From NCBI RefSeq assembly GCF_014522265.1, contig NZ_CP017024.1, forward strand, positions 3,570,001 to 3,634,000: a DNA stretch of 64,000 bases. Reading direction: 5' to 3'. The stretch comes from Pseudomonas oryzihabitans (GTDB taxonomy: Bacteria; Pseudomonadota; Gammaproteobacteria; Pseudomonadales; Pseudomonadaceae). Positions 1 through 64,000 of the stretch are shown here, one piece after another; the stretch's first letter is position 1; every line of letters starts with the position of its first letter. Under the pieces are notes generated by a model, which was not told the origin of the DNA, searched no databases, and was given only the letters and a program-made list of their open reading frames with translations. The position numbers were made by a program, and so were the translations under genes.

Positions 1-214
1 TCAGGTAGTACACGGCGCTGCCGGCGAACAGGATGATGGGCAGCGCCAGGGACATTTCCAGCAGGCTGCCGGGGAAGGCGCTGGGCACCCAGTGGTGATA
101 GAGCAGGATGCCGATCGCCAGCAGCACCGAGTACAGCAGGCCGTAGCCGCCGGCCTTGCGCGATTCGCGGGCGAGGTCGAGGGGCGGGCGATTCAGATCG
201 TTGGGCTCGAACAT
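1..214 (-). CDS. Small membrane protein, C-terminus cut by window edge
   Basis: Reads leftward from an ATG at 214 and runs off the window after 71 codons. The translation starts MFEPNDLNRPPLDLARESRK and continues into two hydrophobic stretches, about residues 22-42 (GGYGLLYSVLLAIGILLY) and 53-71 (LLEMSLALPIILFAGSAVYY), so it is probably an inner-membrane protein with a short cytoplasmic N-terminus. I do not recognise the family. It is divergent from the FKBP gene across a 255-base intergenic region. No strong ribosome-binding site precedes the ATG, so the start is chosen on reading frame and composition. Confidence 0.6.
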   Translation of the reverse strand, partial: MFEPNDLNRPPLDLARESRKAGGYGLLYSVLLAIGILLYHHWVPSAFPGSLLEMSLALPIILFAGSAVYYL

Positions 215-469
215 GGAGGTCTCTAGCAGGCACTGAAGAAGGCGCTAGTCTAGCGCCTGGACTCGCGCCGGTCGCCACTGCTCGGGCACCCCGGACAAGA
301 CGTCGCAGGGATTGCCCGCCCCTCGTTCACGCGATGTTCAGGCAGACCTAAGCTTGAAATCTTATCCTTTGCAGCCATTTAGAGGCCTGACGATGGCAAG
401 CGAGCAGGTCTCCTTGTAAGCTCGATCAGTTATTTGAACGCGCACAATGCGCACGGATAAGGAATCAAC
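215..469. other. Divergent intergenic region
   Basis: 255 bases without a convincing gene between the leftward membrane protein and the rightward FKBP gene. It must hold the promoters of both. The stretch from about 345 to 470 is locally AT-richer, but I see no hexamer pair good enough to call. A purine-rich ribosome-binding site (AAGGA) lies just before the FKBP ATG. Confidence 0.4.
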
Positions 470-1243
470 ATGAAACAGTATCGGTTGGCAGCAGCGGTGG
501 CCCTGGTGGGTCTGGTTCTGAGCGGCTGCGACTCCAAGCCCAAGGTCGAGCTGGAAAGCCCGGCCCAGAAGGCGTCCTACGGCATCGGCCTGAACATGGG
601 CAAGAGCCTGGCCCAGGAAGGTATCGATGACCTGGATCCCAAGGCCGTCGCCCTGGGTATCGAGGACGCCGTTGGCAAGAAGGACCAGAAGCTGACCGAT
701 CAGCAGCTGACCGAAGCCTTCGCCGCCCTGCAGAAGCGTGCCGAAGAGAAGATGACCAAGGTCAGCGAAGACAACGCCAAGGCCGGCAAGAAGTTTCTTG
801 AAGAGAACGGCAAGAAGCCTGGTGTGATCACCACCGCCTCCGGCCTGCAGTACGAAGTGGTCAAGAAGGCCGACGGCCCGCAGCCCAAGCCCACCGACGT
901 GGTCACCGTGCACTACGAGGGCAAGCTGGTCGACGGTACCGTGTTCGACAGCTCCATCAAGCGTGGCACCCCGATCGACCTGCCGGTCAACGGCGTGATT
1001 CCGGGTTGGGTCGAGGCGCTGCAACTGATGCATGTCGGCGAGAAGATCAAGCTGTACATCCCCTCCGAGCTGGCCTACGGCGCCCAGAGCCCGAGCCCGG
1101 CGATCCCGGCCAACTCGGTGCTGGTGTTCGACCTGGAACTGCTCGGCATCAAGGACGCCGCTGCTGCCGACGCCGAAGACGCCCCGGTCGCTCCGGCTGC
1201 CGATGCGCCGGCCGCTGCCGAAAAGGCCCCGGCCAAGAAGTAA
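470..1243 (+). CDS. FKBP-type peptidyl-prolyl isomerase lipoprotein
   Basis: Peptidyl-prolyl cis-trans isomerase of the Mip/FkpA/FklB type, 257 aa. Residues 1-19 form a lipoprotein signal with lipobox LSGC, making Cys20 the lipidated residue. An alpha-helical FKBP N-terminal dimerisation domain covers about 33-120 (ASYGIGLNMGKSLAQEG). The catalytic FKBP fold follows at about 138-226, with VHYEGKLVDGTVFDSS and IPSELAYGAQ. The last 30 residues are an Ala/Pro/Lys tail. AAGGA precedes the ATG. Asp at +2 (Asp21) is an inner-membrane retention signal under the E. coli Lol rule, though Pseudomonas uses other positions, so the final membrane is uncertain. A good terminator follows, suggesting a single-gene unit. 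Confidence 0.93.
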   Translation: MKQYRLAAAVALVGLVLSGCDSKPKVELESPAQKASYGIGLNMGKSLAQEGIDDLDPKAVALGIEDAVGKKDQKLTDQQLTEAFAALQKRAEEKMTKVSEDNAKAGKKFLEENGKKPGVITTASGLQYEVVKKADGPQPKPTDVVTVHYEGKLVDGTVFDSSIKRGTPIDLPVNGVIPGWVEALQLMHVGEKIKLYIPSELAYGAQSPSPAIPANSVLVFDLELLGIKDAAAADAEDAPVAPAADAPAAAEKAPAKK

Positions 1244-1262
1244 GCCGCGCCTGCTGTATCAG

Positions 1263-1288
1263 ACGCCCTGCCTTGCAGGGCGTTTTAC
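1263..1288 (+). terminator. Intrinsic terminator after FKBP gene
   Basis: Perfect 8-bp stem ACGCCCTG (1263-1270) / CAGGGCGT (1276-1283) with a 5-base loop, followed by a short T run. It lies 20 bases after the FKBP stop codon. Confidence 0.85.
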
Positions 1289-1393
1289 GTTGGGCGGCGG
1301 GAAACCCTGACGCAGCGGTGCGATCAAAGCTGGGGTGCAAAGCCCTGCGCCAAAGGGGTTGCTGCCCTCCGTTCTCCATTGCTCGAGGTGTCC

Positions 1394-1858
1394 ATGAAGC
1401 CGCCGAAGAATTTTGATCGCTATCTGGGTATCGCCCAGCGCCTGCTGATCCGTGGCCGCCTGCCGGCGCTGCTGCTCGGCGTCGCGCGCAAGACCAGCAA
1501 GCGTGGACTCAAGCTGGGCGAGGCCCGTGAGACCCTGGGACTATTCCATCAGTTGCTGCTGGCCTGGTGGCGCGGCGAGTATCGCGGGGTCAGCCGCAAG
1601 ACGCTGCTGACCGTAGCCGGCGGCTTGGTCTATTTCCTGCTGCCCATCGACCTCATTCCCGACTGGGTGCCCATGTTCGGTCTGCTCGACGACCTCGCCG
1701 TGCTGGCCTGGGTCGGCAAGGCCTGCAGCGACGAGCTGGATGGCTTCCGAGCCTGGCGCGCCAACCGTACCGCAAGTCAGCAGGCGGCCCTGGCCGCGCT
1801 GCCCGACCGGCACGAACGGCCGGCGGCAGGTGTCGCCCTCGATCAGCTGCGGGACTGA
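1394..1858 (+). CDS. DUF1232 (YkvA-like) membrane-associated protein
   Basis: 154 aa. The C-terminal half carries the DUF1232 signature: LVYFLLPIDLIPDWVPMFGL then DDLAVLAW, at about residues 76-108. The function of that family is unknown. The DUF1232 segment is hydrophobic and amphipathic, so membrane association is likely. The ATG at 1394 is chosen because GAGGTG sits six bases upstream; an in-frame TTG at 1379 would place that sequence inside the gene. The next small gene starts five bases after the stop, so the two are probably co-transcribed. Confidence 0.8.
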   Translation: MKPPKNFDRYLGIAQRLLIRGRLPALLLGVARKTSKRGLKLGEARETLGLFHQLLLAWWRGEYRGVSRKTLLTVAGGLVYFLLPIDLIPDWVPMFGLLDDLAVLAWVGKACSDELDGFRAWRANRTASQQAALAALPDRHERPAAGVALDQLRD

Positions 1859-1863
1859 ATGGC

Positions 1864-2235
1864 TTGAGCGTACGCATCAGTCGCCAGCACTGGCTGGCCT
1901 TGCTGGATGAACTGGAAAGTGCGCGGCGCAGCCGCAGCCTGCTGACCTATCGCTCGGTGATCGAGCGGCTGGGGCTGCCCCAGCCGGCGATGGTGACTCT
2001 GACCACGGCGCTGGAGTACCTGGCGGCCCTCGATCGTCGCGAGGGCCGGCCCCTGCGCAGTGCGCTGGTGGTGAGCCAGAGCGGCACGCGCATCCCTCGT
2101 GAAGGTTTCTTCGACTGCGCCCTGCGCCTGGGTGCCCTGGACGGCTCGCCGCCGGTGAGCGATGCAGTCAGCTGGCACGCGGCCGAGGTGACCCGGGTAT
2201 TCGACCACCGCTATCCCGACCATCGCCTTGAATAG
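1864..2235 (+). CDS. Conserved hypothetical protein (123 aa)
   Basis: Starts MSVRISRQHWLALLDELESA from a TTG codon six bases after the DUF1232 stop; no in-frame ATG is available near there. Motif-like stretches are LLTYRSVIERLGLPQPAMVT, which looks helix-rich, and RSALVVSQSGTRIPREGFFD. I cannot assign a family or function. It reads in the same direction as the DUF1232 gene and converges with the EAL/GGDEF gene, leaving three bases between their stop codons. The TTG start lacks a clear ribosome-binding site and may be translationally coupled. Confidence 0.6.
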   Translation: MSVRISRQHWLALLDELESARRSRSLLTYRSVIERLGLPQPAMVTLTTALEYLAALDRREGRPLRSALVVSQSGTRIPREGFFDCALRLGALDGSPPVSDAVSWHAAEVTRVFDHRYPDHRLE

Positions 2236-2238
2236 GGT

Positions 2239-3983
2239 TCAAGCCCGCATCAGGTGCAGGCTGTAGCCGGGCACCCTCTTGGCGTTGCGCTTGGCTTCCG
2301 AGGCAAGGCCGGCCAGGCCGCTGGCATCCACCCGCTTGCCGGCCTCCTTGTCCAGCTCCACGACCCCAGTGACAGCGACAGCAGCGGATACTCGCGGCGG
2401 CGGCCGTCTCTGTCGTAGGCGAGAAAGCAGCCGGCTTCCAGGTGCTCGCTGCGATAGAAATGCCGGCAGCGCTCCTGGAAGCCCGCCATCAGGCCGTTGA
2501 GTCGCTGTCGCCAGTCCGAGGAACCCAGCACCACCAGAAAGTCGTCGCCACCGATATGGCCGACGAAGTCCTGCTGCGGATCCAGGCGTTCGGAGAGGGT
2601 CTGCGCCAGCGAGAGCAGCACCTCGTCGCCCTTGGCGTAGCCATAGAGATCGTTGAAGGGCTTGAAGCCATCGATGTCGACGTAGCACACCACGGCTTCG
2701 CGCTGCTGATCCAGCAAGCGCGTGAGGCACTGCTGGATGGGCACGTTGCCGGGCAGCTGGGTGAGGGGGTTGGCGTGCTTGGCCTGCTGGATGCGCTGCT
2801 CGGTAATCAGCCGCAGGACATCCATCACCCGACCGACCCCGACATAGCGACCGCCCTCGGTAATGATGAAATCCTCTTCGATGCGCTGGCGTGCCCGCGC
2901 GGTGAGCAGCCGGCTGACCTGCTGCAGCGACTGGTTGGTTTCGGTGGCCAGGAAATCCTGGCTCATCAGCCGGTCGATGGGCTTGCGCGCGAACACTTCG
3001 TGGGCGAAGGGCTTGAGCAGCGCCGAACTCAGCTCGTGGTGATGGACGATGCCCACCGGGCGATCGTCCTCGTCCACCACCGCCAGGGTATTAAGGCTGG
3101 GTTGCAGGCGGAAGCGCTCCAGTACCTCGGGGATCAGCATGTCCTGGCCGACCGCGACCTGCTCGACCCTGAGGCTGGCGACGGTGGTCGCTTCCTCGGC
3201 GAAATCGGAACTGCGGGTGGTGATCACCGGCAGCAGGGTCTGGATCTCGCGCGGCGGGGCCGCCGTCGGGCGGCCCAGCAGATAGCCCTGCACCAGGTCG
3301 ATGCCCATGCTAGCCAGGGTCGACAGCTCTTCGTGGGTCTCGATGCCCTCGGCGATCACCTGGGCCCGGGAGGCTTCGGCCATCTTCAGGATGGAGCCGA
3401 CGAATTCGCGTTTCACCGCATCGCGGTGGATGGATTCGATGAAATGCCGATCGATCTTGACGAAGTCCGGGCGCAACTCCGACCAGCGCCGGAGGCTGGA
3501 ATAGCCCGCGCCCAGATCATCGAGGGCGATGGAGAAGCCCATGGCGCGGTAGTGGTGCAGGGCGGTGGCCAGCAGCGCGAAGTCATCAATGGGCGCCTGT
3601 TCGGTCAGCTCGATCACCACCTGGGCCGGTGAGAGCCCCAGGCGCTGCAGCAGCTTGAGGGTCTGCCCCGACTGATGCGCCGGCTCCAGCAGGGTTTCCG
3701 GGCAGACATTGAGAAACAGCAGGCCATCCAGGGCCAGTTCGCGAAAGGTCTGGCAGGACTGCTGGCGGGCGGCGATTTCCAGTTCGGACAGGCGACCGGC
3801 CTGGCGGGCGGTGGCGTAGAGGGGCAGGGGGGATTGCAGCGGAGTATTGGAGGCGCCGCGGATGAGCGCCTCGTAGCCGAGGATGCGTCGCTCGCTCAAG
3901 GACACTATGGGTTGAAAGAGCGAATGCAGCTCGCGGTTGGCGAGAATGCGATCCAACACCCCAGCCTGGTCGTTAAGCGTCAT
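2239..3983 (-). pseudogene. EAL-CBS-GGDEF c-di-GMP protein, frameshifted near its 3' end
   Basis: Cyclic-di-GMP turnover protein, about 581 aa once repaired, cytoplasmic. Order: EAL domain (residues ~15-245) with EALIRG, ELTEQAP, DDLGAGYSS, DFVKIDRHF, IAEGIET and GYLLGRP, i.e. the catalytic acidic residues are kept; a CBS pair (~290-410); then GGDEF (~430-575) with IGGDDFLVVL, where GGDDF replaces GGDEF. The frame breaks at 2364-2367, a CCCC run (GGGG on the coding strand). Before it the protein reads YPLLSLSLG; after it, one frame over, it resumes VVELDKEAGKRVDASGLAGL and ends EAKRNAKRVPGYSLHLMRA, the normal GGDEF C-terminus. One extra G restores the gene. The start MTLNDQAGV was chosen at 3983. 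Confidence 0.85.
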
Positions 3984-4010
3984 GGTTAGCCTGTAGAAAC
4001 CCAGAAACGA

Positions 4011-4049
4011 AAATGCCCGGGGGTCGCACTTGGCGACCCCCGGGCATTT
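4011..4049 (-). terminator. Strong intrinsic terminator of prc
   Basis: Perfect 17-bp inverted repeat, 4011-4027 with 4033-4049, and a 5-base loop. On the minus strand it ends in TTTTCGTTT. It begins 27 bases after the prc stop codon and separates prc from the EAL/GGDEF gene. Confidence 0.9.
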
Positions 4050-4075
4050 CACGACAGAGATATGACGCTTTGATG

Positions 4076-6157
4076 TCAGCGCTTGGGTGGTGTCTGACTC
4101 AGGTCGAGATAGTCCAGCAGTACATGACCCGACTCCATCAGGTAGGCGTCGTCCTGCGGCTTGGTCTTGTCGTCGTCGATCGCCGGGTTGTCCTCGTCGA
4201 TCTTCTTCAGCTCCTTGAGCGGGGCTTCACCCTTGCCCTGGCGCCGCTGGTTTTCCATGGCCAGCTGGCGATTGTCCAGGGCGGTCTGCTCGGCCCGGCG
4301 CTTCTGCTCGTTGAGGCTGACGGTGGTGTCCGCCGCCAGCTCCTGGGCCAGCTTCAGGCGCTCGCCAGCGAAGATGAAGTCGGGATCCTTCTGCACCCGC
4401 ACGTCATGGCGCTTGACCAGTTCCGGCAGGTAGTTGGCGAAGGGATTGCTCAGGCCGGTCACCGCCGGGGCGATGGTATCCCAGGGCATGGAATCGGGCA
4501 GGGCGCTCTCGCCGATCTGCTTGGTGTCCACCACCGCCGGGTAATCGATGTCCGGCAGGACGCCCTGATGCTGGGTGCTCTGGCCGGAGACGCGATAGAA
4601 CTTGGCGATGGTCAGCTTCAGCTCGCCATGGTTCAGCGGCTGGATGGTCTGCACGGTGCCCTTGCCGAAGGTCTGGCCACCGACGATCAGCGCGCGGTGA
4701 TAGTCCTGCATGGCGCCGGCGAAGATCTCCGAGGCCGAAGCGGACAGGCGATTGACCAGCACGGTCAGGGGGCCCTTGTAGAAGGCGCCGCCTTCGTCGT
4801 CGGCCAGCACCTCGACCTTGCCGTCGCCATTGCGCACCAGCACGGTGGGACCCTGGTCGATGAACAGCCCGGTCAGCTCGGTGGCTTCCTGCAGCGAGCC
4901 ACCACCGTTGTTGCGCAGGTCGAGGACGATGCCGTCGACCTTTTCCTTCTGCAGCTCACCGATGAGCTTCTTCACGTCACGCGTGGTGCTTTTGTAGTTC
5001 GGATCGCCCGCGCGATAGGCCTTGAAGTCCAGGTAGAACGCCGGCACGTCGATCACGCCGAGCTTGTAGTGCTTGCCCTCGTGGGGCACGTCGATCACGT
5101 GCTTCTGCGCCGCCTGCTCTTCGAGCTTGACCGCTTCGCGGGTGATGGTGACGATCTTGGTCTTCTGGTCGTTCGGCGCATTGCTCGCCGGGATGATCTC
5201 CAGGCGCACCTTGGAGTTCTTGGGCCCGCGGATCAGCTTGACCACCTCGTCGAGGCGCCAGCCGATGACATCGACCATTTCGCCGTCACCCTGGGCGACG
5301 CCGACGATCTTGTCGGCCGGAGCGATCTGCTTGGACTTGTCGGCAGGGCCGGCCGGGACCAGGCGCAGGATCTGCACGTAGTCGTTGTCGTTCTGCAGCA
5401 CTGCGCCGATGCCTTCCAGCGACAGGCTCATGTTGATGTCGAAGTTCTCCGCGCTTTCCGGCGAGAGATACTGGGTGTGCGGGTCGTAGGACTCGGCGAA
5501 GGCATTGATGTAGGTCTGGAAGACATCTTCGCCACGGGTCTGGTTGAGGCGCGCCAGCTGATTCTTGTACCTCTTGGTCAGCTGCTGCTGGATCTGCTGG
5601 TCGGTCTTGCCGGACAGCCGCAGGCGCAGCACCTCGTCCTTGAGCTTGCGATGCCAGAGATCGTCCAGCGCGGCGGTGTCCGCCGGCCAGGCCGCCTTCT
5701 CGCGATTGGTGTTGAAGGACTCGTCGACACTGAAGTCGAGCTTGCCGATGCCGGCGTTGAGCAGGCCCAGCCCATAGTTCAGCCGCTCGGTCATGCGCTG
5801 GGCATAACGGCGGTAGATGGCGAAGCCCGGTTCGAGATTGCCCTGCTTGAGGTAGTCGTCGAAACGGGTGCGCGAGGCATCGAATTCGCGGATGTCGGCG
5901 GCATTGAAATATAGCCGGCCGGGATCAAGCATCTTCAGATAGCTGTCGTAGATCTTGATCGACTGGGCATCGTTGAGCGGCGGCTTGCTGTAGTGGTGCC
6001 GCTTGAGCAGTTCGACGATGTTGAGGCTGGCGATAACCTGGTCGCGGTCGGGTTGCAGTTTCTCGGCGCCTACCGGCGCGTTGGGCTTGGCGAAGAGGGG
6101 CGTTGCGCTGACGCCAAGCAGGACAACGAGGGCGGTACGGGACAAGAGCTGCTTCAT
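4076..6157 (-). CDS. prc: Tail-specific (C-terminal processing) periplasmic protease Prc
   Basis: S41-family serine protease, 693 aa. It cleaves periplasmic substrates at apolar C-termini; in P. aeruginosa the homologue AlgO acts in the MucA/AlgU pathway. Residues 1-23 form a signal peptide ending PLFA. A PDZ domain sits near 230-325 (EGIGAVLQNDNDYVQILRLV). The protease core has GIVLDLRNNGGGS, the Ser segment SASASEIFAGA (catalytic Ser about 474) and FGKGTVQ (Lys about 499). A C-terminal DUF3340-like helical domain follows. Length matches E. coli Prc. The ATG at 6157 gives a clean signal peptide; upstream in-frame sequence lacks one. Divergent from the qor-like gene. Confidence 0.95.
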   Translation of the reverse strand: MKQLLSRTALVVLLGVSATPLFAKPNAPVGAEKLQPDRDQVIASLNIVELLKRHHYSKPPLNDAQSIKIYDSYLKMLDPGRLYFNAADIREFDASRTRFDDYLKQGNLEPGFAIYRRYAQRMTERLNYGLGLLNAGIGKLDFSVDESFNTNREKAAWPADTAALDDLWHRKLKDEVLRLRLSGKTDQQIQQQLTKRYKNQLARLNQTRGEDVFQTYINAFAESYDPHTQYLSPESAENFDINMSLSLEGIGAVLQNDNDYVQILRLVPAGPADKSKQIAPADKIVGVAQGDGEMVDVIGWRLDEVVKLIRGPKNSKVRLEIIPASNAPNDQKTKIVTITREAVKLEEQAAQKHVIDVPHEGKHYKLGVIDVPAFYLDFKAYRAGDPNYKSTTRDVKKLIGELQKEKVDGIVLDLRNNGGGSLQEATELTGLFIDQGPTVLVRNGDGKVEVLADDEGGAFYKGPLTVLVNRLSASASEIFAGAMQDYHRALIVGGQTFGKGTVQTIQPLNHGELKLTIAKFYRVSGQSTQHQGVLPDIDYPAVVDTKQIGESALPDSMPWDTIAPAVTGLSNPFANYLPELVKRHDVRVQKDPDFIFAGERLKLAQELAADTTVSLNEQKRRAEQTALDNRQLAMENQRRQGKGEAPLKELKKIDEDNPAIDDDKTKPQDDAYLMESGHVLLDYLDLSQTPPKR

Positions 6158-6394
6158 GTGTATTCGACTAATGCACGGAAAGGAATAGGCTATAGGCCCT
6201 TCCCGGCCCGGGCGGTTCCGCGGCCAGGGGAAGTATGACGGGCGCTGACGAAAGTCGTCTGACGGCGGTCTGAAGGGTAGCGGCGATCGGAGGGGAAGGC
6301 TGTGACAGCCCCGCGTCTTCCGGTCCGCTCGACTCCCGCAGAACCCGCCGGCGCAGGCGCTTTTCGTCAAAGCCTGAGCCACTATGGAGGCACC

Positions 6395-7357
6395 GTGAAC
6401 GCATTGCAAGGTATCGAAGGGCAACTGGAATGGCAGTCACTGAGCGCTCGCGCTCTGGCGCCAGGGGAAATTCGCATCAAGGTGGCGGCCGCCGGCCTCA
6501 ACCGTGCCGACCTGCTGCAACTGGCCGGCAACTATCCGCCGCCACCCGGCGCGCCGGCGACCCTGGGCCTCGAATGCGCCGGGGTGGTCAGCGAGACCAC
6601 CGCGGATTCGCGCTGGCAGGTGGGTGATCGCGTCTGCGCACTCCTGGCCGGCGGCGGCATGGCCAGCGAGGTGGTTGTGGATGGGCGCCAGGCCGCTTCC
6701 GTGCCGGAAGGCCTGTCGTTGGTCGAGGCCGCGGCGCTGCCCGAGGTCTGGGCGACCGCCTGGAGCAACCTGTTCGACCTGGCCGCCCTGCAGCCGGGTG
6801 AAAAGGTGCTGCTGCATGCCGGTGCCAGCGGCGTTGGCTCGGCCGCCATCCAGCTGTGCAAGGCCTTTGGCAATCCCTGCTGGGTCAGCGTTGGTTCCCA
6901 GGATCGTCTGGCGCACTGCGAGCGCCTCGGCGCCGAGGGCGGGGTGCTGCGCAAGACCGATTTGGAAGGCCTGCGCGATTTCGCGCCCTTCCACGTCATC
7001 CTCGATCCGGTGGGGGCGAACTATGCGTCGCTCAACCTGGACCTACTGGGCCAGGATGGACGCTGGGTGCTGATCGGCCTCATGGGCGGTCGTCAGGCCG
7101 AGATGGATCTGGGCAAGGTACTGGGCAAGCGCATCCGCATCATCGGTTCGACCCTGCGCAATCGATCCGTGGAGTTCAAGGCCAAGACCATGAGATCCCT
7201 GGAAGCCAGGGTCTGGCCGCTGTTCGCCGAAGGCAAGCTGAACGTCAACCTGGAACGCCGCTTCGCCGCCCAGAACGCCGAAGCCGCCTTTGCCGCCCTG
7301 GAAAGCAACGAGGTGAACGGCAAGGTGGTGCTGGTGCTGGACGAGGGGTTGGAGTAG
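6395..7357 (+). CDS. Quinone oxidoreductase / zinc-type MDR alcohol dehydrogenase family
   Basis: NADPH-dependent medium-chain reductase, 320 aa, close to the PIG3/Qor group. It starts MNALQGIEGQLEWQSLSARA from a GTG with GGAGG five bases upstream. The N-terminal GroES-like domain carries AAAGLNRADLLQLAGNYPPP, the signature of quinone reductases. The nucleotide-binding fold has HAGASGVGSAAIQLCKAFG (about residues 147-165). No zinc-binding cysteine set is seen, as expected for quinone reductases. It converges with the HAD gene across a REP pair. Substrate unknown. Confidence 0.9.
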   Translation: MNALQGIEGQLEWQSLSARALAPGEIRIKVAAAGLNRADLLQLAGNYPPPPGAPATLGLECAGVVSETTADSRWQVGDRVCALLAGGGMASEVVVDGRQAASVPEGLSLVEAAALPEVWATAWSNLFDLAALQPGEKVLLHAGASGVGSAAIQLCKAFGNPCWVSVGSQDRLAHCERLGAEGGVLRKTDLEGLRDFAPFHVILDPVGANYASLNLDLLGQDGRWVLIGLMGGRQAEMDLGKVLGKRIRIIGSTLRNRSVEFKAKTMRSLEARVWPLFAEGKLNVNLERRFAAQNAEAAFAALESNEVNGKVVLVLDEGLE

Positions 7358-7374
7358 CACCCACGGCCAGGGTT

Positions 7375-7509
7375 ATCGCGGCCATGGCGGTCCGCCGCTA
7401 CGGTCGCTCCTACAGATCGAGTCCGCTGTAGGCGCAACTGTCTTCATCGCGGCCATGGGCCGCTCCTACGAGGGGCGATGCTTCTGTAGGAGCGGCCCAT
7501 GGCCGCGAT
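7375..7509. repeat. REP/REPIN-like palindromic element
   Basis: Two perfect 24-base inverted copies, 7446-7469 and 7486-7509, separated by 16 bases. Each contains the GTAGGAGCGG core and a GGCCATGGGCC-type palindrome. A degenerate third copy lies at 7375-7413. This is the usual form of Pseudomonas REP sequences paired as REPINs. The pair sits between two convergent genes, where a hairpin could also stop transcription or protect mRNA 3' ends. Confidence 0.85.
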
Positions 7510-7530
7510 AACATAAGTGTCTTACTGACT

Positions 7531-8184
7531 CTACCGCCAGCTGAGGATCGGCCAGCCGGCCTGTGTCGCGCGCTCGCGCAATACCGGATCCGGGTTGACC
7601 ACGTGCGGCTTGCCTACCGCTTCGAGCAGCGGCAGGTCGTTGCGCGAGTCGGAGTAGAAGCTGGCGTTAGCCAGCAGGCTGCAGTCGCCGCCGAGCAATT
7701 CCAGCAGCCGGGTCAGCTTGCCTTCGCGAAAGGTCATGACCCCTTCCACCTGGCCGCTGTAGACGCCGTGGCTGACCTGCAGGTCGATGGCCAGCACCTC
7801 TTCCACGCCCAGCCGCTCGGCGATGGGCTCCACCAGATGCACCCCGGAAGCCGAGACGATGATCACGCGGTCGCCGGCGGCGCGGTGGGCGGCGATGCAC
7901 TTCATGGCGTCGCTGAAGATCAGCGGTTCGATGACGTCCTCGACCCAGGGACCGACCTCGAAATCCACTTCTTCGGGCGTGCGGCCCACCAGGGGTTCGA
8001 GGTGGAAAGCCATGTAGTCTTCCATGGCCAGTTCGCCCTGGGCGTAGGCCGCCATCAGCTCGCTGTCGCGCCGCACGAATGACTCGCGGTCGACCCAGCC
8101 GAGCACGCCCATCTGCTGGCTCCAGAGACTGGAACAGTCACCGTCGATAAGGGTTTCGTCGAGATCGAAAATCGCCAGGGTCAT
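7531..8184 (-). CDS. HAD-superfamily phosphatase (HAD-IB, SerB-like)
   Basis: 217 aa cytoplasmic HAD hydrolase. Motif I is IFDLDETLIDGD (nucleophile Asp7 and Asp9), motif II VIIVSASG, motif III includes the Lys of FREGKLTRLLELL, and motif IV YSDSRNDLPLLEAVG. This is the HAD-IB pattern of phosphoserine phosphatase-like enzymes, but the substrate is not determined. Its ATG overlaps the stop of the upstream ABC ATPase gene (ATGA), making it the last gene of the transport operon. Removing phosphate from an imported organophosphate would fit; that is inference. Confidence 0.88.
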   Translation of the reverse strand: MTLAIFDLDETLIDGDCSSLWSQQMGVLGWVDRESFVRRDSELMAAYAQGELAMEDYMAFHLEPLVGRTPEEVDFEVGPWVEDVIEPLIFSDAMKCIAAHRAAGDRVIIVSASGVHLVEPIAERLGVEEVLAIDLQVSHGVYSGQVEGVMTFREGKLTRLLELLGGDCSLLANASFYSDSRNDLPLLEAVGKPHVVNPDPVLRERATQAGWPILSWR

Positions 8185-9170
8185 GCCACTTCTCTCAGGC
8201 TGTCGGAATCGACGGCCAGGGTGACGGCTGTGCCGTTCGCCTGCAAGGCCGACGGGCCATGGTTGAGAACGTCGACATTGAGTTCGCAGGCTTCGGTGGC
8301 GATCCGGTAGCGGATCACGTTGCCCAGCAGGCTGTGACTGACGATGCGGCCGCTGAAACCACCGGCGACGCCGAGCCTTATGGCCTCGGGACGAATCGCC
8401 ACCTGTCCCTGGAAGGTCTGGCCGAACAGCCGGCTGGCCTGGTCGGCGCTGAGCAGGTTGTAGTTGCCGATGAAGCCGGCGGCAAAGGCATCCACCGGCG
8501 CGGTGTAGAGGGTCTCGGCATCGCCACTCTGGACGATGCGCCCGTCGCGCATCAGCACGATGCGATCGGACAGGGTGAGAGCCTCTTCCTGGTCATGGGT
8601 GACGAACACCGTGGTCAGCCCCAGCTCCTGCTGGATGGCGCGGATCTGCTCACGCAGGTGGCGGCGGATACGGGCATCCAGCGCCGAGAGGGGTTCGTCC
8701 AGGAGCAGCAGCCGTGGCCGCACGATCAGCGAGCGCGCCAGGGCCACCCGCTGGCACTGGCCACCGGAGAGCTGGTGTGGATAGCGTGTGGCGAAGCCTT
8801 GCAGTTCTACCAGGGTCAGGACCTCCTGCACGCGCTGCTGCACCTCATCCCGTGCCAGGCGCTGCATGCGCAGGCCGAAGGCAACGTTCTGCTCCACCGT
8901 CATGTTGGGAAACAGCGCATAGCTCTGGAACACCATGGCGATGCCGCGGCGCTGCGGTGGCAACTGGGTGATGTCCTGGTCGGCCAGCATGATGGCGCCA
9001 CGGTCGACCTCGGTGAGCCCGGCCAGGCAGCGCAGCAGGGTGGACTTGCCGCAGCCCGAGGGGCCGAGCAGGGTCACCAGTTCGCCCTGTTCGGCATGGA
9101 ATTCGATGTCGGTGAACAGGGTGTTGGCGCCGTAGCGCTTGTGCAGTCCCTTGACCGCGAGATAGCTCAT
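8181..9170 (-). CDS. ABC transporter ATP-binding protein (PotA/PhnT-like)
   Basis: 329 aa ATPase of a spermidine/iron/2-aminoethylphosphonate-type importer. Walker A GPSGCGKSTLL (about residues 39-49), Q-loop region MVFQSYALFPNMTVEQNVAF, signature LSGGQCQRVALARSL, Walker B LLLLDEPLSALD and switch histidine VFVTHDQEEALTL are intact. A C-terminal TOBE-like domain includes VAIRPEAIRLGVAG. The start MSYLAVKGLHKRYG overlaps the permease stop by four bases. The order permease-permease-ATPase with a binding protein and a UTRA regulator matches phosphonate-type systems. Confidence 0.92.
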   Translation of the reverse strand: MSYLAVKGLHKRYGANTLFTDIEFHAEQGELVTLLGPSGCGKSTLLRCLAGLTEVDRGAIMLADQDITQLPPQRRGIAMVFQSYALFPNMTVEQNVAFGLRMQRLARDEVQQRVQEVLTLVELQGFATRYPHQLSGGQCQRVALARSLIVRPRLLLLDEPLSALDARIRRHLREQIRAIQQELGLTTVFVTHDQEEALTLSDRIVLMRDGRIVQSGDAETLYTAPVDAFAAGFIGNYNLLSADQASRLFGQTFQGQVAIRPEAIRLGVAGGFSGRIVSHSLLGNVIRYRIATEACELNVDVLNHGPSALQANGTAVTLAVDSDSLREVA

Positions 9171-9952
9171 GTCCGCTCCCGATTCAGGCGATTGGCGATC
9201 CAGGTCAGCAGCAGGACCGCGAGGAAATAGGAGATCACCAAGGCGCTGGTCAGGTGGCCACTGCCGTTGCGCAGGTTGTAGAGGTAGATCTGCAGCGTCT
9301 CGTAGCGCGTTCCCACCAGCAGGTTGGCGAAGACGAATTCGCCGATGAGAAAGGAAAAGGACAGGAACAGCGCCACCATCAGCCCGGTCCGCAGATTGGG
9401 CAGCACCACCAGCAGGGCGGCGCGCCAGGAGCTGGCGCCGAGCAGGTGGGCGGCGTCCATCAGGTCGCGCAGATTCAGCGCCTGGAGGTTGTTGCTGATG
9501 GCGCGGTACATGAAGGGCAGGGCGATGGTGAAGTAGCAGAACACCAGGATCCAAGGCGTGCCGGTCAGCGGCAACGGACCACTTGCGTAGAGCTGCAACA
9601 GACCAACCGCCGAGACCACCGGCGGTACGGCGAAGGGCAGCAGGATCAGCACGTTCATCAGCGCATCCAGCCGTGGAAAGTGATAGGCGACGGCGAACAT
9701 GGCCGGCAGGATCAGCACGCAGGACAGGGCCAGGGCGCCAAAGCAGATCGCCAGGGAACGACCGAAGGCGGCGAGAAAGCGCGGCTCGCTCCACAGCTGC
9801 AGGTACCACTTGAAGGTGAAGCCCGCCGGCAGCAGGGTCGCCGACCACTGGGTGGCCAGGGAATAGAGGAGGGTCGCGGCCAGGGGCGTGAACAGGATCA
9901 GGAACAGGACCCAGACCACTGTCCGATGATAGAGGCGCTCAGTTCTGGACAT
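9167..9952 (-). CDS. ABC transporter permease (second)
   Basis: 261 aa inner-membrane permease of the binding-protein-dependent (MetI/PotC-like) family. It has about six hydrophobic segments: VVWVLFLILFTPLAATLLYS near the N-terminus, then FGALALSCVLILPAMFAVAY, VLILLPFAVPPVVSAVGLLQ and others. The EAA-type cytoplasmic loop lies around MDAAHLLGASSWRAALLVVL (about 165-184). It overlaps the upstream permease by 14 bases and the ATPase by four, so the three are translationally linked. It partners the permease at 9939-10772. Confidence 0.9.
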   Translation of the reverse strand: MSRTERLYHRTVVWVLFLILFTPLAATLLYSLATQWSATLLPAGFTFKWYLQLWSEPRFLAAFGRSLAICFGALALSCVLILPAMFAVAYHFPRLDALMNVLILLPFAVPPVVSAVGLLQLYASGPLPLTGTPWILVFCYFTIALPFMYRAISNNLQALNLRDLMDAAHLLGASSWRAALLVVLPNLRTGLMVALFLSFSFLIGEFVFANLLVGTRYETLQIYLYNLRNGSGHLTSALVISYFLAVLLLTWIANRLNRERT

Positions 9953-10772
9953 GCCGACTCCGCCGTAGCAGCCACTGGTGGACGAGGGTGATCAGGGTCA
10001 TGAAGGCCACCAGCAGCATGGCCAGCGCCGCGGCCAGGTTGGGCTCCAGATAGATGTCGCCGGAAACCAGGGCGGCGATGCGCACCGGTACCACGTTGAA
10101 GTTGCCGGTTGTGAGCGCATAGACCGTGGCGTAGGCGCCCAGGGCGTTGGCCAGCAGGATGATGAAGGTGCCGACCAGCGCCGGGCTGAGCACCGGCAGG
10201 CCGATGTGCCGCCAGTATTGCCAGGTGCCGGCGCCGAGCAGCGCCGCCGCGTCGCGCCAGTCCTGCTTGAGGGCTTCGAAGGCCGGGAACAGCAGCAACA
10301 CCCCCAGGGGAATCTGGAAGTAGGTGTAGATGAGGATCAGTCCGCCCTTGGTGTAGAGGTTGAAGCCTTCGATCAGTCCGAATTGCTTGAGCGCCAGGGT
10401 CAGGCAACCGTTGATGCCCAGCAGGATGATGAAGGCGAAGGCCAGCGGCACCCCGGCGAAGTTGCTGGTCATGTTGGTGAAGGCCACCACGAAGCCGCGC
10501 AGCCGCGAGTCGACCCGGGTCAGCGAATAGGCGCCGAGCAGGGCGATGAGCAGACCGCAGACGCTGGACCAGAGCGAAATTTCCAGGGAGAAGCGGATGG
10601 CCTGCAGGTAAAAGGGCGAGCCGAGGATTTCGGCGTAGTTGCCCAGGCCCCAGCCACTTTCGCTGGAATTGAAGCTGTTGAAGGCGATCCAGGCCAGGGG
10701 CGCCAGCTGGAAGGCGCCGAACACCAGCAGGAAAGGCAGGATCAGCAGCAGGGCGAGCCAGGGCCGCTTCAT
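9939..10772 (-). CDS. ABC transporter permease (first)
   Basis: 277 aa inner-membrane permease (PotB/PhnU-like). The N-terminal segment is WLALLLILPFLLVFGAFQLA, followed by further membrane spans. The cytoplasmic coupling loop is near DWRDAAALLGAGTWQYWRHI (about 185-204). The ATG at 10772 is chosen because it overlaps the stop of the upstream phosphodiesterase gene (ATGA); an in-frame ATG 18 bases earlier (MPGVAG) lies inside that gene. It works with the permease, ATPase and binding protein of the same operon. Confidence 0.9.
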   Translation of the reverse strand: MKRPWLALLLILPFLLVFGAFQLAPLAWIAFNSFNSSESGWGLGNYAEILGSPFYLQAIRFSLEISLWSSVCGLLIALLGAYSLTRVDSRLRGFVVAFTNMTSNFAGVPLAFAFIILLGINGCLTLALKQFGLIEGFNLYTKGGLILIYTYFQIPLGVLLLFPAFEALKQDWRDAAALLGAGTWQYWRHIGLPVLSPALVGTFIILLANALGAYATVYALTTGNFNVVPVRIAALVSGDIYLEPNLAAALAMLLVAFMTLITLVHQWLLRRSRHVQN

Positions 10773-11565
10773 GCCAGCAACTCCCGGCATAGCGGCTTGT
10801 CGTGGGCAAGACCCAGCAGCGTGCAGACGGTGCCGCAGATCTCCACCTGGCGCGGTGTGGCCTCGCCCAGGGAGAAGCCCGCGCCGAAGACGAACAGGGG
10901 CACCTCGCGTTCTTCCGGAAGCGTCCCGCCGTGACTGCGGTCGTCGTTCATGCCGTGGTCGGCGGTCACCAGCACCTGGTAGCCGGCGTCCAGCCAGGCG
11001 GGCAGGTAGTGGGACAGCAGGCCGTCGGCGCGGCGCGCGGCATTGCGGTATTCGGGGCTGGAGAGGCCGTGCCGGTGGCCGGCATCGTCGATGTTCATCG
11101 GATGGACCAGGAGGATGTCCGGCGCCTGGGTCAGGCGCAGGTGCTCGGCGTCGTCGAACAGATGGGAATCCGGGTAGTGGTCGGCGTAATAGAAGTGGCC
11201 GTGCTGGATCGGCAGGGCGGTGTCGCTGACATGCCTGTCCCGCGCTCGATCAAAGGGGCTGCGGTTGTAGAGTTCGCTGACCCAGTGATAGGCCGCCGCC
11301 GCCGTGGTGAGGCCGGCGGCCTGGGCCAGATGGAAGAGGCTGATCTGGTTGGACAGCCGATCCACGCCATTGTGGACGATGCCGCTGCTCACCGGGGTAC
11401 CCCGGTGAGCAGGCATTCGTAGAGCGGGCGGGAGAGCGAGGGCAACTCGCATTCCAACCGGTAGAGGCGACCCCGGCCAGCCAGGCAGAGCGCCTGGAGA
11501 AAGCCGAGTCCGTGTTCGGCGACCCTCAGGGCGAGTCCGTCCAGCATGACCAGGATGACCTTCAT
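10769..11565 (-). pseudogene. Alkaline phosphatase-superfamily phosphodiesterase/pyrophosphatase, frameshifted
   Basis: About 265 aa once repaired. Metal-site motifs of the nucleotide pyrophosphatase/phosphodiesterase group are visible: VILVMLDGLALR at the start, VHPMNIDDAGHRHG, and VTADHGMNDDRSHGG. No signal peptide, so probably cytoplasmic. From the ATG at 11565 the frame runs to YECLLTGVPR then stops; the rest resumes one frame over at PVSSGIVHNGVDRL. One extra C on the coding strand (4 to 5, plus-strand GGGG at 11394-11397) would give LLTGVPPVSSG. The break lies inside a perfect 28-bp palindrome (11385-11412). Placed between binding-protein and permease genes, it likely hydrolyses an imported phosphate diester or phosphonate; the substrate is inferred only. 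Confidence 0.82.
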
Positions 11566-11569
11566 GACG

Positions 11570-12631
11570 TCACTGCTGCATGTTGATCAGAACGTGTTCC
11601 TGCCAGAGCCGCGGTAGGCGCTTGGAGGTTTCCTCCCAGGCCTTGGCGTCGGCGATGGGCCGGGCCTTGGCGTATTGCGCCTGGGGCAGCAGCTTGGCCT
11701 GGACGTCGGCCGGCAGGGTCAGGTGCTCGGCGCGGATCGGCCGGGCATAGCCCTGGGCCAGGTTGATCTGGCCGGCGTCGGAGAAGATGTACTCGCGGGC
11801 CAGTTTGGCGGCGTTGGGGTGCTTGGCGTACTTGTTGATGATGGTGGTGTAGCCGGAGGTCACCGAGCCATCGGAGGGGATCAGCACCTCGAAGCGAGTG
11901 CGATCGATCTGGTCGCGATAGCTCAGGGCGTTGAAGTCCCACACCACCCCGACTTCCACTTCACCCTTCTCGAGGTTGGCCACCACCGGGTTGGTGAAGG
12001 CCAGGCGACCCTGCTTGGCCAGCTTGGCGAAGAAGTCCAGCGCCGGCTTGATGTTCTTTTCGTCGCCGCCGTTGGCATAGGCCGCTGCCAGTACGCCACT
12101 CACCGCCTGGGAGGCGGCGCTGACGTCGCCGATGGTGACCTTGTAGTTGCCCTTGAGGAGATCGGCCCAGGAGTGGGGGACGTCCTTGACGGTCTGCTTG
12201 TTGACGATGAAGGCGATGGTGCCGGTGTAGGCCAGCGCCCAGTGACCGTCGCTGTCCTTGGCCCAGCTCGGTACCTGGTCCCAGGTGCTCGGCTTGTAGG
12301 GCTGGGTAACGCCCTTCTGCACGGCGATGGGGCCGAAGGAAGCACCGACGTCACCGATGTCGGCGGAGGCGTTCTCGCCTTCGGCGGCGAACTTGGCGAT
12401 CTCCTGGGCGGAGCTCATGTCGGTATCCTGATGCTTGAGCCCATATTTCTGCTCAAGGTCCTGCCAGGTACCTTTCCAGTTTGCCCAGGTATCGGGCATG
12501 CCGACGCTGTTCACCTCGCCTTCCTTGCGGGCGGCGGCTTCGAGGGATTTGAGGTCGACGGTATCGGCGAAGGCGGTACCGGCCTGTAGCGCAACGGCAG
12601 TGGCCAACAAGGAAGCAAGCAGACGGGTCAT
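11570..12631 (-). CDS. Periplasmic substrate-binding protein of the ABC importer
   Basis: 353 aa secreted binding protein with signal peptide MTRLLASLLATAVALQAGTAFA. The mature part resembles the iron/spermidine/aminoethylphosphonate group of extracellular binding proteins: AAARKEGEVNSVGMPDTWAN, then GDVGASFGPIAVQKGV and EVEVGVVWDFNALSYRDQ. First gene of the minus-strand operon; the phosphodiesterase starts four bases after its stop. Its upstream region holds a TGGTCTAG half-palindrome, so regulation by the divergent UTRA regulator is likely. The ligand is not proven; phosphonates or organophosphates are suggested by the neighbours. Confidence 0.9.
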   Translation of the reverse strand: MTRLLASLLATAVALQAGTAFADTVDLKSLEAAARKEGEVNSVGMPDTWANWKGTWQDLEQKYGLKHQDTDMSSAQEIAKFAAEGENASADIGDVGASFGPIAVQKGVTQPYKPSTWDQVPSWAKDSDGHWALAYTGTIAFIVNKQTVKDVPHSWADLLKGNYKVTIGDVSAASQAVSGVLAAAYANGGDEKNIKPALDFFAKLAKQGRLAFTNPVVANLEKGEVEVGVVWDFNALSYRDQIDRTRFEVLIPSDGSVTSGYTTIINKYAKHPNAAKLAREYIFSDAGQINLAQGYARPIRAEHLTLPADVQAKLLPQAQYAKARPIADAKAWEETSKRLPRLWQEHVLINMQQ

Positions 12632-12655
12632 ACGGGTGCTCCAGGTGTTAGGGCT

Positions 12656-12667
12656 TGGTCTAGGTCA
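12656..12667. promoter_or_regulatory. Candidate GntR/UTRA operator 1
   Basis: TGGTCTAGGTCA, 25 bases upstream of the binding-protein start. It resembles the imperfect palindrome TGGTATAGACCA reported for the phosphonate regulator PhnF. A second similar site lies at 12831-12842. Well placed to repress the transport operon; binding is inferred. Confidence 0.5.
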
Positions 12668-12750
12668 GCAAGACACAGGCCAATCTAGGACCGGGGTATG
12701 ACGATTTGATGGCAATGCGCCCTGTTTCACCGCTGGCACGGGCGCTGCAG

Positions 12751-12779
12751 TCGTCACCAAGCCGTCATCTGGCCGTCTT
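12751..12779 (+). promoter_or_regulatory. Possible Pho-box-like triple direct repeat
   Basis: Three 7-mers at an exact 11-base period: TCGTCAC (12751), CCGTCAT (12762), CCGTCTT (12773). PhoB boxes are direct 7-mers (CTGTCAT) at 11-base spacing, so spacing fits and the match is partial. It lies between the divergent transport operon and the UTRA regulator gene. Confidence 0.4.
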
Positions 12780-12813
12780 AGTCTCCCAACAAACCCTAGT
12801 CGAGGCACTCCGG

Positions 12814-13551
12814 GTGCACCAATCCGAAACTGGTCTAGTCCAAAGAAGTGCGCCGGGTGCCGGTGCCATCCGCCAGGCATTGCAGGAGCAGATCGCCCAT
12901 GGCCTGCTGCCGGCCATGGAGCGCCTGCCCTCCGAGCGCCAGCTGAGCGAGCTGTTCGCCACCACCCGTATCACCCTGCGCGAAGCCCTGCTGCAGCTGG
13001 AGGCCCTGGGGCTGATCTATCGCGAAGAACGCCGGGGCTGGTTCGTCGCCCCGCCACGGCTGGCCTACAACCCCCTGGCACGGACCCATTTCCACGCCAT
13101 GGTGGAAGCCCAGGGACGGGTACCGGCGACCGAGGTCGTGGCGGCGCGGCAGATGCTGGCGTCCGCGGAGATCTGTCGCCTGCTGGAGTTGCCGGCGCTG
13201 TCCAGTGTCTATCAGATCCGCCGGGTGCGTCGGGTGGACGGCCGGCTGGTGCTCTATGTCGAGCACTACCTCAATGCCGCCTATTTCCCGGGCTTGCTGG
13301 AGCACGATCTGCAGCGCTCCCTCACCGAGTTGTATCTCGACCGCTACGACATTCGCTACGGCGAGGTGCGCTTCGAGATCCTGCCGACGGCGCTGCTGCC
13401 GGAGGCGGCCCAGGCGCTGCGGGTGGCGCAGGGCAGTCCGGCGCTGCACATCACCCGCATCAACCACGACCAGCAGGGGCGACTGATCGATTGCGACCTG
13501 GAATTCTGGCGGCACGACGCCATCCAGGTCAGGGTCGAAGTACCGGACTAG
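12814..13551 (+). CDS. GntR-family regulator with UTRA domain (PhnR/PhnF-like)
   Basis: 245 aa transcription factor. The winged helix-turn-helix covers about residues 12-75 (LPSERQLSELFATTRITLRE, then ALLQLEALGLIYREERRGWF). The UTRA ligand domain follows at about 90-240 (VYQIRRVRRVDGRLVLYVEH). I chose GTG at 12814 because GAGG lies eight bases upstream and the resulting length is normal for the family; earlier in-frame starts at 12709 and 12715 would add about 35 residues with no domain and would overlap the Pho-like repeats. It is divergent from the transport operon and probably controls it. It converges with apeB, seven bases apart. Confidence 0.85.
   Translation: MHQSETGLVQRSAPGAGAIRQALQEQIAHGLLPAMERLPSERQLSELFATTRITLREALLQLEALGLIYREERRGWFVAPPRLAYNPLARTHFHAMVEAQGRVPATEVVAARQMLASAEICRLLELPALSSVYQIRRVRRVDGRLVLYVEHYLNAAYFPGLLEHDLQRSLTELYLDRYDIRYGEVRFEILPTALLPEAAQALRVAQGSPALHITRINHDQQGRLIDCDLEFWRHDAIQVRVEVPD
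12831..12842. promoter_or_regulatory. Candidate GntR/UTRA operator 2
   Basis: TGGTCTAGTCCA, differing from the perfect palindrome TGGTCTAGACCA at one position and close to the PhnF consensus TGGTATAGACCA. With the start chosen here it falls in the first codons of the regulator gene, which would allow autorepression. Confidence 0.5.
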
Positions 13552-13558
13552 GCTGGCT

Positions 13559-14848
13559 TCAGAGCGGCAGTTCGCTGCTCGCATAGAAGGCCGTCAGCAC
13601 CTTGATCAGATGGCCCAGGTCATGGCTGCCGGCCAGTTCGCGGATGGAGTGCATGGCGAAGGTGGGCAGGCCGATGTCTACGGTGCGCACCCCCAGCTGC
13701 CCGGCGGTGATGGGGCCGATGGTGGAACCGCACCCCATGTCGCTGCGCACCACGAAGCTCTGTACCGGCACCGCTTCGCGTTGGCAGAGGTCGCGGAAGA
13801 AGGCCGCGGTTTCGCTGCTGGTGGCATAGCGCTGGTTGGCATTCACCTTGATCACCGGGCCGCCGTTCAGTTTCGGGCCGTGGTTGCCATCGTGCTTGTC
13901 GGCATAGTTGGGGTGCACGCCATGGGCGTTGTCGGCCGAGATCAGCAGCGAGCGCTGCAGGGTGCGGGTAAAGGCATCCCCGGCGGGCAGCAGGCGTTGC
14001 AGCACCTGTTCGAGGAAGGGACCGTCGGCGCCGCAGCAGGAGGTGGAGCCCACTTCCTCGTGATCGGTGCAGACCAGCACGGCGTTCTCGTCGCCCTCGT
14101 CGGCCAGCAGGGCTGCCAGGCCGGCATAGCAGGACAGCAGGTTGTCCAGGCGAGCGGCGGCGATGAAGTCGTCATCCAGCCCGATCAGGGCGGCGGGCTG
14201 GACATCATAGAAGCTCAGTTCGAAATCCAGCACCTCGGCTTGGTCTATGCCATGTTCCTGCTGCAGGCGCGCCGCCAGCAGGGCGCGGAAGTCGCGCCGC
14301 TCGCCGGCAGGCACCTGGGCCAGGATAGGTGGCAGCTCGTTCTGGGCATTGATGGCCCAGCCCTGGTTGGCTTCGCGATTGAGGTGGATGGCCAAATTGG
14401 GAATGATCGCCAGCGGCTTGCGGAAGTCGATCAGGCGACTCTGCACCCGGCCCTCGGCGCGATAGGTCACCCGGCCCGCCAGGGACAGGTCGCGGTCGAA
14501 CCAGGGCGCCATCAGCATGCCGCCGTAGACCTCGACGCCCAGTTGCCAGAAGCCCTGCCGCTGCAGCTCCGGCTGCGGCTTGACCTTGAGGCAGGGACTG
14601 TCGGTATGGGCGCCGACCAGGCGCAGGCCGCGTTCCAGCGGTTGGGCACCCAGGCACACGGCGATCAGCGACGAATCGTTGCGGGTGACGTAGTAGCGTC
14701 CACCCGGCTGCACGGACCAGCTTTCTCGCTCGTCCAGGCGTTGGTAGCCGGCGGCTTCGAGACGGCGCGCGAGGGTTGCGGTGGCGTGGAAGGGCGTGGG
14801 CGAGGTGGAGAGGAAATCGATGAGGCCTTGGATCTGATCGGTACGCAT
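13559..14848 (-). CDS. apeB: M18-family aminopeptidase
   Basis: 429 aa dinuclear zinc aminopeptidase, cytoplasmic, releasing N-terminal residues from peptides. Visible metal and catalytic motifs in order: [16 protein letters not shown] (about residues 78-93), [21 protein letters not shown] (catalytic Glu pair), [14 protein letters not shown] and FAMHSIRE near the C-terminus. Length matches the family. The ATG at 14848 gives the conserved N-terminus [15 protein letters not shown]. It converges with the GntR regulator and is followed upstream by the methyltransferase gene in the same direction. Confidence 0.94.
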
Positions 14849-14936
14849 GGACGACTCCGGACGACAAGGCGTCCAGTCTAGGTTCTGGACCCAGGGGAGT
14901 CGAGCGTAGCGCCCAGGGCGGACGGCAGCTCAGGGC

Positions 14937-15515
14937 TCAGCGGCGCTGCAGCACCAGGTGATGGATATGCCAGTGCTTGGGCCGCCCGACCGCGGTATGG
15001 CCGTCCTCCTCCTCTTCCCGCTGCAGGAGGACTTGCCAGTCCCGCAGCAGCTGTTGCAGGACCGCGGCGTCGACGACCGCCACCCCCTTGCTGGCCCAGC
15101 TGTCCCGCTCGCCGAGCAACTGGCCGCAGAACAGCCCACCCGGGCGCACCGCCGCGGTGATCCCGGTCCAGAGCAGCGGGAAGCGCGCTGGCTCGCAAAA
15201 GGGCAGGGCGAAGCTGGAATTGACGAGGTCGCAGGGAGGGATTTCGAGCGTTTCAAAGCGTGCCTGGCGGGTTTCCAGGCGTTTCTGCAGCAGGGTCGGC
15301 GTGCGCTCGCGCAGGGTGCTCAGCGCCTCGGCCTCGGCATCCACCGCCAGCACCTGCCAGCCGCGTTCCAGCAGGACGAGGGTGTCGCGCCCGGTGCCAC
15401 AGCCCAGATCCAGCGCCAATCCTGGCGGATCTGAGCGGGATGAGAGTGCCTGCAGCAGGGTCTCGCGCGGACCGCCCGCGGCAGTGGCGGTGTAGTAGGA
15501 CGTCCAGTGAGACAA
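14937..15515 (-). CDS. Class I SAM-dependent methyltransferase
   Basis: 192 aa. SAM-binding motif I is ALDLGCGTGRDTLVLLERGW (about residues 33-52), followed by the acidic end of strand 2, LAVDAEAEAL, and PPCDLVNSSFALPFCEP for motif II/IV. The pattern resembles tellurite-resistance TehB-like or thiopurine-type methyltransferases, but the substrate cannot be told. It lies between apeB and rluA, all on the minus strand with gaps of 45-90 bases. Confidence 0.85.
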   Translation of the reverse strand: MSHWTSYYTATAAGGPRETLLQALSSRSDPPGLALDLGCGTGRDTLVLLERGWQVLAVDAEAEALSTLRERTPTLLQKRLETRQARFETLEIPPCDLVNSSFALPFCEPARFPLLWTGITAAVRPGGLFCGQLLGERDSWASKGVAVVDAAVLQQLLRDWQVLLQREEEEDGHTAVGRPKHWHIHHLVLQRR

Positions 15516-15560
15516 GCGGCACTCCTCTGGCTGAGTGCCTCAGTATGCCAGCGCCCAGGC

Positions 15561-16196
15561 TTAGAAAGGCGCGGGACTGGTAAAGCTCATCCGCTCGCCC
15601 GAAAGGGGGTGGGTCAGCGTCAGCAGGCTGGCGTGCAGGCAGAGGCGCGGCTGGGCCGCCAGCGCCTCGCCCTCGGCATAGAGCTGATCGCCCAGCAGCG
15701 GATGCCCGATGCTCAGCATATGGACGCGCAGCTGATGGGAGCGGCCGGTAATGGGCGTGAGCTCCACCCGGCTGTAGTGGCCATGGCGCTCCAGCACCTG
15801 CCAGAAGGTCAGGGCATGGCGTCCCAGTTCGTGATCCACCACATGGCGCGGCTTGGTCGGCGGGTCGTAGCGCAGCGGCAATTCGATGCGGCCGCTGTTG
15901 GCCTCCGGTTCGCCCCAGCAGAGGGCGATGTAGGCCTTTTCCGTTTCGCGATCATGGAATTGCCTGGACAGCTCGCGATGGCTGTCGGCGTCCCGCGCCA
16001 GCACGATGACGCCGGAGGTCTCCCAGTCCAGGCGATGGACGATGCGCGCCTCGGGATAGCCGTTTTCCTGCAGGCGGGTCACCAGGCAGTCGCGGTTGTC
16101 TTCGGCGCGACCGGGGACCGACAGCAGCAGGGTAGGCTTGTCGACCACCAGCAGGGCGGCGTCCTCGTGAATGATGCGAATGTTGGAGAGGGGCAT
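15561..16196 (-). CDS. rluA: RluA-family pseudouridine synthase
   Basis: 211 aa. Converts specific uridines of rRNA (and in E. coli RluA also tRNA) to pseudouridine. The catalytic motif is RIVHRLDWETSGVIVLARDA (Asp in HRLD, about residue 55). Other family stretches are EDAALLVVDKPTLLLSVPGR at the N-terminus, PITGRSHQLRVHM and GHPLLGDQLYA. No S4 domain, as in E. coli RluA. Located downstream of minE on the same strand, separated by a terminator-like hairpin. Confidence 0.92.
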   Translation of the reverse strand: MPLSNIRIIHEDAALLVVDKPTLLLSVPGRAEDNRDCLVTRLQENGYPEARIVHRLDWETSGVIVLARDADSHRELSRQFHDRETEKAYIALCWGEPEANSGRIELPLRYDPPTKPRHVVDHELGRHALTFWQVLERHGHYSRVELTPITGRSHQLRVHMLSIGHPLLGDQLYAEGEALAAQPRLCLHASLLTLTHPLSGERMSFTSPAPF

Positions 16197-16271
16197 GGGC
16201 TTCCTGGGGCCTGGCGGCGAATCGCGGCACCGCGCTGAGCAGGTACCGAGGATTCGCCATGGCTTAAACGC

Positions 16272-16297
16272 CAGCGGCGGCCCTGGGGCCGCCGCTG
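16272..16297 (-). terminator. Hairpin terminator of the min operon
   Basis: Perfect 11-bp stem, 16272-16282 with 16287-16297, 4-base loop. On the minus strand it is followed by GCGTTTAA, a weak T tract. It begins 17 bases after the minE stop. Confidence 0.6.
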
Positions 16298-16313
16298 TCC
16301 TGCTGCGCTCGCC

Positions 16314-16568
16314 TTAGCGGTCGGGCAGGGTGATGTTGAGTTCGAGGATCGAGCAACTGCCCTGATTTTCCAGTTCGACCTGGATCTGGTCCTGCTCGAT
16401 GGGCACGTACTTGCGGATCACTTCCAGCAGGTCTTTCTGCAATTGCGGCAGATAGTCCGGCTGCTCGTGGCGACCGCGTTCGTGGGCCACGATGATCTGC
16501 AGCCGCTCCTTGGCTATCGAAGCGCTGTTCTGCTTCTTCCGATCGCGAAAGAAGTCGAAGATGTTCAT
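16314..16568 (-). CDS. minE: Cell-division topological specificity factor MinE
   Basis: 84 aa. MinE stimulates MinD ATPase and drives pole-to-pole oscillation that keeps FtsZ rings at midcell. N-terminal membrane-targeting and anti-MinCD part [31 protein letters not shown] as the contact helix, then the dimerisation domain with [20 protein letters not shown]. Its ATG overlaps the minD stop (ATGA). Intact and of normal length, which argues that the upstream minD is functional in the organism. Confidence 0.96.
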
Positions 16569-17382
16569 TCGCTACCACCCCCGAACAGACGTTGCAGGAA
16601 GCCTTTCTTCTTCACGTCGAGGAAGCGATAGGCCACTTCCTTGCCGAGCAGTCGTTCCACGGTATCACTGTAGGCCTGACCGGCGTCGCTCTGTTCGTCG
16701 AGAATTACCGGGATACCCTGGTTCGACGCCTTGAGCACCGCCTGGGATTCGGGGATCACGCCGAGCAGGCGGATGGACAGGATCTCTTCCACGTCCTCGA
16801 CGCCGAGCATTTCACCCTTGGTGACGCGCTCGGGTTGTAGCGGGTCAGCAGCAGGTGTTCCTTGATGGCTTCCTCGCCCTTTTCCGCGCGGCGCGACTTG
16901 CTGGCCAGCAGGCCGAGCATGCGGTCGGAGTCGCGGACCGAGGAGACTTCGGGGTTGGTCACCACGATGGCCTCGTCGGCGAAGTACATCGCCAGGTGAG
17001 CACCCTTCTCGATGCCGGCCGGGGAGTCGCAGACGATGAAGTCGAAGGTCTGCTTGAGTTCGTTGATCACGCGCTCCACGCCGTCCTGGGTCAGGGCGTC
17101 CTTGTCGCGGGTCTGGCTGGCGGCCAGCACGAACAGGTTCTCGAGACGCTTGTCCTTGATCAGGGCCTGACTCAGGATGGCTTCGTTGTTGATCACGTTG
17201 ACGAAGTCGTACACCACGCGGCGCTCGCAGCCCATGATCAGGTCGAGGTTACGCAGGCCGACGTCGAAGTCGACGATGACGGTCTTGTGGCCGCGCAGGG
17301 CGAGACCGGTACCGATGGCGGCGCTGCTGGTGGTCTTGCCGACGCCGCCCTTGCCGGAGGTGACTACGAGTACTTTGGCCAA
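16565..17382 (-). pseudogene. minD: Septum site-determining ATPase MinD, frameshifted in this sequence
   Basis: 272 aa once repaired (E. coli MinD is 270). Deviant Walker A VTSGKGGVGKTT, DFDVGLRNLDLIMG and DFIVCDSPAGIE are intact. From the TTG start at 17382 (AAGGTGA eight bases before it) the frame runs through KEHLLLTRYNP, then shifts. The other frame gives the expected continuation ERVTKGEMLGVEDVEEILSI, and the C-terminal membrane-targeting helix KKKGFLQRLFGG is present. One missing base at the plus-strand GGG run 16832-16834 (AACCC on the coding strand) explains it. minC and minE are intact, so an assembly error is the likeliest cause. Confidence 0.92.
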
Positions 17383-17516
17383 ACTGATTCACCTTGATCG
17401 AAAGGAATAACTGAAGCGACTCGATGCCCTCGGTGACGAGATTGCAGGCAGTGTCGCGCTTCGTGTTGCCGTTGGCGGCTTAGGCGCCAAGTGCGAAAAA
17501 TTCGCGGAAGTATCCG

Positions 17517-18263
17517 TCAAAGACGGGTGATGTTCAACACATCTCCCACCAGACTGACCTGTACCGGATTGCCCCATTGTGGATGGCGTCGCAGGTCCTC
17601 GGCGACCTTGTACTGGCCAGCGATGGAGAGCAGTTCCGCGGTCAGCTGCTGGCAGAAAATCCGCGCTTTAGTATCACCTTTTACCCCGGCCAGCGCTCGG
17701 CCGCGCATGGGGCCGTAGACATGGATGTTGCCGTCGGCGAGCAATTCGGCGCCCGGGCTGACCGGCGCCAGCACCACCAGGTCACCGGCCGGGGCATAGA
17801 GCTGCACACCGCCGCGCACCGGGGCGGTGATGATCTTGGTCGGATTGATCGTCGGTGCGGCCGGTTTGGGCGGTTCCGCCGGCTTGACCGGCTCGCGATC
17901 GCGCGGTTCGACCTGGCGTTCACGCCCGCCGGAACTGACTGGCAGGATCGGCAGGTCGTAGTCGTTGGCGGCGGCCAGATCCCCGCTGCGACTGGCGCGC
18001 AGGGCCAGGGTGCGCAGGCCGTGCCGGCGGCAGAGGTCGAGGAGGGCGCCCAGGTCGAGCGGGCCGGCATCCTCGGCGAGCTTGTCGAGGCCCAGTACCA
18101 GCGGCGTTTCCTGGAAGAAGTTGGGGGCCTGGGCGACCTTCTGGGCCAGTTGCCGGTCCAGGCGCCCCAGGTCGTTGCGGAGAAGCTCCAGCACGGTCAC
18201 GGCGAGCATGTTGCCCTTGAGCTGGAAGACGGAGTCGCTTTCGGAAGGATCGGCTGCGGTCAT
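17517..18263 (-). CDS. minC: Septum site-determining inhibitor MinC
   Basis: 248 aa FtsZ-assembly inhibitor recruited by MinD. The N-terminal domain (about residues 10-110) includes [21 protein letters not shown] Pro-rich linker (about 125-150) precedes the C-terminal beta-helix domain with [40 protein letters not shown], and [20 protein letters not shown]. The ATG at 18263 is preferred over an upstream in-frame codon because it gives the normal N-terminus. First gene of the min operon; minD starts about 130 bases downstream. Confidence 0.95.
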
Positions 18264-18413
18264 GGTGGGTACTTGTGCTTGGATGGCGGGACTTATAGCG
18301 GGATGCCCCGCGTGTCGCAACCCTCACCGGGTCTGGGGACCATGACTGTGAAGGCTACGGGAAATCTGCGCGAGCCCTGTAGAATGGCGCGACTTTTTCA
18401 TGCAGGAGTTCCG

Positions 18414-19349
18414 ATGGAGCGGCCGTCTTTCCGCCTCGCCTTTCTCAATCCACGTTATTGGCCGCTCTGGCTGGGGCTGGGGCTGCTCTGGCTGCTGGTG
18501 CAACTGCCCTATGCCGTGCTGCTGCGACTCGGCCAGGGGCTCGGCTGGCTCTTCTATCACGTCGCCGGTCAGCGCCGCGCCATCGCCCGCCGCAATCTGG
18601 AACTCTGCTTTCCCCGGCTCGACGAGCGGGCACGCGATCGCCTGCTGAGGCGCAACTTCGCCAGCAGCGCCATGGCCCTGCTGGAGATGGCCATGAGCTG
18701 GTGGTGGCCGCGGCAGCGCCTGGCCCGCCTGGCCCATATCGAAGGCCTCGAGCACCTGCAGGCCGCTCAGCGCGAAGGTCAGGGGGTGATCCTCATGGCG
18801 CTGCATTTCACCACCCTGGAAATCGGCGCGGCGCTGCTCGGGCAGCGGCACACCATCGATGGCATGTACCGCCAGCACAAGAATCCGGTGTTCGACTTCA
18901 TCCAGCGCCGCGGTCGCGAGCGCCACAACCAGGACGCCACCGCCATCGAGCGCGAGGACGTCCGCGCCATGCTCAAGGTACTGCGCGCCGGACGGGCCAT
19001 CTGGTATGCGCCCGACCAGGACTACGGCGCCAAGCAGAGTCTGTTCGTGCCGCTGTTCGGCATCCAGGCAGCCACGGTAACGGCCACCACCAAGTTCGCC
19101 CGCCTGGGGCGCGCACGGGTGCTGCCCTTCACCCAGGAGCGCCTGGCGGACGGTTCGGGCTATCGCCTGGTCGTTCATCCGCCGCTGGCCGACTTCCCTG
19201 GCGAGAGCGAGGAAGCCGACTGCCTGCGCATCAATCACTGGGTCGAGCGCTGCGTCAGCGAGTTGCCCGAGCAGTACCTCTGGGCCCATCGGCGGTTCAA
19301 GACCCGTCCGCCCGGCGAGCCCAAGCTCTATCCGAAGAAGAAGCGCTAG
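18414..19349 (+). CDS. Lipid A biosynthesis lauroyl/acyltransferase (LpxL/HtrB-like)
   Basis: 311 aa inner-membrane acyltransferase adding a secondary acyl chain to the lipid A precursor. The N-terminal membrane anchor is WPLWLGLGLLWLLVQLPYAV (about 16-35). The HX4E catalytic motif is in MALHFTTLEIG (His131, Glu136). Further family stretches are RQHKNPVFDFIQRRGRERHN and WYAPDQDYGAKQSLFVPLFG. The ATG at 18414 has AGGAG nearby. The patatin gene starts immediately after its stop, so they form an operon of lipid-acting enzymes, divergent from minC. Confidence 0.92.
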   Translation: MERPSFRLAFLNPRYWPLWLGLGLLWLLVQLPYAVLLRLGQGLGWLFYHVAGQRRAIARRNLELCFPRLDERARDRLLRRNFASSAMALLEMAMSWWWPRQRLARLAHIEGLEHLQAAQREGQGVILMALHFTTLEIGAALLGQRHTIDGMYRQHKNPVFDFIQRRGRERHNQDATAIEREDVRAMLKVLRAGRAIWYAPDQDYGAKQSLFVPLFGIQAATVTATTKFARLGRARVLPFTQERLADGSGYRLVVHPPLADFPGESEEADCLRINHWVERCVSELPEQYLWAHRRFKTRPPGEPKLYPKKKR

Positions 19350-20486
19350 ATGAGTCTGGGCGGCGAGCGGCGCACCGGGCTGATTCTGGCCGGCGGTGGC
19401 GCGCGGGCCGCCTATCAGGTCGGGGTGCTGCAGGTGGTGGCCGATACCCTGGCGGTCCGTTCCGAGAATCCCTTCCCGATCCTCGTCGGTACCTCGGCGG
19501 GCGCGCTCAACGCCGCCGTGCTGGGCTGCGGCGCCCTGGATTTCGGCCGTGCGGTGGATCGCCTGGCGGCGGTCTGGTCGAGCCTGGAAACGGCGATGAT
19601 CTATCGCAGCGACTGGGTCGGGGCGAGCCGCCAGGCCGCGCGTTTCGGCCTGCAGACGCTGTTCGGCGCCTGGCGCCAGGAACCGCTGGCCCTGCTCGAC
19701 AACGCGCCCCTGCGGGCGCTGCTCAGCCGCGAGCTGGATTTCTCCGGGATCACCGCGGCCTTGCGCCAGCGCGCCCTGCGAGCCGTGGCGGTCACGGCCT
19801 TCGGCTATGCCTCGGGCCAGGCGATGACCTTCTACCAGAGTCATGGCGCGCTCGATCCCTGGTTTCGTCATCGGCGCGTCGGGGTGCCGGCACGGCTGGC
19901 GGTCGACCATTTGCTGGCCAGCACGGCCATTCCACTGTTCTTTCCGCCGGTGAAGGTCGGGCGGGAGTTCCTGGGCGACGGTTCGGTACGGCAGACGGCG
20001 CCCATCAGTCCGGCGCTGCATCTGGGGGCGGAGCGTATCCTGGTGATCGGACTCGGCGCGCCTGGGGGTCACGAGCACGGACTGCAGGGTCGGCCGCCGA
20101 CGGTGGCGCAGATCGGCGGTCATCTGCTCAACAGCACCTTCGTCGATGCCCTGGACAGCGATACCGAAACCCTCCGGCGCCTCAATCTGCTGAGTAGCGC
20201 CCTGCCGGCAGGGGACCCGGTCAGCGGACGCTTCTGCCGTCCCGTGGACATGCTGGTGATCTCGCCCAGCCAGCAGCTGGCGGACATCGCCACCCGGCAC
20301 CGCAAACGCCTGCCACCGGCGTTGCGGCAGTTGCTACGGGGAGTCGGGGTGAATCGCCCCTCGGGCAGCGCGCTGCTCAGCTATCTGCTGTTCGAGGCGG
20401 CCTACTGCCAGGAACTCATGGCGCTGGGGCGGACCGATGCCCTGGCCCGCCTGCCCGAACTCCAGACCTTTCTCGCCCGCGCCTAG
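19350..20486 (+). CDS. Patatin-like phospholipase
   Basis: 378 aa serine acyl hydrolase. Oxyanion loop GLILAGGGARAAYQVGVLQV, nucleophile in VGTSAGALNAAVL (Ser49) and the Asp of the dyad in FLGDGSVRQTAP (Asp210). No signal peptide is seen, so it is probably cytoplasmic or membrane-peripheral, acting on phospholipid or acyl esters. It begins directly after the LpxL-like stop and converges on the MlaA-like gene with only three bases between stops. Length is typical of bacterial RssA-extended patatins with a DUF3336-free N-terminus. Confidence 0.9.
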   Translation: MSLGGERRTGLILAGGGARAAYQVGVLQVVADTLAVRSENPFPILVGTSAGALNAAVLGCGALDFGRAVDRLAAVWSSLETAMIYRSDWVGASRQAARFGLQTLFGAWRQEPLALLDNAPLRALLSRELDFSGITAALRQRALRAVAVTAFGYASGQAMTFYQSHGALDPWFRHRRVGVPARLAVDHLLASTAIPLFFPPVKVGREFLGDGSVRQTAPISPALHLGAERILVIGLGAPGGHEHGLQGRPPTVAQIGGHLLNSTFVDALDSDTETLRRLNLLSSALPAGDPVSGRFCRPVDMLVISPSQQLADIATRHRKRLPPALRQLLRGVGVNRPSGSALLSYLLFEAAYCQELMALGRTDALARLPELQTFLARA

Positions 20487-20489
20487 GCC

Positions 20490-21311
20490 TTATTCGGCGA
20501 TCTGCAGTTCCCGCGCCTTGGTGTAGAAATAGCGGATCTTCTCGTACTCGAAGGGCGAGTTGAGCTGGCCGTATCTCATGTCGGTCACGTACCTGAGGTT
20601 GATGCCGCGCAGCACCATGATCTCCGGATGACGACCGCTTTCGTCGCTGACGTTGAGGAAGTTCACCTGGGCTTCAGCGGCAAAATCCACCGCCAGACCG
20701 CCGGTATCGCGCAGGTTGGACGGGCCGAGGACCGGCAGCATCAGGTAGGGGCCATTGCCAACCCCATAGAAGCCCAGCGTCTGGCCGAAGTCTTCCGGCT
20801 GCTTGATCAGCCCGACGCGAGTCGCCGGGTCCCACAGGCCGAACACCCCGATGGTGGTGTTGAGCAGCAGGCGGCCGGTGGTGTCCAGGGCGCGGCGGCC
20901 CTTGAACTGCAGCACGCTGTTGAGCAGGTTGTTGACGTCGCCCAGGTTGCTGAAGAAGTTGCTCACGCCCGAACGTACGAAGCGCGGGGTGATCCAGCGG
21001 TAGCCGTTGACCACCGGCAGCAGGACCCACTCGTCCAGCCGATAGTTGAAGTGGTAGACGTGGCGATTCCAGGATTCGAAGGGATCGTAGACGTCCAGGG
21101 CGACCAGGGACGCCCGTTCGAATTCGCGCTGGTCCAGACCCGGGTTGTACTTGAGGGTCGACAGCGGATTGCTGAAGCCATCGGCGCCCACCGGCGCGGC
21201 CGGCATGGTGTCCGAGCCGATGGTCAGGGTCGAGGAGGGCGGCGGACTCGATTCGGCGGCGAAGACCGAGGCACTGGCCATCAGGAGGAGAGCGAGCAGG
21301 GACTTAACCAC
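20490..21311 (-). CDS. MlaA (VacJ)-family protein
   Basis: 273 aa. Family hallmarks: YDPFESWNRHVYHFNYRLDE, then VSNFFSNLGDVNNLLNSVLQ, RLLLNTTIGVFGLWDPATRV and GNGPYLMLPVLGPSNLRDTG. MlaA normally is an outer-membrane lipoprotein that removes mislocalised phospholipid with OmpC/Mla. Here the signal peptide MVKSLLALLLMASASVFA lacks any lipobox cysteine, so a soluble periplasmic form is predicted. Start is GTG at 21311, overlapping the 3' end of the hydrolase gene by eight bases, indicating translational coupling. Confidence 0.9.
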   Translation of the reverse strand: MVKSLLALLLMASASVFAAESSPPPSSTLTIGSDTMPAAPVGADGFSNPLSTLKYNPGLDQREFERASLVALDVYDPFESWNRHVYHFNYRLDEWVLLPVVNGYRWITPRFVRSGVSNFFSNLGDVNNLLNSVLQFKGRRALDTTGRLLLNTTIGVFGLWDPATRVGLIKQPEDFGQTLGFYGVGNGPYLMLPVLGPSNLRDTGGLAVDFAAEAQVNFLNVSDESGRHPEIMVLRGINLRYVTDMRYGQLNSPFEYEKIRYFYTKARELQIAE

Positions 21312-22613
21312 GGGCGAAGAACTCCAGCATGGCGTTCGCGTTGACGCGGTAGTTGAGATTGCCGCAATGGCCGCCGTGGGGATAGACGGTCAAGCGATCG
21401 CCAAAGGTCTTGCGCAGGAAACCAAGGTCGCCCGGGCCGAGGATGATGTCGTCGGCATTGTGCATGACGCCGATCTTCGGGCTGCTCTTCAGGTAGTCTT
21501 CCAGCGCGACGAGGCTGGACTTGCGCGCCAGATCGTCGAGGTTCTGCCCCTTGAAGTTCTTCTGCCAGAACGGCATTACCTGCTCGGTCATGTAGCAGTC
21601 GAAATCGCACTGCAGCGAACGGGCGAAGAAGCGCGTCAGGCTGGTGCCCTCGCTGATGGGGTAGGTCGGCGGGGTGATCAGGCCGCGGCGGTTGATCAGG
21701 TCGGACGTGAAGGCGATGTCAGCCGCCGAGAAGCGGAAGGACGAGCCGATCAGCATGGCCAGTTCTTCGTTGCTCAGTCGCTCCGGCGAGCGCTGGAAAT
21801 CGCGCACCACGGCGTCGTTGAAGTCGACGTAGCCCTTCTCCTGGAAGTAGCGGGTCAGCTTCGACAGGATCAGCTCGTAGAAGGTGCGGTTGTTGGTCAC
21901 GCCCCTCACCTCGGTCTGCACCAGGCGATCCAGGTTGCGTACCGAGGTCAGCAGATTGACCGGCGGATTGACCATCAGCACCTTCTTGAAGTTGAAGCTG
22001 CGCTGGCTCTCGTCCAGGTAGGAGACGAAGGCGGCGTCCAGGCCGCCCAGGCTGTAGCCGGTCAGGTAGTAGTCGGTGACCGGCAGCTTGGGATGCTGGG
22101 CGCGTACCGCCTGCATGGCGCGATAGAGATCCTCGGCATCGTGCGGGGTGTAGCCCGGGGTAGCGGTGCGCGACACCGACACCATGAAGTCCCAGCTGGT
22201 GGGCGAGGACAGCTGCACCACGTGGTAACCGGCCGCGTAATACAGCCGCTTGAGGTATTCCTGGGTACTCGAGGAGTAGTTGGCCCGGTACCGGCGATCA
22301 GGAAGATCAGCGGTGCCGGATGGTCCTGGCGGGCAAGACGGTAGTGGAATTTCTTCACCGGCCAGAAGTTGCCGGGCAGCTGGTATTCCCGTTCCGGACG
22401 CAAGTTGAGGCTGTAGTCATCCTGGTCGATGGTGCTTTCAGGCGGCAGCTCGGGACGGAATTTTTCCGGCGTGGTGACGATGGTGGCTTCGAAAGGATTG
22501 ACTAGTGGATAGCCATAGGTGGCGGCATCCACTTCGGCGGCCGCGTGCGCGGTACCCCAGAGACCGGAAAACAGCGCGCCCAGCAGGGCGGCGACGCGCA
22601 ACGAAAGACGCAT
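21304..22613 (-). pseudogene. Secreted alpha/beta serine hydrolase, frameshifted in this sequence
   Basis: About 436 aa once repaired. Signal peptide MRLSLRVAALLGALFSGLWG ending near AHA. The nucleophile elbow is YLTGYSLGGLDAAF (GxSxG); likely acid and His are in MHNADDIILGPGDL and YPHGGHCGNL. The N-terminal frame reads PLIFLIAGTG, then shifts. The other frame continues ANYSSSTQEYLKRLYYAAGY and HVVQLSSPTSWDF. One missing G on the coding strand (plus-strand CCC at 22284-22286), next to a CCGGTACCGG palindrome, accounts for it. It overlaps the MlaA-like gene and probably acts with it in envelope lipid handling; that is inference. Confidence 0.82.
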
Positions 22614-22876
22614 GGACAGAGTCCTTTCAGAGGGCTTGAGAGCGTAGGTAAGACAACGGCCCGCCAATAGGTTGCATCGGCAGGTGCAGGTTTCTGCGCG
22701 GCGTCGATTACAGAGCGGTCGCCGGGCTGCGTCAAGCGACATCGCATGTCGTGAAAAGTGCAGCTCCTGTCGCTAACCGGTCGTTATGCGTCGCCCAGAC
22801 GGTAGTGGCCATCTTGCATTGCCCGAATGATGGGGGTGGGGCAACCGCCCGACTTCCATAGCGAGAGGACTGCTGC

Positions 22877-23728
22877 ATGAGCATGGTGAAGAAACTGTTG
22901 GGAATAGGACTCGGTGTCGCGCTGACCTCGGCCATGAGCCTGGCCCAGGCGGCCAAGCCCGAAATCACCATCGGCTACGTCGATGGCTGGGCCGATAGCG
23001 TGGCCACCACCCATACCGCAGCTGAAGTGATCCGCCAGAATCTGGGCTACGAGGTCAAGCTCATGCCGGTGGCCGCCGGCATCATGTGGCAGGGCGTGGC
23101 GCGCGGCAAGCTCGACGCCATGCTGTCCGCCTGGTTGCCGGTCACCCATGGCGCCTACTACGAGAAGATGAAGGACCAGGTGGTCGATCTGAACGTCAAC
23201 ACCCCCGATGCCAAGATCGGTCTGATCGTGCCGGAGTACGTCAAGGCCAACAGCATCGCCGATCTGCAGGCGCAGAAGGCCGACTTCGGTGGTCGGATCG
23301 TCGGTATCGACGCCGGTGCCGGGGTCATGCTCAAGGCCGACCAGGCGATCAAGGACTATGGCCTGGACTACAAGCTGGTGGCCAGTTCCGGTAGCGGCAT
23401 GATCGCCGAGCTGACCCGGGCCGAGAAGGACCAGAAACCGGTCGTGGTGACGGGCTGGGTGCCGCACTGGATGTTCGCCAAATGGAAGCTGAAGTTCCTC
23501 GAAGATCCCAAGGGTGTGTTCGGCGGCTCCGAGCACGTGGACACCGTGGCCAACCCCGCGCTGGAAGCTAAGGCCAAGCCGGTCTGGGACTTCCTGAAGA
23601 AGTTCGCCTGGCAGCCGGGTGAGGTGAATGAGGTGATGCTGGCCGTGGAAGAGGGCAAGAAGCCGGAAGAGGCCGCCAAGGCCTGGATCGCTGCCCATCC
23701 GGATCGCGTGAAGTCCTGGCTGCCCTGA
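22877..23728 (+). CDS. betX: Glycine betaine/choline-type ABC binding protein (BetX-like)
   Basis: 283 aa periplasmic binding protein of the OpuAC family. Signal peptide ends near LAQA (residue ~25). The mature part starts KPEITIGYVDGWADSVATTH; TGWVPHWMFAKWKLKF and LSAWLPVTHGAYY carry the Trp-rich ligand cage typical of quaternary-amine binders. AGAGGA precedes the ATG. No permease or ATPase is adjacent, which fits BetX of P. aeruginosa, an orphan protein that feeds the Cbc transporter. The specific name is by resemblance and gene neighbourhood, not by alignment. Confidence 0.82.
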   Translation: MSMVKKLLGIGLGVALTSAMSLAQAAKPEITIGYVDGWADSVATTHTAAEVIRQNLGYEVKLMPVAAGIMWQGVARGKLDAMLSAWLPVTHGAYYEKMKDQVVDLNVNTPDAKIGLIVPEYVKANSIADLQAQKADFGGRIVGIDAGAGVMLKADQAIKDYGLDYKLVASSGSGMIAELTRAEKDQKPVVVTGWVPHWMFAKWKLKFLEDPKGVFGGSEHVDTVANPALEAKAKPVWDFLKKFAWQPGEVNEVMLAVEEGKKPEEAAKAWIAAHPDRVKSWLP

Positions 23729-23743
23729 GGGTTGGCTGAATGA

Positions 23744-23769
23744 AAAACGGGCCCTGCGGGGCCCGTTTT
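23744..23769. terminator. Bidirectional terminator between betX and folD
   Basis: Perfect 11-bp stem, 23744-23754 with 23759-23769, loop TGCG, with four A and four T at the ends so it can work on both strands. It lies between convergent genes, two bases from the folD stop. Confidence 0.9.
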
Positions 23770-23770
23770 G

Positions 23771-24625
23771 CTAGCTGTGCAGCTGCTCGGCCGCGTACAG
23801 CGTGTTTTCCAGCAGGCAGGCGCGCGTCATCGGGCCGACGCCACCGGGAACCGGAGTGATCCAGCTGGCGCGCTCGCAGGCACTGTCGAATTCCACGTCG
23901 CCCACCAGACGGCCATCGGCCTGGCGGTTGATGCCCACGTCGATGACGATGGCGCCGGGTTTGATCCATTCACCCTTGACCAGTCCCGGCTTGCCCACGG
24001 CGACGACCACCAGATCGGCCTGGCTGACGTGGTGTTCGAGGGAGCGGGTGAATCTGTGGGTCACGGTGGCGGTGCACCCGGCCAGCAACAGTTCCAGCGC
24101 CATGGGCCGACCGACGATGTTGGAGGCGCCGACCACCACCGCATCCAGCCCATAGAGGTCGACGCCGGTGCTGTGCAGCAGGGTCATGATGCCCTTGGGC
24201 GTGCAGGGGCGCAGCTGGGGATTGCGCTGTGCCAGACGACCCAGGTTGTAGGGATGGAAGCCGTCGACGTCCTTGTCGGTGCGGATGCGTTCCAGCAGCT
24301 GGGTGGCATCCAGGTGCGCGGGCAGCGGCAACTGCAGCAGGATGCCGTCGACGCTGGTGTCGTCGTTGAGCCGGTCGATCAGGGCTTCCAGTTCTGCCTG
24401 GGTAGTGCTGGCCGGCAGGTCATGGGCATAGGAGTCGAAACCGACCTCTTCGCAATCCTTGCGCTTGTGCGCCACATAGACGCTCGAGGCGGGATCGGTG
24501 CCGACCAGGATGACGGCGAGGCCAGGGGCGCGCAGTCCGGCGCTACGACGTTGAGAGACTCGCTGGGCAATATCCTGGCGCAGGCGGGCGGCAATGGACT
24601 TGCCGTCGATCAGTTGGGCGGTCAT
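23771..24625 (-). CDS. folD: Bifunctional methylenetetrahydrofolate dehydrogenase/cyclohydrolase
   Basis: 284 aa. Interconverts 5,10-methylene-, methenyl- and 10-formyl-THF with NADP. Catalytic Lys lies in the [13 protein letters not shown] segment (about 50-62). Other signatures are [50 protein letters not shown], the Rossmann stretch [20 protein letters not shown] and [20 protein letters not shown]. Length and motif order are normal. Monocistronic by appearance, with a terminator directly after. Confidence 0.97.
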
Positions 24626-24747
24626 GGGCGATTTCTGGTGGTGACGGAAAGAGGTCGGCTATTTTCGCATGGACGGGCCCGCTGGCAACAGAGAAGCCTC
24701 TGCGGCGGCTAACTCATTCTTCTGCTTAAAAATTTTTTAAAAATTAG

Positions 24748-24776
24748 TTGACGGGCCGGCGGGAGCTTTATAACAT
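24748..24776 (+). promoter_or_regulatory. Stable-RNA promoter for the tRNA operon
   Basis: -35 TTGACG at 24748-24753, with -10 TAACAT at 24771-24776 (17-base spacer) or TATAAC at 24769 (15). An A/T-only stretch just upstream (about 24727-24745) looks like an UP element, and a GC-rich discriminator (CGCCCCGC) follows. Transcription would start near 24783, about 90 bases before the first tRNA. Confidence 0.65.
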
Positions 24777-24872
24777 TCGCCCCGCTTGCCGAGCACAGCC
24801 CAAGTCACTGACAAGGGCCAGGCAAGAGGCTTCTCACCAAGGAAGTCTCTGCTAGGGCAGCTGCCGTAACAG

Positions 24873-24949
24873 GCGCCCGTAGCTCAGCTGGATAGAGCAT
24901 CCGCCTTCTAAGCGGATGGTCGCAGGTTCGAGTCCTGCCGGGCGCGCCA
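24873..24949 (+). tRNA. tRNA-Arg (TCT)
   Basis: 77-base cloverleaf. Acceptor GCGCCCG (24873-24879) pairs with CGGGCGC (24939-24945), discriminator G and encoded CCA at 24947-24949. Anticodon loop CTTCTAA gives anticodon TCT. T loop GGTTCGAGTCC present. First of three tRNAs. Confidence 0.97.
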
Positions 24950-24984
24950 TTGGCGGTTCGGCGACGGCAAGCACGTAAGATATG

Positions 24985-25060
24985 GTGGGCGTAGCTCAGT
25001 TGGTAGAGCACAGGATTGTGGCTCCTGGTGTCGTGGGTTCGATTCCCATCGTCCACCCCA
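24985..25060 (+). tRNA. tRNA-His (GTG)
   Basis: 76 bases. Acceptor GTGGGCG (24985-24991) with CGTCCAC (25050-25056), CCA encoded. The base before it (24984) is G, supplying the G-1 that identifies tRNA-His. Anticodon GTG in ATTGTGG. Confidence 0.97.
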
Positions 25061-25111
25061 TATTCAGCGAACGCCAGACCTCGTGTCTGGCGTTCGTCTT
25101 TCAAGCGTCTC

Positions 25112-25196
25112 GCGGACGTGGTGGAATTGGTAGACACACCAGATTTAGGTTCTGGCGCCGCAAGGTGTGAGAGTTCGAGTCTCTCCGTCCGCACCA
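25112..25196 (+). tRNA. tRNA-Leu (TAG)
   Basis: 85-base class II tRNA with a long variable arm. Acceptor GCGGACG (25112-25118) pairs with CGTCCGC (25186-25192), CCA encoded at 25194-25196. The anticodon stem CCAGA/TCTGG encloses TTTAGGT, anticodon TAG. Confidence 0.97.
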
Positions 25197-25216
25197 ATCA
25201 AGATGCACAGCAGAAG

Positions 25217-25239
25217 ACCGGCCCAGCGCCGGTTTTTTT
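25217..25239 (+). terminator. tRNA operon terminator
   Basis: Perfect 6-bp stem ACCGGC (25217-25222) / GCCGGT (25228-25233) with a 5-base loop and a run of seven T, 20 bases after tRNA-Leu. Confidence 0.92.
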
Positions 25240-25291
25240 GTGCCTGGGATTCAGGTGGCGGCCAGCGGGCGTCCAGTGCTGGTACCCGGTC

Positions 25292-25477
25292 TCAGTGCAG
25301 ATGCCGCAGCAGCGGCGCACAGAGCGCGACGGCGAACGAGGTGCCGAACACCAGGGCCTTGGTCCACCTCTGCAGGTTGCGCTTGCGATTGCCCGGCGCG
25401 GAGGAGACCTCTGCGGTCGCAGGCTGATGATCCGGGCTGTCGAACAGGGTGATCGAGCGGGTCAGTTGGGTGCGCAT
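25292..25477 (-). CDS. Small hypothetical protein with C-terminal membrane segment
   Basis: 61 aa, MRTQLTRSITLFDSPDHQPA at the start and a basic patch RKRNLQRWTK followed by the hydrophobic ALVFGTSFAVALCAPLL near the C-terminus, like a tail-anchored small membrane protein. AGAGG lies ten bases before the ATG at 25477; an upstream in-frame ATG (25501) lacks a site. Family not recognised. It sits head-on behind the tRNA operon. Confidence 0.5.
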   Translation of the reverse strand: MRTQLTRSITLFDSPDHQPATAEVSSAPGNRKRNLQRWTKALVFGTSFAVALCAPLLRHLH

Positions 25478-25655
25478 GATCCGACCTCTTGCCGTCTGCA
25501 CTAATTGTTATTGGCACTTTCAAGACTAATGCGGCGGGCGGGTAATGCAAGATGCGGGCGGATTCGGGGCGAGTGACGGCTGCGCGGTCGAACACTGACC
25601 CGGTCAAGGACGGCCTCGCAGCTGCTGCGGGAGCGACGCGACTGGCGACAAACGG

Positions 25656-25784
25656 TCAGTTGAAGGTCTCGGCCAGCAGGAACAGGGCGCCGCCGATGGC
25701 TCCGCCACTGAGCAGCACCAGGCTGATCAAGGCGCCCCCGACGAATTGGGCGATGTCGTCACTGATTTCGTATTCCGCTTTCAT
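25656..25784 (-). CDS. Small single-span membrane protein (42 aa)
   Basis: Reads MKAEYEISDDIAQFVGGALI then SLVLLSGGAIGGALFLLAET and ends FN. An acidic N-terminus is followed by one glycine-rich transmembrane helix (about residues 14-38). GGAG lies nine bases before the ATG. Very short, but the ribosome-binding site, the coherent charge/membrane layout and the position among other small minus-strand genes support it. Function unknown. Confidence 0.5.
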   Translation of the reverse strand: MKAEYEISDDIAQFVGGALISLVLLSGGAIGGALFLLAETFN

Positions 25785-25859
25785 GCTCGGCTCCAGAGGA
25801 TGGCTGCCGCTACAGATAGCAGCCGCGCGTTACAGCGCGACGACGGCGGGCGTGCCGGG

Positions 25860-26063
25860 TTAGCTGGTCGCCCAGTTCAGCCAGAGGGTCTGCTCTTCGC
25901 TGAGCTGACCGACCTCGCGCAGCGCCCGTTCGAGGTCTTCCCGGACCCGGCGCTTCAGGTCGGCATTGAGATCGACCTGGGCACTCTCCGCCAGACGATC
26001 GGCGAGCGAAAGGTCCGCGCTGAGCTGGCGCAACCGGGGGCCGATGAAATCCTTGTGCTGCAT
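25860..26063 (-). CDS. Small hypothetical helical protein (67 aa)
   Basis: MQHKDFIGPRLRQLSADLSL is followed by a charged helix-prone stretch (LKRRVREDLERALREVGQLS) and ends TLWLNWATS. No signal peptide, no membrane span and no recognised domain. The initial MQHKDFIGPRL is rich enough in polar residues to be a soluble N-terminus. It lies 75 bases upstream of the 42-aa membrane protein on the same strand, so the small genes here may be one transcript. Confidence 0.5.
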   Translation of the reverse strand: MQHKDFIGPRLRQLSADLSLADRLAESAQVDLNADLKRRVREDLERALREVGQLSEEQTLWLNWATS

Positions 26064-26110
26064 GAGCCGCTCCTGTCTCCTGATACCGCCGAGTGTGGCA
26101 TGCGCCGCCT

Positions 26111-26140
26111 TTGACTGAACACAGACTGGAAAAATATTGT
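26111..26140 (+). promoter_or_regulatory. Candidate sigma-70 promoter
   Basis: TTGACT at 26111-26116, then after 16-18 bases AATATT (26133) or TATTGT (26135), in a locally AT-rich stretch. It points to the small secreted protein starting at 26230. Confidence 0.4.
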
Positions 26141-26229
26141 CTGACTTGATTGGTTAAAAGTCGGACTTTCGGCAGCTCATGTCGTTTTCAGGTCCGAGCT
26201 GTCAGCTTTTTCATAGGGAAAAAGAAATC

Positions 26230-26592
26230 ATGAGCGGGACTTCAACTCGCAAGTTGCTGGTGTTGACCGCAGGTTTCGGCCTGCTGGTAGTGGCTGCAGT
26301 GGCAACCACCCACCGTAGCGATTCGACCAGCAGTGAGCCAGCCGTGGTGGCGACCACCACGCCCCCGGTAGCGGCCCACGCACCCACCACGGGTACCCAT
26401 TCGGTTGCGGACGAACACAAGCAGGATCTCGAGAGCTTCCTGGCGCAGGCGAGCCTGGCGCCCTGCGGCACCGTCATGCCGGCGACCGTTACCGATCCCG
26501 CCTGCCGTGCCGCCATCGAGGCGCATGCCCGGCGCGCCGGCTATGGCGACGAAGAGGTCGCGGCCTATCTGAATGCCCACCAGAGCCGCTGA
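26230..26592 (+). CDS. Small exported or membrane-anchored hypothetical protein
   Basis: 120 aa. The N-terminus MSGTSTRKLLVLTAGFGLLV then VAAVATTH is a signal peptide or anchor. Residues ~30-57 are a Thr/Ala/Pro-rich spacer, followed by a compact domain from about 58, DEHKQDLESFLAQASLAPCG, with two cysteines (APCGTV and DPACRA) that could form a disulfide in the periplasm. No family recognised. GGGAAAAAGAAA precedes the ATG. An AT-rich promoter-like region lies just upstream. Confidence 0.65.
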   Translation: MSGTSTRKLLVLTAGFGLLVVAAVATTHRSDSTSSEPAVVATTTPPVAAHAPTTGTHSVADEHKQDLESFLAQASLAPCGTVMPATVTDPACRAAIEAHARRAGYGDEEVAAYLNAHQSR

Positions 26593-26709
26593 CCCGAGAG
26601 TTTAGTGTTATCGGTTATAAGCAAAGACCCTTTCAATATAGGTCGGTCTAACCTGAGTGGTTATCCTGTGCGGCCGCAAAATGAGCCGACAACGGCAATT
26701 GGGGCTGTA

Positions 26710-27494
26710 ATGGAAGTAGGGGCGTTGGGCTTCGTGATCGCGGGGCTGGTGGTTGGCTTCATCGTTGGCATGACGGGCGTGGGTGGTGGCTCGCTGATGA
26801 CCCCCATCCTGCTCTGGTTCGGGATCAACCCCGCGGCAGCGGTAGGCACCGATCTGCTCTATGCCGCCATCACCAAGGCGGGCGGCGTCTTCGTTCACCA
26901 GCGCAACCGCAACATCGACTGGACGGTGACCGGCTGGCTGGCCGCCGGCAGCGTACCCACCGCCGCCCTGACGCTACTCGCCCTGGCGCTGCTGCCCGGT
27001 GATCAGCACGCGACCAATGCCCTCATCAAGCATGCCCTGGGCATCGTGCTGCTTTTGACGGCCCTGGCCATTCTCTTCAAAAAGCAGATCTTCGCCTTTG
27101 CCAGCCGCCATGCCAGCGACAGATTTCACCTGAGTGCCAGGCGGCTCAACGCCCTGACGGTGCTTACCGGCGCAGTGCTGGGCTTCATGGTGACCCTGAC
27201 TTCCATCGGCGCTGGGGCCCTGGGCACGGTGGCGCTGTTCCTGCTCTATCCGCTGATGGCGACCCGGCGCCTGGTCGGTACCGAGATCGCCCATGCGGTC
27301 CCCTGACGCTGGTGGCGGGACTCGGTCACGCCGGGTTGGGCAATCTGGACTGGCATGTCCTGGGCTTTCTGCTGCTGGGGTCCTTGCCGGGGATTTTCCT
27401 GGGCAGCCATCTCTCCGGACGCGTACCGGATGGCGTGCTGCGGCCCTGTCTGGCGGTCATGCTGCTGGTCATAGGCGCCAAGCTGGTGGTCTGA
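26710..27494 (+). pseudogene. TauE/SafE (TSUP) family transporter, frameshifted in this sequence
   Basis: 261 aa once repaired, a normal length for sulfite/organosulfonate exporter-family proteins. The first half-repeat starts VIAGLVVGFIVGMTGVGGGS with the family GVGGGSLMTP motif; the second starts TGAVLGFMVTLTSIGAGALG. About eight membrane spans in all. The frame ends at TEIAHAVP with an in-frame TGA; one frame over it continues LTLVAGLGHAGLGNLDWHVL to the end GAKLVV. One missing C in the CCCC run 27300-27303 restores the gene. Substrate unknown. It is followed by the chemoreceptor gene 141 bases later. Confidence 0.85.
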
Positions 27495-27576
27495 ACGTCG
27501 GGGGGAAACTTAAGGTCGTTCATCGGACGACTACTGGCAATCCGCCAGGAGAAAACATCTCTAGGATAGACGGTGT

Positions 27577-27603
27577 TCAATTTGTTATCGCGATTGCCGA
27601 TAA
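27577..27603 (+). promoter_or_regulatory. FliA (sigma-28) type promoter of the five-PAS chemoreceptor
   Basis: TCAA at 27577-27580, exactly 15 bases, then GCCGATAA at 27596-27603. This matches the flagellar sigma-28 pattern (TAAA/TCAA-N15-GCCGATAA), including the full -10 octamer. The start codon of the receptor lies 33 bases downstream. An inverted repeat GTTATCG/CGATAAC (27584-27590, 27598-27604) overlaps the -10. Confidence 0.72.
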
Positions 27604-27635
27604 CCTGTTCGCCGAGTTCTCTCCTGGAGCTGCCC

Positions 27636-30110
27636 ATGTTTTCCGCCTCTGCCGAATCCGCTGCTGTCGACGATGCCTCTGCCTATCACGCCCTGCGCCA
27701 GGCGCTGGACCGCTCCCTGGCGGTGATCGAATTCGATCTGCAGGGCACGATCCTTCACGCCAACGACAACTTCCTGCAGACCTTCGGCTATCGCCTCGAC
27801 GAGATCAGCGGGCGACAGCACCGCCTGTTCTGCCCGCCCGGGGTGGCGGAGAGCGAGGACTATCAGGACTTCTGGGCGGCGTTGGCGCGCGGCGAGTTCC
27901 ACAGCGGTGTCTATCGCCGCAAGCACAAGGACGGCACTCTGAGGTGGATTCGCGCCACCTACAATCCGTTGCTGGATGCGCAGGGGCGCCCGCAGCGCAT
28001 CATCAAGTTCGCCACCTACATCACCGAGACGCGGCTGCAGGCGGTCGAGTACGAAGGCAAGATCGAAGCCATCCATCGCTCCCAGGCGGTGATCGAATTC
28101 GATCTGCAGGGCAACGTGCTCTGGGCCAATGACAACTTCCTCGGCATGACCGGCTATGCGCTGGACGAGTTGCGCGGGCGTCATCACAGCCTGATGTGCC
28201 CGGCCGAATACGCGCGTTCGGCGGAGTACGCCCTGCTGTGGAATCGCCTGGGGCAGGGTGTCTTCGATACCGGGGTCTACAAGCGCATCCGCCGCGATGG
28301 GCGACCGATCTGGATCCAGGCCACCTACAACCCCATCCTCGACAGCGACGGTCGACCCTACAAGGTGGTGAAGTTCGCCACCGATGTGACCGATGCGCAA
28401 CTTCAGGCCGCCGAATTCGCAGGCAAGATGGCCGCCATCGACCGTGCCCAGGCGGTGATCGAATTCGATCTGCACGGCAACATCCTGACGGCCAACGAGA
28501 ACTTCCTGTCGGCTCTGGGTTACAGCCTGGACGAGGTGCGTGGCAAGCATCACCGGATCTTCTGCGAACCCGAGCATGCCCGCTCGCCGGGCTATCGGCT
28601 GTTCTGGGAAAAGCTCGGCCGCGGCGACTTCGATGCCGGGCTGTACAAGAGACGCGCCAGCGACGGCCGCCAGGTGTGGATCCAGGCCACCTACAACCCC
28701 ATCCTCGATGCTGAGGGCAAGCCGTACAAGGTGGTCAAGTTCGCCAGCGACGTCACCGAGACTCAGCTGCGCAACAGCGATTACGAAGGCAAGGTGGCGG
28801 CCATCGACCGATCCCAGGCCATCGCCGAATTCTCCCTCGACGGCACGGTGCTCGCCGCCAACCGCAACTTCCTGCTGGCCCTGGGTTACCAGACCGATGA
28901 AGTGGTGGGCAAGCATCACCGCATCTTCTGTCCCGACGACTATGCCCGCTCGGCGGAGTACCGGCTGTTCTGGGATAAATTGGCGCGGGGCGAATTCGAC
29001 GCCGGGGTGTACAAGAGACGCAACAGCCGGGGCGAGGAGATCTGGATCCAGGCCACCTACAACCCGATCTTCGACGCCGACGGCAAGCCGTGCAAGGTGG
29101 TGAAGTTCGCCGTGGACATCACCGAAAGCCAGATTCGCAACAGCGATTATGCGGGCAAGGTGGCGGCCGTCGACCGCGGCCAGGCGGTGATCGAATTCGA
29201 TCTGACCGGCAAGATCCTCGAAGCCAACCGCAACTTCCTGGCGACCCTGGGCTATCGGCTGGAGGAGATCCGCGGCCAGCATCACCGCATCTTCTGCGAG
29301 GCGGAGCACGTCGCCTCCGGCGAGTACCGCGAGTTCTGGGCGCGGCTGGCCCAGGGCGAGGTGTTTGGCGGGCGCTTCATGCGGCTGAGCAAGTTCGGCC
29401 AGCGGATCTGGATCCAGGCCACCTACAACCCCATCTTCGACGCCGATGGGCAGGTGCACAAGGTGGTGAAGTTCGCCACCGACATCACCCGCCAGGTGGA
29501 GATGGAACAGCACGTGCGGCAGAAGATCGAGCAGATGAATCTTTCGCTGCACGCCCTGACCCGCTCCATCAACCAGATCGCCGAGACCACCGACGACGCC
29601 AACCGCATGGCCCGACGCACCCTGGAAGAAGCCGAGCGTGGTTCCCTGACCCTGACCCGCTCGCTGGACGCCATGGAGGCCATCGGTACCACGGCCGGAG
29701 GCATCCAGGACATCGTCCAGGTGATCAGCGACATCGCCAATCAGACCAACATGCTCGCCTTCAACGCCGCCATCGAGGCGGCTCGCGCCGGCGAGCACGG
29801 CCTGGGCTTCTCGGTCGTGGCCGATGAGGTCCGCAAGCTGGCCGAGAAGTCGTCCCAGGCGACCAAGGAGATCAACAAGTTGATCCTGGAGTCGGTCAAG
29901 AGCATCGCCCAGGGCAGTGAGATCTCGCGCAGCGTGGGCGAGGCCTTCGGCCTGATCGCCGAAGGGGTGGGCAAGACCCAGCAGTCCATCGAGGCCATCA
30001 ACGGCTCCACCGCGGCCCAGCTCGACGATGCGGCGCGGGTCAATCAGCTGATCCAGGAACTGGACGCGGCCACCACCCTTTCGCCGGTGGTTGGGGGAGG
30101 ACGGCCGTGA
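27636..30110 (+). CDS. Soluble methyl-accepting chemotaxis protein with five tandem PAS domains
   Basis: 824 aa, no membrane segment. Five PAS domains in exact tandem (about residues 25-145, 147-267, 269-389, 391-511, 513-633), each of 122 aa. Each repeats AVIEFDLxG, ANxNFLxxxGY, HHRIFC, FW and [20 protein letters not shown]. The signalling domain follows (~640-824), with [20 protein letters not shown] and [23 protein letters not shown] motifs resemble those of BdlA and Aer-type sensors. GGAG precedes the ATG. The GTG of the triple-CheW gene overlaps its TGA. Ligand unknown: redox, oxygen or an aromatic compound are possible. Confidence 0.93.
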
Positions 30111-31573
30111 CCCAGGGTGTGGTGCGGATCGGCGAACTGGAAGTCGCGCTGTCCGCCCAGGCCCTGGAACGCGTGGTGCCCTGGCCGGAGCGCCTGGCGC
30201 CTCATCCAAGTCCGGTGCCCTGGTTGCTGGGCCTCTTCGAGCTGGGCGGCCAGCCGCTGCCGCTGGTGGACGGCCATTGCCTGCTGGGGCTGCCGGCGGT
30301 CGAGCACGAGCGCCGGATCGCCGTGATCCGTCATGGGGGGGGACGCTTCGGCCTGGCCATCGATGGGGTGGTGGACATCCTCAAGCTGGCGGATGACGCC
30401 ATCGTGCAATTGCAGGGGACGCCCGGGCGCCTGCTGGGGCGCGTCCATCTGCGCCCGGAAAGCGGCCGGCTGGTCCATCTGCTGGATCTGGACACCCTGG
30501 CCGCCTTGCCGGGCTTCGAGGTCAGTGCCGACAGGCCGCCGCCGCTACAGCGGCAGGCCGCCATTGGCACGGAAGCGGAGCGGCTCTATCTGCTGTTCGA
30601 GTGCGACGGGCGGCGCCTGTGCCTGGATGCGGCGGTGGTTCAGGAGCTGGTGGATCGACCGCAGCTGACGCCCAGCGAATTCGCCAGCGACAGCTGTCGC
30701 TACCAGGTGCAGCTGAGAGGCCAGGCCTTGCCGGTGCTGGAGCTGTCCGAGCTGCTGGGGCTGGCCACGTCCGCCCAGGCTCACCATGAGCAGCTGCTGG
30801 TGCTGGCGGCGGGCGACCGGGGTCAGTATCGGGTCGCCTTCGGCTTCCAGCGGCTGCTCGGCATGTGGCGGCGGGATCCGGCGCAGTGCGCGCCGCTGCT
30901 TGGCTTCGGGCTGGAGCAGCCCGGGCTGTTGCGCGGGGTGTTCAGCGCCGCGGAGGGCGAGGCGGCCATCGTGATCGATCACCTGGCCCTGGGGTGCCAG
31001 GAGGCGGCGGTGGCCTATGCGCGGATCTATCGCACCGATCGCGACCTGCTGCGCGAAGAGCGGCGTCAGGTCCGCCGTCAGCCGTGCCTGACCTTTCTCG
31101 CCGAATTGCTGTTCGCCGTCCCGCTGGAGCAGGTGGCGGAGGTCTTGCCGCTGCCGGCGCATTACCTACGCCTCGGCCAGCGGGATCCGCGGTTGCTGGG
31201 ATTGATGGAGGTCCGCGGCCAGCAGATCACCCTGGTCTGCCTGCGGACCCTGGCCGGTGCGACAGCGGTGGAGTCCGGTCCCGGCGATCAGGTGATCGTG
31301 GTGGAAGGGCAAAGCCAGCGCCTGGGTTTCGTGGTGCAGCGGGTCGAGGCCATCGAGGCCTTTACCGAGTTGCGCGCCGATGCCCTGGCGCGCAGCTGGC
31401 AGTTGCCAGGGGAGGGCGGGGCAGTACCGGCGCAGCGGGCGCAGAGCTGGGTGGGCGTAGGATCCGCGGGCAACAGTCGCCAGGCGACCCTGATCGATCT
31501 CGGGGCGCTGGTGAAACGTCTGGAAGGTCAGGCCCGGCAGACCCTTCCGGAGCGCGTGGCTGCGACCGTTTGA
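30107..31573 (+). CDS. Triple-CheW-domain scaffold protein
   Basis: 488 aa made of three CheW-like modules: about residues 3-140 ([40 protein letters not shown]), 160-300 ([20 protein letters not shown]) and 325-478 ([40 protein letters not shown], ending [17 protein letters not shown]). CheW bridges receptors to the kinase CheA; three copies on one chain suggest array crosslinking. No histidine-kinase or receiver motif is present. It starts at GTG 30107 with TGA of the receptor overlapped (GTGA) and GGGGGAGG upstream, so receptor and scaffold are made in fixed ratio. Confidence 0.9.
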
Positions 31574-31823
31574 CGATACCGCTCGTCGCTTCGTCGAACG
31601 GTCGGGTAACGGATTACCCGTGGCTTTGTCGGCCACCGCAGGCGTCCCTCATCAAAGCGGTACCGGCAGGCTAGAGCGAGTGGTGTTTGCCGGGAGTCGC
31701 CAGACGGGGCGCGCCACCCGCGCCTCCTCTGCCGGAACCGGGTGCAGGCGTTCATCAGCGAGTTGTCAAGAAATTCCGCGGCGCGTCGAACCAGAGGAAG
31801 ACACAACTTTCCTGGGTGATCCC
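31574..31823 (+). other. Spacer before the second chemoreceptor
   Basis: 250 bases with no convincing gene. A weak sigma-28-like arrangement (TCAA at about 31766 and GTCGAACC 15 bases on) is too poor to call. The GAGG-like ribosome-binding site of the next gene lies near 31794. Confidence 0.35.
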
Positions 31824-33137
31824 ATGTTCAACTCCGCACTCAAACGCCGCATCGCCGATCTCGAAGCCGAACTGTCCGAACACCGCCAGGTCAGCGCGGC
31901 CTTCCATCAGGATTCGCTGCATCTGCTGCTGGACGCCCAGGGCCGGATCGAGGATTTCAACGAGAACTTCGCGCTCTGCCTGGGCTACGCGCCTGGCAGC
32001 CTGACCGGATGGAAACTCGACGACCTCATTCCCGACTACGTCAAATGCATGGACTGCTATCGGGATCTGAAGCGAAGCTTCAGCGAAGGTCACCAAGCCA
32101 GTGGCATCTATCGGCTGCTGCGCGGCACGGGCGGCGTTGCCTGGCTCTATGCGATCTGGACGCCGGTGCGTGACAGCCAGGGCCAGGTCAAGCAGATCCG
32201 CTGCTATGCCTACGACCGGACCGAGCAGGTGGAAGTCTCCACCGAACACTCGGGCATCATCAATGCATTGCTGCGCTCCACCGCGGTGATCGAATTCGAT
32301 CTGTCCGGCGAGGTGCTCACCGCCAACGAGCGCTTCCTGCAGGGCATGGGCTATTCGCTGGCGCAGATCGTCGGCAAGCACCATCGGATGTTCTGCAGCC
32401 GTGAAGAGGCCGAATCGGCCGACTATCGCGCCTTCTGGGAGCGGCTCAACCGGGGTGACTACGTGGCCAGTCGCTTCAAGCGCATCGACAGCCATGGCCG
32501 CACGGTCTGGCTGGAAGCCTCCTACAACCCGGTGCTCAACACCCGCGGCGAGCTGTACAAGGTCATCAAGTTCGCCACCGTCATCACCGAACAGGTGGAG
32601 CAGGAGCTGGCGGTGGCCGAAGCCGCGCGGGTCGCCTTCGACATTTCCCAGACCACCGACGAAAGCGCCCGTCAGGGTGCGGCGGTGGTGCAGGACACGG
32701 TGGCGGTGATGACCCGCATCGCCGACGAGATCCAGGTCGCTGCCAACGGCATCGAGGACCTCGGCAAGCAGTCGCTGGTGATCAGCGCCATCGTCAAGAC
32801 CATCAGCGGCATCGCCGAGCAGACCAATCTGCTGGCGCTCAACGCCGCCATCGAAGCCGCCCGAGCAGGCGAACAGGGCCGGGGTTTCGCCGTGGTGGCG
32901 GACGAGGTCCGGCAACTGGCCGGGCGCACCAGCAAGGCCACCGAAGAGATCGTCGGGGTGGTGCAGCAGAATCAGCAACTGGCGCAGACTGCGGTCAGCA
33001 ACATGGCGGCCAGCCGCCAGCAGGCGGAGCAGGGGCTGCACCTGGCGAGCAACGCCGGGGTGCGCATCACCGAAATCCAGGAGGGCGCCCGCCAGGTGGT
33101 GGGCGCGGTCAGCCAGTTCGCCCGGCGGCTGAGTTAG
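31824..33137 (+). CDS. PAS-PAS methyl-accepting chemotaxis protein (BdlA-like)
   Basis: 437 aa, soluble. An N-terminal coiled start [20 protein letters not shown] leads into PAS 1 (about 20-140; [20 protein letters not shown]) and PAS 2 (about 145-265; [40 protein letters not shown]), then a receptor signalling domain (about 270-437) with [20 protein letters not shown] and [20 protein letters not shown]. This is the domain plan and size of BdlA, the biofilm-dispersion sensor of P. aeruginosa (417 aa). PAS 2 closely resembles the five repeats of the upstream receptor. The 3' end overlaps the convergent phosphatase gene by four bases. Confidence 0.9.
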
Positions 33138-33751
33138 GACTGGTCGTCCCAGCCAGGCGCGCTGTACCACGCATAACCGGTCGCATCGAGTTCCAGCCAG
33201 CGCCCCTGGTGGATGACCATCCGGGTCGCCACCTCCGGGCTGGCCAGACCGGTCGCCACCAGCAGGCTGCGGATCAGGGCGCCATGGGCCACCAGTAGCG
33301 TGGGACCCTGGAGTTCTTCCAGCAGCGGGCGCACCCGCTCGGCGGCATCGGCATAGCTTTCGCCACCGGGTACCCGGAAGGTATAGGGCTCGGCGACGCG
33401 TCGGGCGTGCTGCTCCGGATAGCGCTGGGCGATGGTCGGCATGTCCAGTCCCTCCCAGTCACCAAAGGCTTTTTCCGCCAGGCGCGCATCGCGGGCCAGG
33501 CTTCTTGGCGTGCCCGGCAGCTGCGCCAGGATCAGATCGAGCGTCGCGCTGGCGCGTTGCAGCGGACTGCTCAGGCAGGCGAAGCGAGAGACGTCGAGGC
33601 GGTCGCGCAGGGCCAGGCCCACGGCTTCGGCCTGGGCACGGCCGCGCGCGTTGAGGGGTATGTCTTGGCGACCCTGGAGGCAACCACTGGCGTTCCAGTC
33701 GGTTTCGCCGTGACGGATCACCAGCAGGGGAGAAGGGAAGGGCAAGGGCAT
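33134..33751 (-). CDS. Histidine phosphatase-family protein (phosphoglycerate mutase-like)
   Basis: 205 aa. The phosphohistidine motif is [15 protein letters not shown] (RHG, His about 14), with Arg at [12 protein letters not shown], the acid residue in [11 protein letters not shown] and the second His in [13 protein letters not shown]. Such proteins include CobC, GpmB and other phosphatases; the substrate is not clear. ATG at 33751 overlaps the stop of the upstream GAF-kinase-like gene (ATGA), so they form a pair. Confidence 0.88.
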
Positions 33752-34920
33752 CAATCCAGAGCAGTGGGCAGGGTAAGGAGAAATCTCAGGTGGCCGGCTT
33801 CCAGGCGCGCGACCAGACTGCCGCCATGGCCGCGGGCGATTTCCTGGGCGAGATAGAGGCCCAGGTCCAGGCGGGCGGGCTGCTCGGAATCGGCCTGGGT
33901 CAGCAGCGGCTGGAACACCTGGTTCAGGGTTGCAGGCTCCACCACGGCGGTGCGGCTTTCCACGGCGAGGCGGTAGCAGCGTTCGTCGAGCACGCCGCGC
34001 AGCAGCAGGGTGCCACCAGCAGGGTTGCGGGATGCGACCCACTCCAGCAGCGCCTCCACCGCCTGCAACAGGCGCGGCAGGTCGAGGCGCAGGGCGGCGG
34101 GTAGCTCCGGCAACTCGCTGCCCAGGGTATGGTCGGGGAAACGCGTCTGCAGCCTGACGAGCAGGTCCAGGAGCCGTTCATTGGCGCCTGCCACCAGGGC
34201 CGGTTTCAGGGGCAGGCCATGGCCCAGGCGGACGCGCACGAAGTCGGCGGCCGCAGCGCTGCGTTCGGCCAGGCGCCGGGCCTCGGTCTGCCAGCGCTGC
34301 GCCTGGGAGGCATCCACGGGCGCGTCCTTGGCCAGCGCCTGCAGCGGATGCTGCAGATCCTCCTCCAGCAGCACCAGCAACTGTTCGCGCAACGGTGTGA
34401 GATCGAGGTCGCCACGCGGGCCGGGACTTTCTTCGCGACGCTGTTCTTCGCGGGCGAGGAGTTCGCCCAGCAGGCGGGCAAAGCCGTCCAGCGTAGCGAT
34501 CACCGGGCGCTGCTCCAGCAGCGGTGCGGGTTGGGGATCAAAGGCGCACAGCGTGCCGAAGAAGGTGCCGTTGGGTCGAAACACCGGGACCGACAGGTAG
34601 CTCTTCCAGCCATAGAGGCCGGGCGCCGGGTGATCACAGTAGGTGGGGTTCTGGGTCACGTCGCTGATGATCACGGCGTCGTGGGAGGAGCGTACGTGGT
34701 TGCAGAGGGTGGATTCGAGGTCCAATTCGGCGCCGGGTTGCAGGCCGAAGGCGATGCGATCTTCCACCGCGCAGGCGATCCAGCGCTGCTCGGTGACCTC
34801 GGCGACGGTGGCGACCCCAAGGCCGCTGACATCACAGACGACGCGCAGGAGCGCCGCGACGGAATCCAGGGACGCCAGCAGCTCGATGCTTTCGACGGTG
34901 CTGGAGAGTTGGCTGGGCAT
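33751..34920 (-). CDS. GAF-domain protein with histidine-kinase-like ATPase, phosphoacceptor His missing
   Basis: 389 aa, cytoplasmic. GAF domain at about 20-160 (LESTLCNHVRSSHDAVIISD, YLSVPVFRPNGTFFGTLCAF), then a helical segment and an HATPase-like C-terminus (about 260-388) ending RLDLGLYLAQEIARGHGGSL (G2-like box). The usual phosphoacceptor motif HELRNPL is replaced by EEDLQHPLQAL, where Glu stands at the His position, so autophosphorylation is doubtful. The N-box Asn is also not obvious. It may be an allosteric or degenerate sensor. It is coupled to the downstream phosphatase by an ATGA overlap. Confidence 0.78.
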   Translation of the reverse strand: MPSQLSSTVESIELLASLDSVAALLRVVCDVSGLGVATVAEVTEQRWIACAVEDRIAFGLQPGAELDLESTLCNHVRSSHDAVIISDVTQNPTYCDHPAPGLYGWKSYLSVPVFRPNGTFFGTLCAFDPQPAPLLEQRPVIATLDGFARLLGELLAREEQRREESPGPRGDLDLTPLREQLLVLLEEDLQHPLQALAKDAPVDASQAQRWQTEARRLAERSAAAADFVRVRLGHGLPLKPALVAGANERLLDLLVRLQTRFPDHTLGSELPELPAALRLDLPRLLQAVEALLEWVASRNPAGGTLLLRGVLDERCYRLAVESRTAVVEPATLNQVFQPLLTQADSEQPARLDLGLYLAQEIARGHGGSLVARLEAGHLRFLLTLPTALD

Positions 34921-35020
34921 GACGCTGTAGTTCTCTGACGGACACGGCCTGAACGCTAGGCCAAGAGACGCCGGACGGCAACCATCAGCTACGCCTCATT
35001 GAGGTTGTTCCAGGCCGAGG

Positions 35021-35104
35021 CTAGCCGATCAGGTCGGTCGCGTAGGCCAGCACCGTGAGGCAAAGCAGTAGCAGCAACAGATTGGCCGGGGTGATGCTTT
35101 TCAT
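35021..35104 (-). CDS. Putative 27-aa membrane peptide
   Basis: MKSITPANLLLLLLCLTVLA followed by YATDLIG, a single hydrophobic helix with a short polar tail. AGAGG lies about ten bases before the ATG. The size recalls KdpF-like small membrane peptides, but no kdp genes are near. It stands alone between the GAF protein and tyrS. Weakly supported because of length. Confidence 0.35.
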   Translation of the reverse strand: MKSITPANLLLLLLCLTVLAYATDLIG

Positions 35105-35515
35105 CGGTGGGATCCTCTCACGCAAGGGATGTTCCTTGTCCAGGTACACCTGGAAACGCCACGTTGGCGCGGGGGATCGCTAGGGGTGGAGCGGGTACGT
35201 TCATCTCTGCGTCTCGATACTGCTGGCAAAGGACAGGTGTCGGAACGCCACTGTCGCCGTTCGTTCAGCGCCTGCCAGGGGAGGTGCGACATCTGGTCGA
35301 AGCGGCAGTGCGAGCGGTTCGCAGTTGCCAACCGCTGGGCAAGCCGGTAGCGTGACGCCCCATGCGAACCTTCCTTTGCCCAATCAGCGCCTATTACTAC
35401 TACCTGATCAATATCGGGTGGTAGGTACTGCGCTGCATGACCGAACCGCCTAGGGCGGCTCGGTCAAGGCAACTTCTCCCGGTCTCCCTGGCACCGTCCA
35501 GCCACAGGAGACCCC
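35105..35515. other. Intergenic region upstream of tyrS
   Basis: About 410 bases without a convincing gene. It contains an inverted repeat CCAGGT/ACCTGG (35140-35153) and, just before tyrS, a hairpin with 11-base arms and one mismatch (35440-35450 with 35454-35464, 3-base loop). No T run follows the hairpin on either strand, so a leader or attenuator-like element is possible but unproven. A good ribosome-binding site (CAGGAGA) precedes tyrS. Confidence 0.4.
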
Positions 35516-36760
35516 ATGGACAGCACCCAGCAAGACCTGCTCGCCACCCTCGAAGCCCGCGGCTTCGTGCACCAGACCACCGATCGTGACGGCCTCGCCC
35601 GTGCCTTTGCCAGTGGACCGGTGACCGGCTATCTTGGCTTCGACGCCACCGCCGACAGCCTCCACGTCGGCCACCTGCAGGGCCTGATGCTGATGCGCTG
35701 GCTGCAGCGCGCCGGCCATCCCATCCTCCTGCTGATCGGTGGCGCCACCACCCGCATCGGTGATCCCAGCTTTCGTGACAGTAGCCGCCCGGTGCTGACC
35801 GACGGCCAGATCGCCCTGAACATGGCCGGCATCGCCAAGGCTTTTCACCGCTATCTTGAAGTGGGCGATGGCCACGGCCGCGCCCAGGTGGTGGACAACG
35901 CCGAGTGGCTCGACGGCCTGGGCTACCTGGATTTTCTCGGCGCCGTCGGCCGGCACTTTTCCATCAACCGGCTGCTGACCTTCGATGCCATCAGGAATCG
36001 TCTCGACCGCGAGCACTCGCTGTCCTTCGAGGAATTCGGCTACACCCTGCTGCAGGCCTACGACTTCGTCGAGCTGTCGCGGCGCTACGGCTGCACCCTG
36101 CAACTGGGCGGTGCCGACCAGTGGGCCAACATCATCAACGGCGTGGAGCTGTCACGCCGGCAGGGCGGTCCCCGGCTCCATGGCCTGACCATGCCGCTGC
36201 TGGCCACCCGCGACGGCCGCAAGATGGGCAAGTCGGCCCAGGGCGCGGTCTGGCTCAACGAGGAGCGGCTGTCGGCCTTCGACTTCTGGCAATTCTGGCG
36301 CAATTGCGACGATGCCGACGTCGAGCGCTTCCTCGCCCTGTTCACCGAGTTGCCGCTGGACGAGGTGCGGCGGCTCGGCGCGCTCGGCGGTGCGGAAATC
36401 AATCTGGCGAAGAGCGTGCTGGCCAATGAGGCGACCCGGCTGGCCCATGGCGAGCGGGCGCAACGCGAGGCTGAGGCAGCCGCCGCCGAGGTATTCGCCG
36501 ATCGCGACGGCGCCGGGCAGTTGCCGGAGGTCGCCCTAAGCCGCAGGCAACTGGACGCGGGCGTCACCCTGGTCGAGTTGCTGGTCGAGGCGGGAGTGCA
36601 ACCGTCGCGCAGTGCGGTACGTCGACTGGCGGAAGGCGGCGGCCTGCGCCTGGACGAGCAACCGGTGATGGATCCCGATATCCGTCTGGCGCTGAGCGAC
36701 GCGGGTCGGCGGGTGAGTCTGGGCAAGAAACGGCATCTGCGCATCACGTTGACCGACTGA
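35516..36760 (+). CDS. tyrS: Tyrosyl-tRNA synthetase
   Basis: 414 aa class Ic synthetase joining tyrosine to tRNA-Tyr. The HIGH motif appears as LHVGHLQG (about residues 44-51), with [10 protein letters not shown] before it and [11 protein letters not shown] after it; tyrosine-pocket segment [21 protein letters not shown] appears as RKMGKSAQG. An S4 RNA-binding domain (about 345-414) contains [10 protein letters not shown]-like sequence ([20 protein letters not shown]). The ATG at 35516 has CAGGAGA upstream. The motif variants resemble the non-KMSKS TyrS type; pseudomonads often carry two TyrRS genes, so this may be one of a pair. Confidence 0.94.
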
Positions 36761-36770
36761 GGAGAAGGCT

Positions 36771-37448
36771 ATGAATGTCTGGGTGATAGGTGCCTCGCGG
36801 GGCATAGGGTTGGGGCTGGTGGAGCGCTATCTGACGCAAGGGGCTCAGGTTTTGGCGGTGGTGCGAACGCCGAATGCGGCGTTGGATACGATGGTCGCGG
36901 CCGCCAAGGGGCGGTTGCGGGTAGTGACCGGCGATCTGCGCGATCCCGACCTGGGCACGCGACTGCTGGACGAGCTGGGTGATGGCTCGCTGGAGCGGCT
37001 GATCGTCAATGCCGGCATCATGGGGCCGATGGAAGAGGACGGGCAGCGGGCGAGCGTCGCGGAGCTGGGCGAGTTGTTCCTCACCAATGCCGTGGCGCCC
37101 CTGCGGTTGCTGGAGGCCCTGGCACCGCGGATGGCCGCTGCCGGGGTGGCGGCCTGCCTGAGTTCGCAGATGGGCAGCGTCAGTCTGGCACGAGCCGCCG
37201 AAATGCCACTTTATGGCGCCAGCAAGGCAGCGCTCAACAGCCTGCTGCAGAGCTGGGTCGCCGGGCAGCAGCCGGCGTTCGCCGTGCTGGCACTGCACCC
37301 GGGCTGGGTGCGCACCGAACTGGGCGGGTCCAGCGCGCCGGTCGAGGTGGCCGATAGCGTCGCCGGTCTGGTGGCGACGATCGAGGCGCGGGCCGGCCAG
37401 CCTGGCTGCGCCTTTCTCGACTACCAGGGGCAGGTCCTGCCCTGGTGA
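36771..37448 (+). CDS. Short-chain dehydrogenase (SDR)
   Basis: 225 aa. Cofactor motif [20 protein letters not shown] (GxSxGIG type), NAGIMGP as the NAG motif and active-site Tyr-X3-Lys in [13 protein letters not shown] with Ser in [10 protein letters not shown]. Resembles C-signal/CsgA-like and sniffer-type SDRs. Substrate unknown. It starts ten bases after tyrS with GAGGAGAAGG upstream, so it is probably in the same transcript. Confidence 0.88.
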
Positions 37449-37453
37449 ACGAG

Positions 37454-37490
37454 GGGCCGGATCGCTCGCTGCGACTGAGCGCTCCGGCCC
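37454..37490 (+). terminator. GC-rich hairpin between SDR and beta-oxidation genes
   Basis: 14-base arms with one mismatch (37454-37467 and 37477-37490), 9-base loop, followed by TTGT only. It could end the tyrS-SDR transcript or act as a weak attenuator before the next operon. Confidence 0.45.
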
Positions 37491-37546
37491 TTGTCCGACC
37501 CCGGCCGAGGATCGAAGATGAGTCCATCATCCTGGGGAGTGCCACC

Positions 37547-38314
37547 ATGCGCATCGACGAGCAAACCTTTCTGGTAACCGGCGCCGGTTCCGGCCTGGGC
37601 GCCGCCACCGCTGAGGGACTGATCGCGGCAGGCGCCCGAGTGGCAATGCTGGATCTCCAGGCCGAGGCCGTGCAGGCCCAGGCCGAACGGCTCGGCGACC
37701 AGGCTCTGGCGCTGGCCGTGGACGTGACCGATGCCGAGGCCCTGAGCGCCGCCTTGGATGCCGTGCTGGCCCGCTGGGGCAGTCTGCAGGGGGCGATCAA
37801 CTGCGCCGGCATCGTCGGCGGCGCACGCATCCTCGGGCGCAATGGTCCCCACGATCTCGCCGCCTTCGCGCGCATCATCAACGTCAACCTGGTGGGCAGC
37901 TTCAATGTCCTGCGCCTGGCCGCGGCGGCCATGGCCCAGGGTGAGGCCAATGTCGGCGGTGAGCGCGGCGTGATCATCAACACCGCCTCCATCGCTGCCT
38001 TCGATGGCCAGATCGGCCAGGCCGCCTATGCCGCCTCCAAGGGCGGCGTTGCCGCGCTTACCCTGCCGGCGGCGCGCGAACTGGCCGGGCAGGGCATCCG
38101 GGTCATGACCATAGCGCCGGGCGTCTTCGAGACGCCCATGATGGCCGGCATGACCCCCGAGGTACGCGACGCCCTGGCCGCTAATGTGCCCTTTCCGCCG
38201 CGCCTCGGCCGCGGCGAGGAATTCGCCGCCCTGGTCCGCCACATCATCGAGAATCCCATGCTCAACGGCGAGGTGATCCGCCTCGACGGCGCGCTGCGCA
38301 TGGCCCCGCGCTAG
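37547..38314 (+). CDS. 3-hydroxyacyl-CoA dehydrogenase, SDR type (HSD10-like)
   Basis: 255 aa. Cofactor motif [20 protein letters not shown] (TGxxxGxG), NCAGIV, catalytic Ser in [15 protein letters not shown] and Tyr/Lys in [13 protein letters not shown]. The C-terminus [20 protein letters not shown] is that of type II 3-hydroxyacyl-CoA dehydrogenases, which act on 2-methyl-3-hydroxybutyryl-CoA in isoleucine breakdown and on straight-chain substrates. GGGGAG before the ATG. First gene of a three-gene operon with thiolase and hydratase. Confidence 0.88.
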
Positions 38315-38324
38315 GAGAATCGTC

Positions 38325-39509
38325 ATGAACGACCCCATTGTCATCGTCGCCGCCGCCCGTACGCCCATGGCGGCCCTGGGTGGCGAACTGGCCGCGCTGT
38401 CGGCGCCGCAGCTTGGTAGCGCCGTGGTCCGCGCCGTACTGGAACGGGCGGGCTGGGCGCCGGAACGGGTCGACGAGGTGCTGCTGGGCTGCGTGCTGCC
38501 CGCCGGCCTCGGCCAGGCACCGGCACGCCAGGCGGCGCTTGGCGCCGGTCTGGCCCAGCGCACGCGCTGCACCACCCTGAACAAGATGTGCGGTTCGGGG
38601 ATGCAGGCGGCCATCCTCGGCCATGACCTGTTGCGCGCCGGCAGTGGCGAGGTGGTGGTGGCGGGCGGCATGGAGAGCATGAGTCGCGCGCCCTATCTGC
38701 TGGAAAAGGCCCGCAGCGGCTACCGCCTCGGCCATGGCGCCCTGATCGACAGCATGTTTCTCGACGGCCTGGAAGACGCCTATGAACCCGGGCGCCTGAT
38801 GGGCACCTTCGCCGAGGATTGCGCCGCGCGCCTGGGCATTGGCCGCGAACGCCAGGATGCCTATGCCCAGCAGTCCCTCGCCCGGGCGCGCCAGGCGCAG
38901 GCCAGCGGTGCCTTCGCCAGCGAGATCGTGGCGGTGGAGGTAGCGGGACGCAGGGAAACCCTGAGCATCGACACCGATGAGCAACCCCGCCGTGCCGATC
39001 CGGCACGCATTCCCACCCTCAAGCCGGCCTTTCGTGAAGGCGGTACCGTCACCGCGGCCAACGCCAGTTCCATCTCGGATGGCGCCGCAGCGCTGCTGCT
39101 GATGCGGGCAAGCACGGCAGCGCGCGAAGGGCTGAGGCCGCTGGCGACGATCCGTGGCCATGCCGCCCATGCCGGCGCGCCGGGCGACTTTCCCACCGCG
39201 CCCATCGGCGCCATCCGTACCTTGCTCGCGCGCATCGACTGGCAGCTGAGCGACGTCAACCTGTTCGAGATCAACGAAGCCTTCGCCGTGGTGGCCCTGG
39301 CCGCTCAGGATGCCTTGGGGCTGGACCCGGAACGCCTGAACGTGCACGGTGGCGCCTGTGCCCTGGGCCATCCCATCGGCGCGTCCGGTGCGCGCATCCT
39401 GGTCACCCTGATCCAGGCGCTGCGCCAGCGCGGTCTGCGCCGGGGCGTGGCGGCCATCTGCATCGGCGGCGGCGAGGCCACGGCCATGGCGCTGGAACTC
39501 AACGACTAG
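38325..39509 (+). CDS. Acetyl-CoA acetyltransferase (thiolase)
   Basis: 394 aa thiolase. Nucleophilic Cys is in TTLNKMCGSGMQAAILGHD (about residue 89), second Cys in AAICIGGGEATAMALELND and His in GGACALGHPIGASGARILVT. Variation: ALGHP is preceded by Cys (GGACALGHP), where most thiolases have Ile. Cleaves 3-ketoacyl-CoA or condenses two acetyl-CoA. It starts ten bases after the SDR stop with AGGAG; the enoyl-CoA hydratase follows 14 bases later. Confidence 0.92.
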   Translation: MNDPIVIVAAARTPMAALGGELAALSAPQLGSAVVRAVLERAGWAPERVDEVLLGCVLPAGLGQAPARQAALGAGLAQRTRCTTLNKMCGSGMQAAILGHDLLRAGSGEVVVAGGMESMSRAPYLLEKARSGYRLGHGALIDSMFLDGLEDAYEPGRLMGTFAEDCAARLGIGRERQDAYAQQSLARARQAQASGAFASEIVAVEVAGRRETLSIDTDEQPRRADPARIPTLKPAFREGGTVTAANASSISDGAAALLLMRASTAAREGLRPLATIRGHAAHAGAPGDFPTAPIGAIRTLLARIDWQLSDVNLFEINEAFAVVALAAQDALGLDPERLNVHGGACALGHPIGASGARILVTLIQALRQRGLRRGVAAICIGGGEATAMALELND

Positions 39510-39523
39510 ACAAGGACAAGACC

Positions 39524-40309
39524 ATGAGCGAAGCCTCTACCGAATCGACCCTGCTGCTGGAGATCGAGGCGCGCGTCGCCCTCATCACCCTCAATCGCCC
39601 CAAAGCGCTCAACGCCCTCAATGCCCAGCTGCTCCATGAGCTGGATGCCATGCTGGCGCGCCTGGACGCCGATCCCGAGGTCGGTTGCGTGGTGCTCACC
39701 GGCTCGGCCAAGGCGTTCGCCGCGGGCGCCGACATCAAGGAAATGGCCGGGCAGGGCTATCCGCAGATCTACCTGGACGACTACTTCCGCGTCGCCGACC
39801 GCATCGCCGAGCGGCGCAAACCGCTGATCGCCGCCGTCGCCGGCTATGCGCTGGGCGGTGGTTGCGAACTGGCGCTGCTGTGCGACTTCATCTATGCCGC
39901 CGACACCGCACGCTTCGGCCTGCCGGAGATCACCCTGGGCGTCATTCCGGGCATCGGTGGTACCCAGCGCCTGACCCGCGCCCTAGGCAAGGCCAAGGCC
40001 ATGGAACTGTGCCTGACCGGGCGGCAGCTGCACGCCGCCGAAGCCGAGCGTGCCGGGCTGGTCGCCCAGGTGTTTCCCGCCGACGAGCTGCTGGAGCGCA
40101 CCCTGGAGGCCGCCCGCGGCATCGCCAGTCGTTCGCTGCCGGCGACCCTGCTGCTCAAGGAAAGCGTCAATCGCGCCTTCGAGACCAGCCTGGCCGAGGG
40201 CATCCGCTTCGAGCGCCGGGTCTTCCATTCGCTGTTCGCCAGCGCCGACCAGAAGGAAGGCATGGCGGCCTTCATCGAGAAGCGACCGGCGAAGTTCGAG
40301 CATCGTTGA
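39524..40309 (+). CDS. Enoyl-CoA hydratase
   Basis: 261 aa crotonase-family hydratase. Oxyanion-hole and CoA-binding segment GSAKAFAAGADIKEMAGQGY, catalytic Glu residues in AGYALGGGCELALLCDFIYA and FGLPEITLGVIPGIGGTQRL, and the C-terminal helix SLFASADQKEGMAAFIEKRP. All motifs are normal for crotonases of beta-oxidation and of branched-chain acyl-CoA breakdown. Third gene of the dehydrogenase-thiolase-hydratase operon, so together they make a hydration, oxidation and thiolysis set. Confidence 0.93.
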   Translation: MSEASTESTLLLEIEARVALITLNRPKALNALNAQLLHELDAMLARLDADPEVGCVVLTGSAKAFAAGADIKEMAGQGYPQIYLDDYFRVADRIAERRKPLIAAVAGYALGGGCELALLCDFIYAADTARFGLPEITLGVIPGIGGTQRLTRALGKAKAMELCLTGRQLHAAEAERAGLVAQVFPADELLERTLEAARGIASRSLPATLLLKESVNRAFETSLAEGIRFERRVFHSLFASADQKEGMAAFIEKRPAKFEHR

Positions 40310-40374
40310 GCACGCCCCGCGCCCGTCAGAGGCGCTAGACTGGCCGTTTCAGCCCAGTGTTGCAGAGCCTCCGG

Positions 40375-41277
40375 ATGCGTATCGAGCCCTTGCCACCCCT
40401 GACCAATCTGATTGCCTTCGAGGCAACGGTCAGGCTCGGCAGCTTTACGCGGGCGGCGCTGGAGCTCAACCTCACGCAGAGCGCCATCAGCCGTCAGGTG
40501 GCGCAGCTGGAGGCCTTTCTCGGTCGCGCGCTGTTTCGCCGAGAGCACAAGCGGCTGCACCTGACCGTCTCCGGGCAGCGCTATGCCGAGCGGGTTCAGC
40601 AGCTGCTCGCGGGTCTCGCGGAAACCACCGCGGACGTCATGGATATCAGTGGCGAGCAGCAGCTGGTGCTGGCCTGTTCCTCGGGCGTGGCCGCGCTGTG
40701 GCTGGGCCCGCTGATCGGCCGCTTCGCCAGTGCCTTTCCCGGCATCGACGTGCGCCTGCGGGTGCTGGACAACCTCGATACCCTGCTCAAGCCGGAATTC
40801 GATCTGGCGCTCTATTTCCTGCGTGAACCGCCGCCCCCGGGGTTGGCTGGCCGCCAGTTGTTTCCCGAGTGGGTAGGCGCCTATTGCGCGCCGGACTACC
40901 TGGGTGGGCGTCAGCTGTCACCCCCGGAGCTGCTCGACCGATGCCTGCTGATGATCGAGGACGGTCAGCGGCGCTGGCTCTCCTGGGCGGAATGGTTCGC
41001 GCGGCTGGGCTATGCCGCCCCGCGGATCCGCCAGCGGCTCACCGTGAGTCAGTACCCCATCCTGGTCGATCTGGCGATTGCCGGCCACGGTATCGTCCTG
41101 GGTTGGCGCCCCATGATCGATGCCCACCTGCAGTCGGGTGCGCTGGTGGCAGCCTGTAGCGAATGCGTGCAGGGGCAGGGTGGTTACTACCTGCTGTGGC
41201 CGGGCGATCGTCAGCCGGGCCTGGCGGCGCGCCGTTTCGAGACCTGGCTGAACGACAGCCTGAGCGCGTCGCACTGA
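40375..41277 (+). CDS. LysR-family transcriptional regulator (GcvA-like)
   Basis: 300 aa. N-terminal HTH ATVRLGSFTRAALELNLTQS then AISRQVAQLEAFLGRALFRR (about residues 18-60), followed by a substrate-binding domain. Length and the layout of the effector domain resemble GcvA/AmpR-type regulators. The ATG at 40375 gives the standard start MRIEPLPPLTNLIAF. It follows the hydratase by 65 bases and precedes the MFS operon by 183 bases, all in the same direction, so its target is either neighbour; the downstream permease operon is more likely. Confidence 0.9.
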   Translation: MRIEPLPPLTNLIAFEATVRLGSFTRAALELNLTQSAISRQVAQLEAFLGRALFRREHKRLHLTVSGQRYAERVQQLLAGLAETTADVMDISGEQQLVLACSSGVAALWLGPLIGRFASAFPGIDVRLRVLDNLDTLLKPEFDLALYFLREPPPPGLAGRQLFPEWVGAYCAPDYLGGRQLSPPELLDRCLLMIEDGQRRWLSWAEWFARLGYAAPRIRQRLTVSQYPILVDLAIAGHGIVLGWRPMIDAHLQSGALVAACSECVQGQGGYYLLWPGDRQPGLAARRFETWLNDSLSASH

Positions 41278-41283
41278 TCCCTC

Positions 41284-41306
41284 TTGCATGCGTCAGGCGC
41301 ATGCAA
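41284..41306. promoter_or_regulatory. Perfect inverted repeat upstream of the MFS operon
   Basis: TTGCATGCG (41284-41292) and CGCATGCAA (41298-41306) with a 5-base spacer, beginning six bases after the LysR stop. No T run follows, so an operator or LysR recognition site is as likely as a terminator. Confidence 0.45.
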
Positions 41307-41460
41307 ACCCCTGCAATCAGCGTTTTCCTGCGTCCCCGGTAGCCCCTTAAGCTCGGCGGCAGAGGGCGGAGATCCTCGTCCTGTTTCCTTTATCGAAACT
41401 GCCGTCGCCGGTGCAGGGACTCCCGAGTTTCCTGCGCGACTTGCATTCAGGGAGCCAACA

Positions 41461-42768
41461 ATGCAGAGCGCTACGACCTTTCCGCAGCCGTCCGCCGCCC
41501 ACCGCCGCCAGGCCAACAAGGCGGTGGTCGCAACCGTGATCGGCAACGGTCTGGAGTGGTTCGACTTCACCGTCTACAGCTTCTTCTCCGTGATCATCGC
41601 CAAGGTGTTCTTTCCGACCGCCAGCGAACTCACCTCCTACCTCCTGGCCCTGGCCACCTTTGGCGTCGGTTTCTTCATGCGGCCAGTAGGGGGCATCCTG
41701 CTCGGCATCTACTCCGATCGCCGCGGTCGCAAGGCGGCGCTGTCGCTGACCATCCTCTTGATGGCCGCCGGTACCCTGATCATCGCCGTGACCCCGGGCT
41801 ATGCCCAGTGGGGGCTGTTCGCCCCGGCGCTCATCGTCTTCGCGCGCTTGCTGCAAGGCTTTTCGGCGGGTGGCGAGATGGGCAGCGCGACCGCCTTTCT
41901 CACCGAACACGCGCCCGCTGGGCAAAAGGCCTACTACTCCAGCTGGATCCAGGCGAGCATCGGGGTGGCGGTCGCCCTGGGTGCAGGCACCGGCGCGCTG
42001 CTGTCGGCGTTGCTGACCCCGGAGCAACTTGAGAGCTGGGGTTGGCGCCTGCCGTTCCTGTTCGGCTCCCTGATCGGCCCCGTCGGTTTCTACATCCGTA
42101 GCCGCATCGACGAAACCCCTGCCTATGCCTCCGTCGAGCGTGCCCAGTCGCCGCTGCGGGAGGTAGTGCGCATCTATCCCCGCCAGACCGCCATTACCTT
42201 TTCCATGGTCGTGCTCTGGACGGTCTGCACCTACTCCGTGCTGTTCTACCTGCCGTCCTACTCTACTCGGGTGCTGGGCCTGCCCAGCGGCCTGGGCTTC
42301 ACCGCCGGTGTACTCGGTGGCGTGGTGCTGCTGGTGGCGACACCCCTGGTAGGGCGCCTGGCAGATCGCCATGGCAAGCGACCCTGGCTGCTGGGGTCGG
42401 CCGTGGCCATCTTCTGCGCCGCCTGGCCGCTGTTCTGGATGCTCAATCGCTGGCCGGGCCTGCCTTCCCTGCTGGTGTTCCAGGCCGTGCTGGGGCTGCT
42501 GATCTCCGGCTATCTGGGCGGTCTGCTGGCAGCCTTCGGCGAATTGTTGCCGACGCGGGTGCTCTCCACCGGACTGTCGGTGGCCTACAACTTCGCCGTG
42601 ACCCTGTTTGGCGGCTTCGCCACCTTTACCGTGACCTGGCTGATCGCTGCTACCGGCAGCCATCTGGCGCCAGCCTTCTACATCATGTTCGCCGCGGCCA
42701 TCAGTGCCGGGGGCGCCGCGCTGTTTCGCGACGGCGCCAGCGGCCAACCCTCGGGAGAATCCGCATGA
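41461..42768 (+). CDS. MFS transporter of the metabolite:H+ symporter family
   Basis: 435 aa with twelve membrane spans. N-terminal signature GNGLEWFDFTVYSFFSVIIA is typical of the MHS group (citrate, alpha-ketoglutarate, proline/betaine, shikimate porters), as is the loop YSDRRGRKAALSLTILLMAA, then ARLLQGFSAGGEMGSATAFL. Substrate not identified. It overlaps the amidohydrolase start by four bases (ATGA), which suggests uptake of the compound that enzyme acts on. Confidence 0.92.
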   Translation: MQSATTFPQPSAAHRRQANKAVVATVIGNGLEWFDFTVYSFFSVIIAKVFFPTASELTSYLLALATFGVGFFMRPVGGILLGIYSDRRGRKAALSLTILLMAAGTLIIAVTPGYAQWGLFAPALIVFARLLQGFSAGGEMGSATAFLTEHAPAGQKAYYSSWIQASIGVAVALGAGTGALLSALLTPEQLESWGWRLPFLFGSLIGPVGFYIRSRIDETPAYASVERAQSPLREVVRIYPRQTAITFSMVVLWTVCTYSVLFYLPSYSTRVLGLPSGLGFTAGVLGGVVLLVATPLVGRLADRHGKRPWLLGSAVAIFCAAWPLFWMLNRWPGLPSLLVFQAVLGLLISGYLGGLLAAFGELLPTRVLSTGLSVAYNFAVTLFGGFATFTVTWLIAATGSHLAPAFYIMFAAAISAGGAALFRDGASGQPSGESA

Positions 42769-44018
42769 CTCAAAACACCTCTCTACTACTGCGCAACGGC
42801 AAGCTGCTCGATCTGACCACCGGCACCCTGATCAGCGGTAAAGAAGTCCTGGTGGACGGTGAGCGCATTACCGCCGTACGCGACCAGAGCGCTGCGCCGC
42901 CGGCAGGTGTCACCGTCATCGATCTGGGCGGCCGCACCCTGATGCCGGGCCTCATCGATTGCCATGTGCATGTACTGGCGTCCAGTGCCAACCTGGGTTT
43001 CAACGCCCTGCAGCCCAACGCCATCATCATGTACCGCGCCTTGCCGATCCTGGGCGCGATGCTCGAGCGCGGTTTCACCACCGTCCGCGATGCCGGCGGT
43101 GCGGACTGGGCGCTGGCGCGCTCCATTGCCCTGGGACTGGTGCCGGGCCCGCGGATCTTCGCCTCCGGCAAGGCGCTGTCGCAGACCGGCGGCCACGGGG
43201 ACATGCGGGCGCGTGGGGAGCTCCTGCTGAACGAGCCGTGCAGTTGCTGTTTCCGCGCCGGTGCCATCGCCCGGGTGGTGGATGGGGTGGACAACGTGCG
43301 CAAGGCGGTGCGCGAAGAACTGCAGCAGGGCGCCAGCCAGATCAAGATCATGGCCTCCGGCGGTGTTTCCTCACCTACTGATCCCATCGCCAATACCCAG
43401 TACAGCGAAGCCGAGCTCTGCGCCATCGTCGAGGAAGCCGAGGCGGCCAACACCTATGTGATGGCCCATGCCTATACCGCCCGCGCCATTCGCCGCGCCG
43501 TGGCGTGCGGGGTACGCACCATCGAACACGGCAATCTGGTCGACCGGGATACGGCGCAGCTGATGCGCGAGCGGGGCGCCTTCGCCGTGCCCACCCAGGT
43601 GACCTACGAGATGCTCGCCGAGCACGGCGCGCGCTATGGCCTGCCAGCGGATTCCGTGGCCAAGATCGAAGATGTCCGTCTGGCGGGCCGTCGCGCCCTG
43701 GAATTCTTCGCCGAGGCGGGCGTGCCCATGGGCTACGGCTCCGACCTGCTGGGCGAGATGCACGAATACCAGACCCAGGAACTGCGCATCCGCGCCGAGG
43801 TGCTGGGCAATCTGGAGGCCTTGCGCAGCGCCACCAGTGTCGCGGCACGCATCCTTGAACGCGAGGGCGAACTGGGTTGTATCGCGACCGGAGCCCTGGC
43901 CGATCTGCTGGTCGTGGATGGCGATCCGCTGGCTGATATCTCCTGTCTGGTGGGGCAGGGCGAAAGACTCGACGTCATCCTGCAAGGTGGCCGTCTGGTG
44001 AAGAATCGCCTCGGGTAA
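42765..44018 (+). CDS. Metal-dependent amidohydrolase (imidazolonepropionase/dipeptidase-like)
   Basis: 417 aa TIM-barrel hydrolase. Metal ligands: LMPGLIDCHVHVLASS (HxH), Lys in QIKIMASGGVSSPTDP, His in VMAHAYTARAIRRAV and IEHGNLVDRDT, and Asp in YGSDLLGEMHEYQ. Closest in pattern to Xaa-Pro dipeptidase and other imidazolonepropionase-like amidohydrolases. The substrate is not determinable. It overlaps the MFS gene (ATGA) and is followed 61 bases later by a SnoaL-like protein gene. Confidence 0.9.
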   Translation: MTQNTSLLLRNGKLLDLTTGTLISGKEVLVDGERITAVRDQSAAPPAGVTVIDLGGRTLMPGLIDCHVHVLASSANLGFNALQPNAIIMYRALPILGAMLERGFTTVRDAGGADWALARSIALGLVPGPRIFASGKALSQTGGHGDMRARGELLLNEPCSCCFRAGAIARVVDGVDNVRKAVREELQQGASQIKIMASGGVSSPTDPIANTQYSEAELCAIVEEAEAANTYVMAHAYTARAIRRAVACGVRTIEHGNLVDRDTAQLMRERGAFAVPTQVTYEMLAEHGARYGLPADSVAKIEDVRLAGRRALEFFAEAGVPMGYGSDLLGEMHEYQTQELRIRAEVLGNLEALRSATSVAARILEREGELGCIATGALADLLVVDGDPLADISCLVGQGERLDVILQGGRLVKNRLG

Positions 44019-44079
44019 CGGGAGTCTTGCCGGACTGGCGCGGTCCCCTGTAGCAGTCAACGCCCATGGAGAACGTGTC

Positions 44080-44481
44080 ATGCCCCTTGCCGCAACCGAA
44101 CTCGGCAGCCACTACCAGGCCTACCTCGACTGCCTCAACCGCCAGGCCTGGACGGCGCTTGGCCGTTATGTCGACGACGCCGTCGAGCACAACGGCCGGC
44201 CCCTGGGATTGGCGGGCTACCAGGCCATGCTTGAAGGCGATCATGCCGCCATTCCCGATCTGCACTTCACCGTCCATCTGCTGGTGGTCGAGGCGCCTTG
44301 GCTGGCCGCGCAGCTGGATTTCGATTGCACGCCGCGCGGCGAGCTGTTCGGGCTGGCGGTGAACGGACGGCGCGTACGCTTCAGCGAACATGTCTTCTAT
44401 CGTTTCGAGAACGGACGCATCCGCGAGGTGCGCTCGGTGATCGATACCGCCGCCATCGCTGCCCAGCTGGCCGACGGCTAA
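44080..44481 (+). CDS. SnoaL/NTF2-like small protein
   Basis: 133 aa with the NTF2 fold pattern of SnoaL-like ester cyclases and hydratase-like enzymes: YQAYLDCLNRQAWTALGRYV, DDAVEHNGRPLGLAGYQAML and the C-terminus FYRFENGRIREVRSVIDTAA. Function unknown. As the last gene of the MFS-amidohydrolase operon, it could process the product. The 3' end overlaps the convergent AraC gene by four bases. Confidence 0.8.
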   Translation: MPLAATELGSHYQAYLDCLNRQAWTALGRYVDDAVEHNGRPLGLAGYQAMLEGDHAAIPDLHFTVHLLVVEAPWLAAQLDFDCTPRGELFGLAVNGRRVRFSEHVFYRFENGRIREVRSVIDTAAIAAQLADG

Positions 44482-45497
44482 CCCGCCCGGGTCTGGCGTT
44501 GGCGATAGCCGAGGGGACTGAGGCCCGTCCACTTGCGAAAGGCGCGCTGGAAGGAACGGGGGTCGGCGAAACCCAGGCGCAGGGCCAGCTCGTCCAGGGG
44601 CAAGGCGCCCTGGTCCAGCTGGCGACAGGCTAGCCGGCACCGGCGTTCGTCCTTGAGGCCCTGGTAGGTCTGGCCGCTCGCGGCCAGCTGGCGCCTCAGG
44701 GTGGCGGGGGCCAGGCCCAGGGCCTCGGCCAGGCTGACGGCGTCCGGCCAGTCCTCTGGTGCACAAGTACGCAACAGGGTGCGGATGCGGGTGATCAGGC
44801 TGGCGTCGTCGCGATAATGCACCAGCAGATTGCCCGGTGCGGCGGCGATGAAGCGGCGCGCGTCCGCGGCAGTACGGCGGATCGGCAGGCCCAGCACGGC
44901 AGCGTTTAGCACCAGGCAGTCTTCGCCGCGAGCGAAGCTCAGCTTGGAGCCGAAGCGCTGCCGATAGTCGGCCAGCAGTTCCGCTGGCGGCTCCTCGGCA
45001 GTCTGGCGGATTTCCTCCAGCGGCAAGCGACGGCCCACCAGCCAGCAGGCCAGGCCGTGCAGGATCAGCCAGAGGGTGAAGACGGCGAAGCTGCCCGGCA
45101 GACTGCCCGGGGCCAGCCGCAGTGTCACCTGCTCGCCATTGCGCTGCAGGCGCAGGTCGACGCCGAGGGTCAGCCGCAGGAAGTCGAGGCTTTGCCGCAG
45201 GGCATCGCCGAGGGTCGGTTGCAGGCGGGTGCTCTGGCAGAGAAAGGCAAAGCTGCCCGCCGGCAGCGGGCGCGGACCGAGAGCGAAGAATTCATCATCG
45301 AAACGCCGCGCCAGGCGATACCACAGCTGGCCGAACAGCGGCGCCGAAAGGCGCTCGCGGCCAAGCAGCAGGTCGGCTAGCTGGACGCCTTCGGCGGCTA
45401 GCAGGGCGTCTGGCGCCAGACCACCGCGCCGGCACAGCCCGGCCAGGGCCTCGTCGAGGATGCCCCGCGCCAGGCTGTCGCGCGGCAGGCCGGTCAC
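44478..45497 (-). CDS. AraC-family transcriptional regulator (OruR-like architecture)
   Basis: 339 aa. An N-terminal Arabinose_bd-type domain (about residues 20-210) contains [20 protein letters not shown] and [18 protein letters not shown]. The C-terminal HTH_18 domain (about 250-335) has [20 protein letters not shown] and the second helix pair [20 protein letters not shown] then [10 protein letters not shown]. This layout resembles OruR and other PA1619-type regulators. Start is GTG at 45497, sharing bases with the lpdV stop (GTGA), so the regulator is the final gene of the bkd operon. Confidence 0.88.
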
Positions 45498-46876
45498 AGA
45501 TGCAGGGCCCGGCCCAGGGCCCGTAGCGCCGCTTCCTGCACCGCTTCGCCCAGGGTGGGGTGGGGATGCAGGGTGGCGGCGACGTCTTCCAGCTGCATGC
45601 CCATTTCCAGACTGTGGGAAAAGGCCGTTGCCAGTTCCGCCACCTGCTGCCCGGTGGCCTGCCAGCCGAGGATACGGTGGTCGTCCGCGCGGGCCACCAC
45701 CCGCACGAAGCCTTCCGGCGCCTCCAGGGTGAGGGCACGGCCATTGGCGGCGAAGGGGAAGCTGGCGACCTTGGTCTCCAGCCCCTGGGCCTTGGCCTGC
45801 TCGGGGGTGAGGCCGACCACCACGATCTCCGGATCGGTGTAGCAGACCGCCGGGATGGCCACCGGGGCGAAACGCCGCCGCTTGCCGGCGATCAGCTCGG
45901 CCACTACCTCGCCCTGGGCCATGGCGCGATGGGCCAGCAGGGGTTCGCCGGTAAGATCACCAATGGCCCAGACGTCGGTCATGCTGGTACGACAGCCGTC
46001 GTCGACGCGGATGTAGCGACCGTCGTAGTCCAGCGGCAGGCGCTCCAGGCCTTCGGTGCGGGGGCGGCGGCCGGCGGCGACCAGGATGCGCTGGGCCGGC
46101 AGAAGCTCTTCCCGACCGTCGCCACGGGTCATCCGCAGACCCGCGCCGTCCGCGGCCAGACCGGCGACGGTGCAGCCCAGGTGCAGCTCGATGCCCAGGC
46201 GTTCCAGGCGCTGCCGTAGGGGCGCCGTGAGCTCGGCGTCGTAGCCGGGCAGCAGACGCGACTGGGCTTCCACCACCGCGACCCGGGCGCCCAGCTTGCG
46301 ATAGGCGATGCCCAGTTCCAAACCGATATAGCCGGCGCCCACCACCACCAGGTGGTCGGGGATTTCCGTGGGTGACAAGGCCTCGGTGGCCGATATCACC
46401 GGACCACCGAAGGGCAGGCTGGGCAATTCCACCGAGGTGGAGCCCATCGCCAGCACCAGGTGCTCGGTACGGATGCGCAGCCGCTCGCCGCCGGCGCGCT
46501 GCACCTCGACGGTCTTGCCATCGAGGATTTCGGCCCAGCCCTCGATTACCGTCACGCCCTGCTTCTTGAGCAGGGCGGCGACGCCGGTGGTGAGACGATC
46601 GACGATGCCGTTCTTCCAGGCCACGGCCTGGCCAAGATCCAGCTCCGGGCGGCCGTGGCGGATGCCCAGGCTGCCATGCTCAGCGCGACCGCTGGCGCGA
46701 TGATATTCCTCGGCGACATGGATCATCGCCTTGGAGGGAATGCAGCCGACGTTGAGGCAGGTACCGCCGAGGGCAGCGCCCTCCACCAGGGTGGTGGCGA
46801 TGCCCAGCTGGGCGGCGCGCAAGGCGGCGACATAACCGCCGGGGCCGCCGCCGATGATGAGGAGTCGGGTGTCCAT
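45494..46876 (-). CDS. lpdV: Dihydrolipoyl dehydrogenase (E3) of the branched-chain 2-ketoacid complex
   Basis: 460 aa FAD flavoprotein re-oxidising lipoyl groups with NAD+. FAD-binding [17 protein letters not shown] (about residues 9-25), redox disulfide [17 protein letters not shown] (Cys pair), NAD-binding [20 protein letters not shown], second FAD stretch [20 protein letters not shown] and catalytic His-Glu near [21 protein letters not shown]-like sequence ([10 protein letters not shown]). ATG at 46876 lies just before the bkdB stop. The name lpdV is given by its operon position. Confidence 0.93.
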
Positions 46877-46878
46877 GG

Positions 46879-48165
46879 CTACTCCAGGAAAAGGGTGGCG
46901 GGTTGTTCGAGCAGCTGGCGCACGGCCTGGATGAAGCTGGCGGCGTCCTGGCCATCGATCAGCCGGTGGTCGAAGGAGGCGGACAGATTCATCAGCTTGC
47001 GTGGCACCACCAGGCCGTTGCGGAAGGCCGGGCGCTCGACGATGCGATTGACGCCGATGATGGCCACCTCGGGATGGTTGATGATGGGCGTGGAGGCGAT
47101 GCCTCCCAGCGGACCGAGGCTGCTGATGGTCAGGGTCGAGCCGGACAGGTCGTCGCGACCGGCCTTGCCGCCGCGCACCGCGGTGGCCAGCCGTGCCACC
47201 TCCTGGGCGCAGCCCCAGAGATCCATTGTCTCGGCATGGCGCACCACCGGCACCGCGAGACCCTGTTCGCCCTGGGTGGCGATGCCCAGGTGCACGGCGC
47301 CGTAGCGGGTCACGGTGCTGCTGTCTTCGTCGAAGCGCGCATTCATCTGCGGAAAGTCCCGCACCGCCACTACCAGGGCGCGAGCCAGGAAGGGCAGCAG
47401 GGTAAGATGGGCACGACGTCCCTGCCAGCGCTGGTTGAGGGTGGCGCGCAAGGCTTCCAGCTCGGTGACATCCACCTCTTCCACATAGGTGAAGTGGGGG
47501 ATATGCCGCTTGGCGGCCTGCATCTTCTCGGCGATCTTGCGTCTCAGGCCGATCAGCGGGATGCGCTCCTCGCCGCTGCGTTTCGCCAGGCCACCGCCGC
47601 CAGTGGCCGGTGGCAGTCCGGCGTCGCGTTGCTGCACATAGGCTTCCAGATCGCCATGCAGGATGCGCCCGCCCTGACCGCTGCCGGTGAGGAAGCGCAA
47701 TTCGATGCCCAGGTCCCAGGCGTGCTGGCGCACCGCGGGAGACGCCAGCGGCGGACTGCCGGGGGCCGGACGGGAAGCCGGTCGCTCGTCGTCGCGCGGG
47801 AGCTCCGCTTCCAGGCGTCGCGGAGCAGGGGCCGCTTCGGGCCTGGGCGCTTCCGCCTTGGGTGCTGGCGCCGGCGCGGCTTCCATCGGCACGGGGCGAC
47901 TGGCCTCGCGCAGATTGCCGTCACCGGCCACCTCCAGGCGGATCAGCTCGGCGCCCACGGCCAGCACCTGGCCGGGCTCGCCGCCCAGGGCGACCACCCG
48001 GCCCACCACCGGGGAGGGGATCTCCACCATGGCCTTGTCGGTCATGACGTCGGCCAGGGTCTGGTCTTCGCCGACTTCATCCCCTACCGCCACGTACCAC
48101 TTGACCAGTTCCACCTCGGCGATGCCTTCGCCGATGTCGGGCATCTTGATGACATGGGTACCCAT
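46879..48165 (-). CDS. bkdB: Branched-chain 2-ketoacid dehydrogenase E2, lipoamide acyltransferase
   Basis: 428 aa. N-terminal lipoyl domain (about 1-80) with [18 protein letters not shown], lipoylated Lys in DKAM. A Pro/Ala/Glu-rich linker follows, then an E3/E1-binding domain (about 138-180) with [20 protein letters not shown]. The acyltransferase core holds [17 protein letters not shown] and the HxxxDG active site in [17 protein letters not shown]. The ATG at 48165 is preferred over an upstream in-frame codon lying inside bkdA2. Transfers the branched acyl group from E1 to CoA. Confidence 0.94.
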
Positions 48166-48166
48166 C

Positions 48167-49225
48167 TCAGACCTCCATGACGCGCTTGAGCGCGGCGCCG
48201 ACCCGGGACGGACCCGGGAAGTAGTCCCATTCCTGGGCATGCGGATAGGGGGTGTCCCAGCCGGTCACGCGCTCGATGGGCGCCTCCAGGCGATGGAAGC
48301 AGTGCTCCTGCATGAGGGACACCAGCTCGGCGCCATAGCCGCAGGTACGGGTGGCTTCGTGGACCACCACGCAGCGACCGGTCTTGTTCACCGAATCGGT
48401 GAGGGTCTGCAGGTCCAGCGGCCAGAGGCTGCGGATGTCGATCACCTCGGCATCGATGCCGGTCTCGGCGGCGGCCGCCAGGGCGACCCAGACGGTGGTG
48501 CCATAGGTCAGCACCGTGACCTGCTTGCCAGGGCGGACCACGGCGGCCCGTTCCAGCTCCACACGGTAATAGCCGTCTGGCACGGCGCTGGCCGGGTGGC
48601 CCGACCAGGGCGTTACCGGACGATCATGATGGCCGTCGAAGGGGCCGTTGTAGAGGCGCTTGGGTTCGAGAAAGATCACCGGGTCGTCGCTCTCGATGGA
48701 GGCGATCAGCAGGCCCTTGGCGTCGTAGGGATTGGAGGGCATCACCGTGCGCAGGCCGCACACCTGGGTGAACATGGCCTCGGGACTCTGGCTGTGGGTC
48801 TGGCCGCCATAGATGCCGCCGCCACAGGGCATGCGGAACACCAGCGGCGAGGTGAACTGGCCGACCGAGCGATAGCGCAGCCGCGCCGCCTCGGAGACGA
48901 TCTGGTCGATGGCCGGGTAGACATAGTCGGCGAACTGGATCTCCGCCACCGGGCGCAGGCCGTAGGCGCCCATGCCCACCGCGGCGCCGGCAATGCCGTT
49001 CTCCGAGATGGGCGCATCGAACACCCGCGAGGCGCCATATTTGGCCTGCAGGCCCTCTGTGCAGCGAAAGACGCCGCCGAAGTAGCCGACGTCCTCGCCG
49101 AACACCACCACGTTGTCGTCGCGTTCGAGCATCACGTCCATCGCCGAGCGGATGGCCTGGATCATGGTCAGGGTGCTGCGGCTGCCGGCCTGGGTCGGCA
49201 GGTCGGTTTCCTGTTGTACGGTCAT
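48167..49225 (-). CDS. bkdA2: Branched-chain 2-ketoacid dehydrogenase E1 beta subunit
   Basis: 352 aa. Starts MTVQQETDLPTQAGSRSTLT. Pyrimidine-binding family signatures are VVVFGEDVGYFGGVFRCTEG, RVFDAPISENGIAGAAVGMG, AEIQFADYVYPAIDQIVSEA and QVTVLTYGTTVWVALAAAAE. The C-terminus has IDIRSLWPLDLQTLTDSVNK. Pairs with BkdA1 to form the thiamine-diphosphate heterotetramer that decarboxylates 2-ketoisovalerate, 2-ketoisocaproate and 2-keto-3-methylvalerate. One base separates its stop from the bkdB start. Confidence 0.94.
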   Translation of the reverse strand: MTVQQETDLPTQAGSRSTLTMIQAIRSAMDVMLERDDNVVVFGEDVGYFGGVFRCTEGLQAKYGASRVFDAPISENGIAGAAVGMGAYGLRPVAEIQFADYVYPAIDQIVSEAARLRYRSVGQFTSPLVFRMPCGGGIYGGQTHSQSPEAMFTQVCGLRTVMPSNPYDAKGLLIASIESDDPVIFLEPKRLYNGPFDGHHDRPVTPWSGHPASAVPDGYYRVELERAAVVRPGKQVTVLTYGTTVWVALAAAAETGIDAEVIDIRSLWPLDLQTLTDSVNKTGRCVVVHEATRTCGYGAELVSLMQEHCFHRLEAPIERVTGWDTPYPHAQEWDYFPGPSRVGAALKRVMEV

Positions 49226-49229
49226 GGCG

Positions 49230-50685
<1,456 letters not shown>

Positions 50686-51147
50686 ATGGCTGGTCTGGAT
50701 CGTATCGACCTGCGCATCCTCAATGCCCTGTCCGCCGATGGGCGGCTGAGCTGGCGCGATCTGGCGCAGAAGATCGGGCTGTCGCTGACCCCGACGCTAC
50801 GGCGGGTCAAGCGTCTGGAGGAGGAGCGCTACATCCAGGGATATCACGCCCAACTCGACGAGACCCGGCTGGCCGGCAGTGTCAGCGTCTTCGTCTCGGT
50901 GCGTCTGGAAAAGCAGTCCACCGACTATTTGCGCGCCTTCGAACGGGAGATCGTCAAGGCACCCCAGGTGATGAGCTGTTTCCAGATGACCGGGGATGCC
51001 GACTATGTGCTGCGAGTGGTGGTGCAGGATCTGGCAGCCTATCAGCACTTTCTAGCCGAGACCCTGACCTGCATTCCAGGAGTGGCCAGTGTGACCTCGG
51101 CCTTTTCGCTCAAGGCGGTGCTACTCAGGCCGGCGCCACCGCTCTGA
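50686..51147 (+). CDS. bkdR: Lrp/AsnC-family regulator of the bkd operon
   Basis: 153 aa. N-terminal HTH LDRIDLRILNALSADGRLSW then RDLAQKIGLSLTPTLRRVKR (about residues 4-45), then the RAM ligand-binding domain (about 65-150) with SVFVSVRLEKQSTDYLRAFE and VMSCFQMTGDADYVLRVVVQ. In P. putida the Lrp homologue BkdR activates bkd transcription with branched-chain amino acids. The divergent position here supports the name. AGAGG sits before the ATG. Confidence 0.9.
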   Translation: MAGLDRIDLRILNALSADGRLSWRDLAQKIGLSLTPTLRRVKRLEEERYIQGYHAQLDETRLAGSVSVFVSVRLEKQSTDYLRAFEREIVKAPQVMSCFQMTGDADYVLRVVVQDLAAYQHFLAETLTCIPGVASVTSAFSLKAVLLRPAPPL

Positions 51148-51162
51148 GCGCAGGAGAAGCCG

Positions 51163-51375
51163 TTAGCGAATGCCGAGCGAGCTGCGGACCTTCTGCGCCT
51201 GGGCGGCACAATAGGCGCTATCACGCAGGCGCGCCATATCCAGCATCAGGGTCAGCCGGCGCTCGTCGCAGGAACGACCGAGCTGCACGGGCAGACCGCC
51301 ATCCGGGGTCAACGGGCCAAACAGGCAATCGATGTTGGGCAATTGAGCGACGAACTGATGGGTGAGGGCGAGCAT
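51163..51375 (-). CDS. Small hypothetical protein (70 aa)
   Basis: MLALTHQFVAQLPNIDCLFG then GGLPVQLGRSCDERRLTLML and ending KVRSSLGIR. It has two N-terminal-half Cys residues (IDCLF, RSCDE) and one more in YCAAQ. No signal or span and no recognised family. It lies convergent to bkdR and upstream of the response regulator on the other side, on the minus strand, with a 65-base gap to that gene. Function unknown. Confidence 0.55.
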   Translation of the reverse strand: MLALTHQFVAQLPNIDCLFGPLTPDGGLPVQLGRSCDERRLTLMLDMARLRDSAYCAAQAQKVRSSLGIR

Positions 51376-51440
51376 TGTTATTGTCCTAAGTACCAGGGTG
51401 GCGATGTGACACTATTCACATCGCCAAGGTTCCCAGGTCT

Positions 51441-51848
51441 TCAGGCGCTGGGCGTAACCGAATAGGCGACGCCGTTCACTGCATCGATCAGCTGACCGAT
51501 GGACCAGGGCTTGGGCAGGAAGCGCACCTGGCATTTGATGCTTGCGGTGGACGGCGTTTCGTAGCCGGACATGACAATAATCGGCATATCTGGCCAGCGC
51601 TGGCAGACCATGTTGGCCAGCTGCGCCCCGTCCATCGAACCCGGCATACGGATATCCGTGAGCAGCAGGTCGATGTTGGCGTCTTCCTTTTCCAACAGCG
51701 TCAACGCGGTGTCGGCGGAGTCAGCGGCGATGATGTTGAAGCCTTCGGGTTCGAGGATCTCGCGGACGAAATCCGCGACCAGTGGCTCGTCGTCCACCAC
51801 CAGGAGAGTGGGTCGGAAGACAGGGGTTCCCGGCTGTTCTGCGCGCAT
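51441..51848 (-). CDS. Single-domain response regulator receiver protein
   Basis: 135 aa, a CheY-like receiver with no output domain. Acidic pocket VVDDEP (Asp19, Asp20, Glu21), phosphoacceptor Asp65 in LLLTDIRMPGS, Ser in VMSGYE (Thr/Ser switch) and Lys in FLPKPWS. The partner kinase is not adjacent; the phosphate donor could be a hybrid kinase elsewhere. C-terminal segment IGQLIDAVNGVAYSVTPSA is normal. The preceding intergenic region is shared with the divergent GH5 gene. Confidence 0.9.
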   Translation of the reverse strand: MRAEQPGTPVFRPTLLVVDDEPLVADFVREILEPEGFNIIAADSADTALTLLEKEDANIDLLLTDIRMPGSMDGAQLANMVCQRWPDMPIIVMSGYETPSTASIKCQVRFLPKPWSIGQLIDAVNGVAYSVTPSA

Positions 51849-52246
51849 GACTGGACCTTATATACAAGACGTTGCTGAGCCTTGGATAGCCGCGACCCAG
51901 GAAAATTCCCCAGTCTGAGCGTCAATGAATTTGGCGTCAGATTTCTGTCTTTAGGGCGCGATTATCTTGTCAGACGCAGCGTTTCGACACTGCGACCCCA
52001 TGCCGCGCACATTTGGTTACGTTTGCCGTAAAGGCTCTAGGTCAGGGGTTTCAGCGTGAAAGTGAAGCAGAGTGACTACTTTTGGGGTGAAAGGTTTCAG
52101 CCACCTGGCATATGACTTGTATCGGGTAAGGCAACTGCAGGACGCAGAGTGCTTTTTTTGTCACGTCCCAGTGGCCTTACCTAAACCCAGGCTTTGCTCG
52201 TACACAAAGGATATCGACGCCACGCCTCCCTGAGCAGTATCCGACC
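51849..52246. other. Divergent intergenic region, no gene seen
   Basis: 398 bases between the receiver gene and the GH5 gene. It is less GC-rich than the neighbours (e.g. 51940-52160) and must hold both promoters. No clear promoter pair, operator or terminator was identified. A sequence resembling a -24/-12 element at about 52108-52123 has GT rather than GC at -12 and was not accepted. Confidence 0.4.
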
Positions 52247-54007
52247 ATGACGCCTATCCGCTCCTTCGCTACCGCCCTTCGTCGTCCGCTCGCCGCGGCC
52301 GCCACTGTTCTCGCGCTGTCCGCTGGCGTTGCCCAGGCCGAGCCTGTCAGCCTGGTCGGTCTGAATCTGTCGGGTGCGGGCTTCGCGCCCCAGGTGCTGC
52401 CCGGCATCAATGGCACCAACTACATCTTCCCGGTGGAGGCCTACTTCCAGCAGTGGAGCGCGCGGGGCGTCAAGCTGATTCGTTTCCCCATCATCTGGGA
52501 GCGCCTGCAACCCAAGCTGGGCGGACCACTGGACAGCGCCTACGTCGCCCTGGTGAACCAGACCTTCGGCTATGCGCAGAAGCACGGCATCAAGATCATC
52601 CTCGACCTGCACAACTACGCCCGCTATCGCGGCCAGGTGATCGGCACCAGCGGCGTACCCTATGCCCGCTATCAGGAGATCATGACCCACATCGCGCGGC
52701 AGTGGAGCGGCCAGTCCTCGCTGTACGCCTACGACATCATGAACGAGCCCCACGATGCCATGGCCTACTGGCCGACCGCGGCCCAGTACGGCATCAATGG
52801 CGTGCGCGCGGTGGACAGCACCCGCCCGGTCATCGTCGAAGGCAACGGCTGGTCGAGCGCCACCCGCTGGGCCGAATTCAACGACGCCCTGCTGGGGCTG
52901 AAGGATCCGGCCAACAACATCATCTTCTCGGCGCATTCCTACTTCGACGAGAACGCCGGCGGCAGCTACGACAAGACCGATGTCAACAAGCTCGACGCCA
53001 ACTATGGCGTGACCCGGGTCAAGCCCTTTGTCGACTGGCTGAAGAAGAACAACAAGCGCGGCTACATCGGTGAATTCGGTGTCCCGGACAACAATCCGCG
53101 CTGGAATCTGCTGATGGACAACATGCTGGCCTACCTCAAGCAGAACTGCATCCCGGCCTCCTACTGGGCCGCCGGTCCCGGCTGGGGCAGCTACTTCATG
53201 TCGGTGGAGCCGATCAATGGCCAGGAGCGGCCGCAGTGGCCGACCCTGCGCAAGTACCTGGACGACAGCAGCTGCACTGCCATCGGTCCGGTCGCCAGTG
53301 GCAGCACCGCGCCGGCCACCGGCGGTAGCGCCACCGGCAACAGCGGTTCGGCAGGCGGCAGCGCCGGCGGCAATTCCGGCAGCGGCAGCAACACCGGCAA
53401 CGCAGGCAACACCGGTAGCAATGCCGGTGTGCAGATTCCGCCGAGCACCGGGGCGACCGCCGGTACCGTGACCTCGGTGATCAACGACTTCACCAACCCG
53501 GACTGGCACAAGGGGGTGTTCCTCAAGAAGGCCGCGATCTCGGTACCCGGTACCGCGGTGAACCGCGCCGCCTTCAAGGCCGGTGCCTATCTCACCACCG
53601 CGGATGGCCAGGTGCGGCGGATTTCCGCGGTGCAGGTCGGCAACAGCCTGGGCGTCTTCACCGAGGGCACGCCCTTCAACGGCAACGCCGTGGGCTATCC
53701 CAAGACGGTGACCGTGTCGCCCACCGGCGTGACCAGCGCCGCCAGCGTCAGCAGCGCCATCAACGACTTCACCAACGCCGATTGGAATCGCGGTGTCTAC
53801 CGTCGCGGCGCGGCCATCTCCATCCCGGCCACCGCGGCCAATCGTTCGGCCTTCAAGCTGGGTGGCTCGGTACGCCTCGTCAATGGCCAGATCCTCAAGA
53901 TCAGCTATGTGCAGGAGGGCGCGAGCAACCTGGGGGTATTCTTCGACGCCAGCCGCCTGGATGCCAGCGTCGGCTACCCGAACACCCTGGTGTCCTTCAG
54001 CCGCTGA
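52247..54007 (+). CDS. Secreted glycoside hydrolase family 5 (cellulase-like) with repeated C-terminal module
   Basis: 586 aa. Signal peptide MTPIRSFATALRRPLAAAAT and on to AQA (about residue 31). The GH5 barrel (about 35-340) has DLHNYARYRGQ, the acid/base Glu167 in DIMNEPHDAM and nucleophile Glu276 in GYIGEFGVPD, plus a Trp-rich SYWAAGPGWGSY. A Gly/Ser/Asn linker (about 349-400) joins two 80-90-aa repeats (SVINDFTNPDWHKGVFLKKA... and SAINDFTNADWNRGVYRRGA...) of unknown fold, both ending VGYPxT. No canonical carbohydrate-binding domain was recognised. Substrate inferred as a beta-1,4-glucan. A strong bidirectional terminator follows. Confidence 0.9.
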   Translation: MTPIRSFATALRRPLAAAATVLALSAGVAQAEPVSLVGLNLSGAGFAPQVLPGINGTNYIFPVEAYFQQWSARGVKLIRFPIIWERLQPKLGGPLDSAYVALVNQTFGYAQKHGIKIILDLHNYARYRGQVIGTSGVPYARYQEIMTHIARQWSGQSSLYAYDIMNEPHDAMAYWPTAAQYGINGVRAVDSTRPVIVEGNGWSSATRWAEFNDALLGLKDPANNIIFSAHSYFDENAGGSYDKTDVNKLDANYGVTRVKPFVDWLKKNNKRGYIGEFGVPDNNPRWNLLMDNMLAYLKQNCIPASYWAAGPGWGSYFMSVEPINGQERPQWPTLRKYLDDSSCTAIGPVASGSTAPATGGSATGNSGSAGGSAGGNSGSGSNTGNAGNTGSNAGVQIPPSTGATAGTVTSVINDFTNPDWHKGVFLKKAAISVPGTAVNRAAFKAGAYLTTADGQVRRISAVQVGNSLGVFTEGTPFNGNAVGYPKTVTVSPTGVTSAASVSSAINDFTNADWNRGVYRRGAAISIPATAANRSAFKLGGSVRLVNGQILKISYVQEGASNLGVFFDASRLDASVGYPNTLVSFSR

Positions 54008-54015
54008 TCTTCAGC

Positions 54016-54070
54016 AGCGGGCAATAAAAAACCCGGTGACCTTTGGCCACCGGGTTTTTTATTGCCCGCT
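54016..54070. terminator. Bidirectional terminator with 23-bp perfect stem
   Basis: Left arm 54016-54038 and right arm 54048-54070, a perfect 23-bp inverted repeat with a 9-base loop. It carries six A and six T, so it works both ways between the GH5 and ClpP-like genes. Its outer bases overlap the stop codon of the ClpP-like gene. Confidence 0.92.
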
Positions 54071-54621
54071 TAAAGGTGGATGAAAGTGGTGACCTCACCC
54101 GGCTGTACCCGGCATTCGTCCACGGCATGGATCACCCCGGTGGTCAGGGCCGCTTCCGGACTCAGCAGCCGGGCGTTGGCCTTGAGGCAGCTGTAGATGT
54201 CCAGGGCTTCGGCGGCACCGGCCGTACGTTCGGCGACGATGCCGGCGTAGAGGTCCAGGTCGTAGTCCAGGCACATGGCGTATTCGGCCATGCGCGCATG
54301 GTCCACCGAGTTGTTCAGGTTCCAGTAGAAGGAATGGTAGAGGAACTTGCTGTGGCGACTGGCGGTGCGGTGTTCGCCGGCCAGGAACAGGATGTTGCCC
54401 ATGGATTCGACGGTACCCAGGTTGTGGGTGTGCACCGGCAGCGGCAGGGACAGCAGGAAGTTGTACATCGTGAAGCCGTAGCTGCAGTCACCGCCCATGG
54501 TGGCGATCTTCAGCAGAATCCGCGAGGCATCCTGCTGGACCGCCTGGGAGCAATGGGCGATCAGCTGGCCGCAACTGGTGGAATTGATGGGACCGGTGAA
54601 ATGGATGACATGGGTGCTCAT
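54070..54621 (-). CDS. ClpP-like serine peptidase
   Basis: 183 aa of the ClpP/SppA crotonase-like superfamily. Ser in GTVESMGNILFLAG and His in KFLYHSFYWNL match the ClpP active-site segments. The region ANARLLSPEAALTTGVIHAV aligns with the ClpP segment containing the catalytic Asp, where this protein shows Asn by my alignment. It lacks the long N-terminal loop and is unlinked to clpX or tig, so it is a paralogue rather than housekeeping ClpP. Substrate unknown. Start MSTHVIHFTGPINS at 54621. Confidence 0.8.
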   Translation of the reverse strand: MSTHVIHFTGPINSTSCGQLIAHCSQAVQQDASRILLKIATMGGDCSYGFTMYNFLLSLPLPVHTHNLGTVESMGNILFLAGEHRTASRHSKFLYHSFYWNLNNSVDHARMAEYAMCLDYDLDLYAGIVAERTAGAAEALDIYSCLKANARLLSPEAALTTGVIHAVDECRVQPGEVTTFIHL

Positions 54622-54769
54622 GGTGCCTACCGACGCGCCGGGGAGCCCGGCGGAGGGCGGGGCTCTATAAGAGTTGCTTCGGCGACTTTCGGACGGGCTT
54701 GAGCGTGAAGGTCGGCTGGCCGACGAAGCGCGTCCCAGACGGATGGACTGTGCCGTGACGCAACCAGGA

Positions 54770-55570
54770 TCAGCGCAGCAGCAGCATCGGTACTTCGGTC
54801 TTGTGCAGCAGCTGGGTGGTGCGACTGCCGCGCAGGAAGCGCCAGACCGAGGAATGGCTGTAGGCACCCATGATCAGCAGGTCGGCCCGGCGTTCGTCGA
54901 GGTGGCGAGGGACGATGCGCTCCACGTCGCCATGGGCGACGGTGGTGTCGACCCGGCACCCGGCGCTGCGCAGCAGCAGCGCCAGGTCTTCCAGGCGCTT
55001 GCGCAGGATCGGATCGTCTTCGCCGACCCGCAGCAGCGTGCCGCTCATGCCGGTCAGCAGCGGACTGCGCGCCAGCGCCAGGATGCCCTGGTGGGTGGCT
55101 TCCCGACCGTCATAGGCGATGGTGAACTGGCGCGGGGGCTTGAAGGGGCCCGAGCAGATCAGGATCGGCCGGTGCACGGCGCGTACCACGGCTTCCAGCT
55201 GGCTGCCGATGCCGCTGTCCCCGGAGCGCTCGCCGCGCTTGCCGATCACCAGCAGGCGGGTATCCCCTTCGAGGGTCTTGAGGGTATCCACCAGTCCCTC
55301 GGGGCGGCGCAGGATCTGCGGTGCCGAGGTCAGGCCCTGCTGGAGGAGGCGCTGGCGGGCATTGAGCAGCAGCGCCTTGGCCATGCCGGCACCGACGTCA
55401 TCGTCCAGATAGACCGGGGTACCGTTGGCGACCTTCTTGCCGCTACTGGCCGACTCCTGCACATGCAGCAGGGTGACGGGCGCATCCAGGCGTCGCGACA
55501 ACCAGGCGGTGTGGTCGCAGACGCTTTCGGCGTGGGGGGATCCATCGATGCAGGCGAGCAGGGAGGCCAT
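54770..55570 (-). CDS. Tandem universal stress protein (UspA)
   Basis: 266 aa with two Usp domains. Domain 1 (about 1-140) starts MASLLACIDGSPHAESVCDH and has LLVIGKRGERSGDSGIGSQL. Domain 2 (about 150-266) has the nucleotide-binding G-2x-G-9x-G(S/T) pattern in MGAYSHSSVWRFLRGSRTTQ. The ATP-binding motif suggests a UspA-like role in stress survival. ATG at 55570. It is separated from the ClpP-like gene by 148 bases and transcribed in the same direction. Confidence 0.92.
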   Translation of the reverse strand: MASLLACIDGSPHAESVCDHTAWLSRRLDAPVTLLHVQESASSGKKVANGTPVYLDDDVGAGMAKALLLNARQRLLQQGLTSAPQILRRPEGLVDTLKTLEGDTRLLVIGKRGERSGDSGIGSQLEAVVRAVHRPILICSGPFKPPRQFTIAYDGREATHQGILALARSPLLTGMSGTLLRVGEDDPILRKRLEDLALLLRSAGCRVDTTVAHGDVERIVPRHLDERRADLLIMGAYSHSSVWRFLRGSRTTQLLHKTEVPMLLLR

Positions 55571-55708
55571 AACGGTATTCCTTGGCAAGACCGGGACCAG
55601 ACACGATCCCTGTCCGGAGCGTAGCACCCGCCCGGCGCTGTCCAGATGACGCCTGGATGTCATCTTCGGCTTTTGCTGGACAGGTCACGGCCGTCATCCC
55701 GTACGCCC

Positions 55709-56860
55709 TCACATTTCGTAGCGATCGAGTTCCCGGGTGATCAGCAGGCGCTGGATTTCACTGGAGCCTTCGTAGATCTGGGTGATGCGGATATCGCGGT
55801 AATACTGCTCCACCGGATAGTCCTCCAGGTAGCCATAGCCGCCATGGATCTGGATGGCCTTGGAGCACACCCATTCGCCCGTCTCGGTGGCGAACAGCTT
55901 GGCCTGCGAGGCTTCGCTCAGGCAGGGCTGGCCAGCCGTGCGCAGTCGCGCGGCGTGCAGGATCAGCAGTCGCGCGGCGTTCAGGCGCGTATGCATGTCG
56001 GCCAGCATGTTGGCGATGCTCTGGTGCTGGATGATGGCCTTGTCGAACTGGATGCGCTCGCGGGCATAGCCCAGCGCCGCCTCAAAGGCCGCGCGGGCGA
56101 TGCCCAGGGCCTGGGCGGCGATGCCGATGCGACCGCCCTCCAGATTGGAGAGCGCGATGGCCAGGCCCTTGCCGCGTTCGCCCAGCAGGTTGGCCGCCGG
56201 GATGCGGCAGTTGTCCAGGGTGACGGCGCAGGTATCGGAGGCGCGCAGGCCCATCTTGTGTTCGGTGCGCTCGACGCGAAACCCTGGGGTGTCGGTGGGT
56301 ACCAGGAAGGCCGACAGGCCCTTCTTGCCCAGTTCCGGATCGGTCACCGCGAAAACGATGGCCAGGCCGGCGCGGCGCCCGTTGCTGACGAATTGCTTGC
56401 TGCCATTGAGCACCCAGCTGTCGCCGTCGAGTACCGCGCGGGTGCGCAGATTGTGCGCCTCGGAACCGGCCTGGGGTTCGGTTAGGCAGAAGCAGCCGAT
56501 CACCTTGCCGGCGGCCAGGTCGGGCAACCAGTGATCCTGCTGCGCGGCGCTGCCGTAGCGCAGCAGCGGGCCGCAGCCCACCGAACTGTGGATGCTCATC
56601 AGGGCGCCAAGGCTGCCGTCGCCGGCGGAGATCTCTTCCACGGCCAGGGCATAGGCGACGTAATCCAGGTAGGTGCCGCCCCATTGCTCGGGCACCACCA
56701 TGCCCAGCAGGCCCAGCTCACCCAGCTGGGCGACCACGGCGTCGTCGATCCACTCGGCCTTTTCCCAGGCGCGGGCGTGGGGCGCGACCTCGCGGCGGGC
56801 GAAGTCGCGTGCCAGGTCGCGGATCATGCGTTGTTCTTCGGTGAGTTCGATGTCGTGCAT
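55709..56860 (-). CDS. Acyl-CoA dehydrogenase (isobutyryl-CoA type by context)
   Basis: 383 aa flavoprotein. FAD and substrate signatures: [20 protein letters not shown], the catalytic-base region ESFGYAR-like [20 protein letters not shown], and the C-terminus [40 protein letters not shown]. The Glu base is in YEGSSE. The first gene product of the valine pathway would be isobutyryl-CoA dehydrogenase, which fits the operon, but 2-methylbutyryl-CoA is equally possible. Start [15 protein letters not shown] at 56860 with GGGAGG upstream. Confidence 0.9.
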
Positions 56861-56871
56861 GGGAGCCTCCC

Positions 56872-57924
56872 TCAAGAATGGCGAAAGTCGGAGAAAAAGG
56901 CCGCGACGCGACGAGGGTCCAGATCCTGCCAGCGGGCCGGATTCCAGTGCGGTGTGCGGTCCTTGTCCACCAGCATGGCGCGCACCCCTTCGATGATCTC
57001 GCCTTTCTCGAACCAGCGGCGATCCAGGTGCAGCTCCAGAGCGAAGCACTGCTCCAGGGACAGCCCACCGCCCTGGCGCAACAGCTCCAGGGCGGTGGCG
57101 ACCGCCAGCGGTGAACGGGCGTCCAGGGTGACAAGGGTCTCCTGCGCCCAGTCGCGATAGGCGGGGCGCTGCTCCGCCTGCAGGCCGGCGCGCAACTCCT
57201 CAACGGTGGCCGCCGCGAAGTGCTCGGCAATGGCCGGGCGCAGCTCGGTCAGGCGCGCGACTTCGGCCGGCGCTGCGGCGAACGCCTGCAGCAGCGCGGC
57301 CAGATCGGTCGGGCCCTGGGCGGTGGCCGCCTCCAGGCGCCGGAGCAGGTCGTCGTTCGCCGCTTCCGGAATGAAGACATCGGCCAGGCCGGCGGCCAGG
57401 GCGTCGGCCGGGCCGATCTGCACCCCGGTCAGGCCCAGATAGAGACCCAGCTGGTCGGGCAGGCGTGGCAGGAAATGACTGGCGCCGACGTCGGGGAAAT
57501 AGCCGATGGCGGTTTCCGGCATGGCCATTCGGGTGCGCTCGCTGACGATCCGCAGCCGCGCCGCCTGCACCAGGCCCATGCCGCCGCCCAGCACCAGCCC
57601 ATGGGCCAGCGCCAGGATGGGCTTGGGATAGCGGTGCAGTGCCAGGTCGAGGGCGTATTCCTCGGTGAAGAAGCTCAGGTGCAGGTCGTCGCCGCGCTGG
57701 TAGCTGTCGTACAGCGCCCGGACATCGCCGCCGGCGCAGAAGGCCTTGGGTCCGTTGCCGCGCAGCACGATCACCCGCACGGCCGGGTCCTGCTCCCAGT
57801 CGCGCAGCGCCCCGTGCAGGGCGCGCACCATCTGCAGATCCAGGGCATTGAGCCCGGTCGGGCGATCAAGGGTCAGATAGCCGACCCCGCCGCGTCTTTC
57901 CAACAGCACCTTGGCGTCGCTCAT
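56872..57924 (-). CDS. 3-Hydroxyisobutyryl-CoA hydrolase (crotonase family)
   Basis: 350 aa, longer than a hydratase and the size of HIBYL-CoA hydrolases. Crotonase oxyanion region [40 protein letters not shown] and [20 protein letters not shown] (catalytic Glu). The C-terminal half includes the hydrolase-specific [20 protein letters not shown] and [19 protein letters not shown]. Hydrolyses 3-hydroxyisobutyryl-CoA to the free acid for MmsB. It overlaps mmsB by four bases and ends 11 bases before the acyl-CoA dehydrogenase start. Confidence 0.9.
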
Positions 57925-58817
57925 GCACCGTCCTCGTCCAGGTAGTCCTGGATGATGGCCGAGAAATCCAGGCCGCCGCCACCCGCGCGGCTGAATCTCT
58001 GATAGAGCTGCTGCGCGACCGCCCCAAGGATCACCGGCTGGCGCACGGCACGCGCCGCCTCGGTGGCCAGGCCCAGGTCCTTGAGCATGAGCTCGGCGGC
58101 AAAGCCGCCCTGGTAGCCGCGCGAGGCCGGCGCCTGGGGCAGCACGTCCGGATAGGGGTTGTTGACCTCCGAACTCCAGCAGCGCCCGCTGCTGGTATTG
58201 ATTACCCCGGCCAGGGTCTTGGCGTCCATGCCCAGGCGGGTACCCAGGGCCATGGCCTCGGCCACCCCGATCATGGAGATGCCCAGCAGCAGGTTGTTGG
58301 CGACCTTGGCCACCTGACCGTTGCCACTGGCGCCGCAGTGCACCAGGTTGCGACCCATGGCGGCCAGCAGCGGCTGGGCACGCTGGAAGCCCGCCTCGCT
58401 GCCGCCGACCATGAAGGTGAGGGTGCCGGCCGCGGCGCCGCCGGTGCCGCCGGAGACCGGGGCGTCCAACACTTCCAGGCCGCACTCGGCGGCGGCGCTG
58501 GCCACCGCCCGGGCGCTGAGCGGATCGATGGTGGAGGAATCGATCAGCAGGGTGCCCGGACGGGCCCGGGCGATCAGCCCGTCGTCACCGAGATAGACCG
58601 TCTTTACATGGGCGGCCGCGGGCAGCATGGTGATGATCACTTCCGCGCCACTTTCCGCCACGGCGGTAGGCGAGGCGGCAACCTCGGCCCCTTCGGCGCG
58701 CAGCGCTTCCAGCGCGGCGGCGGAGAGGTCGAAGACGGTCAGCTGATGGCCGGCCTTGAGCAGGTTGCGGGCCATGGGGGCGCCCATGTTGCCCAGTCCC
58801 AGAAATCCCAGATGCAT
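57921..58817 (-). CDS. mmsB: 3-Hydroxyisobutyrate dehydrogenase
   Basis: 298 aa NAD-dependent beta-hydroxyacid dehydrogenase. Starts MHLGFLGLGNMGAPMARNLL (GxGxxG), catalytic-site DAPVSGGTGGAAAGTLTFMV (family SGG signature) and Lys in NGQVAKVANNLLLGISMIGV (substrate Lys/Asn). Oxidises 3-hydroxyisobutyrate to methylmalonate semialdehyde for MmsA. Overlaps the hydrolase by four bases and follows mmsA by 13. Confidence 0.94.
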   Translation of the reverse strand: MHLGFLGLGNMGAPMARNLLKAGHQLTVFDLSAAALEALRAEGAEVAASPTAVAESGAEVIITMLPAAAHVKTVYLGDDGLIARARPGTLLIDSSTIDPLSARAVASAAAECGLEVLDAPVSGGTGGAAAGTLTFMVGGSEAGFQRAQPLLAAMGRNLVHCGASGNGQVAKVANNLLLGISMIGVAEAMALGTRLGMDAKTLAGVINTSSGRCWSSEVNNPYPDVLPQAPASRGYQGGFAAELMLKDLGLATEAARAVRQPVILGAVAQQLYQRFSRAGGGGLDFSAIIQDYLDEDGA

Positions 58818-58830
58818 GCTGGCGTCTCCC

Positions 58831-60345
58831 CTACTTGAGAGTGATGGTGGTGTTGACGACCCCGGCGCTGCCGACGTCCTGCTCGTCGGGCCAGCGCGTG
58901 GTGATGGTCTTGGTCTGGGTATAGAAGAGCACCGCCTGCTTGCCGTAGGGCCCCAGGTCACCCAGCTTGGAGGCGCGCGAACCGCTGAAGGAGAACAGCG
59001 GCACCGGTACCGGAATGGGCACGTTGATGCCGACCTGGCCGACGTCGATGTCTTCCTGGAAGCGCCGTGCCGCGGCGCCGGAGCGAGTGAAGAGGGCAAC
59101 GCCGTTGCCGTTGGGGTTGGCGTTGATCAGGGCGATGGCCTCGTCGAGGGTGGCGGCGTGCATCACGCAGAGCACCGGTCCGAACAGTTCTTCGCGGTAC
59201 AGGGTCATGTCGGTGGTCACCCCGGAAAACAGCGTCGGGCCGACGAAGTTGCCCTTCTCGTAGCGCTCGACCTGGATGTTGCGGCCGTCCAGCTCCAGGG
59301 TCGCGCCTTCGCTCAGCCCGCGCTCGATCAGGCCGCTGACCCGGTCCAGGGCCTGGCAGGAGATCAGCGGGCCGACGTCGGTGCCGTGCTCGTGACCCGC
59401 ACCCACCTTGAGGCTGCGCGCCTTGGCCACCAGGTCCGGCACCCAGCTGTTGGCCTCGCCCACCAGCACCACCACCGAGACCGCCATGCAGCGCTGACCC
59501 GCCGCCCCGAAGGCGGCGCCCACCAGATTGGCCAGGGTCTGCTCGTGGGGCGCGTCGGGCATCACCACCGCATGGTTCTTGGCGCCCATCATGCACTGCA
59601 CGCGTTTGCCGGCTTCGCTGGCGCGGCGATAGACGTGGGTGCCGACACGGGTCGAGCCGACAAAGGACAGCGCCTTGATGTCCGGGTGATCGCAGAGGGC
59701 GTCCACCACCGCCGGTCCGCCATGGACCACGTTGAGCACCCCGGGCGGCACCCCGGCTTCCAGCGCCAGCTCGGCCAGGCGCATGGTCACCAGCGGATCC
59801 TGCTCCGAAGGCTTGAGGACGAAGGTGTTGCCGCAGGCGATGGCCATGGGAAACATCCACAACGGAATCATCGCCGGGAAGTTGAAGGGGGTGATGCCGG
59901 CGCAGACGCCCAGGGGTTGCAGCAGGGTATAGGTGTCCACTCCGCTGGCGACGTTGTTGGCCAGCTCGCCCAGCTGCAGGTTGCCAATGGCCGCGGCGTG
60001 CTCCACCACCTCCAGGCCACGGAAGACATCGCCCTCGGCGTCGGCCAGGGTCTTGCCCTGTTCGGCGGTGAGCAACGCGGCCAATTCGCTCATGTGCTCG
60101 CGGATCAGCTGCTGGTAGCGCAGGAAGATGCGCGCCCGGGCGCCGATGGGCGTCTTGCGCCAGGTGGCGAAGGCCGCCTTGGCACTGGCCACGGCGCGCT
60201 GCACCTCCTCGGCGGTGGCGAAGGGCACCCGCGCCAGCACCTCCTGGGTCGCCGGATTGATCACCTCGCGGCCTTCGCGGCTGGTGGAGGTGACGAATTG
60301 GCCGTCGATCAGCAGCGGCACGTCTTTGATGGCGGTCTGGGTCAT
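58831..60345 (-). CDS. mmsA: Methylmalonate-semialdehyde dehydrogenase (CoA-acylating)
   Basis: 504 aa aldehyde dehydrogenase of the MMSDH group. NAD-binding [20 protein letters not shown], active-site Cys in [20 protein letters not shown], and substrate-site [20 protein letters not shown]-like sequence ([20 protein letters not shown]). Converts methylmalonate semialdehyde to propionyl-CoA (and 2-methyl malonyl intermediates) in valine and inositol breakdown. Its ATG overlaps the stop of the acyl-CoA synthetase gene (ATGA), so the two are translationally coupled. Confidence 0.95.
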
Positions 60346-62075
60346 GACAGGGATTCCTGAGCGGTGGCCGGGGTGGCCGGGGCAGGTTGAGCAGCGAAGT
60401 CTTCTTCGGCGTAGTCGTGGACATCGGGGGTGCCGCTGGCGCGGCGCTGGGCCTCGCCGAGGCGCAATTCGATGCGGCGGATCTTGCCGGACAGGGTCTT
60501 GGGCAGTTCGCTGACGAATTGCAGGCGCCGCACCCGCTTGTAGGGCGACAGGCAGCCACGGGCGAAACCGAGCAGCTCCTGCGCGAGCGCGGGCGAAGGC
60601 GCGTGGTCGGCGACGAGGATGACGAAGGCCTTGGGTACATTGAGGCGCAGGGGATCGGGGCTCGGCACCACCGCCACCTCCATCACCGCCGGATGCTCGA
60701 TCAGGGCGCTCTCCAGTTCGAAGGGGCTGATGCGGTAGTCCGCCGACTTGAAGACGTCATCGGCGCGCCCGACGAAGGTGATGTAGCCCTCGGCGTCGCG
60801 CACCGCGGTATCGCCGGTGCGGTAGTGCCCGTCGCGCATCACCTCGGCGGTCTTTTCCGGGCTGTCCTCGTAGCCCAGCATCAGCCCGGCCGGCCGCGGT
60901 TGCAGGGACAGTGCCACCTCGCCGTCGTCGCCCGGTCGACCATCGGCATCCAGCAATTCGACGTGGCACCCGGGCAGCGGACGACCCATGGAGCCCGGCT
61001 TGAGCGGCTGTCCGGGGGTGTTGCCCACCAGCGCGGTGGTTTCCGACTGGCCGAAGCCGTCTCTCAGGGTCAGCCCCCAGGTTGCCTGCAGGCTGTCGAT
61101 GATCTCGGGATTGAGCGGCTCGCCCGCACCGACCAGCTCCCGCAGGTCGAGTCGATCGCGATAGGCGGCGAGGTCCTCCTGGATCAGCATCCGCCATACC
61201 GTGGGCGGCGCGCAGAGGCTGGTGACCGGGTAGTGCGCCAGCACCTCCAGCAGCGCCTGGGGCTTGAAGCGCGGCACATCATGGATGAACACGCAGGCAC
61301 CGGCGTTCCAGGGCGCGAAGACGCAACTCCAGGCATGCTTGGCCCAGCCGGGGGAAGAGATGTTGAGGTGCACATCGCCGGGTTGCAGGCCGATCCAGTA
61401 GAGCGTGGACAGGTGCCCGACCGGATAGCTGCTGTGGCTGTGCAGGACCAGCTTGGGCCGCGAGGTGGTCCCCGAGGTGAAATAGAGCAGCAGCGGATCC
61501 GTGGCGAGGGTAGGGCCGTCCGGCAGGAAGTCGCTGGCACAGGCGTCCGGCGCATAGGGCTGCCAGCCGGCCACTGACGCCCCGACGCAGATGCGGGTGA
61601 GGCCAGGATCCAGACTGGCGCAACGCTCCGTATGGGCGCTGCCCACCACCAGGTGGGCGATACGTCCGCGCTGCACGCGATCCTGCAGATCGGCATCGCT
61701 GAGCAGGGTGGTGGCGGGCACCACCACGGCGCCCAGCTTGAAGGCGCCGAGCAGCGTCTCCCACAGCGCCACCTCGTTGCCCAGCATCACCAGGATGCGT
61801 TCGCCGCGACGCACACCCTGGGCGCGCAGGAAATTGGCGGTGCGATTCGACGCCTGGCGCAGCTCGGCGAAGCTGTAGCGCTCCTCCCGGCCCTCGGCAT
61901 CCAGCCGCCACAGCGCCGGACCGGCATGCTCCTCGGCCAGGCGATCGAAATGGTCCAGCGCCCAGTTGAAGTGTTCCAGCTCCGGCCAGCGGAAATCGCG
62001 GACGGCCGTGGCGTAGTCGGTGCGATGGCGCAGCAGGAAGTCGCGCGCTTCACGGAAGGCGTCGCCGGCGGTCAT
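60342..62075 (-). CDS. AMP-forming acyl-CoA synthetase
   Basis: 577 aa ANL-family ligase. AMP-binding P-loop [20 protein letters not shown], adenine region [35 protein letters not shown] (hinge before it) and the C-terminal Lys in [20 protein letters not shown]. Activates a carboxylic acid with ATP and CoA. Substrate not proven; isobutyrate, propionate or another branched short acid fits the operon. First gene of the minus-strand mms operon; divergent from a LysR gene with 208 bases between. Confidence 0.92.
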
Positions 62076-62283
62076 GGGCGATTCCCCGCGGCCTGCAGGG
62101 GCGGGAAGGAAGGGCAGCGTCCGGCCTGGCGCCGGGATGGGGCGTGCGGGTGGGTCATGGTGGTCTGCTCTTTATTGTTGTTGGCAGGCAGAGATTCGCG
62201 CCGTCACCGCTCGTGACGCGACCTGGTAAGCAGTATAGTTCCGGCAAAAGTCCCCTGGCTTCCGACAAAAACGCCCGACCGAT

Positions 62284-63240
62284 ATGCAAAAATCCAATAA
62301 CCCGGCGGGACGTCTCGACTGGGACGATCTCAGATTCTTCCTCGAAGTGGCGCGCACCCAGAAGGCCAGCGCCGCCGCCCGGCGACTGGGGGTGGACTAC
62401 ACCACCGTTTCGCGGCGGATCGCCGCCCTGGAAAAGGCGCTGGGGGCGCTGCTGTTCGAGAAGTCGCGCAGCACCGGCTTCAGCCTCACCATGGAAGGAC
62501 AGCGCCTGCTGGTGCACGCGGAAACCCTGGAAAGCACCCTGCAGACCGCCTGCGAGCAGATCTCCGACACCCGACTGGCGCCGTCCGGCCAGGTGCGCAT
62601 CGGCGCCACCGAAGGCTTCGGCAGCTACTTCGTCGCGCCCCAGCTGAGCTTCTTCCAGGATCGCTATCCCGGCATCACCCTGGAGGTGCTGCCGGTGCCG
62701 CACTTCGTCAACCTGTCGCGTCGCGAAGCCGACATCGCCATCACCCTGGAGCGGCCCGAGCGCGGGCCCTATGTCTGCCGCAAGCTCTGCGACTACCGCC
62801 TGCGGCTCTATGCCACCGCCGACTACCTGGCCAGCCACCCACCCGTCACGCAGCTGGCCGATCTGCAGCGCCACAGATTCATCACCTACGTCGACGATCT
62901 CGCCTTCAGCCCCGAGCTGCTCTATCTGGAGCGCATCCTGCCCGAGGCCAGCAGCGGCCTGCGCAGCACCAGCGTGATCGCCCAATACCAGGCGGCCCTG
63001 TGCGGGCACGCCCTGGCCATCCTGCCGTGCTTTGTCGCCGAACCCGATCCGCGGCTGGTGGCGCTCCTGCCGGAGCAGATCCAGATCACCCGGCAATTCT
63101 GGCTCTATTACCGCGAAGACCTGCGCCGCCTGCGGCGCATCACCCTGGTGACCGACTATCTGCGCGCCTGCACCGACGCCAATCGGGGCTTCCTGCTCGG
63201 TGAAACCCGCGCCCCGGTGCTGGGCTGGCCGGCATCCTGA
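62284..63240 (+). CDS. LysR-family regulator, divergent from the mms operon
   Basis: 318 aa. HTH domain LDWDDLRFFLEVARTQKASA then AARRLGVDYTTVSRRIAALE (about residues 11-55), followed by a periplasmic-binding-like effector domain. Layout matches LysR regulators of catabolic operons. In P. aeruginosa the mms operon is controlled by the AraC-type MmsR, so a LysR gene divergent from the operon would be an alternative regulator here. ATG at 62284 chosen as the first in-frame ATG after the intergenic gap. Confidence 0.9.
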   Translation: MQKSNNPAGRLDWDDLRFFLEVARTQKASAAARRLGVDYTTVSRRIAALEKALGALLFEKSRSTGFSLTMEGQRLLVHAETLESTLQTACEQISDTRLAPSGQVRIGATEGFGSYFVAPQLSFFQDRYPGITLEVLPVPHFVNLSRREADIAITLERPERGPYVCRKLCDYRLRLYATADYLASHPPVTQLADLQRHRFITYVDDLAFSPELLYLERILPEASSGLRSTSVIAQYQAALCGHALAILPCFVAEPDPRLVALLPEQIQITRQFWLYYREDLRRLRRITLVTDYLRACTDANRGFLLGETRAPVLGWPAS

Positions 63241-63326
63241 AGCCCGTCGCCAATCGCTGCGGCACCCCGGGACCCGGCTGGGGTCTCAGAGCTGTCGGTC
63301 GTCCGTCGACGGCCTCCGGTGAACAC

Positions 63327-63785
63327 ATGGGAACGGCAATGGAACGATATCAGGCATTGAGTCAGGCGCTGAGCAAGGCGGCCGAGCGGGAAGAAGCCTA
63401 CTGGCAGGGACTGGAGCGCCGTCTGCATGAATTGCCGGACTGCTTCACCCGCTACCTGGGACTCACCCCCGCGGATCAGGTGGATGCCGGGCTGGGCCTG
63501 GAAAAGCGCGTCGATGGCAATATCGTGCGCGAGCTGGAGGTCTATGCCCGTTACGACCTCACGGTGATCGTCGATGACCTCGCCGGCACCCCGCAGACCT
63601 TCGCCATCGGCCTGTCCTTCTTCTATACCAACGACCATTTCGTGCTGAAGGAGCGTGACGGCGAGTTCTCCGTCACCCTCGAACCCCAGGACGATCCCGA
63701 TCGCTTCTGGGCCGAAGGCTGCCGCGAGATCTACGACTCCCTGGCCCGCCGTATCCGCGGCAAGACCCTGCCGGCCATCGAGTAG
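63327..63785 (+). CDS. Conserved hypothetical protein (148-152 aa)
   Basis: Soluble, starting MGTAMERYQALSQALSKAAE or, 12 bases on, at MERYQALSQAL. The interior is a predicted alpha-beta protein: CFTRYLGLTPADQVDAGLGL, YARYDLTVIVDDLAGTPQTF and FFYTNDHFVLKERDGEFSVT. No catalytic motif seen and no family recognised. It is rightward from the LysR gene and converges on the dehydrogenase. The second ATG has GGGAACGGCA before it and may be the real start. Confidence 0.65.
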   Translation: MGTAMERYQALSQALSKAAEREEAYWQGLERRLHELPDCFTRYLGLTPADQVDAGLGLEKRVDGNIVRELEVYARYDLTVIVDDLAGTPQTFAIGLSFFYTNDHFVLKERDGEFSVTLEPQDDPDRFWAEGCREIYDSLARRIRGKTLPAIE

Positions 63786-63810
63786 CACACTGGCCGGCAG
63801 GCATCTGCGG

Positions 63811-64000
63811 TCAGACCGGCGTGACCAGGCGACCCTCGGAGAAATAGCGCTCCACGTTGGCCAGTACCAGGTCGGCCATGGCCTGGCGGGTCTCGTGGGT
63901 ACCGCTGCCGAGGTGCGGGGTGAGGACCACGTTGTCCAGCGTCAGTAGCGCGGCGGGCACCGCGGGCTCCTCGGCGAAGACATCCAGGCCGGCGCCGCCT
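63811..64000 (-). CDS. D-isomer-specific 2-hydroxyacid dehydrogenase, N-terminus cut by window edge
   Basis: Only the last 62 residues are inside the window. Reading leftward it gives [20 protein letters not shown], then [40 protein letters not shown] and V before TGA at 63811. The catalytic His is the H of TPHLGSGT, typical of glyoxylate/hydroxypyruvate reductases and related enzymes. Substrate unknown from the fragment. Confidence 0.85.

Follow-up and report, generated by a model that had tools for sequence, protein, structure and literature searches.

A soluble multi-PAS receptor and a triple-CheW adaptor form a candidate kinase-less chemosensory module in Proteobacteria

In a window of 64,000 nucleotides from Pseudomonas oryzihabitans (the whole stretch of DNA that was analysed), the gene for a soluble receptor, PAS5-MCP, overlaps a gene for a protein with three CheW domains (CheW3, here TCheW), and a BdlA-like receptor gene lies further downstream. 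Which of these genes belong together, and how might such a receptor signal when no kinase accompanies it? Among the ORFs adjoining the receptor/TCheW pair, in the window and in its relatives, we found no CheA, CheY or CheB, and the closest CheA detected in the home genome ends about 54 kb upstream. The features are collected in Table 1.

Table 1. Features of the locus, with positions in the window
Feature	Position	Strand	Basis and details
FliA (sigma-28)-type promoter, TCAA-N15-GCCGATAA	27577..27603	+	Exact match
Soluble receptor PAS5-MCP	27636..30110	+	ATG start, 824 aa; Pfam PAS_3 (five stretches), MCPsignal (one)
Receptor signalling domain, Tsr/Aer-like (36H-type) register	29499..30107	+	Gapless 185-residue alignment to Tsr
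Leu723 codon, equivalent of Tsr R394 in the receptor tip	29802..29804	+	Alignment to Tsr
Triple-CheW adaptor TCheW (CheW3)	30107..31573	+	488 aa; three Pfam CheW stretches
Pfam CheW stretches in TCheW	30119-30502, 30587-30991, 31097-31387	+	Pfam
Spacer with conserved blocks CTAGAGC; TCAAGAAA...GGCGCGTCGAACCA	31571..31823	+	Alignment of relatives
BdlA-like soluble PAS-PAS-MCP	31824..33137	+	ATG start, 437 aa; two PAS and MCPsignal

The receptor and TCheW genes overlap by GTGA in 10/10 genomes of the clade. None of the three proteins has a membrane span, the maximal 19-residue hydropathy being 0.90 for PAS5-MCP, 1.39 for TCheW and 1.18 for the BdlA-like protein. Thus the initial annotation, which had described a dedicated overlapping pair, no membrane-bound protein and no CheA nearby, was right on these three points. 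Its start at 27577 is the position of the promoter and not that of a gene. A longer receptor frame from GTG-27573 is unlikely, since that start would lie upstream of the FliA-type promoter. Compared with plasmids by megablast, the region had short matches only.

The promoter itself had likewise been noticed earlier, and we observed that it matches exactly what we take to be the FliA consensus. With up to two mismatches, the pattern had 2 matches in the window against 2.0 expected; when the 250 nt preceding the receptor gene were shuffled 200 times, no equally good site arose. The -10 element GCCGATA is unchanged in all 10 aligned clade genomes (the window's own included), and TCAA is exact in eight of them. 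When 15 other carriers were evaluated by the same test (200 shuffles each), a FliA-like site preceded the receptor in five, with 0 (G327), 0 (Caballeronia), 4 (G226), 7 (G004) and 11 (G753) shuffles as good. No convincing site was found in the other 10, where at least 23 of the 200 shuffles did as well.

The initial annotation had treated all three genes as one set. We observed that the BdlA-like gene adjoins the pair in 10/13 genomes of the genus, including 10/10 of the clade, but was not seen beside it in carriers outside the clade, where about 5 kb on each side was inspected. (One of these, G012, has a cut receptor ORF about 4.6 kb upstream of the pair.) The downstream protein has the soluble PAS-PAS-MCP architecture of BdlA (PA1423), with a canonical tip and a 40H-type register, and so belongs to another length class than PAS5-MCP; the home genome has four such short 40H-type receptors, this one included, which score alike. 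The PAS domains of BdlA are predicted to bind FAD, according to the text available of PMC8694187; PAS5-MCP has more PAS domains than BdlA, and another tip and register. The gene starts about 250 nt after the TCheW gene, and the conserved blocks in this spacer suggest that it may be transcribed separately. A hairpin just past the CheW3 stop is weak (RNAalifold -5.7 kcal/mol) and imperfect in the window. A single three-gene array, with the BdlA-like receptor serving biofilm dispersal, would explain the constant adjacency in the clade and the kinship of two soluble PAS receptors; set against the different length class, the canonical tip, the separate upstream blocks and the lack of this neighbour within about 5 kb of the pair in carriers outside the clade, we hold it to be very doubtful. 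The unit is the receptor and TCheW pair and not the trio, which we rejected, and the BdlA-like receptor probably stands outside the core module. Whether the gene set is broken up in most relatives had been proposed as a check: the trio is, the pair is not.

Loci of the pair type were found in at least 26 records across Alpha-, Beta- and Gammaproteobacteria. The receptor gene lies directly before that for TCheW in 20 of them and a receptor fragment does so in one; in four, CheR and CheD stand between the two (order MCP-CheR-CheD-TCheW), and one locus is split over two contigs. CheR and CheD were named by eye in G107, G245 and G350 and through similarity to those in G693; only in Ruegeria are they annotated. 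Partial matches in Azospirillum (2 records) and Sphaerotilus were left out of the count, and G444 and Eleftheria were dropped as carriers, both having F9-type clusters. Among 369 genomes of the class, at least five non-self genomes matched TCheW (a lower bound, as scoring was confined to the top 3-4 candidates of each genome), and these are the same five that gave the best non-self matches to the signalling domain (155-168 bits; the next, 117). The corresponding C(368,5) is the size of the sample space and not a phylogeny-corrected p-value. In the literature searched, which covered few subscription papers, we found no description of the pair.

TCheW proteins form one family. Three CheW stretches were found in the window's TCheW and in 8/8 others scanned, and the first CheW domains of eight TCheWs form one clade (support 96/92), while the third domains split into two groups. 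NCBIfam assigns no family to CheW3. For the AlphaFold model (mean pLDDT 79.4), the best six Foldseek matches are to CheW chains or to CheW-sized chains from core units, with TMt of 0.70-0.80. In the window, D2 and D3 combine the fold of a classical CheW with the E38-R62 pair (in what we take to be the CheW numbering); D1 does not, this pair having been lost from domain 1 in the oryzihabitans clade. R62 is also lost from domain 2 in five other TCheW sequences and is retained in D3 of 19/20. At what is presumably the E18 position of the E. coli protein, read by eye, TCheW domains have no acidic residue, and the genome's own F6 CheW has Q there too.

Other modified CheW proteins are known. Vass et al. 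have reportedly surveyed CheW architectures. CheV, as presented in the available text of PMC4742279 and PMC12691637, is likewise an extra adaptor for a subset of receptors; TCheW differs in having three CheW domains and no receiver domain (only CheW was found in it) and in being paired genetically with one receptor type. The spirochaete F2 CheW-CheRlike protein, CheWS, also alters ring composition, and 3xCheW is listed among known architectures, according to the accessible parts of PMC7666581 and PMC10653840 for the former and of PMC10653840 for the latter. Unlike CheWS, TCheW comes from another phylum and has no CheR-like fusion, CheR being a separate gene where present.

The receptor tip is changed as well. 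All 26 partner receptors have the tip GEHG[LV]GFSVVA, in which L or V replaces Tsr R394, and the equivalents of Tsr E402/R404 are retained. Among the 54 receptors of the home genome, one has L at this position and 53 have R, K or H; 52 tips were read by pattern, and the remaining receptors, one of Wsp type and one of PilJ type, were read separately and have R. The Wsp-type tip also has FSVV, so FSVV alone is not distinctive. In the signalling-domain search, tips were read at the 30 loci kept, with L in six (own included) and R or K in 24. R394 is described as touching CheA P3/P4 and CheW E18 in the portions available of PMC6746300 and PMC6954272, respectively. With this contact lost, such a tip would be a poor fit for an ordinary CheA/CheW unit.

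The loss of a CheA-contacting residue, together with that of E38/R62 pairs from one domain of several TCheWs, could also mean that TCheW is a buffer or insulator: by binding the off-type receptor, or by competition for CheA/CheW sites, it would damp signalling instead of coupling it. We regard this as improbable: R62 is nearly always kept in D3, both residues are kept in D2 and D3 of the window, and CheR and CheD in several operons suggest active adaptation.

We further evaluated which kinase could be the partner. A single CheA gene was detected in 5/12 carriers tested (G226, G327, G753, G486 and G107), and flagellin is encoded in 12/12; in G107, a draft genome of 180 contigs, the sole CheA detected is of the ChpA type. 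On this gene content, a dedicated adaptor to the resident flagellar CheA is the likeliest reading, and the earlier proposal that a resident CheA is used gains support. In the home genome, four CheA-type kinases were detected (F6, F7, ChpA and Wsp types), and the helix register of the receptor is closer to the F7-cluster receptors than to the F6 ones, so that more than one of them is a candidate partner there.

Could the home-genome pair then serve the F7/Che2-type CheA, encoded about 54 kb upstream, in place of the flagellar F6 kinase? The receptor signalling domain scored 153.7 bits on a 36H-type model against 111.6 on the 40H-type model of the genome, and the F7 cluster includes three 36H-type receptors; receptors from classes that differ in length do not join one assembly, as stated in the section available of PMC5907407. 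However, G024 carries the pair with F6 and ChpA CheA and no F7, while G001 has F7 and lacks the pair; the promoter is FliA-type, and the signalling domain, shortened at its membrane-distal end, may escape the length rule. We therefore see service to F7 as rather unlikely, though it is the strongest of the alternatives.

The closest precedent is F9, for which a concatenated triple CheW with soluble receptors (PMC7534058) and partial sets without CheA, proposed to use the CheA of another class (PMC9321776), are described in the parts of these papers at hand. The initial annotation knew of no name for the exact set; this is fair, but triple CheW and kinase-less sets were thus already in print. 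Like the pair, F9 CheW3/DosM (cluster I of Vibrio cholerae, the partial F9 of Nitratiruptor) places a triple CheW beside a soluble receptor. The pair differs in having a single signalling domain, several PAS domains, the tip GEHG[LV]GFSVV and no DosM, and it also lacks CheA, CheY and CheB in the cluster. One MCPsignal stretch was found in the window receptor and in 10/10 other partner receptors scanned, whereas the Eleftheria DosM-type protein shows two tips. The DosM-type tips seen read GKGFAVV or GKGFVVV. TCheW is 22-25% identical to F9 CheW3 in long alignments. In an unrooted tree, five F9-type and 20 TCheW rows split at 100/100, with the TCheWs of CheR-CheD operons nearest to F9 CheW3; F9 D1-D3 do not group with TCheW D1-D3, at weak support. 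Owing to this split and the absence of DosM, F9 membership was rejected. Seeing in the pair what is left of an F9/DosM system that lost its kinase, with a cytoplasmic double-layer array of its own, would draw on the shared triple CheW, the partial sets and the nearness of those operons; with one signalling domain per receptor, the 100/100 split, the differing tips and two genomes (G004, G012) carrying both the pair and an F9-type CheW3 with CheA nearby, we find it quite improbable.

Taken from sequence, then, our preferred reading, which we hold to be fairly probable, takes the pair for a satellite input module of the chemotaxis system that has no kinase of its own, with TCheW as the link between a cytoplasmic receptor of off-type tip and the flagellar CheA resident in the cell. 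The signal sensed by the receptor would come from inside the cell; redox state or oxygen, perceived by PAS domains of the FAD type, is the likeliest. The linked CheW domains would bind both the off-type tips and the baseplate ring that P5 and CheW form with the resident CheA, and they probably lie side by side in rings that are rich in CheW or made of CheW only. The receptor would therefore feed the main flagellar pathway. Read this way, the pair, the promoter, the lack of an own CheA and the use of a resident one survive from the earlier interpretation, and the trio as a unit does not.

The pair probably lets an internal redox-type sensor join the flagellar steering machinery. A wider version is possible but tentative: such pairs would make up a widespread family of their own, without kinases, whose receptors and adaptors co-diverged. 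The receptor would have dropped the arginine that touches CheA, and the three CheW domains in one chain (two copies of which would complete a six-member ring of CheW alone) would let it enter any flagellar array, whatever the length class or the host kinase. The findings suggest that a private adaptor is needed by some soluble receptors with several PAS domains that are annotated on their own. The pair is a natural, portable case in which receptor and adaptor have apparently changed together at the best-studied bacterial signalling interface, and it makes two questions testable: what restricts the arrays that a given receptor may join, and what purpose rings of CheW alone have.

The window derives from a single-contig genome of 5.05 Mb. 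Domain scans, hydropathy and comparison within the oryzihabitans clade (10 genomes, own included) agreed with the gene set and features in the initial annotation, i.e. soluble receptors, a triple CheW, the GTGA overlap and a FliA-type site. By hydropathy scan, no segment of the receptor, CheW3 or the BdlA-like protein is hydrophobic enough to span the membrane. A TauE-type transporter gene lies upstream of the three genes (the trio), and genes for a histidine phosphatase and a GAF protein lie downstream on the opposite strand.

Features of the chemosensory locus in the window
Feature	Position	Strand	Basis
FliA-type site	27577-27603	+	sequence match
Soluble receptor, 824 aa, five PAS stretches and one MCP signalling domain	27636-30110	+	domain scan
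CheW3, 488 aa, three CheW stretches	30107-31573	+	domain scan
Spacer between CheW3 and BdlA-like gene, ~250 nt	31571-31823	+	conserved blocks in clade
BdlA-like PAS-PAS-MCP, 437 aa	31824-33137	+	domain scan

The TauE/SafE-type gene (26605-27500) is broken in frame near 27300, leaving a 233-aa ORF, and is intact as a single ORF of 261-329 aa in the nine other clade genomes; the break is either a real mutation or a sequencing error. In the spacer, the blocks CTAGAGC and TCAAGAAA...GGCGCGTCGAACCA are conserved 5' of the BdlA-like gene in 10/10 clade genomes. The second is a weak FliA-like match, and the blocks are perhaps this gene's own promoter.

We searched 57 genomes: 13 of the genus (own included), 23 of the same family but other genera, and 21 of the same order but other families. 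A full-length CheW3 was present in 12 of the 13 genus genomes and gave no full-length match in the 21 genomes from other families. The trio in order, flanked by TauE upstream and by the phosphatase and GAF genes downstream, was seen in 10/13 genus genomes. G004 and G012 had the receptor and CheW3 (the pair) with no BdlA-like gene beside them, the congener G001 had neither pair nor trio, and a single genome from the other genera (G024, 1/23) had the pair. The receptor stop overlaps the CheW3 start as GTGA throughout the clade (10/10), as ATGA in G004 and G012, and as TAATG in G024. Within the clade CheW3 diverged faster (73-92% protein identity) than the receptor (90-97%) or the BdlA-like protein (91-97%).

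We compared the two receptors with models of two signalling-domain length classes, to which we give the labels 36H and 40H; the assignment itself comes from the model scores and the Tsr alignment. The 40H-type model was built from 37 own-genome receptors with a long C-terminal arm, and the 36H-type model from 22 Tsr-like domains of other genomes. The pair receptor scored 111.6 bits on the 40H-type model and 153.7 bits, without gaps, on the 36H-type model, whereas the BdlA-like protein scored 165.3 and 92.5 bits, respectively. The receptors flanking CheW3 are therefore of different kinds. As a passage of PMC5907407 states that 36H and 40H receptors do not assemble together, this counts against one mixed array. 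The proposal of a single three-gene module, with the BdlA-like receptor as a member, was thus not upheld, since the length classes differ and no BdlA-like gene was seen within about 5 kb of the pair in G004, G012 and G024. Three more short 40H-type receptors of the own genome (L092, L094, L096) have scores resembling those of the BdlA-like gene, and two receptor genes (G000:C1:3528163 and G000:C1:103465) have an in-frame stop within the MCP-model match.

The pair was found well beyond the genus. Searching 369 genomes of the class with the CheW3 alignment yielded at least five further carriers (G107, G226, G245, G327, G350); the same five genomes ranked top after self when this genome set was searched separately with the receptor signalling domain alone (155-168 bits; next match, 117). 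An enlarged alignment yielded at least three new carriers among 398 genomes of the phylum (G753, G693, G486). The seventh match of this search, G444, was rejected, its locus being an F9-type cluster. Protein searches of named plasmids added Ruegeria sp. TM1040, Caballeronia sp. M1242, Novosphingobium sp. ES2-1, N. aromaticivorans and Paraburkholderia sp. PREW-6R. Across the genomes and plasmids searched, the pair was found in 26 records, and the BdlA-like gene was seen within about 5 kb of it only in the 10 genus genomes. The receptor gene lies immediately 5' of the triple-CheW gene (TCheW) in 20/26 records, and CheR and CheD lie between them in four (G107, G245, G693, Ruegeria). G350 has receptor-CheR at the end of one contig and CheD-TCheW at the start of another. 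In Novosphingobium sp. ES2-1 (L191 5441-7494), TCheW is preceded by a receptor fragment only (a 175-aa open piece), and this pair is perhaps decaying. Pfam scans found three CheW stretches in 8/8 additional TCheWs, and two to five PAS stretches with one MCPsignal in 10/10 partner receptors scanned. No partner receptor of the 26 records appeared membrane-bound (best 19-residue hydropathy ≤1.55).

The F9 system of V. cholerae also has a concatenated triple CheW, in cytoplasmic arrays (PMC7534058); however, its receptor DosM is double-signalling, while the window receptor has one MCP signalling domain. A few species have partial F9 sets (dosM, cheW3, cheBR) that lack CheA, and use of another CheA has been proposed for these sets (PMC9321776). 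F9-type clusters turned up in Eleftheria, where the cluster is annotated and includes a DosM-type protein, and in G444, G001, G004 and G012, the assignment in the last two resting on CheW3 and a nearby CheA. In the same genus, G001 (L080), G012 (L195) and G004 (L196) have F9-type triple-CheW genes with CheA nearby, and the latter two also have the pair. An unrooted tree of 20 TCheWs and five F9-type CheW3s split the groups at 100/100, with TCheWs from CheR-CheD operons nearest F9. This comparison indicated that the window system is not F9; it may be a cousin. In a domain tree of eight TCheWs, the first domains (D1) formed one clade (96/92), the second (D2) grouped weakly (79/93) and the third (D3) fell in two groups, a grouping that suggests one triplication for the family.

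We took E38 and R62 as an interface pair in CheW (E. coli numbering). R62 is named in a passage of PMC5907407. The window TCheW keeps both residues in D2 and D3, and D1 reads R and G there. R62 was retained in 16/20 D1, 15/20 D2 and 19/20 D3 domains; the four lacking it in D1 are the oryzihabitans-clade TCheWs sampled, and all ten clade CheW3s have G, S or D at this position in their alignment (A1). As R62 is lost from different domains by lineage, different domains drift in different lineages. D1 (30107-30500) lacks the E38-R62 pair in the clade, and 15/16 other TCheWs sampled keep both residues. An AlphaFold model of CheW3 (18 sequences; mean pLDDT 79.4) matched CheW chains best, and at its pTM of 0.62 the relative domain placement is unreliable.

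The home genome has four types of CheA gene, to which we assign the class names F6, F7, ChpA and Wsp from gene order; the F6 cluster adjoins a gene identified by eye as fliA. G024 carries the pair with ChpA and an F6 CheA ~90% identical to the home F6 CheA across the catalytic half, and no F7 CheA was found in it. One CheA each, of a length not ChpA-like, was detected in G226, G327, G753 and G486, and one of ChpA type in G107 (a draft of 180 contigs). Flagellin is encoded in 12/12 carriers tested, own included. A FliA-like site precedes the receptor in the home clade and in 5/15 other carriers (G327, Caballeronia, G226, G004, G753; equalled by 0-11 of 200 shuffles); the remaining 10 had none better than 23/200. 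On the simplest interpretation, the pair gives input to the flagellar CheA that its cell happens to have. The proposed plug-in to the main flagellar kinase is supported for the pair; the trio and the link to BdlA are not. In the home genome, both the F6 and the F7 CheA are candidates.

The PAS repeats of the receptor match structures of Aer, MmoS (3ewk), DosP and NifL (2gj3) by sequence, and NCBIfam NifL and DosP models with scores below cut-offs. BdlA PAS domains are predicted to bind FAD in a passage of PMC8694187. The likeliest guess for the receptor's cue is flavin-based redox or oxygen.

We aligned the receptor to Tsr without gaps over 185 residues. It has F at position 380 and L at 394, with E402 and R404 kept. 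In the home genome it is the sole exception at both positions, as the same 53 of 54 receptors combine L at 380 with R (in 48), K (in 4) or H (in 1) at 394. Within the block GEHG[LV]GFSVVA, position 394 is L in 23 of the 26 TCheW partner receptors and V in the other three. Passages of two papers describe contacts of Tsr R394 with CheA P3 and P4 (PMC6746300) and with CheW E18 (PMC6954272). Loss of this arginine in all TCheW partners seen would fit a receptor that has given up the usual mode of docking on CheA, and this tip change, common to the TCheW partners, is the surprising part of the finding.
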